Origin: a virus | IMG/VR virus record: IMGVR_UViG_3300042367_000583 | Location: 1 to 64,000 of that record | Length of the DNA: 64,000 nucleotides | Direction: 5' to 3' (one strand) | Shown: positions 1 through 64,000 of the stretch, in pieces | Position numbering within the stretch: the first letter of the stretch is position 1 | Layout: every line of letters begins with the position of its first letter | The notes under the pieces: generated by a model | What the model was told of the DNA's origin: nothing | Seen by the model: only the letters and a program-made list of their open reading frames with translations | Databases searched by the model: none | Translations under genes and position numbers: made by a program

Positions 1-3000
1 TTTTTTCAATATCGCCAAGTGATAAACCTGATTCAAATCCTTTAACAACTTCATTAGCTAAACTCCGAAAATCAAAAGAAGAAATTCCTTTTTCTATTCC
101 AATTGCCACGCCTTTAATAAAATTTTCCCCCGCTTCTTTCCCTTTCCAAGATGGTGAAGCATTTCCCAGCCCTTTATCAATTTGATCTACTATTTTAAGA
201 GCGTTTTGATAGGCGATGTCGCTTGCGCTAGTATCCTTTAATCCTTTTTCTAAACCTTCATTAAGATTTTTACCTGACTCCAAACCACCTTTAGTAAGAA
301 TTTGTGTCTGTAAATTATCAACTGACTGTAAAAAGCCACTTAATGATTTATTAATACTTGTTGTGTTAAATTCAGGATTAGCTCTTAACGCTGTAATTCC
401 CTTTTTAACTTTTTCTAATTGAAAATAAAGACGTTCTAAAGATTGGATATCTTTAGTAGTATTAATTTCTTGACCAATGTTTTTTATGCCAATGCCAATT
501 CTCTTGGTAAAATCAGCAGGAATTTCTGTAGTTTCAACTTGGAATCCACTAAGTTCTTTTTTCCCTAATTTTGTTCTATCGCTTGCTTTTGTTGTTAGTA
601 AAAGTCGAGTTAGTTGGTCAGGGTTAAATTTTTCAGTTAACGATTTCCATATTTCCTCTTTTCTGGCTCCTGCTCCTGATGCTGGTACATCAATTCCTTG
701 ATCCCTGGCTAATCCTCGTAATTGTTTTACCGTGTAATATTCTGGGTTAATTGCCTTGATGTTAGCTGGAATAGGGTTACTTGCTGGGAAGACCCTCTCA
801 TCGAAATATGGAGTTATTTCAGTGGTAATCAGAGAATCAGCTTTATTCTTTGCCGCTTTTAATACTTTCTGGGTTTTACCCTCAATTTTTTGCTGTTCTT
901 CTTTGCTAATTAATTTAGGGACATTACTGGTAGCCGCTCCCAAGAGCTTCTTAACACCTTCACCGGCCATTAACGCCGATCCAGCAACTGCTCCCCCCTG
1001 CGATAGGACGCTGATAGTGCCGTTAGTTATTTCGGTTACAAGCTGCACTACTGCTTCCGTTAGCTGTTGCCCCACTCCAAACGGCAAGCCGCTAAAAGCT
1101 TGAGTCATTTGTGTGGCTACAGATTGGATCATTTCCCGACCGCCAGCACTCATCGCCCCTGCAAGAATATCTCGCATAGTATTGACAACCGTGGTATCTA
1201 GCCCCATCGGGAGAGCGTGGAGAGCGGCGGCTCCCATAGCAGCCGTTCCCCCTACCTGAATAGCTTTTTTACCTATTGCAGCACCAGGTAAAGCCATTAC
1301 TGGACGCTCTAAAGCTTGCATTACCGCATAAACGACTTGACCAAATTTAACAACGTCAAGAGATGTGTCTCGGAAAGCTTTTGAAAGTAGAAGGCTTGCT
1401 GTTTTTAATTCTCTTACAAGAGTTAATTGTAGTAATTCTGCAAAATCTTCATTCCCGCTAAGGTGCTGAATTTCTCCCGATTTATCAGGAGTACCAAGTC
1501 GTGAAGCTAAAACATCTTCTAATTTTGATTTAGCTGCTACAGCTAAATCATTAAGTTTTTGTGGTTGATTATCTAGAATTGGTTGTTCTTTTTTTTGTTC
1601 GGGAGTATCTATTTTTGCGAAAACAGTTTCTTTAGCAGGCAAAGAAAAATCACCAACAATTTGCTTTAATAAAGTTGGTGTATATGAACCTAATGGAATT
1701 GCTTCTCCTGTTACTACAGGGGAAAGAAGAGTCTCGTTAATTTCTCTCTTCTGAGGGATAATGGCTGATTTTTGTCTGGCATTAGAATCAGAAACTTGAG
1801 TAGCAAAAGGTTTTGAGTAGCCAGATTGAATTGCGCCTATTATTTTAAGAGGATCTATCAATCCGTAATAGTTAGAATCAATGATTGCTCGCTGAATAGT
1901 AGTAATTCTATCGTTAAATTTATCACTGCTAGTCGGATCAACTTTTGCATTTCCGAGATCAATTGAAGTAATTCCACCTTGTGCAAAAAATACATTCGCT
2001 GCAGCTAAATCATTATGAACAACACCCATTTCCTGTAAGGATGCTCCAAGTTGTCCTACTTGTTGATATAGAATAGATGCGGCCTTATTAAAACGATTGT
2101 GTTCTTTTTTAGCAGATGATTGTAATTCTTTGGTTAATACTTTTAGCTCTTCGATTTTAGTCGCATCTTTGTTGTCTATAGCTAACTCTAATGCTTTATT
2201 AGCTTCCTGTATTTTTTGCTGAATTTCTTTGTAAGGACGTGCAATTCGATCAAGTATTTCTTTTAAAGGACGACCTTGTGTTCTTTCAGTAATTAAAGCC
2301 TGACCTGGAACTGCTTTGTACAATAAAGGAGACAAACGACCTTGTAATTTCTCATAAGCCTTAATTTCATCTTCTGACGCAATTTTTGTCGCTCCTATTG
2401 GGTCAAGATCAGTTTTATAAACAAGATTATCTGAAAGAAGAGCAACGGCTCCAAGAAATCCTGTACCAATTTTTTTGATTTCAGAAATACCAGGAAGAAT
2501 TTCTTTACCTACGGCATCAAGAAGTTTGTTGTAAGCTAAAATAGCTGATTGCTTTTTTAGAAAAATTTCAGGAACAGCAACCTGTAATTGTCTTATTTCT
2601 TCTTCTTTTGGTAGTGTTAATGTGTCAAGGCGTGTATTTAGAAAACTTGTTAATTCTCCAGAAAACTCATCAACTTCAAAAGTTTTTATAGTGTCTTTGG
2701 TTTTTTGCGATAATTTTCCTCCTGTTTTAATAAATTCATCAGCAACATCAGCTATTTTTTTGTATGCTTCAACAATTTTTTTTGTATAAGTTGCACCGAA
2801 CGTACTTTCTTCAGAAGTAAACCACGGTATTGTTTCGGTTCTAATCTTTTCTGTCCGTCTTTTAACTTCATTAGGCTCTAAATTTCCAGCATACCAGCTA
2901 GGAGTATCAGCAAGTTTTCCTGATTTAAATTCTAATAATGCGCTGTTTATACTTTTTGCTTCTTGTTGATACTTTTGATACCCAGCAAAATCTTGAGGAT

Positions 3001-5104
3001 TTTCTGGTAAATTTGCACCCCCTTGTCTAAATTTTTCAGCTATAAATGGAACTAAAGGTTCCATTAAACTTTTTAAAGCTTGTGACACAGGCTGTAATTC
3101 TTTTGTATCAAAAGAAGATATAAGACGAAGCCCTTCGAAAAACTTTGCAATAAATCCTTCTACGCTTACGTTAGGACTGCCACTGCTGTATCCTTGCAAG
3201 AATCTATGATAAGGTAGAGTCTTATCAAATTCCCCTGTTTCTTTAAGTGACTTTAATTGTAGAGTCGATCCCAATACTTCATATAGCTTATCGCCTGCAT
3301 GAACAACTTTTGATTGTTGACCTGGGGTCATATCTGGCTGTTCAGCATTAATAGTCTTATAAAATAAATCTAGAAAAGGTTGTTTTTTAAATAAATGTTT
3401 TTGGTGGTGATTTGATAGCCCAAAAGGAGTATCACTTTCAATTGAGTGGAATTGGTTAGTATTGACTCCAATTCCTAATAACTTGGCAAACCCGAGAGGG
3501 TCTCCACTTAGCAACGCTGCATTAAATCCTTTAGGTGTATTTTGAGTAAAATTAAGAAAGGGATAAGCCATGGCTAATGCGCGTGGCTGCATTCCCAAAT
3601 ATGCTGCTGTTTGACTATACTGAAGGTTATCTGCTCCTCCTAAAGAATAGCTAACAACGCTGCCTTTTTTACCCTGTTCTTCAGCTAATCTGGTATTGGC
3701 TATTGCTTGCGCTGCGGCTGTAGAATAACCAAACGGGTTAATAGCGTTTACTACCTGCCGAAAAGCGTTAATTGCTGTATCTATGGTTTCTCCAGCAGCA
3801 AAATCAGGGGCAATCTCAGCTATTTTATCCCTAATCATTTTTTCTAAAAGATTAGGGTTTTGTTTATCAGTATCAGTTTCAGGATTTTCTACAGGAATAA
3901 ATCGTTTATTAGGAGCTAATAATTCAATTGATTGAATAACTTGTCTGCCACCCTGACCTCCCTTAAATTGCGCTCCTCCAATGACACTAACTACATCTTC
4001 CCCCTCTCTTAGTAATGGAAAACCTGCTTTTCTTTCGTTGTAATATTTTTGGCTTTCTACTGATGTTCTATAAGACCTCATCCCTTGTATAAATTTTAAT
4101 AAAGGAGCCATTTCTTGAATAAAAGAATTAACAAATCCTTTTAATACTTGTGTTTGTGGCTGTGCGTCAACTAAAAACTGAGCTATGGCTTTTTTCCCCG
4201 CTTCTCGCGGCTTGATACCAGGATTTTCCGATTCTATTTTTTGTAATACTTGTTGATAAATTTTATTTAACTCAGAATTTTCTTTAATTAATCTCAGACG
4301 CTCCAGTGGTTTATTTGCAGGCACTAATGCGATTTCTTGTAATTTTTGAAGCCTTTCTGTAGTTTTACCTACTTCGGTGCGAGGAAAAGAAGCTTGTGTA
4401 GCTTTTTTTATACTTCCTGACCTGAAAAATTCTGATAAAAACGTTTCATATACTTGGTTTTTACCAATTAATTGTTCATCAATTTTTGTTATTGCGGATT
4501 TAATTTTTTTAGCTGTATTTTTAGCTGATGTTACGCCTATCTCTTCTGCAAAGGATTGACCTAGTTTCTCGAAATAACCAGTAACCATGTCATCAAGAAC
4601 TCGTCCCGCAAGTTTAAAAGGAGACATTAAAATACGGCCAATTGCGCCTGCAACGCCTCCTTTGCTAGAGGATATTCTAATTTCTGACGATATTCGAGAA
4701 GTAGATCGATCAATCGCTTTCTCTACCCGATCTTGATACCCAGAAAACCGATGCTCAACAACAATTTTAGAGGGTGTTCTTATCTCTACTGATGTTTTTT
4801 TTAATTCACGCAACTCTTGGTTAAGAGAAACTAATGCGTCATCTTCAGCAAATACTTTAATAGGATTTGCTTTATAAAAATCAACTGTCTTTTTAAGGTC
4901 AACTCTTTTTAAAAGTAAATGACTATTTAGCCCATAAAGCTGACGGTCATCGACGCTAACTTTAATTTTTAGTGGAGTCGTGCCAAGTTTAGTAACACGA
5001 CGCTCTAGGGAAGAAAGCTGGTCTTTAGCCGATTTAATACCGCTATCATATTGGGCTGTATTTAGCCCTAGACCGATTTCTAAAGTACCAAGTGATAAAG
5101 GCAT
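1..5104 (-). CDS. tape measure protein with embedded kinase-like domain (3' end outside window)
   Basis: An open frame of about 1,700 codons runs off the left edge. It begins at an ATG that overlaps the stop of the preceding tail gene (TAATG), the usual place for a tape measure behind a chaperone pair. The N-terminus (MPLSLGTLEIGLGLNTAQYD) resembles tape measure starts. A hydrophobic, glycine/alanine-rich stretch lies near residues 1280-1400. Two unexpected modules sit inside. Residues about 875-1055 carry the ordered marks of a protein-kinase fold: GTGFLGAV loop, VYK lysine, a glutamate helix, HNDLAAAN catalytic loop and IDLG. Residues about 1455-1490 look like a SAP/Rho-N helix pair (TVKQLRGLARDQGIDV). 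Tape measures set tail length and enter the cell with the DNA. The role is secure from size and context; the kinase reading is from motifs only. Confidence 0.85.
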   Translation of the reverse strand, partial: MPLSLGTLEIGLGLNTAQYDSGIKSAKDQLSSLERRVTKLGTTPLKIKVSVDDRQLYGLNSHLLLKRVDLKKTVDFYKANPIKVFAEDDALVSLNQELRELKKTSVEIRTPSKIVVEHRFSGYQDRVEKAIDRSTSRISSEIRISSSKGGVAGAIGRILMSPFKLAGRVLDDMVTGYFEKLGQSFAEEIGVTSAKNTAKKIKSAITKIDEQLIGKNQVYETFLSEFFRSGSIKKATQASFPRTEVGKTTERLQKLQEIALVPANKPLERLRLIKENSELNKIYQQVLQKIESENPGIKPREAGKKAIAQFLVDAQPQTQVLKGFVNSFIQEMAPLLKFIQGMRSYRTSVESQKYYNERKAGFPLLREGEDVVSVIGGAQFKGGQGGRQVIQSIELLAPNKRFIPVENPETDTDKQNPNLLEKMIRDKIAEIAPDFAAGETIDTAINAFRQVVNAINPFGYSTAAAQAIANTRLAEEQGKKGSVVSYSLGGADNLQYSQTAAYLGMQPRALAMAYPFLNFTQNTPKGFNAALLSGDPLGFAKLLGIGVNTNQFHSIESDTPFGLSNHHQKHLFKKQPFLDLFYKTINAEQPDMTPGQQSKVVHAGDKLYEVLGSTLQLKSLKETGEFDKTLPYHRFLQGYSSGSPNVSVEGFIAKFFEGLRLISSFDTKELQPVSQALKSLMEPLVPFIAEKFRQGGANLPENPQDFAGYQKYQQEAKSINSALLEFKSGKLADTPSWYAGNLEPNEVKRRTEKIRTETIPWFTSEESTFGATYTKKIVEAYKKIADVADEFIKTGGKLSQKTKDTIKTFEVDEFSGELTSFLNTRLDTLTLPKEEEIRQLQVAVPEIFLKKQSAILAYNKLLDAVGKEILPGISEIKKIGTGFLGAVALLSDNLVYKTDLDPIGATKIASEDEIKAYEKLQGRLSPLLYKAVPGQALITERTQGRPLKEILDRIARPYKEIQQKIQEANKALELAIDNKDATKIEELKVLTKELQSSAKKEHNRFNKAASILYQQVGQLGASLQEMGVVHNDLAAANVFFAQGGITSIDLGNAKVDPTSSDKFNDRITTIQRAIIDSNYYGLIDPLKIIGAIQSGYSKPFATQVSDSNARQKSAIIPQKREINETLLSPVVTGEAIPLGSYTPTLLKQIVGDFSLPAKETVFAKIDTPEQKKEQPILDNQPQKLNDLAVAAKSKLEDVLASRLGTPDKSGEIQHLSGNEDFAELLQLTLVRELKTASLLLSKAFRDTSLDVVKFGQVVYAVMQALERPVMALPGAAIGKKAIQVGGTAAMGAAALHALPMGLDTTVVNTMRDILAGAMSAGGREMIQSVATQMTQAFSGLPFGVGQQLTEAVVQLVTEITNGTISVLSQGGAVAGSALMAGEGVKKLLGAATSNVPKLISKEEQQKIEGKTQKVLKAAKNKADSLITTEITPYFDERVFPASNPIPANIKAINPEYYTVKQLRGLARDQGIDVPASGAGARKEEIWKSLTEKFNPDQLTRLLLTTKASDRTKLGKKELSGFQVETTEIPADFTKRIGIGIKNIGQEINTTKDIQSLERLYFQLEKVKKGITALRANPEFNTTSINKSLSGFLQSVDNLQTQILTKGGLESGKNLNEGLEKGLKDTSASDIAYQNALKIVDQIDKGLGNASPSWKGKEAGENFIKGVAIGIEKGISSFDFRSLANEVVKGFESGLSLGDIEK

Positions 5105-5556
5105 TAGCTTTTCTCCCCTACTAATTGAATTATTTCGTCGTATAGTCCGCAATCGACTATTATCTGAGTGGCGAAGACTGGCACTTGGCCAGCTTGCATA
5201 GCTTTTAACAGAATTTGAGCGGTTTCTTGATCAAGAAAATATTTTTTATTTTCTTTAAACCGGAAAGGAAGAAAATCACTGGGTTTTGGAGGTTGAGACT
5301 GTGATTTTTCTTTTGATTGAGCCATTAAGTAAATGTTAACCATGGCGGCAATCTGACTGACTGTGTCTGATAGTGAATTAATCTCTTCACATTTGACTTT
5401 TTGAATCCCTGAATATTTTTTCAGGATTAACCAGTCTGGCCACTCTTCCCACTCTTCGATAGGCAATCCCCATGCACACCATTTGTAATAGATTTCTTCC
5501 CAATTAATGGGGTTAGCGATTGCCTCTAACCGCGCATTAATTGCGTCATCTATTCG
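5104..5556 (-). CDS. tail assembly chaperone, T domain reached by -1 frameshifting
   Basis: This frame has no good start of its own; the first usable codon is a TTG at 5466. It is open from the slippery site at 5556 down to a TAA that overlaps the tape measure ATG. Entered by a -1 shift it adds 150 codons to the upstream 260, giving a G-T fusion of about 410 residues. The start of this segment (RIDDAINARLEAIANPINWE) and its W/Y-rich continuation look like ordinary protein. In lambda-like phages the fusion holds the tape measure unfolded during tail assembly. Gene order (tube, G, GT, tape measure) matches. I infer the role from position and frameshift architecture. Confidence 0.8.
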   Translation of the reverse strand, partial: RIDDAINARLEAIANPINWEEIYYKWCAWGLPIEEWEEWPDWLILKKYSGIQKVKCEEINSLSDTVSQIAAMVNIYLMAQSKEKSQSQPPKPSDFLPFRFKENKKYFLDQETAQILLKAMQAGQVPVFATQIIVDCGLYDEIIQLVGEKS

Positions 5557-6335
5557 TTTTTTTCGTCATCCTCCGTTGATTCTGATTCTGATTTTTCAGT
5601 CCCTGGTTTCTCCGTTTCTGGGTTCTGCCACTGGGTTATGTCTTGCCAGAGATAGTCTTGATAAAGTTTTACTACCATAAATTGAGACAGATCATTAATG
5701 TCTTGTATGGTGAAATCAACAGAAGACTTATCCTTGAGCTTAACTACGCGGCGAGGACTACCTAGAAAGTTAGCTAACAAGGCTTTATTGTAAGTTTCAT
5801 AGGTTGTTTCCCGATCCTTAAATAAAGCATTTAATTCATCAAGATAAGGCTCTACAAGTTCTATAGATTCTCTTGTTAGTTCTCTTGTTTTTTTGCGATT
5901 ATTTAAAATTGATTGCTGCACGATAGCGGCGGTTTCTACTTTTTGTTCTACGCTGTCAGATTTTACCCCGTCGAGAGCATCAACCATGACCTGTTCAATT
6001 CGTTCTCGGATCGAACCGTCGTTAACTACTACTCCTTCAATTTCAGCAGTGGATAGTCCTGTTTTTTGCCCGATAGCTTTAATTTTCTCAAGATAAGCTT
6101 TGTCAGCTTTTTCCCGTGCCTCTAAGTATTCCTTGACTGTTTCATTTTCCTTTGGATTAATTCCGTATCGTTTTAAAAACTTGATTCCAATCTCTCCATT
6201 TTCTTCTGTAGCAATTGTATCTATCTTTTCCAGTAAAGTATCGTTGTCTTGGATGTAATAAAGCCACTCTTTTTTTAAAGGGAAAAAGAATGTTTCATTA
6301 AATTTCAATTTGCCTAATACGCTTAACTTCGCCAT
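5550..6335 (-). CDS. tail assembly chaperone, G-like protein
   Basis: This 261-residue protein is encoded between the tail tube region and the tape measure. It is mostly charged and helical, with an acidic end (TEDDEKNE) that coincides with the slippery heptamer. Most ribosomes should stop at the TAG to give G, and a minority shift into the T domain. It is longer than lambda gpG (about 140 residues). It overlaps the upstream 97-residue gene by 38 bases, so the start could lie further in. The role comes from position and the frameshift signal. Confidence 0.75.
   Translation of the reverse strand: MAKLSVLGKLKFNETFFFPLKKEWLYYIQDNDTLLEKIDTIATEENGEIGIKFLKRYGINPKENETVKEYLEAREKADKAYLEKIKAIGQKTGLSTAEIEGVVVNDGSIRERIEQVMVDALDGVKSDSVEQKVETAAIVQQSILNNRKKTRELTRESIELVEPYLDELNALFKDRETTYETYNKALLANFLGSPRRVVKLKDKSSVDFTIQDINDLSQFMVVKLYQDYLWQDITQWQNPETEKPGTEKSESESTEDDEKNE
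5556..5562 (-). promoter_or_regulatory. programmed -1 ribosomal frameshift site A AAA AAC
   Basis: Read on the minus strand in the 0 frame, the end of the G gene is GAA AAA AAC GAA TAG. This contains the canonical slippery heptamer A AAA AAC five codons or fewer before the stop. A Shine-Dalgarno-like GGAGG lies 7 bases upstream (5570-5574), as in SD-stimulated shifts such as dnaX, and a small CGCA/TGCG stem can form downstream. The -1 frame then stays open to the tape measure. Confidence 0.85.
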
Positions 6336-6591
6336 TTATTTTTACCTTTTGATTTCTTTTTGCACTTTGTTCAGTATTGAGCCACAGAGGATCAATGATC
6401 ACAGATACCTGTATTCTTTCTTGGTTTTTTGTTCCGTCTGGTGGTTCGATTAATATCTTTTCTTGTTGACTTATTTCTCGATCAAACGCACCGAAAGAAA
6501 ACCAGAGGTAATTATTGATTATTCTAGAATTGACTAACATTACCTCTTGGTCTTTATCAACAAGGAGTTTAACTATTTTAATTGAGGTCAT
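6298..6591 (-). CDS. small tail-region protein, unknown
   Basis: A 97-residue protein between tail tube and tail chaperone, overlapping both by a few to tens of bases. It is beta-rich with no recognisable motif. Position suggests a minor tail or tube accessory protein. The overlaps with both neighbours support it as a translated member of the late tail operon. Confidence 0.65.
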   Translation of the reverse strand: MTSIKIVKLLVDKDQEVMLVNSRIINNYLWFSFGAFDREISQQEKILIEPPDGTKNQERIQVSVIIDPLWLNTEQSAKRNQKVKINGEVKRIRQIEI

Positions 6592-7318
6592 CGGCTACAT
6601 TAGGAGAGAATGGCGACGTTGCCATCGGTTTAATGTCAAACACATTGCCACTAATAGTTAGAGTTACGTTTCCTTGTAGGAAATTGCCTTTTTCACCACT
6701 AACATTTTGGCTAACATTTGTCTGAAAACCTAAGCCGCCGCGCTGTCCCATATAGACAATTTCGAGATAAATTCGATCACCTCTTTGCTCTGCAGCTTTT
6801 ACAATTTCATATCCAGGATCACCAAATACAAGCGGACCCGATACCGACCCATTACTCATGATTTCGGAGATAAATTTCTCCACCGCCATTTCACTAAAGA
6901 CGGAATCAGTAACCTCAGTAGAGGAGGTGTCAACGTTAAAGGTCTTGGCGCTCAAAAAAGGAACCCAAGATTTAATCGTGCATTTTTGAGCGGGAGTAGC
7001 AAGGGTAGCAGCAATTTTGGAAGGTTCGATCTGGATTGCTGTCTGGGTTACTGTCGTCGTTTTTGTTCGGACGACCACATAATCACCGGCAGTCCCCACA
7101 TAAATTAAAGTGCCAGCATATAAAATTCGGCCAAAACCCCCAGTCGCCACGGTAAGAGTGGAATCACCTAAGACGATTGCACCACCTAAATCGGCTACTC
7201 GTGTGGAAGGTTCCTCTCCAAAACCATAAGTACCAGAGATAAAAAATTGCGTATCACGGCTAGGGGTGAGGTTGTCACTCCGATTTAACTCTAAAATCTG
7301 ATTGGACATTCTAATCAC
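6578..7318 (-). CDS. major tail (tube) protein
   Basis: A 246-residue, beta-rich, Gly/Thr/Ser-rich protein just upstream of the chaperone pair, where the tube protein sits in siphovirus-like operons. Segments such as ISGTYGFGEEPSTRVADLGG and a C-terminal TLTISGNVFDIKPM fit tube proteins with repeated short strands. MSNQ at 7309 is an alternative start three codons in. Intergenic DNA of about 50 bases separates it from the neck gene upstream. The call rests on position and composition. Confidence 0.7.
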   Translation of the reverse strand: MIRMSNQILELNRSDNLTPSRDTQFFISGTYGFGEEPSTRVADLGGAIVLGDSTLTVATGGFGRILYAGTLIYVGTAGDYVVVRTKTTTVTQTAIQIEPSKIAATLATPAQKCTIKSWVPFLSAKTFNVDTSSTEVTDSVFSEMAVEKFISEIMSNGSVSGPLVFGDPGYEIVKAAEQRGDRIYLEIVYMGQRGGLGFQTNVSQNVSGEKGNFLQGNVTLTISGNVFDIKPMATSPFSPNVADDLN

Positions 7319-7371
7319 TGACTAAACTTTTCTAGTTATATTGTACTATAAAAGATTAGTAAATGTGTACT

Positions 7372-7821
7372 CTAGAAGCCTAAAAGTCTAGCAGTGGTAA
7401 TTTTAAAGGTCGCTTTTGGTCTGATAATCCCTTCGGGGGTTTTGGTATAGGGGGTTAGGCGAGGCTGATCTAGAAAATTCCAGTAGCGAGAAGATTTAAG
7501 TCTCTCGATCACCGGTGTTAGGGATTTCTCTAGATTGTACTGTTTTAGGGTAATGCAATAGTTATTTATACCTACGGTGTAACCCAATAAGTTTTCGTGA
7601 TAGGGGTCGGGTTCTCTCTGAATAATTGCTTCGATCCCACTATTAGGTTTTACTTTATAGTTAGGGGGTAATTCAGGAGGCTCTACCCAAATAGCATCTA
7701 TTTCATTTAATTTTTGCCCTGTAGGGCTTGTTATTTCGTACTTGCCTAAGTCAATACCAATAAGTATCTTTAAATTGTTTCTAATACTTAATAAAATATC
7801 TTTTAGTTCTAATTCAGTCAT
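7372..7821 (-). CDS. neck / tail terminator-like protein
   Basis: A 149-residue protein lying between the HK97 gp10-like gene and the tail tube gene, the normal place of the tail terminator. Its start overlaps the end of the gp10-like gene by 8 bases. It has a helix at the N-terminus (ELKDILLSIRNNLKILIG) and a beta-rich remainder. No signature motif; the role is inferred from synteny. Confidence 0.55.
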   Translation of the reverse strand: MTELELKDILLSIRNNLKILIGIDLGKYEITSPTGQKLNEIDAIWVEPPELPPNYKVKPNSGIEAIIQREPDPYHENLLGYTVGINNYCITLKQYNLEKSLTPVIERLKSSRYWNFLDQPRLTPYTKTPEGIIRPKATFKITTARLLGF

Positions 7822-8212
7822 TTAATTTTTCCTTTAAGATTTCACTATAAGCCTCAATTGGATTATAGTCTTCTATAGCCGTGTCGATAAATGGGCGAGC
7901 GGGAACATCTGTCACCGTCCCATCGTTACGCTCTATTTGATACCCTTCATGGACAAGAGCGGCATGATCAGCCGTGTAACCGATTACTTTATAGACATCG
8001 GATGCATCTTCAATAAATTGGCTATTTTTTAGCTCACCTGTATCCACAATGTCCCGGGGTGAGCCAACTACACTACCGTTTTGACGCACGGTTTCCCGCG
8101 GCCAAGGCCATTTATTATCTTTTATCTGAAAGTTAATTTCTTGGGCAAATTCGCCCACCATTTCATCAAAAGACTCAATGGCTAATTGTTTTCCTAGATT
8201 CCAGTTAATCAT
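7814..8212 (-). CDS. HK97 gp10-like neck/tail-completion protein
   Basis: A 132-residue protein with the pattern of the HK97 gp10 family: an N-terminal helix, IVDTGELKNS, then DHAALVHEGYQ, and a late PARPFIDTAI. In these phages it joins head and tail near the terminator. It is the first gene of the tail block. A hairpin and a strong -10 box lie directly upstream, and no Shine-Dalgarno sequence precedes the ATG. Confidence 0.75.
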   Translation of the reverse strand: MINWNLGKQLAIESFDEMVGEFAQEINFQIKDNKWPWPRETVRQNGSVVGSPRDIVDTGELKNSQFIEDASDVYKVIGYTADHAALVHEGYQIERNDGTVTDVPARPFIDTAIEDYNPIEAYSEILKEKLND

Positions 8213-8220
8213 TAAAAAAT

Positions 8221-8253
8221 AGCTGTAAGTTATCCTTACAGCTATTATAGCAA
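8221..8253 (-). promoter_or_regulatory. hairpin overlapping an extended -10 promoter at the head of the tail operon
   Basis: Minus-strand TTGCTATAAT (8253-8244) is an extended -10 (TG-N-TATAAT). The expected start point falls in a hairpin with 9-base arms AGCTGTAAG/CTTACAGCT (8235-8243 and 8221-8229), followed by a T run and the ATG of the neck gene at 8212. It could be a promoter with a 5' stem-loop, or a terminator for upstream transcription. I cannot tell which from sequence. Confidence 0.45.
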
Positions 8254-8360
8254 CTTTAGACTAACCGATTACGGATAGTCAACTCTTATGTCTCGTGGTG
8301 AGATATTAATTTATCATTAAAGACTCAAACAATTCTTTAAATTTAACGTTTCTCCACCCT

Positions 8361-8438
8361 TTTTGAGTTCTGAAAAAAGTTGTAACTCATCGTTAATACA
8401 TTTTAAGTTCTGAAAAAAGTTGTAACTCAGCGTTAATA
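8361..8438. repeat. 40-bp tandem duplication at a gene end
   Basis: Two copies (8361-8398 and 8401-8438) differ at two positions, both containing TTCTGAAAAAAGTTGTAACT. The second copy is the 3' end of the 106-residue gene; the first lies beyond its stop. The remaining bases from 8254 to 8360 show no gene. Confidence 0.85.
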
Positions 8439-8713
8439 GAATCTGTGGTTTGTTTACCAATAGTTTCTATGCCTTGAGTTAAAGAATCCGAAAAAGTCTT
8501 ACAGTCTTGCGTGTAAGTTTTTTGAATAAACCACTGCCCGCAATTGCAGTCTTTCTCGTCTATTATGTATTTGACCTGAAAAGATATATATTTTAAGCCA
8601 TGATAATTAATATCTGCCGAAAAACTTGAGTAACTTTTCCAAAACTTACACTCTCTTTTACTTGGACTAAGAACGTTTAAAACTTGTTCTTGAAACTCTT
8701 GAAATGATAGCAT
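8393..8713 (-). CDS. hypothetical protein, 106 residues
   Basis: I do not recognise this protein. It starts MLSFQEFQEQVLNVL, is mixed helix/strand, and has cysteines at CNCGQW and QDC. It stands alone between the FGE-like gene and the tail operon, and its last 13 codons are tandemly duplicated downstream. An AACTGAT heptamer array precedes its ribosome binding site. Confidence 0.6.
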   Translation of the reverse strand: MLSFQEFQEQVLNVLSPSKRECKFWKSYSSFSADINYHGLKYISFQVKYIIDEKDCNCGQWFIQKTYTQDCKTFSDSLTQGIETIGKQTTDSINAELQLFSELKMY

Positions 8714-8767
8714 AATTACTCCCGTTGATTCGTTGCTGACAACTGATAACTGATAACTGATTAGTAG

Positions 8768-9370
8768 CTAATTGTCGCAGACTACCCGAAAACCGCTATT
8801 GAAGTAGCGGATGTCGCGGCGGTATCTGAAGTAGCGAACCGCGGAACGGCAGCGAAGAGGATAGTTGCCCCAGGAACCGCCCCGCAGACATTTTTCAGAC
8901 TGGGAACAATTATCATTATCAATCCACGCCGTGCTATCGTCTTCGCACCACTCCCAAACATTACCACTCATGTCATACAGTCCCCAACCATTGGGCTTTT
9001 TCTGTCCTACGGGATGAGTTTTACCACCAGAATTTTTGGCATACCAAGCGTAATTTCCTAACTGATTATCATCATCACCAAAATAATAGCGAGTAGTAGT
9101 ACCTGCTCGACAGGCATACTCCCATTCCGATTCTGTGGGTAGGCGATAGGTTTTCCCTGTTATTTGACTCAATTTCTGACAAAAGGCTTGAGCATCGTCC
9201 CAACTAACCTGTTCTACGGGATTTTGTGGATTATTTTGAAAGTAAGAGGGATTAGTTCCCATTACTTTTTGATATTGTTCCTGAGTCACTGGATATTTCC
9301 CAATCTTAAAACTACCAATTTCTTGATCTTGACTTGCTGGTATTTCTACTATTTCAATTTTAATCGTCAT
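8768..9370 (-). CDS. FGE/SUMF-type C-type-lectin-fold protein, likely DGR target
   Basis: A 200-residue single-domain protein of the formylglycine-generating-enzyme/sulfatase-modifying family: FKIGKYPVTQEQYQKVMG, YRLPTESEWEYACRAG, GLYDMSGNVWEWC, RGGSW and terminal GFRVVC. In phages and cyanobacteria this fold is a common carrier of hypervariable ligand sites made by diversity-generating retroelements. The last 35 codons fit: between RGGSW and GFRVV many codons have the form NNC/NNT (TAC, TTC, GTT, AAC, AAT), as expected from mutated AAC/AAT template codons. A second member lies at 22824-23351. The start has a good GGAG site. Enzymatic FGE activity is unlikely at this size. Binding partner unknown. 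Confidence 0.85.
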   Translation of the reverse strand: MTIKIEIVEIPASQDQEIGSFKIGKYPVTQEQYQKVMGTNPSYFQNNPQNPVEQVSWDDAQAFCQKLSQITGKTYRLPTESEWEYACRAGTTTRYYFGDDDNQLGNYAWYAKNSGGKTHPVGQKKPNGWGLYDMSGNVWEWCEDDSTAWIDNDNCSQSEKCLRGGSWGNYPLRCRSAVRYFRYRRDIRYFNSGFRVVCDN

Positions 9371-9438
9371 TTCTTACTCCTAAGTGTTTTGTTTTTGACG
9401 GATGATAACTGATAACTGATAACTAAACTATCACTTTA

Positions 9439-9645
9439 TTAACTGTTAACAAACTGTTTATCTAGAAACTGTTTATCTAGATCGGCAAGCTGTTTATCTA
9501 GCTTTGCCCGCTTGTCGAGCAAATACTCATAGACTAATGAACATTCTTCGATATGTCCCGCTTTCCGTAAATCAATTAACTGGCACTGAATGCAGAATAG
9601 CTGAGTTAAAACATTATAGTATGCAATCCGCTCTTGATCGGTCAT
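9439..9645 (-). CDS. small coiled-coil protein with LDKQ repeats
   Basis: A 68-residue helical protein whose C-terminus repeats L-D-K-Q (LDKQLADLDKQFLDKQF), encoded by tandem copies of ctgtttatctag. It lies behind a strong promoter with a palindromic operator (9670-9706) that is shared with a second gene. Function unknown; it looks like an early small protein. Confidence 0.6.
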   Translation of the reverse strand: MTDQERIAYYNVLTQLFCIQCQLIDLRKAGHIEECSLVYEYLLDKRAKLDKQLADLDKQFLDKQFVNS

Positions 9646-9650
9646 TGTGA

Positions 9651-9708
9651 ACTCCTTTGGTGTTTTGGCATATACCCAATATAACAGGTATATGTTTTCG
9701 TGTCAAGT
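9651..9708 (-). promoter_or_regulatory. sigma70-type promoter with palindromic operator, copy 1
   Basis: Minus strand TTGACA (9706-9701), 17-base spacer, TATATT (9683-9678). An inverted repeat CATATACC/GGTATATG (9669-9676 and 9687-9694) covers the -10. The whole 58-base block recurs at 10156-10213 with two differences. It drives the 68-residue gene. Confidence 0.85.
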
Positions 9709-9906
9709 GTTTTTTTGTTTTTTTTTCAACCGATAACGACGACATCTTTCGGCGTTATCGGTTGAATCAGAGTGGGAGGGTTTTCCTGCTGGATTACCAG
9801 TAAAGTGGTAATTGCAGTCTTTACAGCGATAACGCTGTTTTCCTGACACAGAGAACCCTTTTTTAGAGATTCTCTGTGATTGACATTTAGGACATTGCAT
9901 TGTCAT
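9703..9906 (-). CDS. small zinc-ribbon protein (IS1 InsA-like N-domain)
   Basis: A 67-residue protein with a CPKCQSQRI...RYRCKDCNYHF zinc ribbon, like the DNA-binding N-terminus of IS1-type InsA proteins, followed by a basic tail (RCRRYRLKKKQKN). No transposase catalytic gene is adjacent, so it is better seen as a free DNA-binding protein. It overlaps the gene upstream by 20 bases and shares its promoter. Confidence 0.7.
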   Translation of the reverse strand: MTMQCPKCQSQRISKKGFSVSGKQRYRCKDCNYHFTGNPAGKPSHSDSTDNAERCRRYRLKKKQKNT

Positions 9907-10150
9907 TTAATGATAGATGAGAATACTGTAACAGTAGATCAATCCATTGATCTTTGGTGTAACCTAACGTTTTCCCGTTAATGGTTGTTGTGGTGAGTCC
10001 TATTTTGCTTGCAAGTGCTACTAATTCAGTAGACTTTAGCCTTTTAAGACTTCTTTCTGTTTTAACATAGAGTTGAAGGTGTTCGTCAGAACCAATAGGG
10101 ACATTTTTGAATTTTTGAGCAAATTCCTTTAATGTGTTTAACCCGTTCAT
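9887..10150 (-). CDS. hypothetical helical protein, 87 residues
   Basis: I do not recognise it. The second half (SLKRLKSTELVALASKIGL...KDQWIDLLLQ) resembles a SAP/Rho-N type helix-extended-helix DNA-binding unit, in which LVALASKIGL would be the first helix. It is first in a two-gene unit with the zinc-ribbon protein, behind promoter copy 2. Confidence 0.6.
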   Translation of the reverse strand: MNGLNTLKEFAQKFKNVPIGSDEHLQLYVKTERSLKRLKSTELVALASKIGLTTTTINGKTLGYTKDQWIDLLLQYSHLSLNDNAMS

Positions 10151-10155
10151 GTTTA

Positions 10156-10213
10156 ACTTCTTTGGTGTTTTGGTATATACCCAATATAACAGGTATATGT
10201 TTTCGTGTCAAGT
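10156..10213 (-). promoter_or_regulatory. sigma70-type promoter with palindromic operator, copy 2
   Basis: Minus strand TTGACA (10211-10206), 17-base spacer, TATATT (10188-10183), with ATATACC/GGTATAT arms over the -10. It is nearly identical to 9651-9708. It drives the 87-residue/zinc-ribbon pair. From 10214 to 10362 I see no gene beyond a 28-codon plus-strand frame with no support. Confidence 0.85.
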
Positions 10214-10362
10214 AGTTTGTCAAACTTTTTTATTATCTTTTTGTAGTTCGTAGATTTACCTATGGTTACACTGATCGCAGAACTGCCAAAAATCTCGGAA
10301 AATCAAGCCAATAAAGTAATCACACACTTTTTGACGGATGACAACTGATAACTGATAACTGA

Positions 10363-10506
10363 TTACAGCGTCGGATATTTATCTAGCACTGTTTGTGCTT
10401 TCTGGTTTAAAGATTGAGTAAATAACTCAATCTCTTTGTAGAAAATTTGGGCCTTTTTAATTTCAGGAATTTGTGTTGTTTCGATTGGTTGTTTATCGTT
10501 AGACAT
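10363..10506 (-). CDS. small protein, 47 residues
   Basis: ATG at 10506 to TAA at 10363 reads MSNDKQPIETTQIPEIKKAQ then a helix ending LDKYPTL. It is directly downstream of copy A of the four-copy promoter/operator repeat, which is the main reason to accept so short a gene. Function unknown. Confidence 0.6.
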   Translation of the reverse strand: MSNDKQPIETTQIPEIKKAQIFYKEIELFTQSLNQKAQTVLDKYPTL

Positions 10507-10538
10507 GACTTAGTACCTCGTGTGTTTTGTTTACTTTT

Positions 10539-10582
10539 TATTGTGGATCATTCTCCCAGAAATGTCAACTATCTGGGAGAAT
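10539..10582 (-). promoter_or_regulatory. phage promoter/operator repeat, copy A
   Basis: TTGACA (10568-10563) sits between perfect inverted arms ATTCTCCCAG/CTGGGAGAAT (10550-10559 and 10573-10582), followed by a weaker -10. Flanking conserved bases extend to the start codon region (CACACGAGG). Other copies are at 11279, 12529 and 21866. Confidence 0.8.
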
Positions 10583-10624
10583 CTTTTTTGAACAAGTGTA
10601 CTACTGATAACTGATAACTAGAAG

Positions 10625-11242
10625 CTAACTAATCTCTAAGTCGTTAGCGTCAGCAAAGTCATAGATGTCCATGTACCAGTCTGACCATTCATCAGGGTCA
10701 GACAAATTGACTTTATCGACTGCCCACCGTCTCGAAAAATATAGTCCTGCTTTCCACTTGTCAGGATATGGATGCTTTGCTTTTTCGGTATCGTTGGGAG
10801 TAAGAATAAACTGGAGAATGTCTTTTCCCCATTTACCTTTTTTGATATTGTAAAAGCAAGACAATGCGTTAATTAAGTCGTCGCACTCTTGTTGGTAGTC
10901 AGCAAAGTTTTCTGGCAGTTTAAACTTAGGCTTTTTAGCCATCGGTTTTTTATCTGATTTAGGTTCTGGTTTGGCTTCTAATTGACTGCTTTTTAGTCGC
11001 TTATTTTCCTGTTCCAGTTGATAAATACGAGTATGTAATTGAGTAATACGAGTCGTCAAGTTGTTAATAATCTCATATCCTTCTTTAATAGATTGAGTCA
11101 ATTTAAAATTTTCCCGTTCTAAGTTTTCGGCTTTATCGAACTCTTGGTATTCTAAGTCAGGTTCACTTAGCAACCAATCAACGAGCGCGACCTGCCTTTT
11201 TTCAGAGAAAGTTAACTCATTTTCAGATTCGATAGAAGTCAT
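10625..11242 (-). CDS. coiled-coil early protein, 205 residues
   Basis: I do not recognise it. Residues about 40-90 form a coiled coil (ITQLHTRIYQLEQENKRLK), then a Lys/Pro-rich linker (PKSDKKPMAKKPKFKLP) and an acidic, aromatic C-terminal part rich in Trp (DPDEWSDWYMDIYDFADAND). It lies behind promoter copy B and so probably belongs to the same regulon as the genes at 10506, 12492 and 21830. Confidence 0.65.
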   Translation of the reverse strand: MTSIESENELTFSEKRQVALVDWLLSEPDLEYQEFDKAENLERENFKLTQSIKEGYEIINNLTTRITQLHTRIYQLEQENKRLKSSQLEAKPEPKSDKKPMAKKPKFKLPENFADYQQECDDLINALSCFYNIKKGKWGKDILQFILTPNDTEKAKHPYPDKWKAGLYFSRRWAVDKVNLSDPDEWSDWYMDIYDFADANDLEIS

Positions 11243-11278
11243 TTTTTTTGTCCTCGTGTGTTTTGTTTGTCTATACTT

Positions 11279-11321
11279 ATCTTATGATATTCTCCCAGTA
11301 ATGTCAACTATCTGGGAGAAT
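11279..11321 (-). promoter_or_regulatory. phage promoter/operator repeat, copy B
   Basis: TTGACA (11307-11302), 17-base spacer, TAAGAT (11284-11279). The -35 lies between perfect 10-base arms ATTCTCCCAG (11289-11298) and CTGGGAGAAT (11312-11321). The 3' end of the next upstream gene runs into the operator. Confidence 0.88.
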
Positions 11322-11676
11322 CTTTTTTCTGAGCAGATGTACTACGTCTTTGTTTGTAGCGCTGATGCTGAGATTGTTTTCGCTTGGGATCAAGTTCTCG
11401 ATGTTCTAAACAGTATCCAGAATTATTACGGGTATTAAGTGCCGTAAATTTACCCAAAATTAAGCAGGCAGCACAATACTTAGTTTCAGAGATAATTATC
11501 TCTACAGAGAAATTAATCCCTTTTATTTCAGGCTGTTTATCACAGATTAAAGCTACTCTTGTTAGGGCTATGCCCGACAAAAAGTAATCTTGTAACTCAA
11601 CAAGAGTATACAATTTTTGGAGAGAAGATTTTAAAATTTCAAAATCTTCTGATTTAAGAGACAAGATTAGAATCAT
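11308..11676 (-). CDS. hypothetical protein with possible CxxC...CxxH zinc site
   Basis: A 122-residue protein with an N-terminal helix/strand part (SLKSEDFEILKSSLQKLY), a CAACLILGKFTALN...GYCLEH segment that could bind zinc, and a very basic C-terminus (KRKQSQHQRYKQRRS) encoded over the operator repeat. It is possibly a nucleic-acid-binding early protein. No family recognised. Confidence 0.6.
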   Translation of the reverse strand: MILILSLKSEDFEILKSSLQKLYTLVELQDYFLSGIALTRVALICDKQPEIKGINFSVEIIISETKYCAACLILGKFTALNTRNNSGYCLEHRELDPKRKQSQHQRYKQRRSTSAQKKDSPR

Positions 11677-11728
11677 AGCAAATACGCTGTTAATAGATTA
11701 AATTAAGCAGTTTACTGACTTGCTTAGG

Positions 11729-11854
11729 TCACTGAATTTTAGACAATATAAACAAGCTTTTGGACTTTTTTGGTTCACCTTCTCTATTAAAAATAGATAC
11801 GGTCTGCTGCTTGGTAAATTTTGTGTTATCAATTACTTCTTGAGGTTTATTCAC
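11729..11854 (-). CDS. small basic protein, 41 residues (GTG start)
   Basis: A GTG at 11854 overlaps the TGA of the 213-residue gene (GTGA), a typical coupled start. The frame reads MNKPQEVIDNTKFTKQQTVS and ends in SKIQ. Support is the coupling and the clean frame; no homology is recognised. Confidence 0.45.
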   Translation of the reverse strand: MNKPQEVIDNTKFTKQQTVSIFNREGEPKKSKSLFILSKIQ

Positions 11855-12492
11855 GCAAGCATCTCACAAAAGAGATTTAATTCTAATTGTTTGGTTCTGA
11901 GTTCAATTACTTGAGTTTTGGTTATATTAGTTTGAGACTTAGATTCATTAATTGCCTTTTCTGGTTTCCGATGAAACTCGTCTTTAAATGCTTGTTTTTT
12001 CTCGATCCATAGACAGTATTTTTCTGTTAACCCCCTTTCATCCATTTCTTGTTGGTATTGATCAACCCAGTAAACTACCTGTAGAAGGAGATGGCGATCT
12101 CCCCATTGAATATCATCTTGTGTTCTAAAGTCTCTTTGCATTGATTGGGCAGCTAAAGAATATTTCCACCCGTCAATAATTTCTTTGTCTGTCAGTTCAG
12201 GAGATGGTACGTTGCAGCAGTGTTTTTTAAGGGTAGAAACACTAACAGGGATTTTAACAGTTATATTTTTTACCTTTATTTCTTTTTCTTCTACTGGTTT
12301 CTCTTGAATCAATGCGTTTAATGACTTTTGTTGTTCCCATGTTAGGGTAATTTCTTTTTGCTTTAGATTGAATTGTTCAATTGAAGCTTCTACTTTTAAG
12401 ATTTTTTCAATTAGTTTACGTTGATTTTGTCTTCCTTTAGTAATCTTAAGTTGAGCTTCCAATCGAGCTAATTTAGTTTGCAATGTGTTCAT
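11851..12492 (-). CDS. coiled-coil early protein, 213 residues
   Basis: I do not recognise it. The N-terminal 60 residues form a coiled coil (TKLARLEAQLKITKGRQNQR), followed by a mixed domain with CCNVPSPELTDKEIIDGWKY and a Trp/Tyr-rich stretch (LLLQVVYWVDQYQQEMDERG). It lies behind the degenerate promoter copy C. Confidence 0.65.
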   Translation of the reverse strand: MNTLQTKLARLEAQLKITKGRQNQRKLIEKILKVEASIEQFNLKQKEITLTWEQQKSLNALIQEKPVEEKEIKVKNITVKIPVSVSTLKKHCCNVPSPELTDKEIIDGWKYSLAAQSMQRDFRTQDDIQWGDRHLLLQVVYWVDQYQQEMDERGLTEKYCLWIEKKQAFKDEFHRKPEKAINESKSQTNITKTQVIELRTKQLELNLFCEMLA

Positions 12493-12528
12493 GATTGTTA
12501 CTTCTCCGTGTTTTGTTTGTCTATACTT

Positions 12529-12571
12529 ATCCTATGACATTCTCCCAATAAAGTCAAGTATATGGGTCAAT
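12529..12571 (-). promoter_or_regulatory. phage promoter/operator repeat, copy C (operator decayed)
   Basis: The promoter part is conserved (TTGACT, 17-base spacer, TAGGAT). One operator arm has drifted: ATTCTCCCAA (12539-12548) faces ATGGGTCAAT (12562-12571). If the palindrome binds a repressor, this copy should be less repressed. Confidence 0.7.
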
Positions 12572-12594
12572 CTTTTTTCTGAACGTTTGTACTA

Positions 12595-13110
12595 AGTATA
12601 TTTACTTGTTATCATTGTAGATACATTGTAGATAGGGTGATCTACAACCGAAACCGTTACCCTGTAAAGGTTCTAGACTTTGTTGATAATGTTGATGTCT
12701 TATAAAGGAAAAAGATAAAAGAATAAACCAGACTGGACAATAAAAAACTGTAGAGTAAAAAAAGCAAACAAAGTCAACAGCAAGGCTGTTGGATTGTGAT
12801 TCGATTGTAGATAACCTTATCTACAATCGAAAGCCTTGCAGAGTATAGGTTTCAAGGTTTGTTTATCTTGTTGGCACTCTATACAGAGAGAGAAAAGATA
12901 GGGAGAAATAAACGAACTGGACAATAAGAGAAGGATAAAAAATCCTGACACAGGGAAATAGAGTGACAATATAAACAAAGTCTAGAACCTATATATATCA
13001 ATGCTTTTTATTGTTGATCAACTTATCTACAATCTATTTACAAACCAACAAACTATAAACCCCCTATGAGTCCATAGGGGGTTTATCTTGAATGTCGGGG
13101 TGAAAACCCT
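12595..13110. repeat. palindrome-rich non-coding tract I
   Basis: No credible gene. It holds TTGTAGAT half sites as a direct repeat (12615, 12626), an 8-6-8 palindrome at 12626-12647, and a perfect 30-base palindrome with 14-base arms TCGATTGTAGATAA around CC at 12801-12830. A further half site is near 13024. A 16-base inverted pair GGTTCTAGACTTTGTT/AACAAAGTCTAGAACC flanks about 300 bases. The same palindrome family returns at 25.4-26.0 kb. It could be a replication origin, partition or packaging locus. Confidence 0.8.
13055..13086. terminator. strong hairpin, probable bidirectional terminator
   Basis: Perfect 14-base arms ATAAACCCCCTATG/CATAGGGGGTTTAT around AGTC. It lies 75 bases past the stop of the minus-strand gene at 13160 and separates it from tract I. 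Confidence 0.8.
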
Positions 13111-13159
13111 TGCTTTTAGCGATGGGAGTGTCAAATGGGTTTAGGTATTTTTACCGTTT

Positions 13160-13864
13160 TTATCGTTTCTCATCGTTTCTCATAAGCATTCGACCGCCTC
13201 GCCATCCCCGTGCTTTTTCTCGTTCGGTTTCAAGTAGGTTAAATTTAGCTATATCGCGCTCTTTTTCAGCGTGTAATTCTTCGATCACTAGCCGCTTATA
13301 GTCAAGCATCGAGTTTTTACTGCTAAAGTCAGCGATCATAGTCTTTTGAGTTTTGATCAATTCCTCTAGTATTTGCTTCTCTTCGCTTAGTTTGACGATT
13401 TGGCTCTCAAGTTGCCTTACCTCTGTAATTGCCTCGCTCTTGACGCGAAAACCAGCTAATGTGTGAAGGAATAATCGGACTCCTAGCTTAAGCACTTGAG
13501 AGGCTAACTCAGGATTATCCTTTGGCAACCACTTACAGATTAGGTCTTCTGGGATTAGATAAACCCCTTGCAACCCGCCCTCTGTTTGAATTTGAGCCTG
13601 TTTTAGCAATCCTAATCCTAACCCCATTGTGTTACCCCCTTGTAACCCGCTCCCTGTTTGAATTTGAGGGTGATTTGGAGATTCAGAAGTTACCCCCTTG
13701 CTATCTTCTTTAGATAGCCGGTTTAATCGCATAGTGATAGCGTTGTGGCTTTTCCCAGACATACGAGCATATCCTTTGATTGAGGCAAAGCTTTCACCGG
13801 TCTGAGTGTCGATAATTAGCTCGATGCCGTCGTGATCAAAACGTTGTAAAATTAGATCAGCCAT
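13160..13864 (-). CDS. phage regulator-like protein with coiled-coil C-terminus, 234 residues
   Basis: The N-terminus (RFDHDGIELIIDTQTGESFA) and SIKGYARMSGKSHNAITMRL read as a short beta unit followed by a helix-turn-helix-like segment seen in cyanobacterial antirepressor-type proteins. A central segment (EGGLQGVYLIPEDLICKWL) and a C-terminal coiled coil (about 135-220) follow. A decayed paralogue lies at 24639-25158 and shares a structured leader. A 15-base-arm palindrome overlaps its promoter. I infer a DNA-binding regulator; the exact role is unknown. Confidence 0.7.
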   Translation of the reverse strand: MADLILQRFDHDGIELIIDTQTGESFASIKGYARMSGKSHNAITMRLNRLSKEDSKGVTSESPNHPQIQTGSGLQGGNTMGLGLGLLKQAQIQTEGGLQGVYLIPEDLICKWLPKDNPELASQVLKLGVRLFLHTLAGFRVKSEAITEVRQLESQIVKLSEEKQILEELIKTQKTMIADFSSKNSMLDYKRLVIEELHAEKERDIAKFNLLETEREKARGWRGGRMLMRNDEKR

Positions 13865-13896
13865 ATTAGCCTCTACAGTAGGTTGACTTGGTTAGT

Positions 13897-13983
13897 CCCT
13901 CGCGTCAACGAGGGCATATTAATATTGTACTACATTAAATAATCAATGATTCCCCAATATAGAAAATTCTATATTGGGGAATC
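13897..13983 (-). promoter_or_regulatory. promoter with long palindromic operator and leader hairpin
   Basis: A perfect palindrome with 15-base arms GATTCCCCAATATAG/CTATATTGGGGAATC (13948-13962, 13969-13983) sits where the -35 would be. The -10 is TACAAT (13929-13924). The leader then carries a CCCTCG/CGAGGG hairpin (13897-13914). The paralogue at 24.6 kb has the same leader with a compensating base-pair change. Confidence 0.7.
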
Positions 13984-14067
13984 TGGACACAGAAAAAACA
14001 AAAATCAGGGAACCTGCTAACAAAAACAACAAACTAATAAAACCTATATACATCAATACTTTCTACT

Positions 14068-14106
14068 GTTAATACACTGTTAACAGATTGTTAGCAGTGT
14101 ATTAAC
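14068..14106. repeat. inverted repeat with 12-base arms
   Basis: GTTAATACACTG/CAGTGTATTAAC arms flank 15 bases. The 13,984-14,138 gap otherwise holds a copy of the AACCTATATA-CATCAATACTTT motif also seen in both palindrome tracts, and no gene. Confidence 0.7.
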
Positions 14107-14108
14107 TA

Positions 14109-14136
14109 AAAACCCGTCAATCAATTGACGGGTTTT
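14109..14136 (-). terminator. rho-independent terminator
   Basis: Arms AAAACCCGTCAAT/ATTGACGGGTTTT around a two-base loop, with a T run on the minus strand, immediately after the stop of the HTH gene at 14139. Confidence 0.85.
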
Positions 14137-14138
14137 GA

Positions 14139-14420
14139 TTAATTAAATTTTTTGTACTCTTGTAGTATTAGGTCGGTTGCCTCCTCAATTTGGTTTCCTT
14201 TTGATAGCAGTTTAAGGACTTTAGCCAGAACTTGCCTGACTCGTTCTTTACCTATTCCTAATTCTGCTGTAGTTGCTGCCACTCTAAAGCGATAGTTCCG
14301 ATGCCGGGAAGTTACAGGCACTGGGTCAAGATTATTGTTTTTTGCCCACACCAGATAGATGTAGGCTTGTCTAGGTGTTATCACTTTTGTTTTTCTAGTC
14401 TTAATTTTTGAAAACATCAA
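14139..14420 (-). CDS. sigma-70 region-4-like helix-turn-helix protein
   Basis: A 93-residue basic protein whose second half (AATTAELGIGKERVRQVLAK) closely resembles the recognition helix-turn-helix of sigma factor region 4 (LGISRERVRQI). No other sigma regions are present. It may bind -35-like DNA or the host polymerase as a phage transcription factor. It overlaps the HAD gene by 20 bases. Confidence 0.7.
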   Translation of the reverse strand: MMFSKIKTRKTKVITPRQAYIYLVWAKNNNLDPVPVTSRHRNYRFRVAATTAELGIGKERVRQVLAKVLKLLSKGNQIEEATDLILQEYKKFN

Positions 14421-14952
14421 TCATCTGGTATTCTTTGATTAAATCAAGGGAATATACACTCCAAATATGAGCGTCTAAAAAGTTAATTCCCGCATTTTTT
14501 GCCGCTAGTTTATCTTCTTCTCGATCTCCTACCATTAAAATATCGATAGGGTCTTTGTCAAAGGCTCTTAAAGCGGCAAAAATCATCCCAGGATTAGGCT
14601 TTCTGAATTGCTCAATAAGATCGGGGTACAGTTCATCAATTTGCACGCAGGAACATTTTCTCACGCGAAAACATTCTCGTCCTTTAAAATCAGGGCAAAA
14701 ATAAATGCAAGAAAGCCGTGGAAATATTTCTAAAGTTTTTTGCTGTTCTTCGATTGCACTTTTTAAGGATTTATGTCCGGCGGCTACTCCGCCCTGATTA
14801 GTGATTCCTATCATCGTCCATCCCTCTTGATGGTAAATTTCCATAGCTTTTATCGCCCCTTCGATTGGTTCCTGATCGTTTGGATCTTCGATGAATTTTC
14901 CGTTGGTAGATTGGCGGATCGTGCCATCAAGATCGAGCAATAAAGCTTTCAT
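14401..14952 (-). CDS. HAD-family phosphatase (HisB-N/GmhB or 3'-phosphatase type)
   Basis: A 183-residue HAD-III protein: DLDGT at the N-terminus, ITNQGGV (motif II), a Cys-rich loop CPDF...CFRVRKCSC like the zinc loop of GmhB/HisB phosphatases, KPNPGM (motif III lysine) and MVGDREEDKLAAKNAG (motif IV). The same fold forms the phosphatase of phage polynucleotide 3'-phosphatases. In a phage, DNA or RNA end repair is more likely than sugar metabolism, but the substrate is open. Confidence 0.85.
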   Translation of the reverse strand: MKALLLDLDGTIRQSTNGKFIEDPNDQEPIEGAIKAMEIYHQEGWTMIGITNQGGVAAGHKSLKSAIEEQQKTLEIFPRLSCIYFCPDFKGRECFRVRKCSCVQIDELYPDLIEQFRKPNPGMIFAALRAFDKDPIDILMVGDREEDKLAAKNAGINFLDAHIWSVYSLDLIKEYQMIDVFKN

Positions 14953-15378
14953 TTTTTCAAATTTTCCCCTACTTAAGCTTCAGGGCATCCCTAGTAGGGA
15001 TTAGATAAAGCGCACGCGACTACGACTATAGTACATAGTTTCAATTCCTAATAGGAGTTCTTTGTGCAGCTACCTTAAGTAAATCACTTAATTCTTGATA
15101 GGTGTTGGCGAAGTGTGACAGTTTATCGGGTGTCACTGTGGATACTTTTGTACTGGACTGATTGAATATCCGATTTATTGCCGATTTTCAGCATATTTGG
15201 TTGCTATACGCCCGTTCTTATTGATTATCACCGTTGAGAATATCAGTAAGCATTTTTAGTTACTATAAAAGGTTCTTCCTTTAGATCAACTTAATTTTAT
15301 CGGTTTATTTTTTGGTTACACGGCACAAAATTTGTTATTTTGGCATAATATTGATTAATGGAGATTACATTTAATTTA
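14953..15378. other. divergent intergenic region, no gene seen
   Basis: About 425 bases between the minus-strand HAD gene and the plus-strand terminase genes. It contains small inverted repeats (TCCCTAGTAGGGA; GTGACA/TGTCAC around 15115-15145). A plus-strand TGGCATAAT box near 15342 would put transcription start near 15355, which favours the small terminase start at 15379 over 15358. Confidence 0.5.
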
Positions 15379-16068
15379 ATGCCAAGACGAAAAAAAGTAC
15401 CACCAAATAACTCAACCCCAACCCCTAAAAGCCCTGTATCAGGCAAGGCTAGTCGGTTTGATAATCTAATACCAAACGTACCTATCGAGTTTGGTCATTA
15501 TCCTATTTGGGAAAGACAACCCTACGAAATGTCTCAATGGTTTGAAAAATTTCAAGCTTTTTATATCCATCTTCCCGCGGGGTACAGAACATTAAATCGT
15601 GCTTTTAATGATTGCGCTATGTCGGCAGGTGAGGAAATTCCAAAGACCGAAAATAAACGCAGTATCACCGTTCCTGAACAATGGCAATTAGCTTATAAAA
15701 TTTATCGATGGGAGGATCGAGCTAAAGCATATTGGCTTAAAAAGATACAAGATCAAGAGGCTTATAGAGATGGAATTTTAAGCCAAATAATAGATAAAAG
15801 CATAAAGAATGCTTTTAGAACACTCGAAAAAAGCGAAGAGATAAACAATCGTTCGCTAGACGATCCTAACGGTAATTGGAGTCATAAAGACGCTGTGATC
15901 ATGGCTAAAGCTGTCACGGAAATAGTAGAAAAAGCATTAGGGCTTGACACTGTAGAATATGCTATTAGTATTTTACAAAAAAATGGGTTGGCCGCAATCG
16001 ACCCCGACGGGAACCTAATAGGACAGCCAACAGATAAAGGTAATTTAGAAGATGAAACTATCTTATAG
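15379..16068 (+). CDS. terS: terminase small subunit
   Basis: A protein of about 229 residues (MPRRKKVPPNN start) ending inside the large terminase gene by a 17-base overlap. It has a basic N-terminal tail, a central helical part (YRWEDRAKAYWLKKIQD) and a C-terminal helix (VIMAKAVTEIVEKALGL), as in DNA-recognising small terminases. The upstream ATG at 15358 would be nearly leaderless; 15379 has GGAG upstream, somewhat far. The call rests on position and composition. Confidence 0.75.
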   Translation: MPRRKKVPPNNSTPTPKSPVSGKASRFDNLIPNVPIEFGHYPIWERQPYEMSQWFEKFQAFYIHLPAGYRTLNRAFNDCAMSAGEEIPKTENKRSITVPEQWQLAYKIYRWEDRAKAYWLKKIQDQEAYRDGILSQIIDKSIKNAFRTLEKSEEINNRSLDDPNGNWSHKDAVIMAKAVTEIVEKALGLDTVEYAISILQKNGLAAIDPDGNLIGQPTDKGNLEDETIL

Positions 16069-18928
16069 AAATCTATCTAAGATAAAAGCAGCGACCGAAA
16101 AATATAAACTTGTTAATACCAAAGAAGAAATTGTTTTCCCTCAATTACAAGAGGGAAAACAAGCTTTATTTGGGGAAATTGACGCTGATGTAATTTTCTA
16201 TGGCGGAGGCGCAGGAAGTGGAAAAGCAGGGCGTGCATCCAAGACAGGAAAAGCGATTGGAGATAAAATGCTTTCTATGGCGGATGCGCTTTTAGGGAAA
16301 AGACTATTATCATATAATAGTAGTTTTAATGAATCGCAAATGAAAGATTCAAAGGTCTTGGGATGGAGCGGTCAATGGATTGACTTCTCTGATCTTAAAG
16401 TCGGGGATAAGATTATGAATCCTGATGGTCAGTATCAAGAAATCATCCAAATTCACGAACAGGGATTTAAACAATTTTATCGGGTTTCTTTTGAAGACGG
16501 TACAAGTACAGAATGCTGTGGCGATCATTTATGGTCTTTTTGGGAATCTCGCCGTAATAGCCGCAGGAAGTCTAGTAACGGGATTAATCGAATTGAGTCG
16601 AATCTGACACCTAGAGGATGGAATACTAATTACATTACAAGAGCAAGGGTTAGGGATACTAATTGGTTGATTACTGAGATTAGCAAAGGAAGACGGTTTA
16701 TTGTTCCAGTTAACGCGCCATTGCAATTTACGGCACTTAACAGGTCTGATACTGGCAGAGCCTATTTTTACGGTTGTTTAATAGGCGATGGTTCTTATTG
16801 TAGTGATTCAATTATCGTAACAACTTCTGATAGATTTATTGCTGATAAACTCGTTGATATTTTAGGGAAAGAAGCTACCGTTAAAACACGAACACCAATA
16901 AAAGATGACCGTTTAGAAGTTTTATCCGTCAACGCGACAAAAGTTCAATGGGTTAAGTCTTGGATAAGCAACAATGAATATAAAGGAAAAAGAGCGTGGG
17001 AAAAAGTATTTCCCGACGGCTATTTATCAGCATCTCTTGATTTTCGTTATGCGTTTGCTCAAGGTCTTTTTGATACAGATGGAACTGTTGGAGACAAAAA
17101 AAGAGAAGTTTCCTATTGCACAACCAGTAAAAATTTGGCTATTCAGGTAGCTTCTTTGGTTCGTTCTTTGGGTTATATGGCTAAGATTACGAAAAGACAA
17201 CCAAAATATAGATACAAAGGGGAGCATTTAGATGGTCGTACAGCTTACGTCGTGGCTGTTGAGGGAAATCACCTTGAATTACTTTTTAGTTTGCCGCGTA
17301 AAGTTGAACGAGCGAAAATGCTTGGACAATTTAATGGGGGATCAAGTTGGCCGGGTAAAAGAATTGTTTCTATTGAACCGACTGAAATTGATTACGCTCG
17401 TTGTATTACTGTTAGTAATCCAAATCATCTTTATTTAACAGATGATTATATAGTTACGCATAATAGTGCCGGGCTATTAATTGATTTTGCCCGTCAAGAA
17501 TTTATTAGCAATCCTGACTATCGGGCTGTTATATTTCGTCGGACGTATCCTGAATTTACTCAAGCGGGCGGTTTGATAGATGAAAGCCAAAAAATCTATC
17601 AAGCAGTGAAAGGTAATTTCATTGAAAAGCCTCCAGGGTGGCGATTTCCGATTGGATCGAAAATATCTTTTAGGCATTTACAATACGAAAAAACTGTCTA
17701 TGTTTATCAAGGGGGGCAAATTGCAAGGATAGGTTTTGATGAATTAACCCACTTTACAGAAGAACAGTTTTTCTATCTTCTCTCTAGAAACCGGTCAGTA
17801 TCGGGGATTAAACCCGCAGTTAGAGCAACCTGTAACCCCGATGCTGACTCTTGGGTAGCTAATTTTATCTCTTGGTGGATCGACCCTAAGACTGGGTATG
17901 CTATCGAAGAAAGATCGGGAATAATTAAATATTTTATCAGACAAAACGGTGTGGTTCATTGGGCCGACAGTAAACAAGAATTAATTGATAAATTTAGTCT
18001 TAAGGATGAACTGCTTGACCTTATTCCTAAAGATAAAAGAGAAAAGTTTTTATCAAATACAGATACTAATATTACACCAGATAAACTGATTAAAAGCTTT
18101 ACTTTTATTCCTGCTACGATTTTTGATAATCCTGCTTTAATTAGGGTTAATCCTACCTATTTGGCCAACCTTTATGCTTTGCATCCTATCGAACGGGAAA
18201 GACTTCTTAGAGGCAACTGGAAGATTAAATACGAAGCTGGTACAGTATTTGATCGGACTTGGTTTGAGATTCTCGATAAAATCCCCGATAATTGGAAATT
18301 AATAGGTAAAGTGAGATTCTGGGATTTAGCGGCAACTGCCAAAGAGAATGCTGAGAATTATCATTGCTATACCAGTGGCACTCTTGTCTATAAATACCAA
18401 AGAATTAAGAACACACTGCCAGATTCAACTGAGATTAAGGAATTTGCTTATGTGATTGCCGATAATATCTGTGAGCAGAAAAAAGTCGGGGAAGTTGAGC
18501 TAATGCTCGAAAATACTGCTGAACTGGATGGGAAAACTGTAGCTGTAAGATGGGAACAGGAAGGGGGATCGAGCGGTAAATTTGTTGAAAATACCATTAC
18601 TAATGTAATTAGAGAAAATCATCCGAACCATGACGTTAAAGCGATCGTGCCTCAAGGGGATAAGCTAACGCGAGCTTTACCAGTAGCCACGGCAGCTAGT
18701 CGGGGACAAATCTTTATCTTAAGAGATGGAACATGGAACACTCGGTTTTTAAATGCCTGCCAGGGTTTTGATGGTAGTAAAAAAACACCCCCGACTAATG
18801 ACATTGTAGATAGTCTATCAGGGGCATTTTATTCTCTTGAAAATGAGTTTCAAGAACATGAGAGGATTATTGGCACGATTGTTACTTCTGCTCCTGTTAA
18901 TCGGTTTAGAAGCGGTTTTAGGGGTTAG
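16052..18928 (+). CDS. terL: terminase large subunit interrupted by an intein
   Basis: A 958-codon precursor; removal of the 413-residue intein leaves a 545-residue TerL. The extein has Walker A GGGAGSGK|S split exactly by the intein, Walker B IGFDELTHF, the RATCNPD coupling motif, and nuclease acids in VRFWDLAAT, VRWEQEGGS and NDIVDSLSG. TerL cuts and pumps DNA into proheads, so its ATPase would be inactive until splicing. It follows terS in a two-gene plus-strand unit. No frameshift disrupts either part. Confidence 0.95.
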   Translation: MKLSYRNLSKIKAATEKYKLVNTKEEIVFPQLQEGKQALFGEIDADVIFYGGGAGSGKAGRASKTGKAIGDKMLSMADALLGKRLLSYNSSFNESQMKDSKVLGWSGQWIDFSDLKVGDKIMNPDGQYQEIIQIHEQGFKQFYRVSFEDGTSTECCGDHLWSFWESRRNSRRKSSNGINRIESNLTPRGWNTNYITRARVRDTNWLITEISKGRRFIVPVNAPLQFTALNRSDTGRAYFYGCLIGDGSYCSDSIIVTTSDRFIADKLVDILGKEATVKTRTPIKDDRLEVLSVNATKVQWVKSWISNNEYKGKRAWEKVFPDGYLSASLDFRYAFAQGLFDTDGTVGDKKREVSYCTTSKNLAIQVASLVRSLGYMAKITKRQPKYRYKGEHLDGRTAYVVAVEGNHLELLFSLPRKVERAKMLGQFNGGSSWPGKRIVSIEPTEIDYARCITVSNPNHLYLTDDYIVTHNSAGLLIDFARQEFISNPDYRAVIFRRTYPEFTQAGGLIDESQKIYQAVKGNFIEKPPGWRFPIGSKISFRHLQYEKTVYVYQGGQIARIGFDELTHFTEEQFFYLLSRNRSVSGIKPAVRATCNPDADSWVANFISWWIDPKTGYAIEERSGIIKYFIRQNGVVHWADSKQELIDKFSLKDELLDLIPKDKREKFLSNTDTNITPDKLIKSFTFIPATIFDNPALIRVNPTYLANLYALHPIERERLLRGNWKIKYEAGTVFDRTWFEILDKIPDNWKLIGKVRFWDLAATAKENAENYHCYTSGTLVYKYQRIKNTLPDSTEIKEFAYVIADNICEQKKVGEVELMLENTAELDGKTVAVRWEQEGGSSGKFVENTITNVIRENHPNHDVKAIVPQGDKLTRALPVATAASRGQIFILRDGTWNTRFLNACQGFDGSKKTPPTNDIVDSLSGAFYSLENEFQEHERIIGTIVTSAPVNRFRSGFRG
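16226..17464 (+). mobile_element. intein with LAGLIDADG homing endonuclease in TerL Walker A
   Basis: 413 residues between K58 and S472 of the precursor. It ends YIVTHN|S (penultimate His, terminal Asn, Ser +1). Residue 1 is alanine (AGRASKTG), not Cys or Ser. A block-A-like strand (DSKVLGWSGQWIDFSDLKVG) comes only about 40 residues in, so the N-terminus carries an unusual extension. LAGLIDADG motifs are FYGCLIGDGSY and FAQGLFDTDGTV. Ala1 inteins splice by direct attack of the +1 residue, which fits S472. Confidence 0.93.
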
Positions 18929-19112
18929 TGGTAGCGCATCCACGTTCCCAAATGATACCAGAAGTATTAATGTTAATACGCTCTATTTCGATTGGATTGT
19001 CATTTTTGCCGCTAAAATATTTACACCAATGCCAGATAGCCTCTGGCTCTGATTTTGCTGCAATAAGAAGACCAAATGAAGTAACTGAATCTTTAATTAA
19101 GTACAGATCCAT
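18918..19112 (-). CDS. small protein, 64 residues
   Basis: MDLYLIKDSVTSFG start with a good GAGGATTT ribosome site; it ends in RGCATTNP and overlaps the 3' end of terL on the other strand by 11 bases. It is last in a minus-strand trio with the HigA-like and oxygenase-like genes. Function unknown; it could be a partner of the HigA-like protein. Confidence 0.6.
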   Translation of the reverse strand: MDLYLIKDSVTSFGLLIAAKSEPEAIWHWCKYFSGKNDNPIEIERININTSGIIWERGCATTNP

Positions 19113-19141
19113 AAATCCTCGTTAATAGTTGTAAAAATATT

Positions 19142-19420
19142 CTAATAAATCAAATTGATTAGAGACTCTCGATAAAGTCTTTCGCGCTCTATCCAGAAAC
19201 GAGCAGAAGGTACGCCTAAAGCTAATTCCATTTTATAAGCAATACAAACAGTAATTTCTGCTTTACCTTTTATGAGTTGATCAATAGTCTTTTTCGGCAA
19301 CCCCATGCGACTAGCAAATTCAGTTCTAGTTATTTTTCTTTCTTTTAGGATGTCACTAAGGGTTTCTCCCGGTGGAGAAACCCAATCTGGTGTATATTTA
19401 TTTTCAATAGTATTAGTCAT
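19142..19420 (-). CDS. HigA-type XRE antitoxin/regulator
   Basis: About 92 residues. PGETLSDILKERKITRTEFA followed by RMGLPKKTIDQLIKGKAEIT is the HigA/VapA helix-turn-helix, and GVPSARFWIERERLY is the usual HigA C-terminus. The ATG at 19420 overlaps the end of the upstream gene by 8 bases. No HigB-like RNase gene adjoins it. It may be an orphan antitoxin used against host toxins, or an operon autoregulator. Confidence 0.85.
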   Translation of the reverse strand: MTNTIENKYTPDWVSPPGETLSDILKERKITRTEFASRMGLPKKTIDQLIKGKAEITVCIAYKMELALGVPSARFWIERERLYRESLINLIY

Positions 19421-19970
19421 GGATTTGATCAATAGTTACAAAATAATCATAAACAAAATAATTGACAACTTTAATAGCTTCCTTGACTTTTGGAATAAAG
19501 TCAATATCTAAGTTAATAAACATAAAAGGGTCTTCTGTTTTTTTTGTGTTTTTTAGTTTATGATAGCACGAAATATCTAGTAATAAAATATCTCCTGCTT
19601 TTAAAACCAATCTTTGTGTATCTTTTCTTTGGACTAATAAAGAGTTTATTTGATCATCCATACTTTTAAAGGGAGTATAATTTTTTAAGAGTTTTTCTAA
19701 AGTATTATTGTTTACTGTAGAAGAGTAGAGTTCATAGTTGTCACTCTGAACAACTAAAATAATTGAATATTTTCTACCCTTATAAATGTCGTCAGTGTGC
19801 CAATTTACTCCTATCGTTCCCCATGAAGCATAAGAGTCTTCGCACGTATCATAAAGAGGGTGTATATTGTTATGTGTTACAAAACACTTAGTGGTATAAC
19901 AAGAATCAGTTGCTATTTTGTTTAACCTGTCTAAATTGTGATATTTGCCTAATTTATACAGAGGTTTCAT
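19413..19970 (-). CDS. probable Fe(II)/2-oxoglutarate oxygenase-fold protein
   Basis: 185 residues. WHTDD (H58, D60) followed by KAGDILLLDISCYHKLKN (H137) forms the HxD...H iron triad in the right spacing for the double-stranded beta-helix of 2OG oxygenases; the GDILLLD strand before the last histidine is typical. The usual 2OG-binding arginine about ten residues later is not clear; only lysines follow. Substrate unknown. It is first in a unit with the HigA-like and 64-residue genes. Confidence 0.5.
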   Translation of the reverse strand: MKPLYKLGKYHNLDRLNKIATDSCYTTKCFVTHNNIHPLYDTCEDSYASWGTIGVNWHTDDIYKGRKYSIILVVQSDNYELYSSTVNNNTLEKLLKNYTPFKSMDDQINSLLVQRKDTQRLVLKAGDILLLDISCYHKLKNTKKTEDPFMFINLDIDFIPKVKEAIKVVNYFVYDYFVTIDQIHD

Positions 19971-20021
19971 TTTTTATTTGGTTGATGACTGTTGACTGAT
20001 AACTGATAACTGATCGATAAA

Positions 20022-20489
20022 CTAAGTAAATAATCTTGATGCAATACTAAGTAAATACACCCATTCTTCTTCAAGCATCAACATCATTCCAGAAGGATCG
20101 GGATTAGTAAGTAAGCAAAAGCTTACTTCGTCTATGGGATTACCATCGTAGAATAACTCAATATCAGTATTTGGGAAAAATGCAAAAAAGGCAAACTTAA
20201 AGTCGGCATTTTGGCGATTTTCGCAGGTTAGTGTAGCAAAATGATCTGAATTTGAACTTATTTTTAGTTTCCAGTCAATAATTAAAGGAAAATCTTCTTT
20301 GCAATGTTCTCTTTCCTTTACCCATTTAGCAATTTCGTCGATTATCCATTTTTGATCCTTTTGGATAAAATAATGAACTCCTTCTGAGTATTTAAAAGGA
20401 TAAATTAACTTTGTTTCGTACCAGGTTAACTTGAACTCTTGCGGGGCTGAGTCAATCTTAGGGAATTGTCCTATATCCATCATTGTCAT
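20022..20489 (-). CDS. hypothetical protein, 155 residues
   Basis: Unrecognised. Mixed alpha/beta with several aromatic strands (FKFAFFAFFPNTDIELFY). It has a good TTAGGAGTAAAAG ribosome site and AACTGAT heptamer repeats on both sides, so it may be an accessory cassette. Confidence 0.55.
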   Translation of the reverse strand: MTMMDIGQFPKIDSAPQEFKLTWYETKLIYPFKYSEGVHYFIQKDQKWIIDEIAKWVKEREHCKEDFPLIIDWKLKISSNSDHFATLTCENRQNADFKFAFFAFFPNTDIELFYDGNPIDEVSFCLLTNPDPSGMMLMLEEEWVYLLSIASRLFT

Positions 20490-20543
20490 TCTTTTACTCC
20501 TAAATAATTTGTTTACTGTTAGCTGATAACTGATAACTGATAA

Positions 20544-21830
20544 CTATTTTTTGAGAATGAGTTTAGGCTTTTTGCTAAACTCAACTGGTAGGTTTTTTTG
20601 CCGGCAGACAGTCCGGCAATCTGTCCATCTTTTACCGACCTTAGCAAGATAGGAGTCTTGGTTCCACTCCACCTTGTACCCTGCTTTTTCGCAGGCTGCC
20701 TTATAAGGAAGTTGGGATTCCTTCTGTTGAGCAGTAATCTGCTCTTCTTCAGCCTTTTTTAAGGCTTCTAGCTCGTTTTTCTGAGACTTGAAGGTTATGG
20801 CTTCAACTACTGCTCGATGCAGTTCGGTGGCATCCTTCGGAAAGGATTCATAGCCATTTCTTAAATCGCGGCTACGGACTACCACCCGTCTTTCCTCGCC
20901 ACTTGTAAGTCTTATTTGAATCCCTAGAGATAGGGATTCTTCGACAAGTTGGGGGAATCCCACCCCAAAATCTTCAATCAATTTTTGATTTGCTGAAATA
21001 GGAGCAGGTTCGGGTTCGGAAACCGCTTCTACTTTAGGATTTTCTATATCCCATTTTTTTCTGGTCCAGTAACCAGAATGATGATTCAAAGCCCAGTCTT
21101 TTTCCGATCTGGGTTTTGGAGGGTTTCTTAATGTTTTGGCTTCCCCACTGGGAAGCTGGTAGTTTACGACCCGAACGGTCACATAACCGCCATGGGATCT
21201 CGATCCCATTCCGTCAGATGAAGGGGTATCTGATCCTTCGGAATAGAACCTTTCGGTTCTTTCATTGATTATTGTGCCGTGTGTCACGACATAATAATCG
21301 CTATTTTCATAACGGTCCCATTTTTTTAACCTATCTTTGATTGACAGGTAACTACCCCATTCCTTTTCCCGCGCCTCTTCCCGCGCTTCTACGGCTCTTT
21401 TTTCCGCTTTTTCTCTTTCGGCTTGGCTGGCCAGCCAAGCCTCTTTCGCCTTCCTAGAAGCTTCTTTAGAAGCCTCTAAAGAGTCCAGATAATCATTAAT
21501 TATCTGGTTGATAATTTCATCTTCGAAACCTACTGAGTAGGTTAGGGAATTGAGATCAATTCCCCAAGCATCTGCCCACAGGTTTCCGTCTGTAGTCATT
21601 TCCTCCTCGCTCGGTAAATATAAACCAGCGTAATCGCCGGTTAGTTGAGCCATTTCTGTCGTAACAGAAATCTCAGCCCAACTGGCGGTGGGGAGAGGGA
21701 CGAGGCGGGGTTCAAACCCGTCATCGTACCAAAAACACCCCCCTTGTACCGCGATTACGCGGGTTTCAAACAAGAGACTTTCGTCTTCTTGGTCAAAGGG
21801 GATGTCTGCGAGAGTGATCTGAGATTTCAT
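20544..21830 (-). CDS. large early protein with charged coiled coil, 428 residues
   Basis: Unrecognised. A folded N-terminal part contains GGCFWYDDGFEPR. Residues about 110-165 form a long Ala/Glu/Lys/Arg coiled coil, then come a Gly/Ser-rich loop and a C-terminal part (YLAKVGKRWTDCRTVCRQKN). It lies behind promoter copy D, the only copy outside 10.5-12.6 kb, so it likely belongs to the same regulon as the coiled-coil genes there. Confidence 0.65.
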   Translation of the reverse strand: MKSQITLADIPFDQEDESLLFETRVIAVQGGCFWYDDGFEPRLVPLPTASWAEISVTTEMAQLTGDYAGLYLPSEEEMTTDGNLWADAWGIDLNSLTYSVGFEDEIINQIINDYLDSLEASKEASRKAKEAWLASQAEREKAEKRAVEAREEAREKEWGSYLSIKDRLKKWDRYENSDYYVVTHGTIINERTERFYSEGSDTPSSDGMGSRSHGGYVTVRVVNYQLPSGEAKTLRNPPKPRSEKDWALNHHSGYWTRKKWDIENPKVEAVSEPEPAPISANQKLIEDFGVGFPQLVEESLSLGIQIRLTSGEERRVVVRSRDLRNGYESFPKDATELHRAVVEAITFKSQKNELEALKKAEEEQITAQQKESQLPYKAACEKAGYKVEWNQDSYLAKVGKRWTDCRTVCRQKNLPVEFSKKPKLILKK

Positions 21831-21865
21831 TGTTTTAATCCTTGTGTGTTTGTTTGTCTATACTT

Positions 21866-21908
21866 ATCTTATGATATTCTCCCAGTAATGTCAACTATCT
21901 GGGAGAAT
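21866..21908 (-). promoter_or_regulatory. phage promoter/operator repeat, copy D
   Basis: TTGACA (21894-21889), 17-base spacer, TAAGAT (21871-21866), with perfect arms ATTCTCCCAG/CTGGGAGAAT (21876-21885 and 21899-21908). It is almost identical to copy B over about 85 bases although 10 kb away. Confidence 0.88.
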
Positions 21909-22000
21909 CTTTTTTCTGAACGTTTGTACTACTTATTAATCCCAAATAGTTGATAATGATAACTGATAACCTTAATCTTCTATGCGCCAATCTGCATTTG

Positions 22001-22354
22001 CTACAGCATCATCTTATTAGGTTTCACTTCGTTGAGTACTGATTGGACAACCTCCCCCTTTATCTGTTTTGCACACAAATATCCTCTATTTCCGTCAGAA
22101 CGACGGTAGTTCAGCTCGGTAAATGTTCCACACCTTGTGGATGGAAGCAATAATACTTTTGGGTTTTCGTGTCCTTGTAACGTTAGGTAGCGATTAGCTT
22201 TATGGAGTGTTTGACCTACTCCAAACACTACCATCCCGATTAGGGTAGCAATCAAAAGATAATACGTGTTCTCTAGCATCGCAATTGTCCTAAGTATTTT
22301 CCTGGATTCCTCGTTCATATCCTCATCAGTGCCTAGAATTGAGCCGCTAGGCAT
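22001..22354 (-). CDS. single-pass membrane protein, 117 residues
   Basis: One membrane segment (YYLLIATLIGMVVFGVG) follows a short N-terminal helix. The soluble part has several basic residues and two cysteines. A start at 22318 (MNEESRK) has a better GAGGAT ribosome site than 22354. No family recognised. Confidence 0.6.
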   Translation of the reverse strand: MPSGSILGTDEDMNEESRKILRTIAMLENTYYLLIATLIGMVVFGVGQTLHKANRYLTLQGHENPKVLLLPSTRCGTFTELNYRRSDGNRGYLCAKQIKGEVVQSVLNEVKPNKMML

Positions 22355-22381
22355 ACGGGAAAAGTTCCCGTTTCGGATTGG

Positions 22382-22768
22382 CTAGGGCTTTTGTAAAAAC
22401 AAACAGCCTAAAACATTTGAGGGGTTAGACTCATCCCGGACGATTGCACCGGGGGCAAGGCAGTCCGTCCGTCCTTGTTTACTAGCGGCCGCCGCCACTA
22501 GCCCAGAGACAATGTAGAAAGTTTCCCCGTCTGCATCTGGTAGCCCCTCAATATCCCCGTAAATAACGGTTTCTACTGGGATACCGTCAATGGGTTCTGC
22601 GGGTTCGTTGGACATTTTAACTCGCGGGAGAATCCCCGATGCGGGAATTTCCTTAAGAATCACAATCTTCTCTTTGTTTCCCAGAAACTGTTTCTTTGCA
22701 TCTTGGGTGATGCCAGCTTCTTTGTTTAATATGGTGATAGTGTGAGGGGTTGCGTTGACAATAGCCAT
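22382..22768 (-). CDS. 'NATPHTI' family phage protein
   Basis: A 128-residue protein starting MAIVNATPHTITIL, a conserved opening of small phage proteins of unknown function. It ends with a GLVAAAASKQGR...APG part and LGCLFLQKP. I place the start at 22768 (GGAG nine bases upstream) rather than 22831, because the extra codons only translate the heptamer repeat. It lies in a cassette with the second FGE-like gene. Confidence 0.75.
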   Translation of the reverse strand: MAIVNATPHTITILNKEAGITQDAKKQFLGNKEKIVILKEIPASGILPRVKMSNEPAEPIDGIPVETVIYGDIEGLPDADGETFYIVSGLVAAAASKQGRTDCLAPGAIVRDESNPSNVLGCLFLQKP

Positions 22769-22823
22769 GGTTTTTACTCCTAAATAATTGTTAGCTGACA
22801 ACTGATAACTGATAACTAATTCA

Positions 22824-23351
22824 TTAATCACAAACTACCCGAAAACCAGTATTGCAGCAAGATTCTTCAAAATAGAGGTAACTAAGTTGTGCCGCACAAC
22901 ATCTATAGGAGTCGGTGTCAAATCCGCCCCCACGGGGAACCTTTTGACACCATTCCCAGACGTTGCCGTGCATATCGTACAATCCCCAAGCATTGGGCTT
23001 TTTCTGACCCACAGGATGAGTTATTAATCCAGAGTTATCTTCGTACCAAGCGTAATCTTTTAGCTGATCGAAATCATTACCAAAGCTAAATAGGGTTTCT
23101 GTACCAGCGCGACAGGCATATTCCCATTCTGAATTTGTAGGTAGGCGATAGTTTTTCCCTGTTATTCGTCTCAATTTCTGGTAAAAAGCTACGGCATTAT
23201 CATAACTAACTTGTTCTACTGGATTTTGGGGTTTGTTTATGAAATAAGAGGGGTTGTTTCCCATTACCTCTTGATATTGTTCCTGAGTAATGGGATATTT
23301 GCCAATTTTAAAGGTTACATTCGGAATCTCTATCATTTCAATCTCAATCAT
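22824..23351 (-). CDS. second FGE/SUMF-type protein, likely DGR target
   Basis: 175 residues, paralogous to the protein at 8768: FKIGKYPITQEQYQEVMG, YRLPTNSEWEYACRAG, GLYDMHGNVWEWC, RGGGF and GFRVVC. The two genes agree through the body but differ almost completely between RGG and GFRVV (here YRCCAAQLSYLYFEE), then agree again in the last bases (GGTTTTCGGGTAGT). That is the pattern of two variable repeats. Good GGAG site. No reverse transcriptase lies in this window. Confidence 0.83.
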   Translation of the reverse strand: MIEIEMIEIPNVTFKIGKYPITQEQYQEVMGNNPSYFINKPQNPVEQVSYDNAVAFYQKLRRITGKNYRLPTNSEWEYACRAGTETLFSFGNDFDQLKDYAWYEDNSGLITHPVGQKKPNAWGLYDMHGNVWEWCQKVPRGGGFDTDSYRCCAAQLSYLYFEESCCNTGFRVVCD

Positions 23352-23395
23352 TTTTTTACTCCTAAATAATGGTTACTGATAACTGATAACTGGTA

Positions 23396-23848
23396 TTAAA
23401 ACTCTTGCCATGTCGTCGGGTCGGTCATTGGTTCGCTGTACCGACTTAAATCCGATGGTTCGTTATCATCGTAAATAAAATCGTCGTTCGGTTCGTTACT
23501 AGGAATCTCATAGTAGCGTCCGCCGCAATCCACAAAGCCCATCGTAACGGGTTGAAATTCGATTGCGGGTAATTCCTGGTTGGGAAGTTTTCCGTCGGGG
23601 CTGAAACCCCGACTTAACTTGCCATTAAAGGCATCAAACCACCACTCCTTCCCAGTTTGCTGGCAAGTGACTCGGAGGGTCGTTATTTGTCCCTCTCCCC
23701 ATACTTCAAGAGCGACACGGTGTTTTTGTCCTTTGGCGACCATGACAAAATTACCAGACATAACGGGGACAGAGTTAGATTTGACGGATACGCGATTGGA
23801 TGCTAACATCACTTTTGACCTAATAAGGGTTGACGGAAAGGCGATCAC
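23396..23848 (-). CDS. hypothetical protein, 150 residues
   Basis: Unrecognised. A beta-rich N-terminal part (VALEVWGEGQITTLRVTCQQ) is followed by an acidic, Pro/Asp-rich tail. MLASNRVS at 23809 is an alternative start. It has its own strong promoter facing away from the XRE regulator, suggesting repression by it. Confidence 0.6.
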   Translation of the reverse strand: MIAFPSTLIRSKVMLASNRVSVKSNSVPVMSGNFVMVAKGQKHRVALEVWGEGQITTLRVTCQQTGKEWWFDAFNGKLSRGFSPDGKLPNQELPAIEFQPVTMGFVDCGGRYYEIPSNEPNDDFIYDDNEPSDLSRYSEPMTDPTTWQEF

Positions 23849-23890
23849 ACTAATTTGCAGTTGGGAGTGGTCGTCTTTCTCTATATCTGT

Positions 23891-23919
23891 ATAGTAGCAT
23901 CATGTTAATAGTATGTCAA
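23891..23919 (-). promoter_or_regulatory. sigma70-type promoter
   Basis: TTGACA (23919-23914), 17-base spacer, TACTAT (23896-23891), upstream of the 150-residue gene and divergent from the XRE gene at 23971. Confidence 0.8.
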
Positions 23920-23970
23920 GTATTATTCTAAAAAAAGTTATACTAAATATATTGAGTGTAAAACAATACA

Positions 23971-24174
23971 ATGGTACTACAAAACAGGGTCAAGGAATTT
24001 ACAGAATCTAGAGGGATCACGGTTTACCGATTTATCAAGGATACGGGTATCGCACCCAATACGGGTTATAAATTGGCAAGAGATGCCGATCACTTACCAT
24101 CTATCACTGTCTTACAGGCAATCTGTAACAGATACGAGATACAGCCTAACGAAATTGTCTATTGGATTGATTGA
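23971..24174 (+). CDS. XRE-family HTH regulator (Cro/CI-like)
   Basis: A 67-residue single-domain helix-turn-helix protein (VYRFIKDTGIAPNTGYKLAR; ITVLQAICNRYEIQPNEIV). It is the only plus-strand gene here and diverges from a strong minus-strand promoter, the classical setting for a small repressor. It lies directly upstream of a tRNA gene. Confidence 0.88.
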   Translation: MVLQNRVKEFTESRGITVYRFIKDTGIAPNTGYKLARDADHLPSITVLQAICNRYEIQPNEIVYWID

Positions 24175-24193
24175 AAGTGTGATATACTGGCAA

Positions 24194-24266
24194 GCGGGGT
24201 GAGTGAAATGGTTTCCACATAGGCCTCATAAGCCTAAAACACTAGGTTCGACTCCTAGACCCCACA
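24194..24266 (+). tRNA. tRNA with CAU anticodon (Met or Ile2)
   Basis: Anticodon arm TAGGC-CTCATAA-GCCTA, five-base variable loop, T arm CTAGG-TTCGACT-CCTAG, acceptor GCGGGGT/ACCCCAC with one C-A mismatch, no encoded CCA. The D arm is irregular. CAU can be elongator or initiator Met, or Ile2 after lysidine modification; I cannot decide. Confidence 0.78.
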
Positions 24267-24270
24267 TTAA

Positions 24271-24564
24271 TCAAGTAAAATTCCAATTAAAAGAATTATC
24301 AAATCCTTGAATGTCAGTAAGGGGTTTTTCTCCTGATTGGGTAAGTCGATAGTATCTTTTTCTAGCACCGGCTCTATCGCTAGATCGCTCGGTTCCCCGT
24401 TGAGATTTAATGAGTCCTTTTTCCTCTAATTTCTGAAATACAGGATAAAATGAGCCAATATCAAGGCTTTTACCTTTAATGTCAGCTATAGATTCAATTA
24501 TCTGCAATCCTGACAATTCTTTATTGTAGAGAGTCCGCAAAACAAGGATTTCTTTAGGGGTCAT
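24271..24564 (-). CDS. PadR-family transcriptional regulator
   Basis: 97 residues with the PadR winged helix: ILVLRTLYNKELSGLQIIES, SFYPVFQKLEEKGLI, and the wing RKRYYRLTQSGEK. It is divergent from the decayed regulator copy at 24639, sharing a 75-base control region. The inducer is unknown. Confidence 0.85.
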   Translation of the reverse strand: MTPKEILVLRTLYNKELSGLQIIESIADIKGKSLDIGSFYPVFQKLEEKGLIKSQRGTERSSDRAGARKRYYRLTQSGEKPLTDIQGFDNSFNWNFT

Positions 24565-24574
24565 TTAAATACGG

Positions 24575-24607
24575 TATAATATTGGTATGCCCCCGCATTA
24601 ACGGGGG
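24575..24607 (+). promoter_or_regulatory. promoter and leader hairpin, paralogue of that at 13.9 kb
   Basis: TATAAT (24575-24580) then CCCCCG-CATTAA-CGGGGG (24590-24607) followed by ACTAATC. The gene at 13864 has CCCTCG-TTGACG-CGAGGG at the same place. One pair changes from U-A to C-G with the stem preserved. Confidence 0.7.
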
Positions 24608-24638
24608 ACTAATCACAATTACTATTACAGAGTAAATC

Positions 24639-25158
24639 GTGACTGATATTAGTTTACAGCGTTTTGATCACGATGGTATTGATAATTAATTATCAATACC
24701 GAGACCGGTGAGATCTTTGCCTCAATTAGTGGATATGCCCGGATGTCAGGGAAAATGCCTTCGACTATTTCTCGCCTATGAGTGGTTTGCGCGAAAAGGG
24801 TCTTGAGCAGGCTCAAATCGAGACAACAGGCGGGTTACAAGGTGTTGCGTTGATACCAGAAGATTTGATCTGTCAGTGGTTAATCAAAGACAATCACGAA
24901 CTAGCCCTAAAAGTAATGCAGTTGGGCGTTCGCTTATTCCTTCACACCTTAGCCGGTTTTCAGGTCAAAAGTGAGGCAATTGAGACTAACAAGCAACTTG
25001 AGAACCAAATCGCTGAATTGACTGCCAAAATCGACAAATTAGATTATCGAGAAGTTGACTATATCGATGAAATCCTTGGCTTAAAAGACCGAATCAAAGA
25101 GATTGAGAGCAAAAACTCTACTCTAGAGGAACAAATCGAGTTAATGGGGGGATATTAG
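24639..25158 (+). pseudogene. decayed paralogue of the 234-residue regulator
   Basis: A GTG start gives TDISLQRFDHDGI, matching the intact gene at 13160, then a frameshift at a 26-base perfect palindrome (24675-24700). A second frame continues TETGEIFASISGYARMSGK and stops near 24780. The third frame, from ATG 24778, is intact for 126 residues (GGLQGVALIPEDLICQWL and a coiled coil). Two frameshifts argue for a pseudogene; the C-terminal part could still be made alone. Confidence 0.8.
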
Positions 25159-25164
25159 GTAAAA

Positions 25165-25190
25165 AGCAGTAAACAAGGTTGTTTACTGCT
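25165..25190. terminator. perfect hairpin after the decayed gene
   Basis: 12-base arms AGCAGTAAACAA/TTGTTTACTGCT around GG. The T run lies on the minus-strand side, so it better ends leftward transcripts. Confidence 0.65.
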
Positions 25191-25244
25191 AAAATAAAAA
25201 GCAATTGAAATTGATACCATAACTGGTACATAACTGATAAAGCT

Positions 25245-25273
25245 AACCCCTGTAGTCTCTACAGGGGTTTTTT
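25245..25273 (+). terminator. rho-independent terminator
   Basis: Arms AACCCCTGTAG/CTACAGGGGTT, three-base loop, then a T6 run, about 90 bases past the decayed regulator. Confidence 0.88.
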
Positions 25274-25359
25274 GTTGCCTAATGTTCGGAGCTTGTTGCC
25301 TAATGTTCGGAGCTTGTTGCCTAATGTTCGGAGCTTGACTGGTTAATGTTCGGAGCTTG
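25274..25359. repeat. four tandem copies of a 21-22-bp unit
   Basis: AATGTTCGGAGCTTG occurs at 25281, 25302, 25323 and 25345, with spacers TTGCCT or ACTGGTT. Not CRISPR: spacers are only 6-7 bases. It abuts palindrome tract II and could be part of it. Confidence 0.9.
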
Positions 25360-26267
25360 ACTGGTTGTTATTATCGTTAATAGATTGTAGATAAGGATAT
25401 CTACAATGGAAGTCTTGATATATATAGGTTTCAGACTTTGTTGATGTTGTTAACGCTATCCCCGATGTTATTTTTTTACACTCTTACTGCTGACCTCGAT
25501 TAATTAGATTGTTAGTTTGTAAATAAGTTGTAAATACCCTTATTAACAAAGATGAAAAGGATGAAAGTATTGATATATATAGCTTTCATTATTTCTGTAC
25601 TTCTTTGTTGATATTGTTGATGATTACCTCGTGTGTATTTTTTGCCTTATTGTTGAGTCTGTTTCTTTTTATTGTTGACCTTGTTTGTTTTCTTTATCTT
25701 TTTCTCCTCCTATAAGGCATCGACAATATCTACAAAGTCTGAAACCTAGTCATTGCAAAGGTTTCGATTGTTAATAACCTTATTAACAATCGAATTACAA
25801 AAAGAACAAATTAGCGATAAGACACTTCTCAACACTAAAATTCTCTGATTAGCCAAAAATACGGCATTTTGTCAATAGAGTCGGTTTTGCATTTAATAAC
25901 TTTTTATTGCTGACTTTGCTGTACATCTTCTTTTTTCTTTTTTCCCTATAAAACATCGACAATATCTACAAAGTCTAAAACCTATACCCTGTAAAGCTTT
26001 CGATTGTAGATAACCTTATCTACAATCTATTTACAATCTAACAATCGCTCTGTAGTATCTGTAATATATGTAATACAGATAAGCAAAAAAAATACCGCCC
26101 TTTGTTTAGACGGTATCTCCTGTCAATCTTTAAAAAAATTCTCTCATAGTCTTAATAGAATTGTCAAGACAAAAAAAATAACCGCGCTCCCGGGTGCGGT
26201 ATAAAAGAGCGCGGCGGTATAAATTATGTTTTCCTTTTAAGTATATCTCAAAAAAGAAAATTTAATA
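25360..26267. repeat. palindrome-rich non-coding tract II
   Basis: About 900 bases without a gene. Palindromes: ATTGTAGATA-AGGA-TATCTACAAT (25384-25407); 15-base arms TTCGATTGTTAATAA around CC (25763-25794); GATTGTAGATAA-CC-TTATCTACAATC (26002-26027). TTGTAAATA direct repeats lie near 25527. GGTTTCAGACTTTGT (about 25428) and its complement (about 25730) flank 300 bases, as the equivalent pair does in tract I. TATATATA-GGTTTC motifs also recur. The right end (26160-26215) holds GC-rich inverted repeats (CCGCGCTC/GAGCGCGG). Confidence 0.8.
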
Positions 26268-26273
26268 TATAAT
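26268..26273 (+). promoter_or_regulatory. -10 box of the host-contact operon
   Basis: TATAAT about 25 bases before the first start codon of the plus-strand block; the -35 is weak, so a phage activator or alternative sigma factor may be needed. Confidence 0.5.
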
Positions 26274-26298
26274 ACAATAAACAGTACAGAACTTATTG

Positions 26299-26757
26299 AT
26301 GCCACAAAAAGTCCTCACAGGCAATCTCTATTTAATAGGGCAGTCGTATCCTACGATTGCCAGTGAAACTGTTATTGAGATTAAGCAGGGAGCGACTTGG
26401 GATGAGGAGTTTTATGTTCAAGGAGATATTACGGCATGGAACATTAACTTCTATATTGCCAAACAATCAGGCGAGACTAGAATAGCTACTGGCCGGATCG
26501 AGGGGTTGCAATTTGGAGATTTTACGGTAGAGGGAGCTGAATATGAAAATTACACTTATTTTAAGTTGATTGTCGATAGTAATATTACGGCTGAAATGGA
26601 TATTACTCCGATTGCAATTAAAGAAATTACACAGCCAAAACCAGGAAGAGACTACTGGCAAGCTGACTTAGAGGCTTCTAAAACAATTGCTACTAAATTG
26701 ATAGTTCAACCTTTAGCTTTTGATCTAACTCCTGTAGTGGTAAGGGGGCAAGTCTGA
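26299..26757 (+). CDS. virion protein, first gene of host-contact operon
   Basis: 152 residues (MPQKVLTGNLYLIGQ). Beta-rich, with IEIKQGATWDEEFYVQGDIT and a late VQPLAFDLTPVVVRG, resembling small baseplate/fibre-network proteins. Its TGA overlaps the next ATG (TGATG), tying it to the operon. Specific role unknown. Confidence 0.6.
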   Translation: MPQKVLTGNLYLIGQSYPTIASETVIEIKQGATWDEEFYVQGDITAWNINFYIAKQSGETRIATGRIEGLQFGDFTVEGAEYENYTYFKLIVDSNITAEMDITPIAIKEITQPKPGRDYWQADLEASKTIATKLIVQPLAFDLTPVVVRGQV

Positions 26758-27227
26758 TGGCGGTAATTATTCAGTCCTCTGGTGCGATAGCGGAAATAAT
26801 AAGTAGTTCTCAGAAGATAATTCTTTCAGCTACTTTAGGGAATGCCGGCTGGTCTCCTATTCTTTCTTTAATTTCTGACGGCAATCGTCGGGTACTGCAA
26901 GTATCTGATTGGGTAGGCGGTTCTGGTTCGCCACCGGCTATTGGTGGGTATATTGGGAATAATGGCATAGTTCTATCGATTACCGATGCGATTAATATTC
27001 GTGGCGAAAAAGGTGAGCAGGGAGAGCCAAGTCCTTCCTATCTACACACTCAATCCACTAATTCAGATAGTTGGCTAATTAACCATAATTTAAATGCCTA
27101 TCCTCAAATTCAATTATTTAGTTTAGGTTGGGTTAAAATTTATGCCGATGAACAGCATTTGTCTTTGAATACTACCCAAGTTTCTTTTTCTTATCCTGCC
27201 GTAGGATATGCAATTCTTTCTTTATAG
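26757..27227 (+). CDS. tail fibre-like protein with short collagen-like stretch
   Basis: 156 residues. A Gly-X-Y stretch (RGEKGEQGEPSPSY) links an N-terminal beta part to a compact C-terminal unit with SDSWLINHNLNAYPQIQLF, an arrangement common in trimeric tail fibres and their tips. Translationally coupled to the gene before. Confidence 0.7.
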   Translation: MAVIIQSSGAIAEIISSSQKIILSATLGNAGWSPILSLISDGNRRVLQVSDWVGGSGSPPAIGGYIGNNGIVLSITDAINIRGEKGEQGEPSPSYLHTQSTNSDSWLINHNLNAYPQIQLFSLGWVKIYADEQHLSLNTTQVSFSYPAVGYAILSL

Positions 27228-27236
27228 AGGTAAATT

Positions 27237-28031
27237 ATGCCCCGATTTGATAACAACGTTACTTTTGGGACTAACGCGACGGCAAAAGTCCCTAATCCAC
27301 AGAGTGCATACGACGCTGTAAACCTTGGATTTATAGAAGATTATTTTACTGGATTAAATGAGAAGGCGGCGGTTTTAGCTTCATCCTCTGGTAATATCAA
27401 TTTAGATGCTCCAGGATCGACTATTGGGGGAGTAACGATGTCCCTTAATGGCCGTTTTTTAGCACTTAGTCAAACAAATAACACTCAAAACGGGATTTAT
27501 ATTTGGAACGGGGCTTCTGTACCAGCAACGCGAAGTTCTGATGCAAATACTTCTACTGAGTTAAATAATGCCACTGTTTATGTTCCCGATTCTACGGGGA
27601 CAACTATCGGTGCGACTTATCGACAAATTACCCGAAATCCAATAATAGGAACCGATCCGATTATCTGGACTATTTACGGAAATTCTGTCCCTGATGCAAC
27701 GACAACTACTCCGGGAAGAGTAACTTTAGCAGCCTCGACAAATATTAATAACAATACCGATGTAGGTAAAGTTGTTACTGTGGAAGCTTTGCTAGGTTCA
27801 AATGTAATTAAACGACAAGCTAAAGCCACAATTGGCAATGGCACTGACAGCACTTTCCCTATCAGCCACACGTTTAATACTTTTGATGTTGATGTAAAAG
27901 TCCGCAGAACTGCTGGCGATCGAGCCGATGTATATCCAGATATTACAAGGCCAACTACCGGATCAATTACGGTTACTTTTAGCTATGTTCCGACTGCTGG
28001 AGAGTTTACTGTATTGTTAGAGGCTTATTGA
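27237..28031 (+). CDS. tail fibre/adhesin-like protein, 264 residues
   Basis: MPRFDNNVTFGTNATAKVPN followed by Ser/Thr/Asn-rich repeats and IWNGASVPATRSSDANTST is the make-up of phage fibre proteins; the C-terminal domain ends FSYVPTAGEFTVLLEAY. Good AGAGGT ribosome site. Likely part of the receptor-contact apparatus; receptor unknown. Confidence 0.7.
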   Translation: MPRFDNNVTFGTNATAKVPNPQSAYDAVNLGFIEDYFTGLNEKAAVLASSSGNINLDAPGSTIGGVTMSLNGRFLALSQTNNTQNGIYIWNGASVPATRSSDANTSTELNNATVYVPDSTGTTIGATYRQITRNPIIGTDPIIWTIYGNSVPDATTTTPGRVTLAASTNINNNTDVGKVVTVEALLGSNVIKRQAKATIGNGTDSTFPISHTFNTFDVDVKVRRTAGDRADVYPDITRPTTGSITVTFSYVPTAGEFTVLLEAY

Positions 28032-28032
28032 T

Positions 28033-28443
28033 GTGGCAGAAAATGCAGGGATAATTACTAAACTCCAGGATTTTGTTGACGTTAATTGGGTTGCTAGTCG
28101 GTTGCAAAGCGAGATAGTAACTATTACGAACATTTCTGCTGCACAGCAAATTCCTGTTGCTTCTTTTCTAAGAGAAATTACTCTTTTAGAAGTGCGAAAT
28201 TTGCGTACAACCGTGGGAAGTGCTACAATGACTTTTAGCTTTGGTAGTGGTGCTTCTTTTGGGGCAATACCAGGACTGTCTAACCTATCTCTTACTACTG
28301 CCCGGGCTAATTTTACAGTATCTGGACAAGGACAAATTATTACTACTGCTCAAGAAATTCGATTCGATATTACCAGTGTCACTGGCGGACCACTGAGTAT
28401 CCTCTTTTTGTTAATTTTTCGCGAAACACCTTCGCTAACTTAA
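28033..28443 (+). CDS. virion-associated protein, 136 residues (GTG start)
   Basis: It starts GTG two bases after the previous TGA. Helical N-terminus (IITKLQDFVDVNWVASRLQS), then Ser/Thr-rich strands (ATMTFSFGSGASFGAIPG). No family recognised; inferred virion component from operon. Confidence 0.6.
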   Translation: MAENAGIITKLQDFVDVNWVASRLQSEIVTITNISAAQQIPVASFLREITLLEVRNLRTTVGSATMTFSFGSGASFGAIPGLSNLSLTTARANFTVSGQGQIITTAQEIRFDITSVTGGPLSILFLLIFRETPSLT

Positions 28444-28878
28444 ATGCCTAATAGTTTAATTGCTCAAAGTTTATTCCTAAATAGTCCCGAATATATTGAA
28501 AGATACCAAATTGCATTAACAAATGTTTCTGGGTCTTTTAATGAAATGTCAACTGATCCAGCTTTTTTCGATAATCAAATCAAGCCTAGTTTAATCGATG
28601 ATAAATCTGTCCGATTTTATGTTTACAAAAGGATTTTATCAGAAATGATCGTTTTTAATCCTTATGTTAAATTAAATGTGGCTAAATTGGGAATGACGGC
28701 AGCAGTCTTTGGAGAAACTACAAGGCTTACTATTTCTGTTAATAGCGAAGGGAAATTAAATCCGATTTCTGAATCGGATATTTTACAAGCAGTAATAGAA
28801 CAATTCAACGACGAGAATCTGTTAGCTCAATTGTTGAATCAAAATATTCTCAAAGTGTCTGCGGTTTTTAATAATTAG
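28444..28878 (+). CDS. hypothetical virion-operon protein, 144 residues
   Basis: It directly abuts the previous stop. It is a mixed, mostly helical protein (MIVFNPYVKLNVAKLGMTAA; ESDILQAVIEQFNDENLLAQ). Unrecognised; possibly an assembly factor for the neighbouring fibre proteins. Confidence 0.6.
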   Translation: MPNSLIAQSLFLNSPEYIERYQIALTNVSGSFNEMSTDPAFFDNQIKPSLIDDKSVRFYVYKRILSEMIVFNPYVKLNVAKLGMTAAVFGETTRLTISVNSEGKLNPISESDILQAVIEQFNDENLLAQLLNQNILKVSAVFNN

Positions 28879-28897
28879 TTCTTGTAGGAGTTTTGTT

Positions 28898-29128
28898 ATG
28901 TTTGAATCTAAAAAATCACAAAAATCGCAATTGTGGACACCAGTAGAACTAAAATCTAAAAGACTTTATCTCTGGTTTGACGCTACTGATAATACTACTT
29001 TTGGTTGCGATAAAAATAATAGTATTTTTATCTTAAAAGGTGGAAGTAATCAGCATTTTCTACAAAAAGTATTTGCTTTCTTTAGAAAAGCAGTAATTAA
29101 TTTGATAGCGATTTTTAAAGGTCCGTAA
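28898..29128 (+). pseudogene. truncated LamG-like module, 76 residues
   Basis: It opens LWTPVELKSKRLYLWFDATD, matching the first strand of the intact module next door (LWTPANLPGLSVWFDAAD), then GCDKNNSIFILKGGSNQHFL, a worn version of the following turn, and ends in unrelated hydrophobic sequence. AT-rich like the surrounding phage. Either a decayed older copy or a short fibre piece; good ribosome site. Confidence 0.6.
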
Positions 29129-29134
29129 TTTTAA

Positions 29135-29869
29135 TTGATGCTAATAATTGACGCTAGTCCCCGATTATGGACACCCGCAAATCTACCTGGGCTTTCAGTG
29201 TGGTTTGATGCAGCGGACCTGTCCACCATCACGGCGACCAGTGGCGGCGGTGTGACCGAGTGGCGCGACAAAAGCGGGTTTCAACGCAATGTGACCGTGC
29301 CGGACCTAGTAAATGCCCCTACGCTGCGACAAAATGTTCAAAACGGCTTGCCGGCCATCGACTGGGGGGCATCGATAAATAATTTGGTTCTGCGCAACCT
29401 CGCGGTTTCCAACTTCAATCCGACGCGTTACCTGATCGTCGCCCATTACGAAGGACCGAACCCTTTTAATGGGGTTTTCGGTTTGGTTGCACACAACGGT
29501 AGCCTAACCGAACTTATTGTTACGGGTGGCGGCGGTACTACTTGGATCACTGGCTCATTTTTTCATAACGGTGCCACCTCGGCGACCCAAACGGCTTTGC
29601 CGACAATTAGCCAGCCTTTCGTTGTAGCGTCAAATTTCGCGCATAGTGCCAACAGAACCAGTCTCTTTATCGGCAATGATCGGTTTTTTACGGGGTTTAC
29701 GCGCGGCTGGCGCGGCAAGATTTTCGAGGTCGTGGGGATAGATTTCGTCTGGTCGTTGGCGCTCCGCCAACGAGCGGAAGGATACGCAGCATGGAAATGG
29801 GGTCTAACCGCTAACCTACCCGCCGCGCATCCTTTCAAAAACCGTCCGCCTCTTGTGTCTGATATTTAA
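29135..29869 (+). CDS. LamG/concanavalin-like receptor-binding protein, GC-rich
   Basis: 244 residues: WTPANLPGLSVWFDAADLST, VTEWRDKSGFQRNVTV, a long beta-sandwich, and a terminal EGYAAWKWGLTANLPAAHPF, the usual layout of phage and bacterial LamG-like binding domains. From about 29200 the DNA is visibly GC-richer (over 50%) than all neighbours, so the gene looks recently acquired from a different host background, replacing or adding to the older copies on each side. Confidence 0.8.
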   Translation: MMLIIDASPRLWTPANLPGLSVWFDAADLSTITATSGGGVTEWRDKSGFQRNVTVPDLVNAPTLRQNVQNGLPAIDWGASINNLVLRNLAVSNFNPTRYLIVAHYEGPNPFNGVFGLVAHNGSLTELIVTGGGGTTWITGSFFHNGATSATQTALPTISQPFVVASNFAHSANRTSLFIGNDRFFTGFTRGWRGKIFEVVGIDFVWSLALRQRAEGYAAWKWGLTANLPAAHPFKNRPPLVSDI

Positions 29870-29906
29870 GGTAAAATAAAATCAGAAAATATTTGGAGAA
29901 TTTAAA

Positions 29907-30077
29907 TTGAATTACAGAAAATATTTAGCTGAAATTAGTATTCCACCAGCAGAAGTTATCACATGGCAAGATAAGAGTGGCAATAATAACCACCTTTTAG
30001 CACAACCGAAAAAAGGTGGCATCAACGGCTTTCTGTCTTATCGAGCGATGCTGTTAAATATCATCCCATCCCGTTAA
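29907..30077 (+). pseudogene. fragment of a third LamG-like module
   Basis: A TTG start after GGAG gives 56 residues with VITWQDKSGNNNHLLAQPKK, the same turn as VTEWRDKSGFQRN in the intact copy; the remainder is lost. Its end overlaps the 3' end of nrdB on the other strand. Probably a relic. Confidence 0.6.
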
Positions 30078-31121
30078 TCCAGAAGACATAACATAACTGG
30101 TAACAGTAGCTTCAAAAAAGTTCGACTTAGTGTGACCTTCTCCTTGAGTATCAGAGAATTTCTCTAAATGGGAATAGGGAGATTTTTTGTATTTATCTTC
30201 AGCAAAAATTGGATTTAAACCAATAGCTTTTAGCCGAATATTGGCAAGGTATTTGGTATAGTGATCTATACTTTCTTCAGTAATTCCTAGTATTTGATTA
30301 CCGATAATATGGTTAGACCAATTAATTTCTTGATTAACAGCCTCTAAAAATGAACTTGCTATACCTTTTTTAATTGACTCTTTTGGAAATAGACGCAATG
30401 CTTCTACAATTAATTTTTGATACAAACGGACGTGACTTAATTCGTCCCGGTTGATCATTTTGAAAACGTCAGCACTTCCAGCCATTAGCTGTCGAGAAGC
30501 TAAATTATAAAAATACTGGAACCCATTATAGAAATACAGTCCTTCTAGAATATAATTAGCAACAAGAGAACCAAAATAATTACTCTGTGTTGGACTATTA
30601 ATATATTGCTGATAAGAACTAGCAATAAATTCACAGCGATTTCTAAGAATTTTATCGGTGCGCCATAAATCATAAATTTCGCCTCTGCGATCCGAGGGAA
30701 TAATAGTCTCAATCAAGTATTGATAACTTTGATTGTGCATTGCCTCTTGAGAGATTTGTTCTGCCATACAAAGGCTGATCTCTGGGGCTGTGACGCAAGA
30801 TTTTAAGTGAGGAATATTACAGGTTTGTACAGAATCAAGAAAAGTCAAATAAGACAAAATACCATCATAGGCACGTTTTTCGTCAGGGGTTAGATTGTTA
30901 TAATCAGTCACGTCTTGGGTGACATCTATTTTTTGCGGGATCCAAAAATTCTCACGCATCTGTTGATACAAACTTACAGCCCAAGCATAGCGAACATCAT
31001 TTAATTGCATCAAGTTAGTAGTGTTACCAAACCAGATCGAACGGTTTATGATCGCATCATCCCCCGATGGATTGAAGATCGGGGAAATGGGCATTTTATT
31101 GTTAAGACTGATCAATGACAT
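30054..31121 (-). CDS. nrdB: class I ribonucleotide reductase small subunit
   Basis: 355 residues, full length. It carries the diiron ligands D96 (LTFLDSVQ), E126 and H129 (QEAMHNQSY), E193 (ILEGLYFYNGF), E227 and H230 (INRDELSHVRL), and Y133 at the position of the E. coli radical tyrosine. With NrdA it reduces ribonucleotides for phage DNA synthesis. It is last in the nrdA-nrdB block and convergent with the fibre operon with no clear terminator between them. Confidence 0.95.
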   Translation of the reverse strand: MSLISLNNKMPISPIFNPSGDDAIINRSIWFGNTTNLMQLNDVRYAWAVSLYQQMRENFWIPQKIDVTQDVTDYNNLTPDEKRAYDGILSYLTFLDSVQTCNIPHLKSCVTAPEISLCMAEQISQEAMHNQSYQYLIETIIPSDRRGEIYDLWRTDKILRNRCEFIASSYQQYINSPTQSNYFGSLVANYILEGLYFYNGFQYFYNLASRQLMAGSADVFKMINRDELSHVRLYQKLIVEALRLFPKESIKKGIASSFLEAVNQEINWSNHIIGNQILGITEESIDHYTKYLANIRLKAIGLNPIFAEDKYKKSPYSHLEKFSDTQGEGHTKSNFFEATVTSYVMSSGLTGWDDI

Positions 31122-31130
31122 AGTTTTACT

Positions 31131-31412
31131 TTACTTTAGCTCCCAGTCTCTACATTGTACACAAGAAATAGAAGGATTTACACTACATTTCAGATTAAAA
31201 TCTTTATGGGTTTCAGGATTATAATATTTACAAGAACTAATCCGATTATATTCAGCTATTGAATAGCATTTAAATTGTTTAACTGTGTAGATTAAATTGG
31301 TCTTAAATCCAAAAAACACTCTACACAAGACAACAGCAAAAATTAAAGCAGTATAAAGTAAAAATATACTTAATACAATAGCTGCTAGAAAGTTAATAAT
31401 TATTATTGCCAT
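31131..31412 (-). CDS. membrane-anchored Cys-rich protein (cyanobacterial DUF6464-like)
   Basis: 93 residues: an N-terminal membrane helix (AIVLSIFLLYTALIFAVVL), then SSCKYYNPETHKDFNLKCSV and SISCVQCRDWE, four cysteines in the pattern I associate with a small cyanobacterial family. Host-derived by appearance. Placed between nrdB and a second small membrane protein; function unknown. Confidence 0.6.
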   Translation of the reverse strand: MAIIIINFLAAIVLSIFLLYTALIFAVVLCRVFFGFKTNLIYTVKQFKCYSIAEYNRISSCKYYNPETHKDFNLKCSVNPSISCVQCRDWELK

Positions 31413-31417
31413 GATGA

Positions 31418-31576
31418 TTATTTATTTTTTCGAGTATTGATAAAATCTTCAAAAGCTTCAATGAATCCAAGAATAAAACTAATTGTATAAAACATAATAA
31501 AAGCAACAATTAGTACAAGTATTGTGAATATTACAATAGCCACAATAAATAGAATGACAGAAAAAATGACATTCAT
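31418..31576 (-). CDS. small hydrophobic membrane protein, 52 residues
   Basis: ATG at 31576 just after the nrdA stop. Nearly all of residues 3-40 is hydrophobic (VIFSVILFIVAIVIFTILVL), then an acidic/basic tail (EAFEDFINTRKNK). Probably one long or two short membrane helices. Tightly spaced between nrdA and the next gene. Function unknown. Confidence 0.65.
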   Translation of the reverse strand: MNVIFSVILFIVAIVIFTILVLIVAFIMFYTISFILGFIEAFEDFINTRKNK

Positions 31577-31578
31577 GG

Positions 31579-33831
31579 TTAATTAGCGCAACTAGAGCAG
31601 CTATCTTTAAAGTTATCCTTTTGAACAGTCCGCACATAATACACTGCTTTACAGCCTGATTCCCACGCTAAGATTAAAGTCTCATAAATTTCTTTAGCTG
31701 TTAATGCGCGGTTAGGTTCATCAGGAAAATAAACTCCCTGATTAAGATTAAATAGTAATTCCATAGAAATCCCTGTATCAATCCATTTTTGCATTTCAGC
31801 AATTGCCTGAACGACAACCTTTTGATCAAGATTTTGATTCTCTTGGTAATACCAAAAAGAATATTTAATAAAAGGAGGACAATTAGGAATAGCGCCTTTT
31901 GAGTTCTTTTCTGTAAATACCCGCTTGAAGACGGGTAAAACACTGGCAGTACAGCCTTGAATTAGTGAGGATGTGGTATTGGGTGCTATGGCAGTAATAT
32001 GAGAGTTCCTAATGCCGTAGCGTTGCACATTAACAGCTAATTTATACCAATGATAAATATCTTCACAGTTTAACTTAAACCATTCTAATGCTTTACTCCC
32101 TAGTAATTTACCTTGACTCCATTCACTACCAGAAAAAGCTTGATAAGCACCGCGTTCTTTAGCCAATCTCATCGAAGCGTGAGTACAGTAATAGCTAATT
32201 CTTTCAAATAAATCACTGATAGATTTAAAGTCTTTATAAGATAATTTTTGTTTAGCTAACCAATCAGCTAATCCCATAACTCCGACTCCAATTGTTCGAT
32301 AGCGGTCATTGTGTTCTTTAGCCTCGCTAATTGGGGGATAGGTTAAGTCAATAGTATTATCAAGCATTCTGACAGCAAGGTGACACATTTCCGCTAAATT
32401 AGCACCAGTTTCAATATTAGCAAGATTAAGACTAACTAAATTACAGCAATGGGCTGTTTTACCCGGCGTGACATTAGAAAAGCTCTCACAGCATAAATTT
32501 ACACCAGGGATATATCCGTCATGTTTATTGGGATTAGCGCGATTGATAGTGTCTTTAAAGGCAAGATAAGGCATACCCGTCTCAATCTGAGAGCGCATAA
32601 TATCTTTAAATAACTCTCTAGCGTTAACTTTTCTGTAGAGAGTAATTTCTGTCCCTAGATTATCTTCAATTAATTTGTAGGCATCTTCAAATTTTTCACC
32701 CCATAGTTCTGCTAATTCTATGCCTAATTCCGTCCGAACTTGATAGGGATCGACTAATGTCCACTCAGATTTAGTTATCACCCGACGCATAAATTCATCG
32801 GTGATAACTAATTGGGGAAAAACATCATAAGCTTTGCGTCTTTGATCACCGTTTTCTGTCTGCATTTCTAGAAATTCTGGCACGTCTAAATGCCAAATAT
32901 CAACCCCGACGGTGACAGCCCCGGCGCGTCTTCCCCCTTGATTTACTGCGATAGCTGTATCGTTGAGTAATTTAATCCACGGTATAATCCCCCCAGAAGC
33001 ATTAGCTTTACCCATAACCGAGCTACCAGTGGCACGAATTCTACTCACATTCACCCCAACACCGCCGCCATTTTTAGAGATGCGAGCAGTATTAGTAATC
33101 TCGCTAAAAATACTCTCTAAATCGTCCTCCATTGCTACAATGAAGCAACTACTTAAAGAACCGTTAGGGGTTCTTAGATTGCCTAGAATTGGAGTAGCTA
33201 GAGAGATTTTTCTTTGAGCTATAGCTAGGTAGATTTGATGGGTAAGTTGTAATCTATCTTCTGGCTTTTTCTCTACACTGGCAAGTAATAGAGCGCAAGT
33301 CAGGAAAGCCTCTTGAGGTAATTCACAATCAAGCAAATACCTTTCTGATAGCATGATCCCACCAGCATAATCGAAATCTTTATCGTATTCTGGATATATC
33401 CACTCTCCTGCGATCTCTAAATCTTTTTCATCATAGATTTCCGTAATTTTTGAATCATAAACACCCCTCTCCACTTGCCATTGGACATATTTAGCGTAGT
33501 CGGTTCCTTCTAATCTCCTGAAAACCGTGCGAGATAAATAGCCGCCAAATTCTCTTTTAATCCTTGTATCTTTCCATAATCCCCAGATGTGAAGTCTTCC
33601 AGCTATATACTTCCAATCGGTTTCTTCTACACAAAACAATTGTGTGGCAACATTGATTAAATTTTCTTGAATTTCTCGCGTAGTAATGCCATCTCGTAAT
33701 CGAGAAGTTAATCCTGATTCTAAAGCGAGGGGATTGACATCTAACCCTTCACACGCCCATTCAACTACTCGTCGAATTTTAGTAATGTCTAAAGGACGAG
33801 TTTCTCCACTTCTTTGAATTACGTTAATCAT
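31579..33831 (-). CDS. nrdA: class I ribonucleotide reductase large subunit
   Basis: 750 residues: N-terminal ATP-cone (RSGETRPLDITKIRRVVEWA), the catalytic barrel with NGSLSSCFI, KNGGGVGVNVSRIRATG, NLCCESFSNVT and PNTTSSLIQGCTAS, and a C-terminal CSSC pair for re-reduction. It is the partner of nrdB two genes downstream, with two small membrane genes between. Good GGAG site. Confidence 0.95.
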   Translation of the reverse strand: MINVIQRSGETRPLDITKIRRVVEWACEGLDVNPLALESGLTSRLRDGITTREIQENLINVATQLFCVEETDWKYIAGRLHIWGLWKDTRIKREFGGYLSRTVFRRLEGTDYAKYVQWQVERGVYDSKITEIYDEKDLEIAGEWIYPEYDKDFDYAGGIMLSERYLLDCELPQEAFLTCALLLASVEKKPEDRLQLTHQIYLAIAQRKISLATPILGNLRTPNGSLSSCFIVAMEDDLESIFSEITNTARISKNGGGVGVNVSRIRATGSSVMGKANASGGIIPWIKLLNDTAIAVNQGGRRAGAVTVGVDIWHLDVPEFLEMQTENGDQRRKAYDVFPQLVITDEFMRRVITKSEWTLVDPYQVRTELGIELAELWGEKFEDAYKLIEDNLGTEITLYRKVNARELFKDIMRSQIETGMPYLAFKDTINRANPNKHDGYIPGVNLCCESFSNVTPGKTAHCCNLVSLNLANIETGANLAEMCHLAVRMLDNTIDLTYPPISEAKEHNDRYRTIGVGVMGLADWLAKQKLSYKDFKSISDLFERISYYCTHASMRLAKERGAYQAFSGSEWSQGKLLGSKALEWFKLNCEDIYHWYKLAVNVQRYGIRNSHITAIAPNTTSSLIQGCTASVLPVFKRVFTEKNSKGAIPNCPPFIKYSFWYYQENQNLDQKVVVQAIAEMQKWIDTGISMELLFNLNQGVYFPDEPNRALTAKEIYETLILAWESGCKAVYYVRTVQKDNFKDSCSSCAN

Positions 33832-33868
33832 TTATTTACTCCTAATTTTTAATTTTACTTTAATAATC

Positions 33869-34102
33869 CTAGCGTTCATTCGATATTAGGACGGTCATTT
33901 TTTCTGATTTTTCGTAAGTCGCTTCTATAGCTTTATCAATCCAAGCATTGATTTGATCATGCCTAATTTTTCCATAGTCGGTTTCATCGTAAACTTTATT
34001 TTCACTCTTAATTCCTATATTTGAATAAAGTAATAAGAAATTGTATAAATCAATTTCGTTGACCGATTGTATTAACTCTGTAAGAACTTGTTTAGCGTCC
34101 AT
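33869..34102 (-). CDS. hypothetical protein, 77 residues
   Basis: A small helical protein (MDAKQVLTELIQSVNEIDLY; HDQINAWIDKAIEATYEKSE) between the TS-like gene and nrdA, two bases from the former. Unrecognised. Confidence 0.6.
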   Translation of the reverse strand: MDAKQVLTELIQSVNEIDLYNFLLLYSNIGIKSENKVYDETDYGKIRHDQINAWIDKAIEATYEKSEKMTVLISNER

Positions 34103-34104
34103 TG

Positions 34105-35646
34105 TTATTTATCCTGAGTGTAATTCGTTTTTTGTTGAGATGCCCGTTCAATTTCTCTAGCTAGGTAGCCGATATGAAAAGATTGAATACTGGGACAATC
34201 GGCAATTATTTGACGGATTAGCTTCAAAGGATTCTTACCTTCCCATTTTCCCACAAATTCACCGTTAGGGGTTAGCTGACTGACTGTGATATTATTGCCA
34301 TCTGTTTCTACTAAGAAGTTACCAGCAGGGTCACTGTAGCCTCGAAACTCTTGACTAATAATTGATTGGTATTGATTGTTAATTAACTGTTCTACGGTTT
34401 CCCAACAGTCATCGTAAATATGGGCTGATTGACTAATAGTAATCAGTGGACCCATTGTTAAATCGTACTCAGATTCACTAGCAATTTCGTCTCTGATATG
34501 ATGCTGTAAAGCCCGTAATCCCATTGCATTAGCTGGCCAAGCGGAAAACATATCATTACTTCTAAAGGTAGCTGTCAGGGATAGTTCATTATCTACTACT
34601 CTTACCCAAATGTGATTAAGGCAAGGTGAACCGCCGTGATTATGATCTGAGTCACCCCCTTTTCTTTCTCCTCGCACGATTGTATGATAATCGTGTCCAC
34701 GCCAACTGTTATGTTCGGCAAGTATTTGATAGTTTCCACTCCCGCTATCCCAGAGGGACATAACGGCACTAGCTGAGTCAATTTCTTTGATTAATTTGCC
34801 GATAACTGCTTTAATCTGGTCTTGACCAAACCAAGAGCGTAATCGTTGACCGTAGGTATATTTAACTCCTTCCCGATAATTGGCATCATCAAGTATTTGT
34901 GGGATATAGTTCTTTAGATATTCTCTATCTAAAGGTAAGTAATTAGGTTCTGGAAAATAAAAGTCTTCTGGTTCATCGGTAACTATCGCCATTAAATCGA
35001 TTAATTCTTGCCATTTACCGTCATAGCCAGTAGGTCTGATAGTGCCAGTAGTTTTGATTCTTTGCAGTATTTTTATCCAAGTTTCAGCAATGGTTTTATC
35101 TTCAATCCGATGACCATATCGTGGTCCGGGTTTTACTTCTGATGTAGGTTCATTGTAGGGAAAAACCATCGGTTCTGCCCACAAACCAAGGTTTCCTACT
35201 TTTACTATTGATTTTATATCTATATCCCGTTCAAGATTTGGTATTAAAATCATAGAATATCGTAATTGATTTAAAACTTCTAAAGGAATATCTATATCGA
35301 TATATCCTTTTACTAAAGAATCAATTACCCAGCACTCTTTCCCTACATAATTCTTCCCTCTATAAACTCCATTCTCAAAAAAGTCTTTTAGACATTGAAC
35401 GCTACCAGAATTTTTGTCTTCTTGGGTTAAATCCATTACAACAAGATAACGAACGTGAGGATTGGCCAATAAATTACGGACTAAAAAGTTAATTCCCCTC
35501 GACGCGCTATAAAGATTGCCAATTACGGCATAATCAGAGGGATCGAGTTTTGCGGCTACTGACTTAGCAGGAGTCCATCCTGTACAGATAGCAGTATAGC
35601 CACTGCCTAAAATCAACTGATTGGGCTTGTAGATTGCATTAAACAT
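34105..35646 (-). CDS. thymidylate synthase-like protein with MtrA/DUF4346-like N-domain
   Basis: 513 residues. The C-terminal half has thymidylate synthase marks: nucleophile C342 in GGSPCLNHIW, RSNDMF (phosphate arginine R362), PANAMG with N373 in place of PFNIAS, and SAHIYDD. The N-terminal 170 residues (ICTGWTPAKSVAAKLDPSDY; NLYSASRGINFLVRNLLANP) resemble the MtrA/DUF4346 domain joined to archaeal-type TS. Retained Asn favours dUMP over dCMP. It would supply dTMP or a modified pyrimidine beside RNR. Activity inferred from residues. Confidence 0.75.
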   Translation of the reverse strand: MFNAIYKPNQLILGSGYTAICTGWTPAKSVAAKLDPSDYAVIGNLYSASRGINFLVRNLLANPHVRYLVVMDLTQEDKNSGSVQCLKDFFENGVYRGKNYVGKECWVIDSLVKGYIDIDIPLEVLNQLRYSMILIPNLERDIDIKSIVKVGNLGLWAEPMVFPYNEPTSEVKPGPRYGHRIEDKTIAETWIKILQRIKTTGTIRPTGYDGKWQELIDLMAIVTDEPEDFYFPEPNYLPLDREYLKNYIPQILDDANYREGVKYTYGQRLRSWFGQDQIKAVIGKLIKEIDSASAVMSLWDSGSGNYQILAEHNSWRGHDYHTIVRGERKGGDSDHNHGGSPCLNHIWVRVVDNELSLTATFRSNDMFSAWPANAMGLRALQHHIRDEIASESEYDLTMGPLITISQSAHIYDDCWETVEQLINNQYQSIISQEFRGYSDPAGNFLVETDGNNITVSQLTPNGEFVGKWEGKNPLKLIRQIIADCPSIQSFHIGYLAREIERASQQKTNYTQDK

Positions 35647-35782
35647 TGGCTTTTCCTTTTTCTTTAATATTGGGTTGCTTCCAGGTTTCTATTTCTTTTA
35701 GAAATAAATCAGATTTAGGTTTCCAGTTTTCTATTTCTTCTAGAAGCAAGTCCAGTTTTGCGTTGATTTCTTCAAGAGTCAT
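35639..35782 (-). CDS. small acidic coiled-coil protein, 47 residues
   Basis: MTLEEINAKLDLLLEEIENW, ending KEKGKANV; overlaps both neighbours by 8 and 11 bases. Two 24-base near repeats encode LLLEEIENWK and LFLKEIETWK. Probably a helical accessory protein. Unrecognised. Confidence 0.65.
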   Translation of the reverse strand: MTLEEINAKLDLLLEEIENWKPKSDLFLKEIETWKQPNIKEKGKANV

Positions 35783-35921
35783 AATTGATTTTACCTCTAC
35801 TTTGTTCAAGAGATTTTATTTCTGCTAATGTTTTTTTGATTGATTCTTTTTCATCGGCAAGCAATTCTCTTACTTCTTGAAAAAGAATTGATATTCTTTT
35901 GTCAATTTCTGTGATAGTCAT
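35772..35921 (-). CDS. small coiled-coil protein, 49 residues
   Basis: MTITEIDKRISILFQEVREL start with AGAGGG upstream; 35954 is less likely because it overlaps the previous gene. Helical throughout, similar in build to the following 47-residue protein, perhaps an old duplicate. Confidence 0.6.
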   Translation of the reverse strand: MTITEIDKRISILFQEVRELLADEKESIKKTLAEIKSLEQSRGKINYDS

Positions 35922-35931
35922 AAGTCCCTCT

Positions 35932-36192
35932 TTATTGAGGTCTAACAAATACATGATGTACCAATCCAGCTAGTTGATAAGTTCCAATGTATTGTCCTTT
36001 TTCATCTATCCAATAGCTACCAGTATAGTAAGTCAAAATATAAAAAATCCTCTTAGGTTCTTCTGTTTCTACTAATGCCCAAAGTGTAGGAATATTATTC
36101 TGCAACTGAACGCATAATATCTCTGCGTTTAAAGGCATTTCAATCTCGCGACAAGGAGTTGTATCTATAGGGTACTTCCAGATGGTTCTCAT
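35932..36192 (-). CDS. DUF7352-like phage protein
   Basis: 86 residues beginning MRTIWKYPIDTTPCREIEMP, then AEILCVQLQNNIPTLWALVE and a late LAGLVHHVFVRPQ, the pattern of a widespread small phage protein of unknown function. Complete and undisrupted. Confidence 0.75.
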   Translation of the reverse strand: MRTIWKYPIDTTPCREIEMPLNAEILCVQLQNNIPTLWALVETEEPKRIFYILTYYTGSYWIDEKGQYIGTYQLAGLVHHVFVRPQ

Positions 36193-36247
36193 TGGTTTTT
36201 TGGGTTAGTGTACATTGATCCGATAACCGATAACCGGCACTGTAGTA

Positions 36248-36451
36248 TTACTCTGGTTTTTGCCACAGACTATCACCTAATCCCCATTGATGTTTAAGAA
36301 AAGCTTTGTACATATTTTCTCTGACCATCATTTGTTCGTAAAGCTTGATCAGGAAATCCTGCGCTTGCTCCTGACTCATTTTTTCTACCTGAGACTGAAA
36401 AGAACGAATATTGAACTGCTGTTCTAAAGAAAGTTCGATAGGTTGAGACAT
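36248..36451 (-). CDS. nblA: NblA phycobilisome degradation protein
   Basis: 67 residues from MSQPIELSLEQQFNIRSFQS. EKMSQEQAQDFLIKLYEQMM and VRENMYKAFLKHQWGL match NblA closely over its whole length. NblA delivers phycobilisomes to Clp proteolysis; phage copies are known in freshwater cyanophages such as Ma-LMM01, where they may release amino acids and limit light absorption. Start 36451 has GGAG eight bases upstream; the longer frame to 36508 overlaps the next gene. Confidence 0.93.
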   Translation of the reverse strand: MSQPIELSLEQQFNIRSFQSQVEKMSQEQAQDFLIKLYEQMMVRENMYKAFLKHQWGLGDSLWQKPE

Positions 36452-36464
36452 GATTACTCCTAAG

Positions 36465-36659
36465 TTAAAATTCAGACTCTTCTTTTTGAGGTTCAAATCT
36501 ATTATCAAAGTCTTCCAACGTTTGTTTTAGACAATGATAAAAGCCGTTAAATTCGTCAAAAGGTTCCCAGTCTTTTTCGTGATGTTTGAGTAGCTTTCTT
36601 GCTAACTCTGGTTCAATGGGAACATAGATGTAATCTTCTAGCGTGAATTTATCTTCCAC
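36465..36659 (-). CDS. hypothetical protein, 64 residues
   Basis: MEDKFTLEDYIYVPIEPELA, acidic, ends DNRFEPQKEESEF. It overlaps the gene upstream by 11 bases and precedes nblA by 13. Unrecognised. Confidence 0.6.
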   Translation of the reverse strand: MEDKFTLEDYIYVPIEPELARKLLKHHEKDWEPFDEFNGFYHCLKQTLEDFDNRFEPQKEESEF

Positions 36660-36945
36660 TGTCTAACTCCTCCCAAAAATTGTCAAAACAAGTGATTTTC
36701 ATCTCTAATCTTCTGTCAAATAAATCTTGAAAATTAGGATTATCAATTTCTTTTTTTATTCTATCAGAGTATTCATGTACAAAAGAAATAATGTTTTCAA
36801 GGCTGATAGCATTGTTAGCTTCATCTTGATAATATTGTTCTTTTTCAGCATCCGACATTTTATCCCAAATTTGACTTCTTAATTCTATTAAGTCTTTTTT
36901 GGTTTTTTCTACAAAAGCAAGTCTAGCTTTAATTCTATTTTCCAT
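36649..36945 (-). CDS. hypothetical protein, 98 residues
   Basis: Helical and charged (KKDLIELRSQIWDKMSDAEK). Its last 20 codons (DRRLEMKITCFDNFWEEL) are repeated in decayed form just upstream at 36946-37017, so an older copy of the gene end lies before its own start. Confidence 0.6.
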   Translation of the reverse strand: MENRIKARLAFVEKTKKDLIELRSQIWDKMSDAEKEQYYQDEANNAISLENIISFVHEYSDRIKKEIDNPNFQDLFDRRLEMKITCFDNFWEELDSGR

Positions 36946-37017
36946 TGCCTAACTCCTTCCCAAAATTATCAAAACAGGTGATTTTCACCTCTAATCTTCT
37001 ATCGAATAAGACTCGTT
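36946..37017 (-). pseudogene. relic of a duplicated gene 3' end
   Basis: Minus-strand frame reads FDRRLEVKITCFDNFGKEL then stops, about 80% identical in DNA to 36655-36725. No start codon of its own. Confidence 0.7.
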
Positions 37018-37221
37018 TCACCGATACTTTTCCACTAAATAATCAATATACGATTCTTTGGGGTCTTCTGAGCCTAAATCAACAACCCCCACTAAGTTTC
37101 TTGTCCAAGAATCAAGATCGCTTATGTTAGGGAATGAGAGTAGGTGATTTTTTGCTTTGTCTTTTACTATCGCAATATTTAACATGAAAAATGTTAAATC
37201 TATCAGTAATTGTTTTGACAT
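37018..37221 (-). CDS. hypothetical protein, 67 residues
   Basis: MSKQLLIDLTFFMLNIAIVK, then SDLDSWTRNLVGVVDLGSED. It has its own strong promoter (37286-37258), divergent from the plus-strand gene at 37332. Unrecognised. Confidence 0.6.
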   Translation of the reverse strand: MSKQLLIDLTFFMLNIAIVKDKAKNHLLSFPNISDLDSWTRNLVGVVDLGSEDPKESYIDYLVEKYR

Positions 37222-37257
37222 AATTTTATCTTGTTTCTACAAATTTACCATAATTAA

Positions 37258-37303
37258 ACTATACGCCTTCTTACTTGAATTGTCAAGATAATTTTGATAC
37301 ACT
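37258..37303. promoter_or_regulatory. overlapping divergent promoters
   Basis: Minus: TTGACA (37286-37281), 17 bases, TATAGT (37263-37258). Plus: TTGAAT (37275-37280), 17 bases, TACACT (37298-37303). The two -35 boxes adjoin, so the units cannot easily fire together. Confidence 0.75.
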
Positions 37304-37331
37304 AAGATTAGAAAAATTTATATTAATACAA

Positions 37332-37766
37332 ATGTTCGACAGTGCTATTGGAGTTGCGGGGAAATTTCTAGAAAATCCCACAATTAAGGCTAATGCCTCT
37401 CTATCCTTTTCCGTGGCTACAGGCTCGACTATAACTACAGATAGCGTAGGCAATCCGATCATAAGCCCTGCAGCGATGGAATCCGTAGTAATTACCTGTT
37501 GGTTGCAGCAGTCAAAACCGCCTGTAGCAGAAGTACAAGAAGGTAGTTATCTCGATTGTGAATATTTTGAGGGAAGATTAGTAAAGCCTAAAGATTACCC
37601 GCTCCCAATCAGGACTACAGGGGAACTACAAGTAACAATTAATGGCAGAATCGGTCTTGTCAGGCAGTTAAATGTGTTTGAGTCTCCAACAAGTCAACAG
37701 TTAGGAATTGCCGCAAAACTAGGACGGAGAATTAAACTTTATGCAAGATTTGATCAGGGTAGTTAA
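37332..37766 (+). CDS. probable virion protein, 144 residues
   Basis: MFDSAIGVAGKFLENPTIKA start; the longer frame from 37275 overlaps the promoters. Beta-rich, with VITCWLQQSKPPVAEVQEGS and LPIRTTGELQVTINGRIGLV. It stands alone on the plus strand beside the head genes; size and fold suggest a head-tail joining or decoration protein. Inference only. Confidence 0.55.
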   Translation: MFDSAIGVAGKFLENPTIKANASLSFSVATGSTITTDSVGNPIISPAAMESVVITCWLQQSKPPVAEVQEGSYLDCEYFEGRLVKPKDYPLPIRTTGELQVTINGRIGLVRQLNVFESPTSQQLGIAAKLGRRIKLYARFDQGS

Positions 37767-37924
37767 GCACCGGAACCTTTTAAGTAGCCGAGGTATCCTG
37801 AAACAATTGCTACGATAACATTGCCGTAGGTGTCAGTAGTTTCAGGAGTAAAGAAAGAATGAATCAAGCAGGCGAAAACAATTAAAACACAGACAATAGA
37901 CGGGTCTAACTTAAGATATGACAT
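37763..37924 (-). CDS. two-helix membrane protein, holin-like, 53 residues
   Basis: MSYLKLDPSIVCVLIVFACL then NVIVAIVSGYLGYLKGSGA gives two short membrane segments with a tight turn, the shape of small holins or pinholins. Its start overlaps the RusA gene by 14 bases. The lysis role is a guess from shape. Confidence 0.5.
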   Translation of the reverse strand: MSYLKLDPSIVCVLIVFACLIHSFFTPETTDTYGNVIVAIVSGYLGYLKGSGA

Positions 37925-38321
37925 TGCTGTTATCATCCTCTATAAAAATTTTGTTTAGAATTGGTTTATCACTAATTGTTAACTTTAATTCGTCTTTCGT
38001 CCATTTTGTGAATATTGAATCGTATCCATAGATATATTTTAAGTTGTCATTAACGATAACCCCCGCTTTTTTTAGCCCATCATTGACATATTTTGCGCTA
38101 CCGCAAACATTATCAGGGTCACGTCCAAAGTTTTTAATTCGCCATTCGTAAAGCATCCATACTTTGTCAGGAAAACATGGAATTTCTTGTTCTATAATAA
38201 GTTTTTGTATATTAAAATCCCATTCTTTTTTAGTAGTTGCGCTTTTAAACTTGTTTGCGCGGGCTAATCTTATTTGATCATTAAGAGTCGGCGGAAGTGG
38301 ACAGATAAAAATTGCTCTCAT
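37911..38321 (-). CDS. rusA: RusA-family Holliday junction resolvase
   Basis: 136 residues. PPTLNDQIRLARANKF at the N-terminus, then NFGRDPDNVCGSAKYVNDGL with the DPDN acidic residues, and KKAGVIVNDNLKYI follow the RusA pattern (D-x-D-N, K, then a second Asp). It cuts branched DNA before packaging. Start overlaps the preceding gene's stop. Confidence 0.85.
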   Translation of the reverse strand: MRAIFICPLPPTLNDQIRLARANKFKSATTKKEWDFNIQKLIIEQEIPCFPDKVWMLYEWRIKNFGRDPDNVCGSAKYVNDGLKKAGVIVNDNLKYIYGYDSIFTKWTKDELKLTISDKPILNKIFIEDDNSNVIS

Positions 38322-38989
38322 AATCTTATTGGGCGATACTTTTTAAATATCATTAACAAATCATCAGGAATTGTACCAAGTTGACCAGTCCCATAATTGA
38401 TTTTTACCTCTTCAAAAGGTAATTCAACTGACGAAACACCCTTAAAAGAACCCGTATTGCATACCCAATCTAAAACACGACCAAAAGCCGCTTTTATCTC
38501 TCTTGTTTGTCGGGTATCTTGAGAGAAATCGATGCCACTGGAATACTCCACGTCAGCCTCGGAAAACTCTGGATATGGTTCCCGACTGTAGCCATGATAG
38601 CCGCCATATCCCCACGATCTACCAATTGCTGTAGATAGGTGAATTTGCCCGTCTATATCGATTATATAATCGTTAGAACCTAAAGTCCGCCAACTGTCAG
38701 GAGCGATAGCTCGATTAAATCCATCGGTAACATTGCCTAATCTAGCTTTAATTATCGGAGCAGGATTGCTGATAATTGGAGTATTTATACTGACATAAGT
38801 TAATCTAAAATTTTGGAATTTTAGATTAACTCTTAGCCTTTCCCGGTGACGGGTAATCTCTAAAGGTCGATCTGCCCCTCTATCGCCTTCAATGATTGAT
38901 TGAACAAAGTAAATCGCACCAGTGACGGCATCTTCTAATAAAGATACTGATGGTGCGAAAATAGAGAGGTCATCAATGCTAAAAATCAT
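38318..38989 (-). CDS. head-tail connector-like protein, 223 residues
   Basis: It lies downstream of the capsid gene where gp6-like connectors occur. N-terminal SVSLLEDAVTGAIYFVQSII is helical; the centre is rich in Gly/Tyr (GRSWGYGGYHGYSREPYPEF). No firm motif. Role inferred from order. Confidence 0.5.
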   Translation of the reverse strand: MIFSIDDLSIFAPSVSLLEDAVTGAIYFVQSIIEGDRGADRPLEITRHRERLRVNLKFQNFRLTYVSINTPIISNPAPIIKARLGNVTDGFNRAIAPDSWRTLGSNDYIIDIDGQIHLSTAIGRSWGYGGYHGYSREPYPEFSEADVEYSSGIDFSQDTRQTREIKAAFGRVLDWVCNTGSFKGVSSVELPFEEVKINYGTGQLGTIPDDLLMIFKKYRPIRL

Positions 38990-39216
38990 TAGGAAATTTT
39001 ACTCAACAAAGGACAACTGGTGTCTTTAACTGGACAAAATGGACGATGATCGAGATCAGTTCTAAGTTGACCCTTACACCGATTGCAGACTGGATAACCC
39101 AATGCTTTCAGATTGTTATAAGTGACCTCATTGGTTCCATTTGTCGGGGGAAGATTTTTAGTTCCACTTGTTGCGATAGATGGAGTTTCTTCGATGGTGG
39201 TTTCTTTGCTTGCCAT
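38989..39216 (-). CDS. small zinc-ribbon-like protein, 75 residues
   Basis: A disordered Thr/Ser-rich start, then VCNRCKGQLR...PFCPVKDTSC, a four-Cys zinc-ribbon pattern. It lies between capsid and connector genes and abuts the latter. Possibly a capsid accessory protein. Confidence 0.6.
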   Translation of the reverse strand: MASKETTIEETPSIATSGTKNLPPTNGTNEVTYNNLKALGYPVCNRCKGQLRTDLDHRPFCPVKDTSCPLLSKIS

Positions 39217-39236
39217 AATTGTTAGAAAGATAGGGT

Positions 39237-41114
39237 TTATACAGCTACATCTAGGGTGCGTAATTCAGCTACTCGTAACTGCTGAGAAGCTTCCCCAGTA
39301 CCTACGGGATCAACGTCAAGAGTTTTGTAGCCGAGCCACGCTAACCAAGTTGCGCGAATCCGACGATCAAATTGAGTGACATTATCAAAAGTGATTTGAA
39401 ACGGCATCCCTACACCAACACCTAACGCACCCGCTCCAATTAAATAACCAGTACGGGTAGTTTTAGCACCTAAAGAACCGCCCAATGTTTCACTTTGAAC
39501 ACCGGGTTGACCAGCCGCTCCGACACCGACACTATTGCCAGTTTCAAAAATATGGAATTTTTCTACCAACCCTAAATACGAGCTAACCCTTCCAGTATCC
39601 CCAGGGGGAATATAAGACGGATTGAGAATATTTAGTAAAGCGTCAAGATCGCGAGTCGTATTTGCTTGCCAATCGTCATCATAACTCTCTTTTAATTGCA
39701 GAATTTGAGTCGAATTTAGGAATAGCAAATACGTCTGGTCAGGGTACATCTGGAACCTGTTATCGTGGGCGTATTGATATAATCGCCGCAAGAATCCTTT
39801 GGTAAAAGTTCCATCATCTCCTGTTGCCGATAGTCCAGTAGGAGAAGTAACAAGACTGCCTTTTTTGTTATACAAATGCAGTGACGTGGCATCAAGCATC
39901 GTTTTGATCATGGTATTATCAAAACTTGCATAGTCGTAATACAGCGTATTCTGCATCCAATCAATCATTCCCATCGCACTAAAATATTCAGTGAAAGTTG
40001 GGATAGAAACAGGTCGGATTGCAGTAGAAGCACCTACTTTACCGCGCCCATATTCAAAGATTTCTGCCGATACGCTAGACGCACTATTATTATCTGATTC
40101 AGAAGTCAGATCAGCATACTCACCCTTTCCTGATAGTTGATAATCGCTTACCGACGGGGAACTTGTTAGGTAATTTAATCGAGGAATTCGGATAACAGTT
40201 CCATTACGAGCCGTAAAGTCTAAGGCATAATTAGGAATCTGCCAAAAGGCAAACCCAGGGATTTGAGTTTGACGGAGAATTGCTGACAAAGTGTCAAGAA
40301 AAAACGGGGGAAGATCAGCCGCAGTCGTTGGGCTATTTTTTGAAACTTGACCGCCCATTACAGGAGCCGAACGAGTCCCTCTGAACCAGCCTTGTTTGCG
40401 ACCCCAATCATCTAAAGAGTTGACAATCTGTTGCCGGTTATTTTTAACATGGCGATCTAATCGTACTTTATCGTACAGGTTTACTGTCTGATTACCGCCC
40501 ATTACAGGAGCCGAATAGATTACACCAGAATTTTTCTGAATGTCTTCAATCAAATCAAAGGTTTCGTCAAGCGCACCTGTAATCTTATCAGCATCATGAG
40601 CGACGGTTTTATTGAAATTAGACAACTGCATTTTTTCTGGTGTTTGGCTACCGTAAAGCTTTCCTAAGTCAGCAAAATTATTAATCGTTTTTTCCGACTC
40701 AGTGACTTTAGTTTCTAGTTGAGCGATTTTTTCATTAGATTTTTGGATAGCTTCCGTGGCAGAATTGAGAGAAGCTTCTAGGGTGGCTTTTGTAGCTTCA
40801 AACTGATGCTTTTGGGTCTCTAATGCAGATTGTTTTTCCGATTCCATTGCTTGCCTTACCGAAGCTACGGTTTCTGCTACGGTGTTTTGTACAATCTCTT
40901 GAATCATTTTGGGATCAAAGACTGGGACGGGAGTGGGATCAGGGTCAGAATTTTTAACTGGTACACCACCCTCAGAAGACTTTAAATCACCTCGAAAAGT
41001 GGCTTTTTGAGTCAGGGTGTAGATTTCTTCTTGAGAAGGAGTATCACTTCCTTCTGCTGAATCTTTAACAACTACGGGAGTAACCCGCTTAATTTCTTTT
41101 AGGGTACTTTTCAT
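39237..41114 (-). CDS. major capsid protein with N-terminal scaffold-like domain
   Basis: 625 residues. Residues about 65-165 form a long coiled coil (VRQAMESEKQSALETQKHQF), like a fused delta/scaffolding domain; the rest is capsid-like, with FFLDTLSAILRQTQIPGFAF and a large C-terminal domain ending LAWLGYKTLDVDPVG. A prohead-protease-like gene lies directly upstream, which would remove the N-terminal part as in HK97. Position between protease and connector supports the call. Confidence 0.75.
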   Translation of the reverse strand: MKSTLKEIKRVTPVVVKDSAEGSDTPSQEEIYTLTQKATFRGDLKSSEGGVPVKNSDPDPTPVPVFDPKMIQEIVQNTVAETVASVRQAMESEKQSALETQKHQFEATKATLEASLNSATEAIQKSNEKIAQLETKVTESEKTINNFADLGKLYGSQTPEKMQLSNFNKTVAHDADKITGALDETFDLIEDIQKNSGVIYSAPVMGGNQTVNLYDKVRLDRHVKNNRQQIVNSLDDWGRKQGWFRGTRSAPVMGGQVSKNSPTTAADLPPFFLDTLSAILRQTQIPGFAFWQIPNYALDFTARNGTVIRIPRLNYLTSSPSVSDYQLSGKGEYADLTSESDNNSASSVSAEIFEYGRGKVGASTAIRPVSIPTFTEYFSAMGMIDWMQNTLYYDYASFDNTMIKTMLDATSLHLYNKKGSLVTSPTGLSATGDDGTFTKGFLRRLYQYAHDNRFQMYPDQTYLLFLNSTQILQLKESYDDDWQANTTRDLDALLNILNPSYIPPGDTGRVSSYLGLVEKFHIFETGNSVGVGAAGQPGVQSETLGGSLGAKTTRTGYLIGAGALGVGVGMPFQITFDNVTQFDRRIRATWLAWLGYKTLDVDPVGTGEASQQLRVAELRTLDVAV

Positions 41115-41169
41115 TACTGATTACTGATCACTAACTATTAGATATAATTGTACTACAGAACTTTCTGTT

Positions 41170-41889
41170 TTAGGTAAAAACAAAAGTATTGAGACGGGAA
41201 TCTATTAATCTTGCTTGGCAACAACTGCCACTGGCAACAAAACTGCATTCGACGGAGTCCATCTTTCCAGATCGGCGATAGTAAGGGGTTAGCGTTTCTT
41301 CATCTACTAGCCCTGCCATATACGGGGGGTAGTGTGGACATTTAGGATCACTGTAGGGAATATCACAGATAGGACAAATCGACTCGCCATAAAAAATTCC
41401 CCCCATTGAAACATCGGCTTTTCTGCCATAGGAAATTTCTGAAATAATCGGGTGAGTCGCTTCTACAAAACCGAAAACCAAGACCTGATGATAGCCGTTT
41501 TTTTGGATTATTCGATAATCTTCGCCTGGATTAGGAGATTTTTCGAGGATTCGTGCTATCCCTTCCTTGCTTACACGAGGCAAGGAATAAATAAAAGAAT
41601 CATAGATCATCCCAAAAGTTTTGGTCTGATCTTTCCATTCATGATCGATCATCAAAGCGCATCCAGGGTAACTAGCTACCATGGTTTCTAAGACATTTTC
41701 ATCCCATACCAGGCCGGAACTGTGGATTAAATTATTTGAGGCAATTAAAGCAAATCGCATCAGTTCCGATGGTTCCCACGGATCGAGTCCGTAGGGTTTG
41801 AATTGATTGATTAACGACATCTCCTCGTCGGTAGGATGACGGATCTGTAGCAATATCTCTAATTCAGCGCGGGTTAGTTTTAGTTCCAT
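41170..41889 (-). CDS. prohead protease-like protein
   Basis: 239 residues. MIDHEWKDQTKTFGMI supplies a histidine and KADVSMGGIFYGESI a serine in the order and spacing of herpes/HK97-type prohead proteases. A zinc-like CPICDIPYSDPKCPHY follows the serine, as in several phage head maturation proteases. It is immediately upstream of the capsid gene. Confidence 0.65.
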   Translation of the reverse strand: MELKLTRAELEILLQIRHPTDEEMSLINQFKPYGLDPWEPSELMRFALIASNNLIHSSGLVWDENVLETMVASYPGCALMIDHEWKDQTKTFGMIYDSFIYSLPRVSKEGIARILEKSPNPGEDYRIIQKNGYHQVLVFGFVEATHPIISEISYGRKADVSMGGIFYGESICPICDIPYSDPKCPHYPPYMAGLVDEETLTPYYRRSGKMDSVECSFVASGSCCQARLIDSRLNTFVFT

Positions 41890-41930
41890 GTCAATAAAAA
41901 ATACTTATATAAATAATTCTATCTAAAGGC

Positions 41931-42076
41931 TTGACGTTTGTGGTTGGTTGATCTATATTAATAGTGTCGTCTCCAACCGAAACCTATAAATATAAAATTT
42001 CAATACAAAATATTTGTCTCCATAGAAAGTGTATAGCTGAGGAAACAACGCAGGGCATCAATCCTGCGTTTTTTAT
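41931..42076 (+). ncRNA. candidate small RNA (promoter plus terminator, no ORF)
   Basis: Plus strand: TTGACG (41931-41936), 17 bases, TATATT (41954-41959), then about 110 bases with no reading frame, then a terminator AACGCAGG/CCTGCGTT with T run (42047-42074). The predicted RNA starts near 41966. Part of it (AACCGAAACCTATAAATATA) resembles the repeat motif of the palindrome tracts. Its terminator end is antisense to the last codons of the minor head gene. Confidence 0.55.
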
Positions 42077-42717
42077 TTCGTCCAGCCAAAGTTTAACGAA
42101 AGCATATTCTGGGTAGGTCGTGTCCTAGAGTTAGAAAAAATAAAGTAACAACCGCAATTGGCCCGACAAGTACATCTTTCAGTCGGTCGGGGGAGTGTTC
42201 CAATAGGCTGCCAACTGGCACTCTCATAAAAAAGGCACTCTTGGCAAGATTCTCTTTTGGTAATTATTCTCTTTTCCCACTTGTTGACTAGAGCGTGTCC
42301 TCTCCTGTTTCCCTCCTCAAAAGCTTCCCTAGACTTGGCAACGTACTGTCTAGAGCGATTGATTATTTGAGCCTCTGATTGAGTACCAAGAATAATATCA
42401 CGGGAAAACTTTCTTAGCCGTGCGTATTGACTGCGAAGCATCTGACCGATTCTACCGTAGTCAGAAGCGTTCATGTCGGGCTTACCAATTCGATAAAGTT
42501 GAATAGTTAAATCTTTAATTTCAAAAGAAATCTTCTCTTCCCACTCACTGACAGTAATCTTTTTCTGCAAAAGGTCACGGGTAAGTTTATCTGTTTTTTG
42601 AGTACGGGCATTAATAGTTTGTTGGGAGATTTGTCTAACTTTTTCAGTAGAGACAAATCTCCCCGTTCTATTGTCTCGATAGCGTCGAGTACCAGGGTTA
42701 AAAGAAAAATCACTCAT
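42073..42717 (-). CDS. minor head protein (MuF-like)
   Basis: 214 residues. A helical N-terminal part, then KRESCQECLFYESASWQPIG and LPRPTERCTCRANCGCYF, the Cys-rich end typical of Mu gpF/SPP1 gp7-type minor head proteins. Such proteins are injected or stay at the portal. Genes for portal and protease lie on either side. Confidence 0.8.
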   Translation of the reverse strand: MSDFSFNPGTRRYRDNRTGRFVSTEKVRQISQQTINARTQKTDKLTRDLLQKKITVSEWEEKISFEIKDLTIQLYRIGKPDMNASDYGRIGQMLRSQYARLRKFSRDIILGTQSEAQIINRSRQYVAKSREAFEEGNRRGHALVNKWEKRIITKRESCQECLFYESASWQPIGTLPRPTERCTCRANCGCYFIFSNSRTRPTQNMLSLNFGWTK

Positions 42718-42880
42718 AACTTATTTCAGGTTCTAATAGGTTTTTAAATTCATCATCCGGAGGTTTCTTTTTCCAATCATCGATAGCTTTTTGAATGTCA
42801 TCGGCTGTTACTTCGGCTCTCTCTAGCAACTGACTAATTGGCTGTAAGTTTTTATCTTCTGGGTTAAATTTATCTGTCAT
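42710..42880 (-). CDS. small acidic protein, 56 residues
   Basis: MTDKFNPEDKNLQPISQLLE, ending EPEISYE; its TGA overlaps the minor head ATG. Helical and acidic, in the head operon. Unrecognised. Confidence 0.65.
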   Translation of the reverse strand: MTDKFNPEDKNLQPISQLLERAEVTADDIQKAIDDWKKKPPDDEFKNLLEPEISYE

Positions 42881-42881
42881 G

Positions 42882-43256
42882 CTATTTGTACAGTAGTATT
42901 TTTCTGGTTTTAGCTTCTTTGATTAGCCGATCACAAACATTACGCGAAGTATGACCATCCCATTCAGGGGCTTTAGGAACCCACACGGAATTAGGAATTA
43001 AATCTGCAAATTTTATCGGTAAATGATAGGTAATTATTCCGCTATTTAATTTACATCCCGCAATAAACCATCCTTCCCAAACAGTCTCGTCGTCGTGACA
43101 GTAAGAGGCAAACGAAAAAGCTGGCAGTAATCCGATTAGCTGAATAAATAAAAGACATCGATGGTCATAAAGTTCCTCAAAAGTGTGGTATCCATCTGAG
43201 ACTTTGCTAGAGTCGCAAGGTATAAAGTTATCGTTGACTGTAATCCCTTCTGTCAT
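42882..43256 (-). CDS. conserved phage protein of the 'DGYHTFEELYDHR' type
   Basis: 124 residues with SDGYHTFEELYDHRCLLFIQ, WEGWFIAGCKLNSGIITYHL and PEWDGHTSRNVCDRL, three blocks found together in a widespread phage protein of unknown function. Complete and undisrupted, inside the head block. Confidence 0.75.
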   Translation of the reverse strand: MTEGITVNDNFIPCDSSKVSDGYHTFEELYDHRCLLFIQLIGLLPAFSFASYCHDDETVWEGWFIAGCKLNSGIITYHLPIKFADLIPNSVWVPKAPEWDGHTSRNVCDRLIKEAKTRKILLYK

Positions 43257-43257
43257 A

Positions 43258-43482
43258 TTATTTGTCTCCTAGTCCGTCATAAACTAATTCTTGGGTTTTT
43301 TCTGATTTATTGAGTTTAGCTTTTAGGTTACGGTTTTTAATTTCTAACATTTTTACCTTTAATTTTAATGTTTCATAATCAAACATCAGGTTATCGTATG
43401 AGTCGGTTAATTCGGCGTATTCGGCTCTCAAGTCTTCGATACTCAAATCTTCGATAATAGCGTCAAAGTTATTGTTATTCAT
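43258..43482 (-). CDS. small coiled-coil protein, 74 residues
   Basis: DAIIEDLSIEDLRAEYAELT followed by a heptad stretch (YETLKLKVKMLEIKNRNLKA). One base from the next gene. Unrecognised. Confidence 0.65.
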   Translation of the reverse strand: MNNNNFDAIIEDLSIEDLRAEYAELTDSYDNLMFDYETLKLKVKMLEIKNRNLKAKLNKSEKTQELVYDGLGDK

Positions 43483-43504
43483 GAATTTTCTCTTTAAATT
43501 AAAT

Positions 43505-43531
43505 AATAACTCTTGACTGACAAGAGTTATT
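43505..43531. terminator. hairpin between two small genes
   Basis: Arms AATAACTCTTG/CAAGAGTTATT around five bases, with an AT-rich tail on the minus strand. Weak terminator or processing stem. Confidence 0.5.
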
Positions 43532-43553
43532 TCTTGTCAGTTTCCTAATCCAC

Positions 43554-43709
43554 TTACGCTTCTGTTTCTGCTTTGTTAAGTTCGCCGATCTGAGCTTTTA
43601 GCTTAGACACCTCATCTTTTAAAGCTTCAATAACCTCCAGTTCGGTCATATTGGCGACTAGAACATTATTATTAGAATCGGAAACAACATAGGCTTTTAG
43701 ATTTGTCAC
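43554..43709 (-). CDS. small coiled-coil protein, 51 residues (GTG start)
   Basis: GTG at 43709 with AGAGGTAATT upstream; MTNLKAYVVSDSNNNVLVAN then a helix (EVIEALKDEVSKLKAQIGEL). Unrecognised; similar in build to its neighbour. Confidence 0.6.
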   Translation of the reverse strand: MTNLKAYVVSDSNNNVLVANMTELEVIEALKDEVSKLKAQIGELNKAETEA

Positions 43710-43743
43710 AATTACCTCTTGGCTTTACTGTATTTTATCAAAT

Positions 43744-44668
43744 TTAAAACAGTTTTAACTGTAATGGAGAATTATCTATTATTTCCTCTATCGGTTCATC
43801 TGGAATAGGTTCTATAGGTTGGTCTAGTCTGTTACAAGCTATTTGATAATATTCTAACTCTTTCTCGATACAGATATAATTTCTACCTAATTCCTTACAG
43901 GCTAATGCAGTAGTGCCAGAACCACAAAAAGGGTCTAAGACTGTCCCACCTTCAGGGGTCAGCATTTCTACTAATCGCTTCATGATTTCTAGCGGCTTCT
44001 GTGGGGTGGTTGTAAATACCTTTCCCAGCCCTTCCCGTCTGCCGATAAGGTGGCAAAAAAGACCATACATTTGTAAAATTAACATCTCTGATTGCATACT
44101 CAAGGCGACTCATTTCAGGCTTTTTAAATTTTCTTGTTTTGTTAAATCTTGCTTTTTGAGTGTCTGCAAAATGACAGTCCTCCTTCCCAAAAGACCCTGT
44201 TTTGATTTTAGCTATTAATGCTGAAAAGTACCTTGAAAAAGATTCAATTGAATGGGTATCAAACATTATTCCTGGTATTTTTACATCTGTATAACAACCT
44301 TGTGTAATATAAAATTTATTTGTTTTTTTTGTTTTATATATAACTATTGATTCATGTGCTTTGTTTAAATTTTGTGGATGGGTAGCACAGCAATTCCTCT
44401 TCACCCATGAGATATGTTCACAATAATGCAACTTTTCATTATTAGCTGAATTAATCCAATTAACCATAGTGGGCATTTGTCCAAAAAACGCATAAAAGCC
44501 ATTGGTGACTCGTTTTACTTCTTTGGTAAAAAGTGGAATATCGACCACAGAATCCCATTCAGCTAATCCAATACCATAAGGCGGATCTGTGATTACAGCG
44601 TCAATAGAACCATCAGGAATAGTTTTTAAAACCTCAAAACAATCACCGTGAATAATTTGATTAATCAT
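43744..44668 (-). pseudogene. DNA adenine/cytosine-N4 methyltransferase, frameshifted
   Basis: The first frame (238 residues) has HGDCFEVLKTIPDGSIDAVI and DPPYGIGLAEW, the catalytic motif of beta-class N4/N6 methyltransferases, and runs to NVWSFLPPYRQTG...NHPT. The second frame has QKPLEIMKRLVEML and LDPFCGSGTTALA, the AdoMet motif that should follow. Joining HPT to QKP needs two extra bases near 44000, where ACACAG has become ACAG. One intact enzyme of about 295 residues is thus split. It could also be rescued by recoding or be a sequencing artefact. Confidence 0.8.
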
Positions 44669-45935
44669 TTTGATTTATATTTAGTTTCTTAACAGGTTGT
44701 TTATTAGTTTCTTCATTGGTTAAATCAGAGTCAGTGTCTTCAACCTCTCCCCCTGATAGACCATCTATAGATTCACTCCATTCTGGCCACAATATCCGAT
44801 ATTTATTTCTAGCATTTTCAGTATAAAAATCTAATCCTTTTCTGAGAATGATTTCTGTATCAATTACCTGTTTGATAGCACCGCTAAGAAGCTGACACCA
44901 TCCGTATCGCATCCTAGAATACCGACGATCAGGCGACCGGGATAATTCTTTAGTTCCCCCTTTTGACTCTAATCCCGGGAAGAAATAGGTAGGGAACCCA
45001 GGGATAATTAGCTTGTACCGACATTGTAAAAGAGTGTCAATTAACCCTGTTAAATCAGAATTAAAATTAGCCATTTTGCGAATATCTTGACCGGGAAACT
45101 TGAGAACATGATCGGTTATGATACCACTTTTCCTACGGATTCCTAAGTCTCGTTCGTAACTCTCAGACTGTTCTCTAGATACTCCTGGCATGATATGAAG
45201 AGTCGGGGAAACTCCTAAGTCATTAGATGCCCTAATTAAATTATCAAAAGCCTGCTTAACATCAGCCCAAGCATCTAATGAAGCTAACCAAAGAGAGCGA
45301 CCGTAAAGGAAATCAGGTTCATGGCGAATATGGCAGATTTTATAAGGTTCAAAAAAATAATCAGGGTCAGACTCCGAAACGTATTTTCTTTGCTCAAATC
45401 CTATTAATTCCCCTTGATCTGTTTCTTTTCTAAACATCTCAAAGGTAGGTAGGTAAAGAGTCTTTGTTACACCAAAATCTTTAGACTTGTTAGCAGATAA
45501 ACCCTCTCTTTCAATACCTAACTCTAGAAAGCATTCTCCCTTTCCTAATGCCCATCTTAGGGCTTTCTTTAGTCTATCTCCACCAATGACATAGGTTGAA
45601 AAATTCTGTTTCCTTAACCTAATATCCTCAGCAATAGCAAACACTTCTGGGTTAATAGGAGTTTCTTCATCATCAAGGGTTTTGGCTATTATCCAACCCT
45701 GATCATCTCCATCGTCGGATGCAAAGGCATCAGAAGCGGCCATATCTAAGGCATGAATGACCTCATAACACCATTGATTAAGTTCAATCAATTCTCTCGA
45801 TATACGCGGATCACGGATAGGATTTTCCGTAATCTCTAGATCATACCGACGCGATACCGACACGATCCCCGGTGAGGTAAGGGAACGCTGAGAACCTCTT
45901 AATGTTTGATCATCCTTTTTCTTCTTTTTTGCCAT
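44661..45935 (-). CDS. portal protein
   Basis: 424 residues. LSTYVIGGDRLKKALRWALG-type core with GECFLELGIE, then YLPTFEMFRKETDQGELIGF, HEPDFLYGRSLWLASLDAWA and a C-terminal helical/acidic tail match phage portal layout. It forms the packaging vertex that TerL docks on. Terminase genes are 26 kb away, an unusual separation. Confidence 0.75.
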   Translation of the reverse strand: MAKKKKKDDQTLRGSQRSLTSPGIVSVSRRYDLEITENPIRDPRISRELIELNQWCYEVIHALDMAASDAFASDDGDDQGWIIAKTLDDEETPINPEVFAIAEDIRLRKQNFSTYVIGGDRLKKALRWALGKGECFLELGIEREGLSANKSKDFGVTKTLYLPTFEMFRKETDQGELIGFEQRKYVSESDPDYFFEPYKICHIRHEPDFLYGRSLWLASLDAWADVKQAFDNLIRASNDLGVSPTLHIMPGVSREQSESYERDLGIRRKSGIITDHVLKFPGQDIRKMANFNSDLTGLIDTLLQCRYKLIIPGFPTYFFPGLESKGGTKELSRSPDRRYSRMRYGWCQLLSGAIKQVIDTEIILRKGLDFYTENARNKYRILWPEWSESIDGLSGGEVEDTDSDLTNEETNKQPVKKLNINQND

Positions 45936-45968
45936 TGGAACTGCCGTGTACTACTTCTATGATATAAG

Positions 45969-46001
45969 AAAAAAAGACCATTTTGTTGATGGTCTTTTTT
46001 T
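45969..46001. terminator. bidirectional rho-independent terminator
   Basis: AAAAAAAGACCAT/ATGGTCTTTTTTT around seven bases, between the 88-residue gene and the portal gene. Confidence 0.88.
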
Positions 46002-46026
46002 AATCACCCAAGGAGAAATCTAAATA

Positions 46027-46293
46027 TTAAAAAAATCTATCGAACGTCCCGTCGCTCCGCAAAACTTTTCTTTCGTCAATATCGTAACTGGAAAAAAATA
46101 AATCGGTAACTATTGCTTGCATTAAGACCTTAGCTGCTTTATTGGATATTGTAATTCCCACTTTTGAAGTCGCATCCACTACATAATTATCCCCTACAGG
46201 ACAGTGAGTGACTGTAACAATTTCGTAACAGTTAATAAATTCACTATAACCTTCTACTGTCTCTAAAATTAACGGACGAAATTCTTTTTTCAT
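46027..46293 (-). CDS. hypothetical protein, 88 residues
   Basis: MKKEFRPLILETVEGYSEFI, then DATSKVGITISNKAAKVLMQ and RSDGTFDRFF. It has its own promoter and terminator, so it forms a single-gene unit in the middle of the late region. Unrecognised. Confidence 0.65.
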   Translation of the reverse strand: MKKEFRPLILETVEGYSEFINCYEIVTVTHCPVGDNYVVDATSKVGITISNKAAKVLMQAIVTDLFFSSYDIDERKVLRSDGTFDRFF

Positions 46294-46315
46294 GACAACC
46301 TCTGGCTTTAACTAA

Positions 46316-46344
46316 ATATTACAGGTTACTTTTTGAATTGTCAA
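46316..46344 (-). promoter_or_regulatory. strong sigma70-type promoter
   Basis: TTGACA (46344-46339), 17 bases, TAATAT (46321-46316), before the 88-residue gene. The TTGACAATTCAA -35 block is shared with 37286 and, in part, 55767. Confidence 0.85.
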
Positions 46345-46348
46345 GATT

Positions 46349-47107
46349 CTAGATAAATCTTAAAGCCCTCTCATAATATCGTTTTCTTTCAGCTAGTCCA
46401 TTTGTACCACCGTTGACGCGACGGGTAATTTGTTCTACTGTTGCCCCACGGTCACACAGTTCGTTCATTTTGTTATTCATCCACCAAAATCCAGATGGTA
46501 AAAATAAATATCTTTCTCTAACATATCGCCACCCTTCCATAATACGCTGATCGCCTATATAGTTAGCAAATGCCTGATAATTGGCTCTGCCAGTCATCTG
46601 AAGGGCATCTACACCTCTGAACTTTTTGCCGTCACCAGGTCTGGTATTCCCTAAGTCTTTTCGTCCTTCATAATTTGAGCCGTCGTGGATTTCTATCATG
46701 TACCGTAATCCTGCCGATTCATGGGCTATTTGACTTAAAAAATGACGGACTCTTAGTAACGTAACAATGTCAAATCTTTTAAGACATTCATCTAATTTTT
46801 TAAACTGGAAATCAGTAATTTTATCGTTAAACCTATCAAACACGCCCTCAACTTGATCCTTGCGGACTACGATAGGATTAGGGTCGTCAAAGTGACTAAC
46901 AAAAGCATACCAATTAAATCTACCTTCAATTGGAGGTTTTATTTCTAGTAAATGATGGTTTTTTTCTGTTTTAATAATTTTATTATAAATCACTTTTTGT
47001 CCAGCTTTAATTGGAACTGATCTAAAATCTTGGGGAAGACTTTCAGAACTAGAGTCAATTAAGTGAGACTTTAAGATAGTGTTGTGATTTGCTGTTAGGG
47101 ATTTCAT
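46349..47107 (-). CDS. endolysin, GH19 chitinase/lysozyme fold
   Basis: 252 residues. N-terminal about 90 residues form an SH3-like, beta-rich wall-contact domain; then FLSQIAHESAGLRYMIE with E130 as catalytic acid, NYEGRKDLGNTRPGDG, and FRGVDALQMTGRANYQAFAN, the GH19 signature, ending VNGGTNGLAERKRYYERAL. It cuts host peptidoglycan at lysis. A membrane-coiled-coil gene just upstream may be holin or spanin. Confidence 0.9.
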   Translation of the reverse strand: MKSLTANHNTILKSHLIDSSSESLPQDFRSVPIKAGQKVIYNKIIKTEKNHHLLEIKPPIEGRFNWYAFVSHFDDPNPIVVRKDQVEGVFDRFNDKITDFQFKKLDECLKRFDIVTLLRVRHFLSQIAHESAGLRYMIEIHDGSNYEGRKDLGNTRPGDGKKFRGVDALQMTGRANYQAFANYIGDQRIMEGWRYVRERYLFLPSGFWWMNNKMNELCDRGATVEQITRRVNGGTNGLAERKRYYERALRFI

Positions 47108-47138
47108 GGTAGTTTAGTTAGTAAAGTTGACAATTCTG

Positions 47139-47543
47139 TTAAGATTTATGTTCAAGTATTCCAATTCGTTTATCAAATTCTTCCTGTTTCTTGCGAATTG
47201 TTTCTATTTGATCAGAAATAGATGAGAAAGTTTCTTGTTTGGCTTTAATTAGGCTCATCTCTTTGTCGAGTTGAGATGTTAATATGGTCAGTTTTTCTAT
47301 TCCTGTTGATAGTTTTTCGACCATTTTCTCTAGTTTCTGTTCAAGAGATTCCATCTTCCTTGATGTTTTCTCAAAGGTTTCGTGATCAAGTTCTTTAGCC
47401 TGTGATCTGGTATTTTTTGAAAGCATACTGAGTAATGCTATTGCAATAGCCAAAACAGTGCCAATGTCATTAAAACTTATTTTTAGACCATAATTCCCAG
47501 CATAGGGGGGATGGCTTTGGTTAGCAAGAGAAATATAATACAT
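47139..47543 (-). CDS. membrane-anchored coiled-coil protein, holin/spanin candidate
   Basis: 134 residues: one membrane helix (DIGTVLAIAIALLSML) and a long coiled coil from about 60 to 130. The start falls in a 44-base tandem repeat, so the first codons are uncertain. Next to the endolysin, a lysis role is plausible but not shown. Confidence 0.55.
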   Translation of the reverse strand: MYYISLANQSHPPYAGNYGLKISFNDIGTVLAIAIALLSMLSKNTRSQAKELDHETFEKTSRKMESLEQKLEKMVEKLSTGIEKLTILTSQLDKEMSLIKAKQETFSSISDQIETIRKKQEEFDKRIGILEHKS

Positions 47544-47590
47544 AGTAAAAGGGGATGGCTTTGGTTAGCAAGAGCATAGTAAAAGGGGAA
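47507..47590. repeat. 44-bp tandem duplication across a gene start
   Basis: ATGGCTTTGGTTAGCAAGAG at 47511 and 47555, with catagtaaaaggggat between and again after. It places two copies of the start region of the coiled-coil gene in tandem. Confidence 0.85.
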
Positions 47591-47654
47591 CATAAAACCA
47601 TTCTAGTCTTTTTTCTTTACTGAATAAAATATTTAAAAAAACTTAATTTTGTCT

Positions 47655-47743
47655 TAAATGTGCAAGGTAAAAGTCGTTGCCTTTCATGAAGCTTCCAAAG
47701 CTGGGATGCCTCCAAAGTTTTGAAAGTTATCCCAGTGTCGTTG
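47655..47743 (-). pseudogene. duplicated relic of the tail protein C-terminus
   Basis: Beyond the TAA of the 569-residue gene the sequence encodes W-DNFQNFGGIP and, after a one-base loss, FGSFMKGNDFYLAHLRQN, copying NNTINFGNIPSFGNFMPGND of the gene end. Confidence 0.75.
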
Positions 47744-49453
47744 TTATTGCTGTTTTGGGGAACTTAATAAAAAGTCATTTCCAGGCATAAAGTTACCAAA
47801 ACTAGGGATATTGCCAAAATTGATAGTATTATTCCAAATGTCTTTACAAGTATTGTAGGTTTTGTCACAGCCGGCAGCAAGGATTACGCCGTCATGAGCA
47901 GCCACAGGACTAGACGCTTCGGTAAATAACTGAATTTGAGTTTTACCCCCAAATATTGAAACAGTTCGATAAATTGCGTAAGTAGCTGATTTATTTGCTC
48001 CGTCCGTAAAAGTGCATTTCCCCCAAGTAAGATTTTGATATTCTCCCCACACTTCAAAGTCTCTCCGGCTATTAACGCCAGCAACTTGAGTTTCGTAAAA
48101 TGGTACTTCTTTGCGGCATCCTGAGTTGTCGCCATTATCTTGCCCAAAAGCCCATTGGCAAAAGGGCGATGTTTTTTCGTCCCTACTTTGCCTTAAATTA
48201 ATACTAGAGGCGGTAAGATTTTCAAGTGTATAGCTTTCTCCCCCAAGTGATTTAATTTCTCCCACATAACCTATCTGGATTTGTTCATCTGGAAGGTCTA
48301 AAAGTGAGCTAGGCAAGTTTTTCCAGTTAACAATTGCTGTAATAATTCGGGCTTCTCTAAATCTATCAGAAAAAAGCAAATTTTCGTCAATATTATCGCT
48401 AAAAGCACCCTTATATTCTTGATTATCTGATTGTATTCCTAATTGCCTCTCTATTGCAGTCGGATCAAGGGCTTGCCCTGCCCGAAATATTACCCCACCA
48501 ATTTTTAAGTCTTGAGAGAAATTCGTATAACCGAGTTTTTCTCCGTTTGTAAGTTCGATTAAAACGCAATGGCACAGCGTTAAAACAGAATTTGCAAATA
48601 AATCTCCTAATCCCTCGTCTTGTTGTATTCCCTCGGTAAATCTTCTAATTTGTAATTCTCCAAGTGAATAGATTTGTAAGGAGGTTTGGTTTTGGTAACT
48701 TAAAGAAACAGAATTAAATCGAGATAAAATAGATAAATCATTAACTAAATCAGGATAACGAAATGTAGCTCCTGAGCCTTTGGTACACAACCATAAAGCA
48801 ATCAAATAGTCAATATCTTTTTGTGATAAAGTTGTTCTTTGCTGTAAAGAACTAATATCAGAAAGGATATTTTTTCGAGAAAATCTTCTTCTTTCTCCAC
48901 TAGATAAACTAATAATATTCGTCTCAAAGCTGGGAGAAATCGTACATCTTTTGGTTAGATTTAAATCAAAATCATGGTTTAAGCCAGGATAAAAAACATC
49001 ATTATATTCCAGTAAGGCAATGTCTGGTTGAATTCTTGATTCCCGTAAAATTAACTTTGGAATAGAAAAGATGGTTCTATTGCTGTCATCTTTCCTAATA
49101 GGCTGATAATCTAATTTATCTTCTTCAAAATGACACAATACCTTAAAAGTACCTGACCATGTTAATTTTTTGTTAGTGTCAGGAGGGCTATTAAATACTA
49201 TTCTATCAGGAGCTACTATATATTCTGATTGTGGTATTTCTGTATTTCCTATATAAATCTTTAGATTTTCAACATCTGGATAAAGAATAGGTCTGTAATG
49301 AATATTGATCCCAACTTCATTAGTATTGCCTACAGGATCGCCTATAAGATATTTTTTAAGCAAGATAAATTCTGTATTAATTCCATTATTCTCTGGAGAA
49401 AATATTCCTTCTGTCATGGGAGGAATATCTGCTGAAAGATTTATTAAAGACAT
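47744..49453 (-). CDS. tail-tip protein (DUF2460/DUF2163-like)
   Basis: 569 residues. The centre and end (QWAFGQDNGDNSGC, AGCDKTYNTCKDIWNNTINF, FGNFMPGNDFLL) match the BR0599/DUF2163 type of tail hub proteins of gene-transfer-agent and siphovirus tails: conserved cysteine pair, N-F-G, final PGND. The N-terminal 250 residues are a separate beta-rich domain. It adjoins a DUF2460-like gene, its usual partner. Confidence 0.75.
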   Translation of the reverse strand: MSLINLSADIPPMTEGIFSPENNGINTEFILLKKYLIGDPVGNTNEVGINIHYRPILYPDVENLKIYIGNTEIPQSEYIVAPDRIVFNSPPDTNKKLTWSGTFKVLCHFEEDKLDYQPIRKDDSNRTIFSIPKLILRESRIQPDIALLEYNDVFYPGLNHDFDLNLTKRCTISPSFETNIISLSSGERRRFSRKNILSDISSLQQRTTLSQKDIDYLIALWLCTKGSGATFRYPDLVNDLSILSRFNSVSLSYQNQTSLQIYSLGELQIRRFTEGIQQDEGLGDLFANSVLTLCHCVLIELTNGEKLGYTNFSQDLKIGGVIFRAGQALDPTAIERQLGIQSDNQEYKGAFSDNIDENLLFSDRFREARIITAIVNWKNLPSSLLDLPDEQIQIGYVGEIKSLGGESYTLENLTASSINLRQSRDEKTSPFCQWAFGQDNGDNSGCRKEVPFYETQVAGVNSRRDFEVWGEYQNLTWGKCTFTDGANKSATYAIYRTVSIFGGKTQIQLFTEASSPVAAHDGVILAAGCDKTYNTCKDIWNNTINFGNIPSFGNFMPGNDFLLSSPKQQ

Positions 49454-49461
49454 AGTAAATT

Positions 49462-50286
49462 TTATCTAACAATATTTTGGGGACAATAGATACCAGATTG
49501 ATAAGGGACGTTAATAGTTTTTTCTATTCTGGTAGGAAAAGTTGGTAGGCAATAGATTCCAGATTGATAAGGAACATTAATGATTTTTTCTGGTCTGATA
49601 GGAAAAGTTGGTGAACAATAAGTTAAAGGATAGTAAAGACTTCTTTTAACCTCATAATCAGAAAGATCACGGTAAAGAAAGTCTTCTTTTGATCCTTTCA
49701 TTTCTTCATGAAAATCAAGGATAGCGTTTAAATCATCGGGTTTTAATACAGTCCGAGAAAGATTGAATACCCTAACGGGACTAGCCCATTCTACTATCCT
49801 TTGTTCGGCTCCGCTTGTGTTCTCTAGCAAAGAGTTAGAAAATTGAATTTCTGTTTGATAATCCTTGTCTGGAATAATCGGAAATTCAGGAATATTTACT
49901 GGGTAAGGATTACTGGGAAAATCGTTCGCGTTAGTAACGCGAACGATGTCAATTATTGTGACATCATAGGCAAGTTTTTTGGGTTCAGTTACAGTACCAG
50001 AATAAGTGTAATTTTTACTGGTTCTTTCCAAAGGAATTGTGTCAGTAACCGAACCAGTGTAACGAGAACTGTACTGATTTTCTGGAATAGAGAAAATATT
50101 TACTTGCTGTCCAAATTTGCTGGCTATTTTCCAGAATTGACCAAACAAATTAATTCCACCAACAATCTTTAATACTGGGTTTTTATCCCAAGAAATGGGT
50201 GTACCCGTACGCCAAAATATAAAGGTTTCTTGGCTTCCATCCAAGCTTTTCTGTCTAGCAGTTCCAAAAATGTGATAGTAGATCAT
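49462..50286 (-). CDS. tail-tip protein (DUF2460-like) with repeated C-terminus
   Basis: 274 residues. RVFNLSRTVLKPDDLNAILD and GSKEDFLYRDLSDYEVKRS fit the DUF2460 core (distal tail). The last 55 residues are two and a half copies of a P-T-F-P-x-R-x-E-K-x-INVPYQSGIYC unit. The DNA for the last copies (49466-49575) recurs at 51270-51379. Confidence 0.7.
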   Translation of the reverse strand: MIYYHIFGTARQKSLDGSQETFIFWRTGTPISWDKNPVLKIVGGINLFGQFWKIASKFGQQVNIFSIPENQYSSRYTGSVTDTIPLERTSKNYTYSGTVTEPKKLAYDVTIIDIVRVTNANDFPSNPYPVNIPEFPIIPDKDYQTEIQFSNSLLENTSGAEQRIVEWASPVRVFNLSRTVLKPDDLNAILDFHEEMKGSKEDFLYRDLSDYEVKRSLYYPLTYCSPTFPIRPEKIINVPYQSGIYCLPTFPTRIEKTINVPYQSGIYCPQNIVR

Positions 50287-50289
50287 AGC

Positions 50290-51258
50290 TTAAGGATTCA
50301 TCGTAATACCATCGGTAATAATTGGCATCAACAAGCTGCCGCCCCCAGCCACCTTGCTAACTACTAGATGAAAGTGATCTTCTGGCGTTGGTTGGGCTGG
50401 TGGGACTGTTTCAACTCTGTGTAGACTATTTATCGGTAGGTCTTGAGTAGTAAATAATAAGAACGGCCTCGCTATTCCTATTGGATAATTAGTGCCGTAA
50501 TCGGTAGTGCCGTTGTCACGGAAAATAAGATTGGAAACACTAGCATTAGGTGTAGGGGTAGCACAGGCTATAGAAGTAATCGGTAATACAAATTGAGGAT
50601 TTGCACCGCCTGGCGGTGATACTCCAGGTATTGTCATTTCTTTGATTCTTCCCGCCCCCAAGTCGGGACCCGTTCCATTACCCAATCCATAAGCAGTAAT
50701 GTAATCCAGTGGATAGGAATTATTGTTCCCAAAATAAGCAACTGATGCTGGATTATCGCAGTATCCGAAGTAGTGGAAGGAATATATGTTGCCAAAAGTA
50801 TTTAATCCAGTATTATTAATCGCAAACATAGCGATACCTTTGTTATCTCCACAAGCGTAAAAATATCCTGACGCCGCGCCGTTATAGTTACCAACAATTG
50901 TAAATCTATTGTCGTTCAGTTGAGTTTTTGTTTGGTAAGTGTGTCCTGACCAGCCCCAAAAAAAAGGGTTTTGTCCAATAGTATTGCTAAAGAAGATTTG
51001 CGCCCGATGTCGGCCACTACTCCAGCCAAAGCTGCCATCGACATCCCCGAATTGTATTAAATCAGTATCAACTGCTGGAAACCGAATATTAATCTGGTTA
51101 TCTGGATCAGGTTTGACAAACCGATGAGTTGAGGTGATACCAATGGCATCTAAAAATAAAAGAAAATTAGCCAAATTGAAGTAAACTCCGCCAGCGTCAG
51201 CGGTACGCCAGCCATAAGTGGCAAATGTGTTTCTTGAACCAACAACAGGTAAGGTCAT
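50290..51258 (-). CDS. tail/virion protein, 322 residues
   Basis: MTLPVVGSRNTFATYGWRTA start with a good TTAGGAGTTAATC site; 51276 is an alternative. Gly/Asn/Tyr-rich beta protein (SFGWSSGRHRAQIFFSN; ASGYFYACGDNKGIAMFAIN), typical of surface-exposed tail proteins. Exact role unknown. Confidence 0.6.
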   Translation of the reverse strand: MTLPVVGSRNTFATYGWRTADAGGVYFNLANFLLFLDAIGITSTHRFVKPDPDNQINIRFPAVDTDLIQFGDVDGSFGWSSGRHRAQIFFSNTIGQNPFFWGWSGHTYQTKTQLNDNRFTIVGNYNGAASGYFYACGDNKGIAMFAINNTGLNTFGNIYSFHYFGYCDNPASVAYFGNNNSYPLDYITAYGLGNGTGPDLGAGRIKEMTIPGVSPPGGANPQFVLPITSIACATPTPNASVSNLIFRDNGTTDYGTNYPIGIARPFLLFTTQDLPINSLHRVETVPPAQPTPEDHFHLVVSKVAGGGSLLMPIITDGITMNP

Positions 51259-51262
51259 AAGA

Positions 51263-51418
51263 TTAACTCCTAACAATATTTTGGGGACAATAGATACCAG
51301 ATTGATAAGGGACGTTAATAGTTTTTTCTATTCTAATAGGAAAAGTTGGTAGGCAATAGATTCCAGATTGATAAGGAACCACTAAAAGATTGCGTGGAAA
51401 AAACAGATACCTAGACAT
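51263..51418 (-). CDS. small repeat protein sharing its C-terminus with the DUF2460-like protein
   Basis: 51 residues (MSRYLFFPRNLLVVPYQSGI) overlapping the previous gene; the rest is the INVPYQSGIYCPQNIV unit, 110 bases of it almost identical to 49466-49575. It may be an expressed module or a recombination product. Confidence 0.6.
   Translation of the reverse strand: MSRYLFFPRNLLVVPYQSGIYCLPTFPIRIEKTINVPYQSGIYCPQNIVRS
51270..51379. repeat. 110-bp direct repeat, partner of 49466-49575
   Basis: The two copies differ at a few positions (CTGGTAGG versus CTAATAGG) and lie 1.8 kb apart, flanking the 322-residue gene. Recombination between them would delete that gene and fuse the ends. Confidence 0.9.
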
Positions 51419-52076
51419 ATTTCCTTCCTACAGTAAAAAACAAATGTTTGGGGGTACTGATAGCAGAAACAACAAGTTCTACTCTGCTTTCTACATTAAC
51501 AAAATTTCCTGTTGTTACGGGAACAGTTAATCGAGTAGAAGTAATAGATAAATTATTCAACCCAGGGACATCTACTCCATTAATTTTAACCGATATAGTA
51601 GCTGTACCCAATTCAGTTACTGCGCTAAAACTTAAAACATTATACCCTCTTAATAAAGCGAAATCAAGAGGATAAGTTTGAATGGTAGGAGCTTCTATAT
51701 CCCCAGAATATTGATCAAAATTAGAAACGAGTACCCAATTTGTACCATTGAAAAATATTGTTTCTCCAGAAACAAGAAAAACTGTTAGACCAGTAAAAGG
51801 CTGCCAAAAACTCCAAACTCCCGTAGGCAATCCGTTTAAACCAACTACAGGGTAGGCTATTTGATTGGTCTTTCCCGCCCATGCCCCAGTAGCTCCTGTA
51901 GGGACAATATAGTAGCTATCTATATTCTGGGGGTTTGGGGGTGAAGTAAGGGTACGGGAAAGAATAGGAGCGGAGCCTATAGAAATAAGTCTAAATAGCT
52001 CGTTTGCTATTTGTTCTTTATATTCCTGAGAAGATGCCAGTAATAATCCATTATTCCCGAATATTGTCCCAGTCAT
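51411..52076 (-). CDS. DUF2793-containing tail protein
   Basis: 221 residues. SYYIVPTGATGAWAGKTNQI, GVWSFWQPFTGLTVFLVSGE and FFNGTNWVLV form the DUF2793 pattern of phage tail/fibre proteins; the C-terminal 90 residues are a separate beta domain resembling the 136-residue protein at 28033. It overlaps the helicase gene by 26 bases. Confidence 0.75.
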   Translation of the reverse strand: MTGTIFGNNGLLLASSQEYKEQIANELFRLISIGSAPILSRTLTSPPNPQNIDSYYIVPTGATGAWAGKTNQIAYPVVGLNGLPTGVWSFWQPFTGLTVFLVSGETIFFNGTNWVLVSNFDQYSGDIEAPTIQTYPLDFALLRGYNVLSFSAVTELGTATISVKINGVDVPGLNNLSITSTRLTVPVTTGNFVNVESRVELVVSAISTPKHLFFTVGRKYV

Positions 52077-53874
52077 CCCCGAATTCCTCTCCCATCTTGG
52101 CTTTTACCCAGTTATCGTTTTCAATTTTACAAAGACTTTTCAAGTAAGCCTCGTAATTATTCAAGTCTTTTACAGTATAGTCTTTTTTAAAGATTGCGTG
52201 TAGCTTCCAGGGTTTAGGAGGCATCCAGTCCTTGCTTAATTTAGGATTTTTGAATGTTTTAATCATCCATCCCCTGACACTATCGATATGTTCACCTTTT
52301 TTGTAAGCTTCTCTGAGAGCGTACTTATAGGCTAGGTATAACTCTCTATCCTTGTCGTGAATTATAATTTCTAGCCTTTCGTTAGCTATTTGTTTTTTCT
52401 CTTTTGTTGGAAATTCATAGCCACAATGAGGGCAAATACGAGCGGAAGCGTAGGTTATTTTACCGCAGTTTTCGCACTCTTTAATCGGAGCTTGTCCTTT
52501 TTGAATATCGGAAGATGTAGAGAGCTTAGGATAATCTACATCTTCAATAAATCCGTGTTCGGTTACGTTCCCCGCTTGATCTAAAACAAGACAGTCAACT
52601 TTATCTAACCAAATACAGAGCCTTTGTCCCCGACCAGTCATCTGAATATAAAGGGTTCGGCTTTTGGTCGGTCTGGCGTGAATAATACAAGAAATTGCGG
52701 GTAGGTTAAATCCTATTCCACAAGTGTTAATATTTACAATCCCTCTCAATCTCAATTCAGATACTTTTCTAAATATTTCTCTTCTTTCCTGTTCTGGTGT
52801 TTCGGCTGTTATCACAGCCGTAGGGATACCCCTTTCGTTAAATTCTGTACAGAGGCTTTTGGCGTGTTCCACACCCGCAGCAAAACAAACAAATTGTCTT
52901 CCTTGACCGAGCCTACGATACTCGGAAACCGTCGATTTTACCGCTTCTAAACAACGAATTTCTAACTGACTAGCATCAAAGTCACCACCATTAATTTTTA
53001 CCCCTTTAGTATTTATTTTATTTTTAGTTCCGAAATAGACGCATCCTACAAGCGCACCGCGTTCAATCATTTCTTTTGGAGTAGGCCCAGTTACCTGAAC
53101 CTCAAAAATATCTCCTAGCTCTTCACGTTTCGATAACCGCCACGGGGTTGCGGTTAGACCAATTACGAGACGATTATCTACTGGTAAGGTTTTCCCCGAA
53201 AAAAGATGCTGTTGCTTACGAATCACTTCCCATGCTGAGTTTATCTCTTGTAAGATTTCTTTTGATTCAGCGTGAATTAAGCTGAGGTGTTTGTATTTTT
53301 CCTTAGCTTCATCAAAAGTTATTTTGTAAGTTTCTATATCTTCTCTTTCTACGGCAATACCTAATACTGCTAATTCATCACGAATGTCTTTGATTGAGGT
53401 TGTCTGTTTACCATTCTTAAGATTAGTAAAATTATCCTTAAACCATTGACAATAAGCTGATAAATGAACCTCATCGGCTAGTATTACTTCAGGGTTAAAC
53501 CAAGTAATATCACGTCCTCTAGACAAGGTTTGAGTCGTGGCAATCTGAACTAATTGACTTCTATCTTCTTTGTAGCTACCAGCAATTACTCCGGCAGTTA
53601 ATCCAAATTTCCCTAGAGTTTCTAGGGTTTGCTCGATAAGTACGGTAAACGGTACTACGATCAAAGTCCGTCGCTGTCTTTTTACGGCGGCATCGTAAAT
53701 TATCTGGCAGAAAAATACTGTTTTGCCCCATCCGCAAGGGGCAACTACTAAGGCTCTTTTATGAATTTTCAGGGCATCATATAGTTCTCTTTTAAGAGTT
53801 TTTTGGTCGTCTCTTAATTGAATTTGTGGTTTAGATGATACAAAAAGTGTTTGTGTTTGTAGTGTTAGTGTCAT
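52051..53874 (-). CDS. SF2 DNA helicase with inserted J-like segment and C-terminal zinc ribbon
   Basis: 607 residues. Motif I APCGWGKTVF, Ia VVPFTVLIEQ, II ILADEVHLSAY, III GLTATPWRL, V/VI INTCGIGFNLP and QMTGRGQRLC. Between II and III lies TFDEAKEKYKHLSLIHAESK...EILQEINSAWEVIRKQQ, like J-domain helices II-III without HPD. C-terminal CENCGKITYASARICPHCGY is a zinc ribbon. It resembles phage UvsW-type helicases for fork remodelling. Confidence 0.88.
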   Translation of the reverse strand: MTLTLQTQTLFVSSKPQIQLRDDQKTLKRELYDALKIHKRALVVAPCGWGKTVFFCQIIYDAAVKRQRRTLIVVPFTVLIEQTLETLGKFGLTAGVIAGSYKEDRSQLVQIATTQTLSRGRDITWFNPEVILADEVHLSAYCQWFKDNFTNLKNGKQTTSIKDIRDELAVLGIAVEREDIETYKITFDEAKEKYKHLSLIHAESKEILQEINSAWEVIRKQQHLFSGKTLPVDNRLVIGLTATPWRLSKREELGDIFEVQVTGPTPKEMIERGALVGCVYFGTKNKINTKGVKINGGDFDASQLEIRCLEAVKSTVSEYRRLGQGRQFVCFAAGVEHAKSLCTEFNERGIPTAVITAETPEQERREIFRKVSELRLRGIVNINTCGIGFNLPAISCIIHARPTKSRTLYIQMTGRGQRLCIWLDKVDCLVLDQAGNVTEHGFIEDVDYPKLSTSSDIQKGQAPIKECENCGKITYASARICPHCGYEFPTKEKKQIANERLEIIIHDKDRELYLAYKYALREAYKKGEHIDSVRGWMIKTFKNPKLSKDWMPPKPWKLHAIFKKDYTVKDLNNYEAYLKSLCKIENDNWVKAKMGEEFGDDWDNIRE

Positions 53875-53878
53875 GATA

Positions 53879-54343
53879 TTAGGTGATTGTCTTCATAAAA
53901 CTTGATATAGTTTCTGCTATTTCCTCTGTTTTATCACGAATAAAGGTAATCTCTTCCTGTTTGTCAGAGATCCCAAAACCTGAGTAATACCCATTATCTG
54001 GATCACCATACTCTTTGCACATGGCTATTTCTTTTATTTTTCCTGTTCTTAAATCAAATATCGTACCAGTTACTCTAATTTCTGGTATCAAGCTAAAGCT
54101 TGGTATAAAACCACAAAAAACTCTGATATGGGCTATGGTCTGACTATCTAAAATAACCTTGGCATTACCTATTAGGTAAATTTGTTGATCGAACTTTATT
54201 TCCCATTCCGACCAAAGAAAATTTTTAAACGCCCAACTGTTCCAGTCAGAATTATCGTTATATTCTTTGTGACAAAAAGCCGCAATTTTTTTAAGTATAT
54301 CTATTTTATTCATTTCAAGAAACTCTTTTGCTGTTATTGTCAT
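53879..54343 (-). CDS. small paralogue family, member 1 (154 residues)
   Basis: Helical N-terminus with IAAFCHKEYND, beta-rich middle, and final helix EEIAETISSFMKT. It is the most divergent of three adjacent genes built alike. Function unknown; the series follows the helicase gene. Confidence 0.6.
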   Translation of the reverse strand: MTITAKEFLEMNKIDILKKIAAFCHKEYNDNSDWNSWAFKNFLWSEWEIKFDQQIYLIGNAKVILDSQTIAHIRVFCGFIPSFSLIPEIRVTGTIFDLRTGKIKEIAMCKEYGDPDNGYYSGFGISDKQEEITFIRDKTEEIAETISSFMKTIT

Positions 54344-54357
54344 AGTGTCACCTCGGT

Positions 54358-54735
54358 TTATATTTTAGTTTCGATAAACTCAAAAATACTTGATAATATT
54401 TCTTTGGCTTTTATAAACAAATCTGTTGACATATCAAGTTCTCTTTTTGATTTAAAAGAAAATTGAGATTCTTTTTTGTCTAGCCAAATCTTAAAAGAAC
54501 CAGACCACCGGGCTTCGGAAATAAGCGCACTTACATCTCCTGACACAGCGTAGCTTTCTAATCGCGTCCCGATAATTTCTATGCTTATATCAATTCCATT
54601 TGTTTTACCCCAAATACGAATAGTTGACTTTATATATGTCGAGTCTTTTCTTGCAGATTTGATGTCCCAGTCTAAATCCGGGTATTTTTCTTTACAGAAA
54701 TTGAATATTTTTTCTGTTACTTGTTTTATGTCCAT
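54358..54735 (-). CDS. small paralogue family, member 2 (125 residues)
   Basis: MDIKQVTEKIFNFCKEKYPD, ARWSGSFKIWLDKKESQFSF and ILSSIFEFIETKI align with member 3. The W-S-G-S-F strand is the best shared mark. Unrecognised family. Confidence 0.65.
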   Translation of the reverse strand: MDIKQVTEKIFNFCKEKYPDLDWDIKSARKDSTYIKSTIRIWGKTNGIDISIEIIGTRLESYAVSGDVSALISEARWSGSFKIWLDKKESQFSFKSKRELDMSTDLFIKAKEILSSIFEFIETKI

Positions 54736-54748
54736 TTGTTACTCCTAT

Positions 54749-55183
54749 TTAATCTTGGATTTCGTCTTCAATAAAATTAAAGATTTCTCTTACTATTTTT
54801 CTGGCTTTTTTTACTAAAAGCCAGCTATCATCATTCCACTCGTCATGAGTGGCAATCGTAAACTCTAACTCGCCATTCTTGTCATGGTTTAGACTTACTT
54901 GAAAGCTACCTGACCAGGGAAGTAAGGATTTTTCTTCTGATTGAGATATTTGAAGCAACCCTAGTATATAATCGTAAGTAGCTTCTTTTTCGTAAGAATA
55001 ACGCTCTTGTTTTTCTTCTGAGCGAATTTCTAGCTCCAGTTTAAACAAAGAGCAAGAGCCAAGAATAAGTGAAACATCCTTACAATTATCAATGCCACTA
55101 TGATAATCCCAAGACCATTTTAAATCTGGGTATCTTCCCTCACAAAAATTAAATAACTTTTCCGCTATTTGCCATGTGTCCAT
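54749..55183 (-). CDS. small paralogue family, member 3 (144 residues)
   Basis: MDTWQIAEKLFNFCEGRYPD, PWSGSFQVSLNHDKNGELEF and IVREIFNFIEDEIQD. Clear tandem duplicate of member 2. Good GGAGTAATAC site. Confidence 0.65.
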   Translation of the reverse strand: MDTWQIAEKLFNFCEGRYPDLKWSWDYHSGIDNCKDVSLILGSCSLFKLELEIRSEEKQERYSYEKEATYDYILGLLQISQSEEKSLLPWSGSFQVSLNHDKNGELEFTIATHDEWNDDSWLLVKKARKIVREIFNFIEDEIQD

Positions 55184-55210
55184 TAGTATTACTCCTGTTG
55201 GGTGAAATTA

Positions 55211-55363
55211 TTAGGAAATACCTACTGATTCCTCTACTACAGTACTATGATGACCATTGCGGCTTAAAGCGTCTAAATAAGCCATTAATCGGCTTTGGTG
55301 CATAGAGGTTTTAATCTTGCAAGGCTTATTTTTTCTATCTATTGTCCTAATTGTGTATCTCAT
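55211..55363 (-). CDS. small protein, 50 residues
   Basis: MRYTIRTIDRKNKPCKIKTS, MAYLDALSRNGHHSTVVEES. ATGA overlap with the gene upstream supports translation. Unrecognised. Confidence 0.65.
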   Translation of the reverse strand: MRYTIRTIDRKNKPCKIKTSMHQSRLMAYLDALSRNGHHSTVVEESVGIS

Positions 55364-55521
55364 TGTCTCCAATCCTTTAGGTGTCTTTTGCAGTGATCTA
55401 GATGCGCTTTAAGTCTTTTAGCAGACTCTTGCTCATCTGTTCCTCTGATAAGTCCTTTGTTCTTATCAATGTCATCCTGACTTGATAATTTAGCCCATGT
55501 TTTTTTAGTTTCTTCTGTCAT
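55360..55521 (-). CDS. small basic protein, 53 residues
   Basis: MTEETKKTWAKLSSQDDIDK and KAHLDHCKRHLKDWRQ; mostly helical, coupled to the next gene by ATGA. Unrecognised. Confidence 0.65.
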   Translation of the reverse strand: MTEETKKTWAKLSSQDDIDKNKGLIRGTDEQESAKRLKAHLDHCKRHLKDWRQ

Positions 55522-55523
55522 GA

Positions 55524-55712
55524 TTACACCTTTACTTTTTTAAAACCTCGTTGTTCCAAAACTTTGTTATACTCCTGAATTTTAGAGTATAAAATGGCAC
55601 GTTTTTTTTGGACATTTTTCCCAGATTCTTGCTTAGAACTTCGATATTGTCCGGCATAGAAATTAGCGTAATAACTAATTTCAGCAGTGTTCATGTTTAC
55701 GATAAGCTTCAT
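55524..55712 (-). CDS. small basic protein, 62 residues
   Basis: MKLIVNMNTAEISYYANFYA and KIQEYNKVLEQRGFKKVKV. First gene of a three-gene unit behind a strong promoter at 55767-55739. Unrecognised. Confidence 0.65.
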   Translation of the reverse strand: MKLIVNMNTAEISYYANFYAGQYRSSKQESGKNVQKKRAILYSKIQEYNKVLEQRGFKKVKV

Positions 55713-55738
55713 GATTTCCTCTTCAATCTATTACTTAA

Positions 55739-55767
55739 ATCCTACATCATTTTACTAGAATTGTCAA
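55739..55767 (-). promoter_or_regulatory. sigma70-type promoter
   Basis: TTGACA (55767-55762), 17 bases, TAGGAT (55744-55739). It overlaps the 3' end of the gene at 55764, so transcription of the small genes does not depend on the primase unit. Confidence 0.8.
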
Positions 55768-55967
55768 GAAATTTCTTGAAAATCTTCTTTGCGAAAACAG
55801 TAAAAATGTTCTCCTTTTGTGAGGCGATCAATTGATTCAAAGTGATAGTAGATTCCTATGGCAGTCTTAATAATCCCCAGTGGTTTACATTGGGGGAAAA
55901 TACGTCCATAGGAATTGACACGATAAACCTTTTCAGGGTATCGAGAGGGAATGTATTGTCCAATCAT
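55764..55967 (-). CDS. small protein, 67 residues, coupled to primase
   Basis: MIGQYIPSRYPEKVYRVNSY start overlaps the primase stop (TAATG). The beta-strand-rich sequence ends FRKEDFQEIS. Unrecognised; possibly a partner of the primase-helicase. Confidence 0.65.
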   Translation of the reverse strand: MIGQYIPSRYPEKVYRVNSYGRIFPQCKPLGIIKTAIGIYYHFESIDRLTKGEHFYCFRKEDFQEIS

Positions 55968-58867
55968 TAGGTACTTATATCCTCTAAATAACAATTAGAA
56001 AACGGAATTGTAAAAGTGATCACAGACCCATTTAAGACAGTTTCTACCCTCAAAAGCCATTGATTGTCAAAAGTGTCAAAAGTTGCTTCTATAACTTTTC
56101 CGACCGCTCTTGGTGGGATAGTTCGCTCTCCTATCTCTACAGATGCAGCCGTTCGTATTAATACGGTTTCTTTTTTAAGATCAGGGAGGCTATCGATATA
56201 GACACCATCAGCTGAGAATTCATCGATTACTGGTTCTGATTCAATTTCTACTATGTCAGAATTAGAGATCGATTCATTTTTTGGGCGTGTAAAAGTGGGA
56301 CTGGCAACTTGAACAATTTCTTCTTTTATCTCTGATTGATATTCCAGAGAATCTTCTATCTCAAAAGTTTCTACTACTTTTGGCTCCTGATAGTGCAACA
56401 CCATACCCCTTGACTTAATTTCTAGTCGTCCATAACCAGCGTTTTCTAGCTGAGTAAGTAGGGTACGGGCGATAGAGGTATTTACTCTTTCTCCGTTAAT
56501 TTTACGTCCGCCAAATTTGCCGACAACTTCCCGGGGTGTCATTTTTCCAGCAGTTTTAACGATCTCCCAGATTTCGGATAAAATGCCCTGTACTGGATTT
56601 TCGTCCTGAGATGTAACTCCCTGAATTGTCAAGAATTGACTGATATAGAAGTCGGTCATCTTAGCAGCTTTAATGGCTGTTTGCACAGGAATACTGTAAA
56701 GATTGGTATTCTCTGGATCAAATATCCAATTGAGAAGATGGATGCTTAATGTAAGCCTTAAAAAGGTCTTCATTTGTTTGCCTAGGTAGGAAGCAAATGA
56801 TGGATTAATCGCTCGGTACTTCTTAATAAGTATCTCGTAATGGTATTTAATCCCGAAAGCGTAGTCTTCCCCGTTCGAGGTAAACCAACAATTATAAGGA
56901 TCGACAATCCCATTTTCATCAGCTTCTAGACTAATTCCACTGATTTGATTGATAATATTTTCGATACACTCGTCAATAGAGTTGGGATCTTCTGGCGGTC
57001 TGCCAGGACGAGGATCAAGAGGTTCATGAAGTAAAAAAAGATACCGAGAAACTGCCCCATCGACATCATTAGATAAATCAAGATATTTTCTGAGTTTCTC
57101 GACTTGTATCCCACCTAATTTATTAAGTGTTTGCCCATCTAAATAGTATCGATTGTCTTTGTTTACGCGGTCAAAAGTATTTCGGATAGGGCCATTCCAG
57201 TTACTTAAGTCTCGTTGCCGGTCATTCCCTTTACCACCTGATCGGTACTGATTTAATCCCTCGAAAAATCCCGATAATTCGTCATAGACGACTACCCCAC
57301 CTTGCCAAGAAGGTTGCGAGGACATCGTTTTTAAGATGCCATCAAGAGTACCTTCATCATAAAACCACCGACGCGCCTGACAGTGTTCTCTCTCGTAAAG
57401 ACGAGGGTTGATTTCAGCGTTTGTTTTGTTTGCCTTGCGATCTGACGCTGACATCTCTTGCCACGCAGCTTTTAGATCGTCTAGTGTAGATTGCTCTTTA
57501 GTAACTCTCTTCTGCTCGGCTAAATCTTTTCTTTTTAAAACCCGACAAACTTCATTTTGAGTGAGAGTTTTGCCAGTGGAAACCCCGCCCAGGTCTGCAC
57601 AATAGAATATCGGGTATTCCTTCCAGCATTCCCTTTCTCTTACAGTAGTTCGGAGGTTAATTGCAAACCGGCTACCTAAAATACTTCCTAGTATTGGCCA
57701 TAAAGAATGTAGTAATCTGATTGGGGGTTGATTTAATGTCTTGGCACGACTTATAATCGCTTCGGCTAAAGGTTTCGGAAGTATTTCAGAAAGATCAATC
57801 TCTTTTTTCTGGTAATGCTTACCTTTCAGGAACCCTTCTAATCCTGATTTAATAGCGTCCCCTTCTGCTATTTCTGTTTTACGGATTTCAATTAAATATC
57901 GTATTTCTGCTGGTTTCTTGCCAGTGGCTTTTGCCCACAGATCAACTTTTTCTTGCCACTGAGTTCGGGTGATTTCGTTCTGACCAATACAGCCGTCAAT
58001 AGCTGTTATTAGGTCTTGAAAAGTCATCGTTTCTGTTATTGTGACTTCCTTTTCTTTTTTCTCTTTTATTTCTTTTGGTTTATCAACTATTGAGGCTAAT
58101 AATTCCTTAAGATCGATTTTCTTTTCCTCAATCCAATTAAGAATATCTACCCCTTGAGAATCTGGTAAATGATCCCACAAAGGAGAATCTGGATAAGCAT
58201 AAAGCCATTTTGCATCGGGGAAATCTTGATAAATTTTCTGGCAGTGAGACACTCCCCCTTTGTCACGATCAGGGCATAAAATCAGATTTGCTCCCTTTAA
58301 AGCTTCTGTGTGGGACGATTGCCATTTCTTTGATCCGCCTATATTACAAGTGGCAACTAATCCTAGAGATTCAAGCTTTTCTACTTTAGTCTCACCCTCA
58401 ACTACAAATACCCGGTTTCCTTCTTTAATAGCCTTTTCTAGGCGGTCTTGACGATAAAGAGGTATATCTTTGTACTCAATATCGCCTATGCCCCACTTCC
58501 AAGTTTTACCATTGTCTGTAGAGTGTTGCTGTCTGATATCCTTTTTCCAGATACCATTCTCTTGATAGTCCTTCCGGTACACACGGACTCTTAACCCATT
58601 GGCAAGAGGGGGATAAAGGAAGTATTGGGCTTTTTCTTCTTTATAGGCAGAAAATTTGGGTTCTTTCTTGAGATAGTAGAGCGGTGTACCCTCACTATCT
58701 ACTTTGCTCGATTTTTCCCATCCTGGTGCGGGGTCGTAGTTTCGCTTGCATACCGAGAGTAGATTGCCGTCCTCGGCTGTGTACATATAGCACCAATCAG
58801 TCTTACCACAGTGGGGGCAAGGATTGTTTTCGTTGATCTTGACACGATTCGAGGATTGTGTTACCAT
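55967..58867 (-). CDS. primase-helicase (zinc finger, TOPRIM, DUF3987 ATPase)
   Basis: 966 residues. Zinc site CPHCGKTDWCYM...LLSVCKR near the N-terminus; TOPRIM with FVVEGETKVEKLESLG and CPDRDKGGVSHC; a helical linker; then a DUF3987-type ATPase with GGVSTGKTLTQNEV (Walker A) and GGVVVYDELSGFF (Walker B); a winged-helix-like end (TPREVVGKFGGRKINGERVN). It would prime and unwind phage DNA. It lies next to recombination genes. Confidence 0.88.
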   Translation of the reverse strand: MVTQSSNRVKINENNPCPHCGKTDWCYMYTAEDGNLLSVCKRNYDPAPGWEKSSKVDSEGTPLYYLKKEPKFSAYKEEKAQYFLYPPLANGLRVRVYRKDYQENGIWKKDIRQQHSTDNGKTWKWGIGDIEYKDIPLYRQDRLEKAIKEGNRVFVVEGETKVEKLESLGLVATCNIGGSKKWQSSHTEALKGANLILCPDRDKGGVSHCQKIYQDFPDAKWLYAYPDSPLWDHLPDSQGVDILNWIEEKKIDLKELLASIVDKPKEIKEKKEKEVTITETMTFQDLITAIDGCIGQNEITRTQWQEKVDLWAKATGKKPAEIRYLIEIRKTEIAEGDAIKSGLEGFLKGKHYQKKEIDLSEILPKPLAEAIISRAKTLNQPPIRLLHSLWPILGSILGSRFAINLRTTVRERECWKEYPIFYCADLGGVSTGKTLTQNEVCRVLKRKDLAEQKRVTKEQSTLDDLKAAWQEMSASDRKANKTNAEINPRLYEREHCQARRWFYDEGTLDGILKTMSSQPSWQGGVVVYDELSGFFEGLNQYRSGGKGNDRQRDLSNWNGPIRNTFDRVNKDNRYYLDGQTLNKLGGIQVEKLRKYLDLSNDVDGAVSRYLFLLHEPLDPRPGRPPEDPNSIDECIENIINQISGISLEADENGIVDPYNCWFTSNGEDYAFGIKYHYEILIKKYRAINPSFASYLGKQMKTFLRLTLSIHLLNWIFDPENTNLYSIPVQTAIKAAKMTDFYISQFLTIQGVTSQDENPVQGILSEIWEIVKTAGKMTPREVVGKFGGRKINGERVNTSIARTLLTQLENAGYGRLEIKSRGMVLHYQEPKVVETFEIEDSLEYQSEIKEEIVQVASPTFTRPKNESISNSDIVEIESEPVIDEFSADGVYIDSLPDLKKETVLIRTAASVEIGERTIPPRAVGKVIEATFDTFDNQWLLRVETVLNGSVITFTIPFSNCYLEDIST

Positions 58868-58907
58868 AAATGTTATCGAAATAAAAGAAAAGTGTTTTGT
58901 TTACACG

Positions 58908-58930
58908 ACCCGCTTCCGAGCGGGTTTTTT
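58908..58930 (+). terminator. hairpin with T run on the plus strand
   Basis: ACCCGCT/AGCGGGT around TCCG, followed by T6 on the plus strand. It sits in the 5' leader of the minus-strand primase gene; no plus-strand gene precedes it, so it may limit antisense transcription. From 58931 to 59022 I see nothing. Confidence 0.6.
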
Positions 58931-59022
58931 GTTGGGTAGTTGGGTAGATGGGTAGGAGGGAGCAAATCAAGGTATTTACTATCCTAGCAGAATTTTCTTG
59001 ATCGGTAAATACTACACTTGCA

Positions 59023-59271
59023 CTACACTTGTAAATCCTTGCTACGCTTAGATTTTAAGTTATACAAAGAGTTGTAAAACGCGGCTTCCCCATCTTTCCT
59101 TGCATTGAGTTCGGTATCGATGGGAATGGTAAGGTAGGATTTTAGTGCAATTTCAGTTGCCTCTTGGGTTTTTAGTCCTAAAATCTTTGATCTTTGGCAC
59201 ATCTCATCCCATAGTTCTTTCTTAACCCGGATTGACACAACTTTTATTGGAGCATCTTGATTGGCAGACAT
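59023..59271 (-). CDS. ribbon-helix-helix-like DNA-binding protein
   Basis: 82 residues. KVVSIRVKKELWDEMCQRSK and TQEATEIALKSYL fit a beta strand followed by two helices as in Arc/CopG proteins. An 18-base palindrome lies 6 bases upstream of the start, over the leader just after a TATAAT box, so autoregulation is likely. Confidence 0.65.
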   Translation of the reverse strand: MSANQDAPIKVVSIRVKKELWDEMCQRSKILGLKTQEATEIALKSYLTIPIDTELNARKDGEAAFYNSLYNLKSKRSKDLQV

Positions 59272-59276
59272 AGTTC

Positions 59277-59298
59277 ATACAGAATTTTCTGTATTATA
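59277..59298 (-). promoter_or_regulatory. -10 box with palindromic operator
   Basis: TATAAT (59298-59293) adjoins ATACAGAA-TT-TTCTGTAT (59277-59294). No good -35 is visible. Likely autoregulatory site of the RHH-like protein. Confidence 0.65.
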
Positions 59299-59436
59299 TC
59301 ATAAAAGTTGAGATTGCCTGTAAGTTTTTTGTAAGTTTTTTGTAGGGTAGTAAGCTTTTCTGTGTTCTGCCCCAAAAGATTTACAGAAAGAAGTTTACCA
59401 ATATTTACAGGAGAAACTGATCGGAGCATAACAGAG

Positions 59437-59462
59437 AAAACAGAGGGTTAACCCTCTGTTTT
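59437..59462. terminator. perfect palindromic hairpin terminator
   Basis: AAAACAGAGGGTT/AACCCTCTGTTTT, just past the stop of the 119-residue gene at 59474. The 59295-59436 gap has no gene. Confidence 0.8.
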
Positions 59463-59473
59463 TTATTTGAGAT

Positions 59474-59833
59474 TTATTGAAACATATCATTTGTTGCTTG
59501 ATATGTTCTAACTGGAGTAAATCCTTCTTTATCTTTTCGGTTAATTCCATAGTCACTTAAGTACGGACCGTAAAGGGGAATACATTCTAAATGTCTATAA
59601 TAATCCTTTAAGTTCCATCGGCTGCCATCAGAAAATACATAAACTGTATATCCGTAAACTATTTCAATTTTTTCTAGACTCCCAAGTATTCTTTTTGAAT
59701 GAATACTTCTAAAAATCTTTTTTTCTGCCTGTTTTTTTTCTTGTTCTATTTTTTCTGGACTCAGTTGTACGGGGTCAGGACAAGGCCACTCTGTTTCACG
59801 AGCAGGACAATCTGAAGAGACGAAAAAAGACAT
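59474..59833 (-). CDS. hypothetical protein, 119 residues
   Basis: Pro/Cys-rich start (SSDCPARETEWPCPDPVQLS), a helix (PEKIEQEKKQAEKKIFRSIH) and a beta part (VYGYTVYVFSDGSRWNLKDY). Unrecognised. It has the common TTAGGAGTATT ribosome site. Confidence 0.6.
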   Translation of the reverse strand: MSFFVSSDCPARETEWPCPDPVQLSPEKIEQEKKQAEKKIFRSIHSKRILGSLEKIEIVYGYTVYVFSDGSRWNLKDYYRHLECIPLYGPYLSDYGINRKDKEGFTPVRTYQATNDMFQ

Positions 59834-59885
59834 AATACTCCTAATTGTTTTGATTTTTAGTTGATAACTGATAGCTAATTTTAAA

Positions 59886-60338
59886 CTAATCTAACTTAGA
59901 TAGTAAAGCTTCAATTGTCTTTAGCCCATTCCCCGCCGCTACACATCCGTCTTGAGAAGCTAAAAGCGACAAATCTAAAAGCATTAGTTCAAAAAAGACT
60001 GTTTTTTCTTCTTTGCTAGAAAAAGGAAAAATATCGTGGACTTCATTTGCTAGTTTTGTGGCCATCAGTAGAATTTCGGGGTTGAGTGCATTTTTTTGGT
60101 TCATTGTTTTTTCCAGTTTAGATAGCAGGGTTTCAATGACATGAAATGTGGTTCCGCACCAACTTTTCATGTAGATATTAAGTCTATAGCAATTGTAGAG
60201 GTTTTTAAGCATTTGCTCAAAGATATCTTCTTGATCTCCTCTTTCTAAAGAAGCAAATATTTCTTTACCAACTGTATCTGCTAATTTTTGGGATAGCAGT
60301 CTAATTTGAGTTTTTGTACGTGCATGATTTTGGCTCAT
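59886..60338 (-). CDS. hypothetical helical protein, 150 residues
   Basis: Two similar halves: FEQMLKNLYNCYRLNIYMKS...VIETLLSKLEK and FFELMLLDLSLLASQDGCVA...TIEALLSKLD, so probably an internal duplication. Unrecognised. Confidence 0.6.
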   Translation of the reverse strand: MSQNHARTKTQIRLLSQKLADTVGKEIFASLERGDQEDIFEQMLKNLYNCYRLNIYMKSWCGTTFHVIETLLSKLEKTMNQKNALNPEILLMATKLANEVHDIFPFSSKEEKTVFFELMLLDLSLLASQDGCVAAGNGLKTIEALLSKLD

Positions 60339-60387
60339 CGTTTTTTAATTTATTTAGCAATTTCTAACCGATAACTGATAGCTGATT

Positions 60388-61440
60388 TTAACTTAATCTT
60401 TCTACAAAATCAATAACTTTTTCCCATAACTCTTTGGGAAAATCTACGGTCATTGTATCATCGTCTGTTTGCCTTGCGTTCCCCTCGTTTACTAAGGTCA
60501 TCAGCAGGTATTTAATATCTTTAGCTTTAGGAGTAAGTTTAATGGGTTTTGGTTCCGTTTCGTCGCTAGGTTTTACACTCTCATCGGAGTCAGTTGGATT
60601 TTTAGACTCTATAAAGTTGGCTGTTACCGATTCGACTAATTCCCCAGTGGCTTTTATCCCTTTTTCTTCTGCTATAGCTACAGTCTCTAAAAGCACATTT
60701 TCTTTTTCCGAGAGTGTTAGTTCATTGTTCCTTACAAGATTCTGTAAAGCCGTTTCCGATACTTTACCTTCGATTGCTTTTAATGTCGGACTAGACATCG
60801 AGGAAATCTCTAAAGTTCGGTTATATTCTGATTTTTTCCATCCAGTTTTTTCGCAAAACTGTTGGCAGGACTGTTCTTCAGTTAAACCAGCTAATCTATC
60901 CTCATGTAAATGTCTTTTGATCAGTTTCGCTTTGTCGTACACTGATAGTTTTTCGCTATCAGTGCCGTAAGAGAGCATTTGATACTCTAAGTCCCGGACG
61001 GTCAGACCTGATGCTAGAGGCTTGATAATTGCCAAAACATTAGGAACAATAATCTCTTGAGAGGCTAAAAGCAACCAAGCTAATACCCTTCGATGCCCGT
61101 CCATAGGAAACAGTCGATCACCATCGGCGACTAAATGTAAAGGTTGATAAATTGTTCCCGATGCTAGTATTTTATCGGCTAGTTCTTTAATTAACTCCAA
61201 GTCGTAGGTAACGCGAGTGTTCCATCCGTTTTCACCTGAGATGGACTCAATTAAGTCTTGACTAAAGGTTAAATGGGTTTCGCTAGGTAGGACGCGCATT
61301 TTGCCGTCGTCATGTATTCCTATTCTCGGCCCGATAAAATCACCATTAGCCATTCTAAAAGAAATTAGTCGGGGATCGATCACTATTAACTCCCGTGCAG
61401 AGCCATAGGCTCTGATTCTGTCTCTTGATTTTGCACTCAT
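60388..61440 (-). CDS. ParB-like nuclease-domain protein
   Basis: 350 residues. LADKILASGTIYQPLHLVAD and FPMDGHRRVLAWLLLASQEI are the ParB/Srx core (the G-x-R-R motif appears as GHRR); a helical DNA-binding part follows (YDKAKLIKRHLHEDRLAGLT; QQFCEKTGWKKSEYNRTLEI). No ParA gene is in the window. It may bind the phage palindromes or act as a KorB-type regulator; both are inference. Confidence 0.8.
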   Translation of the reverse strand: MSAKSRDRIRAYGSARELIVIDPRLISFRMANGDFIGPRIGIHDDGKMRVLPSETHLTFSQDLIESISGENGWNTRVTYDLELIKELADKILASGTIYQPLHLVADGDRLFPMDGHRRVLAWLLLASQEIIVPNVLAIIKPLASGLTVRDLEYQMLSYGTDSEKLSVYDKAKLIKRHLHEDRLAGLTEEQSCQQFCEKTGWKKSEYNRTLEISSMSSPTLKAIEGKVSETALQNLVRNNELTLSEKENVLLETVAIAEEKGIKATGELVESVTANFIESKNPTDSDESVKPSDETEPKPIKLTPKAKDIKYLLMTLVNEGNARQTDDDTMTVDFPKELWEKVIDFVERLS

Positions 61441-61444
61441 TTTG

Positions 61445-61855
61445 TTACTCCTCAGTTGTGCTTGGGTTGTAAGTTAGTCCCCAGATGCGAGACGTTCCGT
61501 ATGTTTCTTTATAATCACCCTCTACTACAAAATTAGAGGCTATAGCGATAGCTTTCATAAACAAGTTAGCATCCTTTTTTAACTGTTTAGGGATAGGAAC
61601 ATCTGTCTTACAAAAAACAAGAAATAACCACAGCCAAAATGTTATTTTCTTTGTAATAGATTGATTCCAGTTGTAATTACCAAGAACAAGACAATCCATT
61701 ATATTGTCCTTGATTGCGGATTTATAAAACAGTTCTAAATAGTCTAATTTAGGATTCTGTTTCACTTCTAATAGTAAAGCATCAACGCATTGTTTAGCTT
61801 CGGTAGGCAAGCTATTGTATTCTCTCCGAACTAGCATTGCGCGTTGAATGTCCAT
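61445..61855 (-). CDS. 136-residue paralogue family, member 1
   Basis: YNSLPTEAKQCVDALLLEVK, a hydrophobic central helix (ITFWLWLFLVFCKTDVPIPK) and KKDANLFMKAIAIASNFVVE. Three adjacent genes share this plan. Possibly membrane associated. Function unknown. Confidence 0.65.
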   Translation of the reverse strand: MDIQRAMLVRREYNSLPTEAKQCVDALLLEVKQNPKLDYLELFYKSAIKDNIMDCLVLGNYNWNQSITKKITFWLWLFLVFCKTDVPIPKQLKKDANLFMKAIAIASNFVVEGDYKETYGTSRIWGLTYNPSTTEE

Positions 61856-61897
61856 TGGCTTACTCCTTCTGTAGATTATTTTTAGTTGTTTCTTGCT

Positions 61898-62308
61898 TTA
61901 TTCGTAGTCCCAATCAATCAATGGGAGAATGACATAACCCTCCTCTGCAAGGTAACTAGCTATAACAAGAGATTGTAGAAAAAGACAATAGTTTTTCTTG
62001 AAAAGATTAGGTATTGCTACACCTGTTAAAATCGAAAAGATAAACTGGAATATAGCAGTTTTAAAACGCCAAAAACATCCTACTTTCCTGTCTGAATCAG
62101 CGTCAATAAATGCACTGCTTAAAAGACATTCTATATCATTGTCATCTGCTTTGATTACGCTTTCATAAACTCCTTCTAGTATTTTCGATGCAAAGGGTTT
62201 TTTTGATGTTTTAGTATTTTTAACTAAGCAATCGACATATTGCTTGACTTCTGTTGGCAACTCAGCGTAGCTTAAGTTGATTAGTACTCGATAGGTCAGG
62301 CTTTTCAT
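61898..62308 (-). CDS. 136-residue paralogue family, member 2
   Basis: YAELPTEVKQYVDCLVKNTK, FKTAIFQFIFSILTGVAIPN, KKNYCLFLQSLVIASYLAEE: the same three blocks as member 1. Good GGAGTAAAAAA site. Confidence 0.65.
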   Translation of the reverse strand: MKSLTYRVLINLSYAELPTEVKQYVDCLVKNTKTSKKPFASKILEGVYESVIKADDNDIECLLSSAFIDADSDRKVGCFWRFKTAIFQFIFSILTGVAIPNLFKKNYCLFLQSLVIASYLAEEGYVILPLIDWDYE

Positions 62309-62312
62309 TTTT

Positions 62313-62714
62313 TTACTCCTCAGTTGTATTGTCGGTTATTTCTTTATACCAGCTTTTTTCTGCTAGAAAAATCGACGCTAGTGTTAAAGCTTCTCTGAAA
62401 AGATCAAAATCTTTTTTAAGAGGAGAAGGAATAGCAACTCCTGTACATATAGGCATAAGAATAGTTATAACCCAAAATTTAACCCGATTAATAAAAGAGA
62501 GATTCCATTTACCATCGAATAAGTACAGATAGACGTATCCTTTTTGTATATCTCCTTCCCACCACTAGATTAATATCTCGTTAGTTATTTGGCTAGTTTG
62601 AGATTTTTTTAATAAATCATCAATCCAATTTTTTGAGTCAAGAGATAATTCGAGATATTTATTTTTAATCATAAGCTTATATAGCTCCTCTTTGAGATGC
62701 GAGTTGATGTTCAC
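62313..62714 (-). pseudogene. 136-residue paralogue family, member 3, with in-frame TAG
   Basis: GTG at 62714 with GGGGAG upstream. Codon 50 is TAG (62567-62565), but the same frame continues WWEGDIQKGYVYLYLFDGKW, FWVITILMPICTGVAIPSPL and LTLASIFLAEK to a TAA at 62313, matching the family to its end. A single nonsense change in an otherwise intact gene, or a recoded stop. TAG is used as a normal stop elsewhere (5550). Confidence 0.75.
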
Positions 62715-62747
62715 TGTTTTACTCCCCAATTGTGCTAGTTTTTACTT

Positions 62748-63167
62748 TTAAGGCATTTTTAGGTCTTCATAGCGTTTTCCCCATTCGTTAACAAGAATCG
62801 TAATTTCTGGAAGATTAATCGCTTTACCTTTAATCCATATATACGGATTATTTGATTCTGATAAACTTGTTAATGTTTCAAATAGCAAGTTTGTAGATTT
62901 CAATTCTACAAATGTTAAATTAATCTTGATTACTTTTTTAGTTTTGCCAGAATCGCAAGTAATCTCAAAATCTGCCTTTAATTGCTGTACTTGATTAATG
63001 CCTACACTAAAAACTAGGTTAGCTACCAATCCATGCAAGCAAATATTTTCGACTTGCCCTGTACTTAAAACTTTCCATTGGTTTTTGCTGCTTTCAACTA
63101 AGATTTCTTGTATTTGCTGGGAAGTCAGTTCATCCCACCAATCACGACTTAAGAGATTCAGATTCAT
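62748..63167 (-). CDS. hypothetical protein, 139 residues
   Basis: LSRDWWDELTSQQIQEILVE then strands (KADFEITCDSGKTKKVIKIN). Unrecognised. It lies between the RecT-like gene and the triplicated family. Confidence 0.6.
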   Translation of the reverse strand: MNLNLLSRDWWDELTSQQIQEILVESSKNQWKVLSTGQVENICLHGLVANLVFSVGINQVQQLKADFEITCDSGKTKKVIKINLTFVELKSTNLLFETLTSLSESNNPYIWIKGKAINLPEITILVNEWGKRYEDLKMP

Positions 63168-63246
63168 TTAATACTCCTTAATTCCCATTTTTAGATTTTT
63201 TAGCTTTTCAGGTCTTTATAGGTTGCTGATAACTGACAACTAACTA

Positions 63247-64000
63247 TTAAAAATCTTCACTGAGAAGTTCACCAGGATCAATATTTTCACTGCGAACTTC
63301 TATTACTGGCTTTAGCCTTGCGTCTATAGCTTTTTTTAGGAGGTCGGCTAATTCTTTTTCAGAGGTTGCTTGTTGGGCGACTTGTTCTGCTTCTGATTGA
63401 GGTAATCCTTGATTTACAGCCCAAATAATTCCAGCTTGTTTGCGCTCTTCTGATAGCGACGACTGTGGTTTGCTTGGCAAAGATACTTCCACATCTACTA
63501 CATTACCAGATTCGCCAATTTCAGCGCCTAGCTCGTCAGGATTATAAATAGGTGCGCCAAGTGCTAAGTCGGGGCAAAACTCACGGAACCCGTTAGAAAT
63601 CGCCCTTGCAAAAAGCATATTTTTGGGGTATTTTTTCCAGTTAGGATTCCCTGCGAGAAGTCCTGCTGCTTGGGCATCGTCTTTTGAAAAAGAACTAATC
63701 CCTAAAGATTCCCAGTTGTTTTGCCAAAGCTCAAAAAACTCTAATTCGCAGATTTCTGGCGTGTGTTTAATTTTTTTGTATCGGTATTTACCCGATCCTT
63801 TAATTAAAGCCGCCATTAAATTAGCACTTAATGCAGGTTTTCCTTGTATTAAATGAATACCAGTCATCGAAGCAAAGGCTGGAATACCTAACTCTTTTCC
63901 TGCTAAAACTTTGACAAAACATTTAGCAGCACTTTGTACATCCCCAAACATTCCTGATTTTGCCAAAATATCAGAAACTTTGTAAATATCATCGACTGTT
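63247..64000 (-). CDS. RecT-like single-strand annealing protein (5' end outside window)
   Basis: The frame is open to the right edge. ELGIPAFASMTGIHLIQGKP, SANLMAALIKGSGKYRYKKI, FSKDDAQAAGLL and WKKYPKNMLFARAISNGFRE are marks of the RecT/Redbeta-like proteins of many phages; the acidic tail ends GELLSEDF. It would anneal single strands during recombination-dependent replication. A matching exonuclease is not in view. Confidence 0.75.
   Translation of the reverse strand, partial: TVDDIYKVSDILAKSGMFGDVQSAAKCFVKVLAGKELGIPAFASMTGIHLIQGKPALSANLMAALIKGSGKYRYKKIKHTPEICELEFFELWQNNWESLGISSFSKDDAQAAGLLAGNPNWKKYPKNMLFARAISNGFREFCPDLALGAPIYNPDELGAEIGESGNVVDVEVSLPSKPQSSLSEERKQAGIIWAVNQGLPQSEAEQVAQQATSEKELADLLKKAIDARLKPVIEVRSENIDPGELLSEDF

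Follow-up and report, generated by a model that had tools for sequence, protein, structure and literature searches.

Our analysis suggests that the plus-strand stretch 41931-42074 of a viral genome constitutes a gene of its own that encodes a small non-coding RNA, which would be made from a host-type promoter and act in trans during infection; we put the probability of this reading at roughly 0.6. Comparison of relatives shows a predicted promoter, an unpaired AU-rich core and an intrinsic terminator preserved as one unit, present in about one copy per genome, in two phage groups that are otherwise largely unrelated, and at different places. The phage small RNA gene put forward in the original prediction is strongly supported by this comparison, which covers close and far relatives as well as the A-1(L)-type phages. 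Two functions had been proposed for the RNA, and action in trans is the better reading of the two because core, promoter and terminator occur at another place and in another orientation in the A-1(L)-type phages; the second proposal, an antisense brake on a minor head gene, fares less well (see below).

The predicted RNA gene and its conservation

The window, that is the whole stretch of DNA analysed, corresponds to positions 1-64000 of a virus record in IMG/VR that is 84,017 bases long. It looks like a virus of cyanobacteria whose named relatives are only distant Cylindrospermopsis phages: the best named relatives of its head-region proteins are Cr-LKS4 and RM-2018a (29-32% identity), and one head-region protein also matches Synechococcus phage S-CBS4. 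Elsewhere in the window, the terminase large subunit gene (16052-18928, plus strand) contains a long insert at about residues 100-475, which is probably an intein as judged by the part that matches terminase profiles, and two minus-strand frames (8768-9370 and 22824-23351) resemble, by eye, formylglycine-generating-enzyme/sulfatase-modifying domains. The predicted RNA unit lies in the gap 41890-42072 between two minus-strand head-region genes:

41170-41889, minus strand: flanking gene, matches a head maturation protease family weakly (PHROGs, E 9e-4)
41931-41959, plus strand: promoter TTGACG, spacer 17, TATATT (-35 at 41931-41936, -10 at 41954-41959)
41966-42074, plus strand: predicted small non-coding RNA, ~109 nt; predicted start 7 bases past the -10
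41986-42013, plus strand: unpaired AU-rich core, a 28-mer conserved across relatives
42047-42074, plus strand: intrinsic terminator, 9-pair hairpin then T-run, stem kept via paired changes
42073-42717, minus strand: flanking gene, phrog_24776 (E 8.4e-40), a family of unknown function

The promoter and the downstream terminator that had been noticed earlier are both present as described, and no conserved frame lies between them. The sole listed plus-strand frame over the RNA, a 50-aa GTG frame (41964-42116), runs through the terminator and is put out of register by indels in relatives (gap plus stop codon spans 178-186 bases in the close group); the RNA lacks an ATG in 29 of the 30 distinct gaps from relatives. 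Other parts of the earlier description need amendment. Both immediate neighbours are indeed on the minus strand, as the unit's supposed opposition to all neighbours would have it, but further off the plus frame 37275-37766 (163 aa) is not covered by a longer frame on the minus strand; every other plus frame of at least 100 aa between 38 and 64 kb overlaps a longer minus one. The gene at 42073-42717, which had been called a minor head gene, belongs to a family to which PHROGs assigns no function. A resemblance to a motif of the palindrome tracts holds in so far as AACC(G)AAACCTATA is present and enriched in the window (17 matches at up to 3 mismatches, against a mean of 8.4 and a largest value of 15 in 100 shuffles); AACCGAAACC, however, is found in just 7 of the 25 close relatives and in none of the 5 far ones, and so does not belong to the conserved RNA. 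One such palindrome tract, at 12600-13080, contains elements such as TTGTAGATAACCTTATCTACAA with AACCGAAACC-like flanks.

Taken singly, promoter-like and terminator-like matches occur at chance level in the region (38 against a shuffle mean of 36.5, and 11 against 9.0, respectively). The combination of a promoter matching at least 10 of 12 bases with a strong terminator 50-150 bases further on is found twice in the 64-kb window and in none of 60 dinucleotide shuffles. As evidence for an RNA gene, conservation is stronger than these chance statistics. Intergenic promoter-terminator pairs may be worth scanning for in phage genomes, as the same scan gave a second conserved pair in the window. This second unit (58839-58930, plus strand) consists of TTGACA..TACCAT followed by ACCCGCTTCCGAGCGGGTTTTTT and lies opposite the 5' leader of the minus-strand gene 55967-58867; promoter- and terminator-like sequences persist in the same position, with other stems, in G002 and in the relatives that G008 and G010 carry at 55% identity. 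It is possibly an antisense RNA on the ribosome site of 55967-58867. In Rfam, no family reaches its gathering score for the region of the first unit, one sub-threshold match being on the other strand (17.6 bits against the 64 needed).

Loci in relatives were obtained from searches with both flanking proteins, which gave 90 loci with both genes (some contigs counted twice) and 30 distinct homologous gap sequences, 25 close and 5 far. In the close gaps, the -35 and the 17-base spacer length are invariant (25/25) and the -10 reads TATATT in 22 and TACATT in 3. The consensus fold contains the terminator hairpin and nothing else. Its stem shows standard pairs in all 144 pair cells of the close group, and pairing falls to 26-63% when the partner is slid. 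Changes on both sides affect 20 cells, where shuffling gives a mean of 6.0; the number of pairs with such changes, 4 of 8, is not above shuffles (mean 3.4), and the paired changes all fall within one set of 5 sequences, so that they may represent one event. These counts refer to 21 close-group rows (18 distinct), because the alignment fails to line up the terminators of the two groups. Among the close relatives, the terminator loop (near 42055-42062) is found either way round, as ATTGATAC or as the reverse complement GTATCAAT, on a preserved stem, as after inversion or template switching.

The five far gaps lack the -35 and have instead an extended -10 (TATGGTAAGAT or TATGTTAAGAT) and another terminator. 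The fourfold sites of their flanking genes are 27-38% identical to the window and their terminators 36-53%, whereas the stretch 41983-42013 is 68-77% identical; the AT-rich composition raises identities of this kind. The core is still kept in the far genome G010, which has 50.3% GC. When L049, L092 and L093 are folded, each retains a terminator hairpin. For L043 and L044, two relatives of intermediate distance, core identity to the window is 77%, which is unexceptional because the fourfold sites stand at about the same level (75% and 71%).

The conserved core, AUAAAUACAAAAUUUnAAUACAAAAUwU, consists of two imperfect, unpaired 13-mers. In the window these 13-mers (41988-42000 and 42001-42013) are equal at 10 of 13 positions; across 10 sequences the figure ranges from 8 to 13 of 13. 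All 41 viral contigs that contain an exact window-type core fall in the family lists of the flanking genes.

The unit in a second phage group

An initial blastn search with the region as query matched 7 of 50,697 phage records at E 0.2-0.6, three of them from Staphylococcus phages and four from A-1(L)-type phages. The latter match at 26 of 28 bases, and in three of the four no feature is annotated there. In A-1(L), a promoter, AATAAATACAAAATTTAAATACAAAATAT and a terminator stand immediately 5' of the spike gene and on the same strand, and this layout is repeated in Elbi, YongM, YongM2 and Dfl-JY23, the terminator stems of Elbi, YongM2 and Dfl-JY23 differing from that of A-1(L). Both the genomic place and the orientation differ from those in the window family. 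The hosts given in the records are Nostoc, Anabaena and Dolichospermum, and at none of the A-1(L)-type units shown is an RNA gene annotated. An ATG is present in three of the five A-1(L)-type RNAs and absent in the other two. When the A-1(L) region is used as query, A-1(L)-type records come first (E <=8e-5) and others follow from 0.1, among the best 40 of 51 records; a 52-base composite query matches 5 records, 4 of them A-1(L)-type. The two groups are otherwise largely unrelated: at a tblastn threshold of E 1e-4, matches of A-1(L) frames to G000 or G010 are confined to genes resembling transposases, methylases and helicases and to 132 residues of the hub. Directly upstream of the RNA unit in A-1(L) (L003, OR360731; 2420-2490) there is a further tiny promoter-hairpin-T-run unit, GGGTTCATTAAGTTCTACC-like, which is also present in L137, L139 and L140 and was not seen in Elbi or the window.

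Without any model, the A-1(L) 28-mer matches G000 at 26 of 28 bases at 41986 (next best 19), G002 at 26 of 28 at the RNA (next 20) and G010 at 23 of 28 at the RNA (next 19); being ungapped, it fails on G008, whose core has a one-base deletion. As a guard against circularity, two separate models were built, one from 9 window-family cores and the other from 5 A-1(L)-type cores. In 5/5 A-1(L)-type records the window-family model finds its best match on the RNA, at E 1.9e-5 to 1.1e-3; in seven other named cyanophages it finds nothing at or below 0.1. Conversely, the A-1(L)-type model has its best match on the RNA in 10/10 window-family records at E 5.6e-5 to 0.41, of which four scores exceed 0.1 and are at noise level. 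Non-members also reach low values: a 250-kb AT-rich viral contig picked by pattern scores E 6e-4 and 0.0011 with the two models, and Lbo-JY46 reaches 0.05 with the A-1(L)-type model; a second site in YongM scores E 0.005. AT-rich plasmids reach 5e-5 by blastn, and these 22 records were set aside as AT-rich noise. The core is short and AT-rich, and the cross-group argument rests on its position between promoter and terminator in both groups more than on E-values.

A joint model gives a match below 1e-3 in 18 of 25 records, one in each (13 window-family and 5 A-1(L)-type), all 18 having been chosen as members and several having supplied training sequences. The same model finds nothing better than 0.065 in Lbo-JY46, Cr-LKS4, S-CBS4, RM-2018a, Mae-JY30, N-1 and CL131. 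Three of these were not counted as members: Lbo-JY46, whose match (0.065) lies inside an annotated coding frame, and Cr-LKS4 and RM-2018a, with 16-base matches at 0.3. Also rejected were the matches in L142 and L143, outside both groups, which are AT-rich and on reading have no G+C-rich terminator, and that in L240, a contig whose best model match is no better than 0.16. No unit was found in six further cyanophages (four of Microcystis and two of Nodularia). A scan of GTDB genomes on both strands for the core pattern, which near variants would escape, found one stretch, in a Clostridia MAG, and none in cyanobacteria; a host origin of the core was rejected on this result. Since both strands were read, a full complement fitting the pattern was likewise not found in GTDB.

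Candidate partners and alternative explanations

We infer that an RNA is made from the unit, that its activity resides in the core and that its partner is a host component. A host partner seems likelier than a phage partner because, apart from having hosts of one kind, the two groups have little in common; the phage itself gave no pairing partner. When the RNA is compared with 104 phage gene starts, its best pairing is equalled or beaten by 60/60 shuffles; for the core alone the figure is 35/60, and for pairing over the whole phage genome 4/6. A candidate phage mRNA target, 42882-43256, with whose ribosome site the second GUCUCC of the RNA can pair over 11 bases, was rejected because the two sides show no covariation among 7 distinct combinations from relatives. 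No phage mRNA target for a base-pairing RNA emerged from these comparisons. Also discarded was TATAAATA as a late promoter, CTATAAATA being found 39 times at up to one mismatch against 39.35 expected.

A cis-antisense brake would pair, between the two head genes, with read-through mRNA made from the minus strand and reduce its level or bring about its cleavage. In favour of this, the RNA lies opposite both neighbours and extends as far as the stop codon of 42073-42717, and antisense RNAs are known in cyanophages, for instance CfrI (PMC12197685). We nevertheless regard such a brake as unlikely. The overlap is confined to that stop codon, and at the other end the RNA falls short of the start of 41170-41889. 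Furthermore, an RNA that acts on its own complementary strand has no need of a conserved sequence, whereas this core is preserved in both groups, and in the A-1(L)-type phages the unit shares the strand of the spike gene that follows. No annotated gene lies opposite the A-1(L) unit; opposite that of YongM2 there is an annotated 38-codon hypothetical frame. The brake proposed in the original prediction thus leaves the kept sequence unexplained.

It is improbable, too, that the core is an operator or another protein site on DNA whose transcription is incidental. Tandem repeats can serve as protein sites, and stoperator-like repeats have been suggested elsewhere in A-1, according to the part of Chenard et al. 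2016 (PMC4916379) considered here. Against this stand the single copy or so per genome, the orientation relative to promoter and terminator, which is fixed in both groups, with a core-to--10 distance of 5 to 26 bases across them, and the covariation of the hairpin behind the core. Even less probable is a transcript-primed replication origin, for which T4 oriF and the T7 primary origin offer comparisons. The AT-rich tandem 13-mers right after the promoter, at about one copy per genome, would melt easily between promoter and terminator and let the RNA prime DNA synthesis; however, no GC-skew extreme coincides with the unit in any of five genomes (a weak test, since every record except that of A-1(L) may be incomplete), and N-1 does without the unit. 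A leader or attenuator, controlling in cis the transcription of the gene behind the terminator, is very improbable: the unit does stand directly before a same-strand spike gene in A-1(L), Elbi, YongM, YongM2 and Dfl-JY23, but the window family has minus-strand genes next and no plus-strand gene following, and the unit cannot be a needed leader since N-1 has the spike gene (86.7% identical to that of A-1(L)) without it. Upstream of a more distant spike-gene relative, L174 (56%), no core was found (L176 and Lbo402-yong5 were left out).

The preferred reading is that of an RNA which would be made from a host-type promoter and act in trans on something in the host cell. Its single-stranded core may either base-pair with host mRNAs or offer two binding sites that sequester a host RNA-binding factor, and the terminator hairpin would stabilise the 3' end of the RNA. 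We lean slightly towards titration, given that the core is repeated in tandem and that the phage yielded no pairing partner; the tandem 13-mers fit two protein sites. In its most specific form, a single RNA decoy family, made of two tandem 13-nt AU-rich sites and a terminator, would occupy one and the same host RNA-binding factor on behalf of unrelated phages of filamentous cyanobacteria, which we consider doubtful, if conceivable. RNase E is a guess at the factor: in Synechocystis this enzyme prefers, within AU-rich RNA, sites with A at -3/-4 and U at +2 (PMC10989929). If the decoy reading were true, the RNA would be a shared, exchangeable anti-host factor. That phages with otherwise largely unrelated genes have this core in common suggests that they also share a host partner; A-1(L) or Elbi, as isolated phages that can be studied on Anabaena/Nostoc PCC 7120, make this testable.

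Comparison with known systems

Lambda OOP RNA, about 77 nt in size, is one phage RNA with which the window RNA can be compared. OOP is likewise short, terminated and opposite neighbouring genes, but overlaps its target cII, whereas the window RNA reaches only a stop codon (PMC12197685, in part). Among the cyanophage RNAs named in the same portion of that source, the S-CREM1 RNAs and CfrI, none is described like the window RNA. CfrI of S-PM2 is also a cyanophage non-coding RNA, but is antisense at psbA, whereas the window RNA is intergenic with a core that recurs at unrelated places. The part of Chenard et al. 2016 (PMC4916379) considered here reports promoter motifs, terminators and tRNA genes sought in A-1 and N-1 and names no such RNA, and no paper on it stood among the matches listed in a literature search, as judged by titles and the beginnings of abstracts. 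VpdS of VP882 and PreS of lambda resemble the window RNA in being short, phage-encoded and presumed to act on other RNAs or proteins; they are tied to Hfq (PMC12197685, same portion).

The nearest counterpart is the A-1(L)-type unit itself (A-1(L), A1, Elbi, YongM, YongM2, Dfl-JY23), which has the promoter, the core (26/28 between A-1(L) and the window) and the terminator in common with the window RNA, but is shorter, stands before a spike gene, and has its core at the 5' end, an extended -10 and other terminator stems. The window and A-1(L)-type RNAs are accordingly filed here as a putative new family of phage small RNAs.
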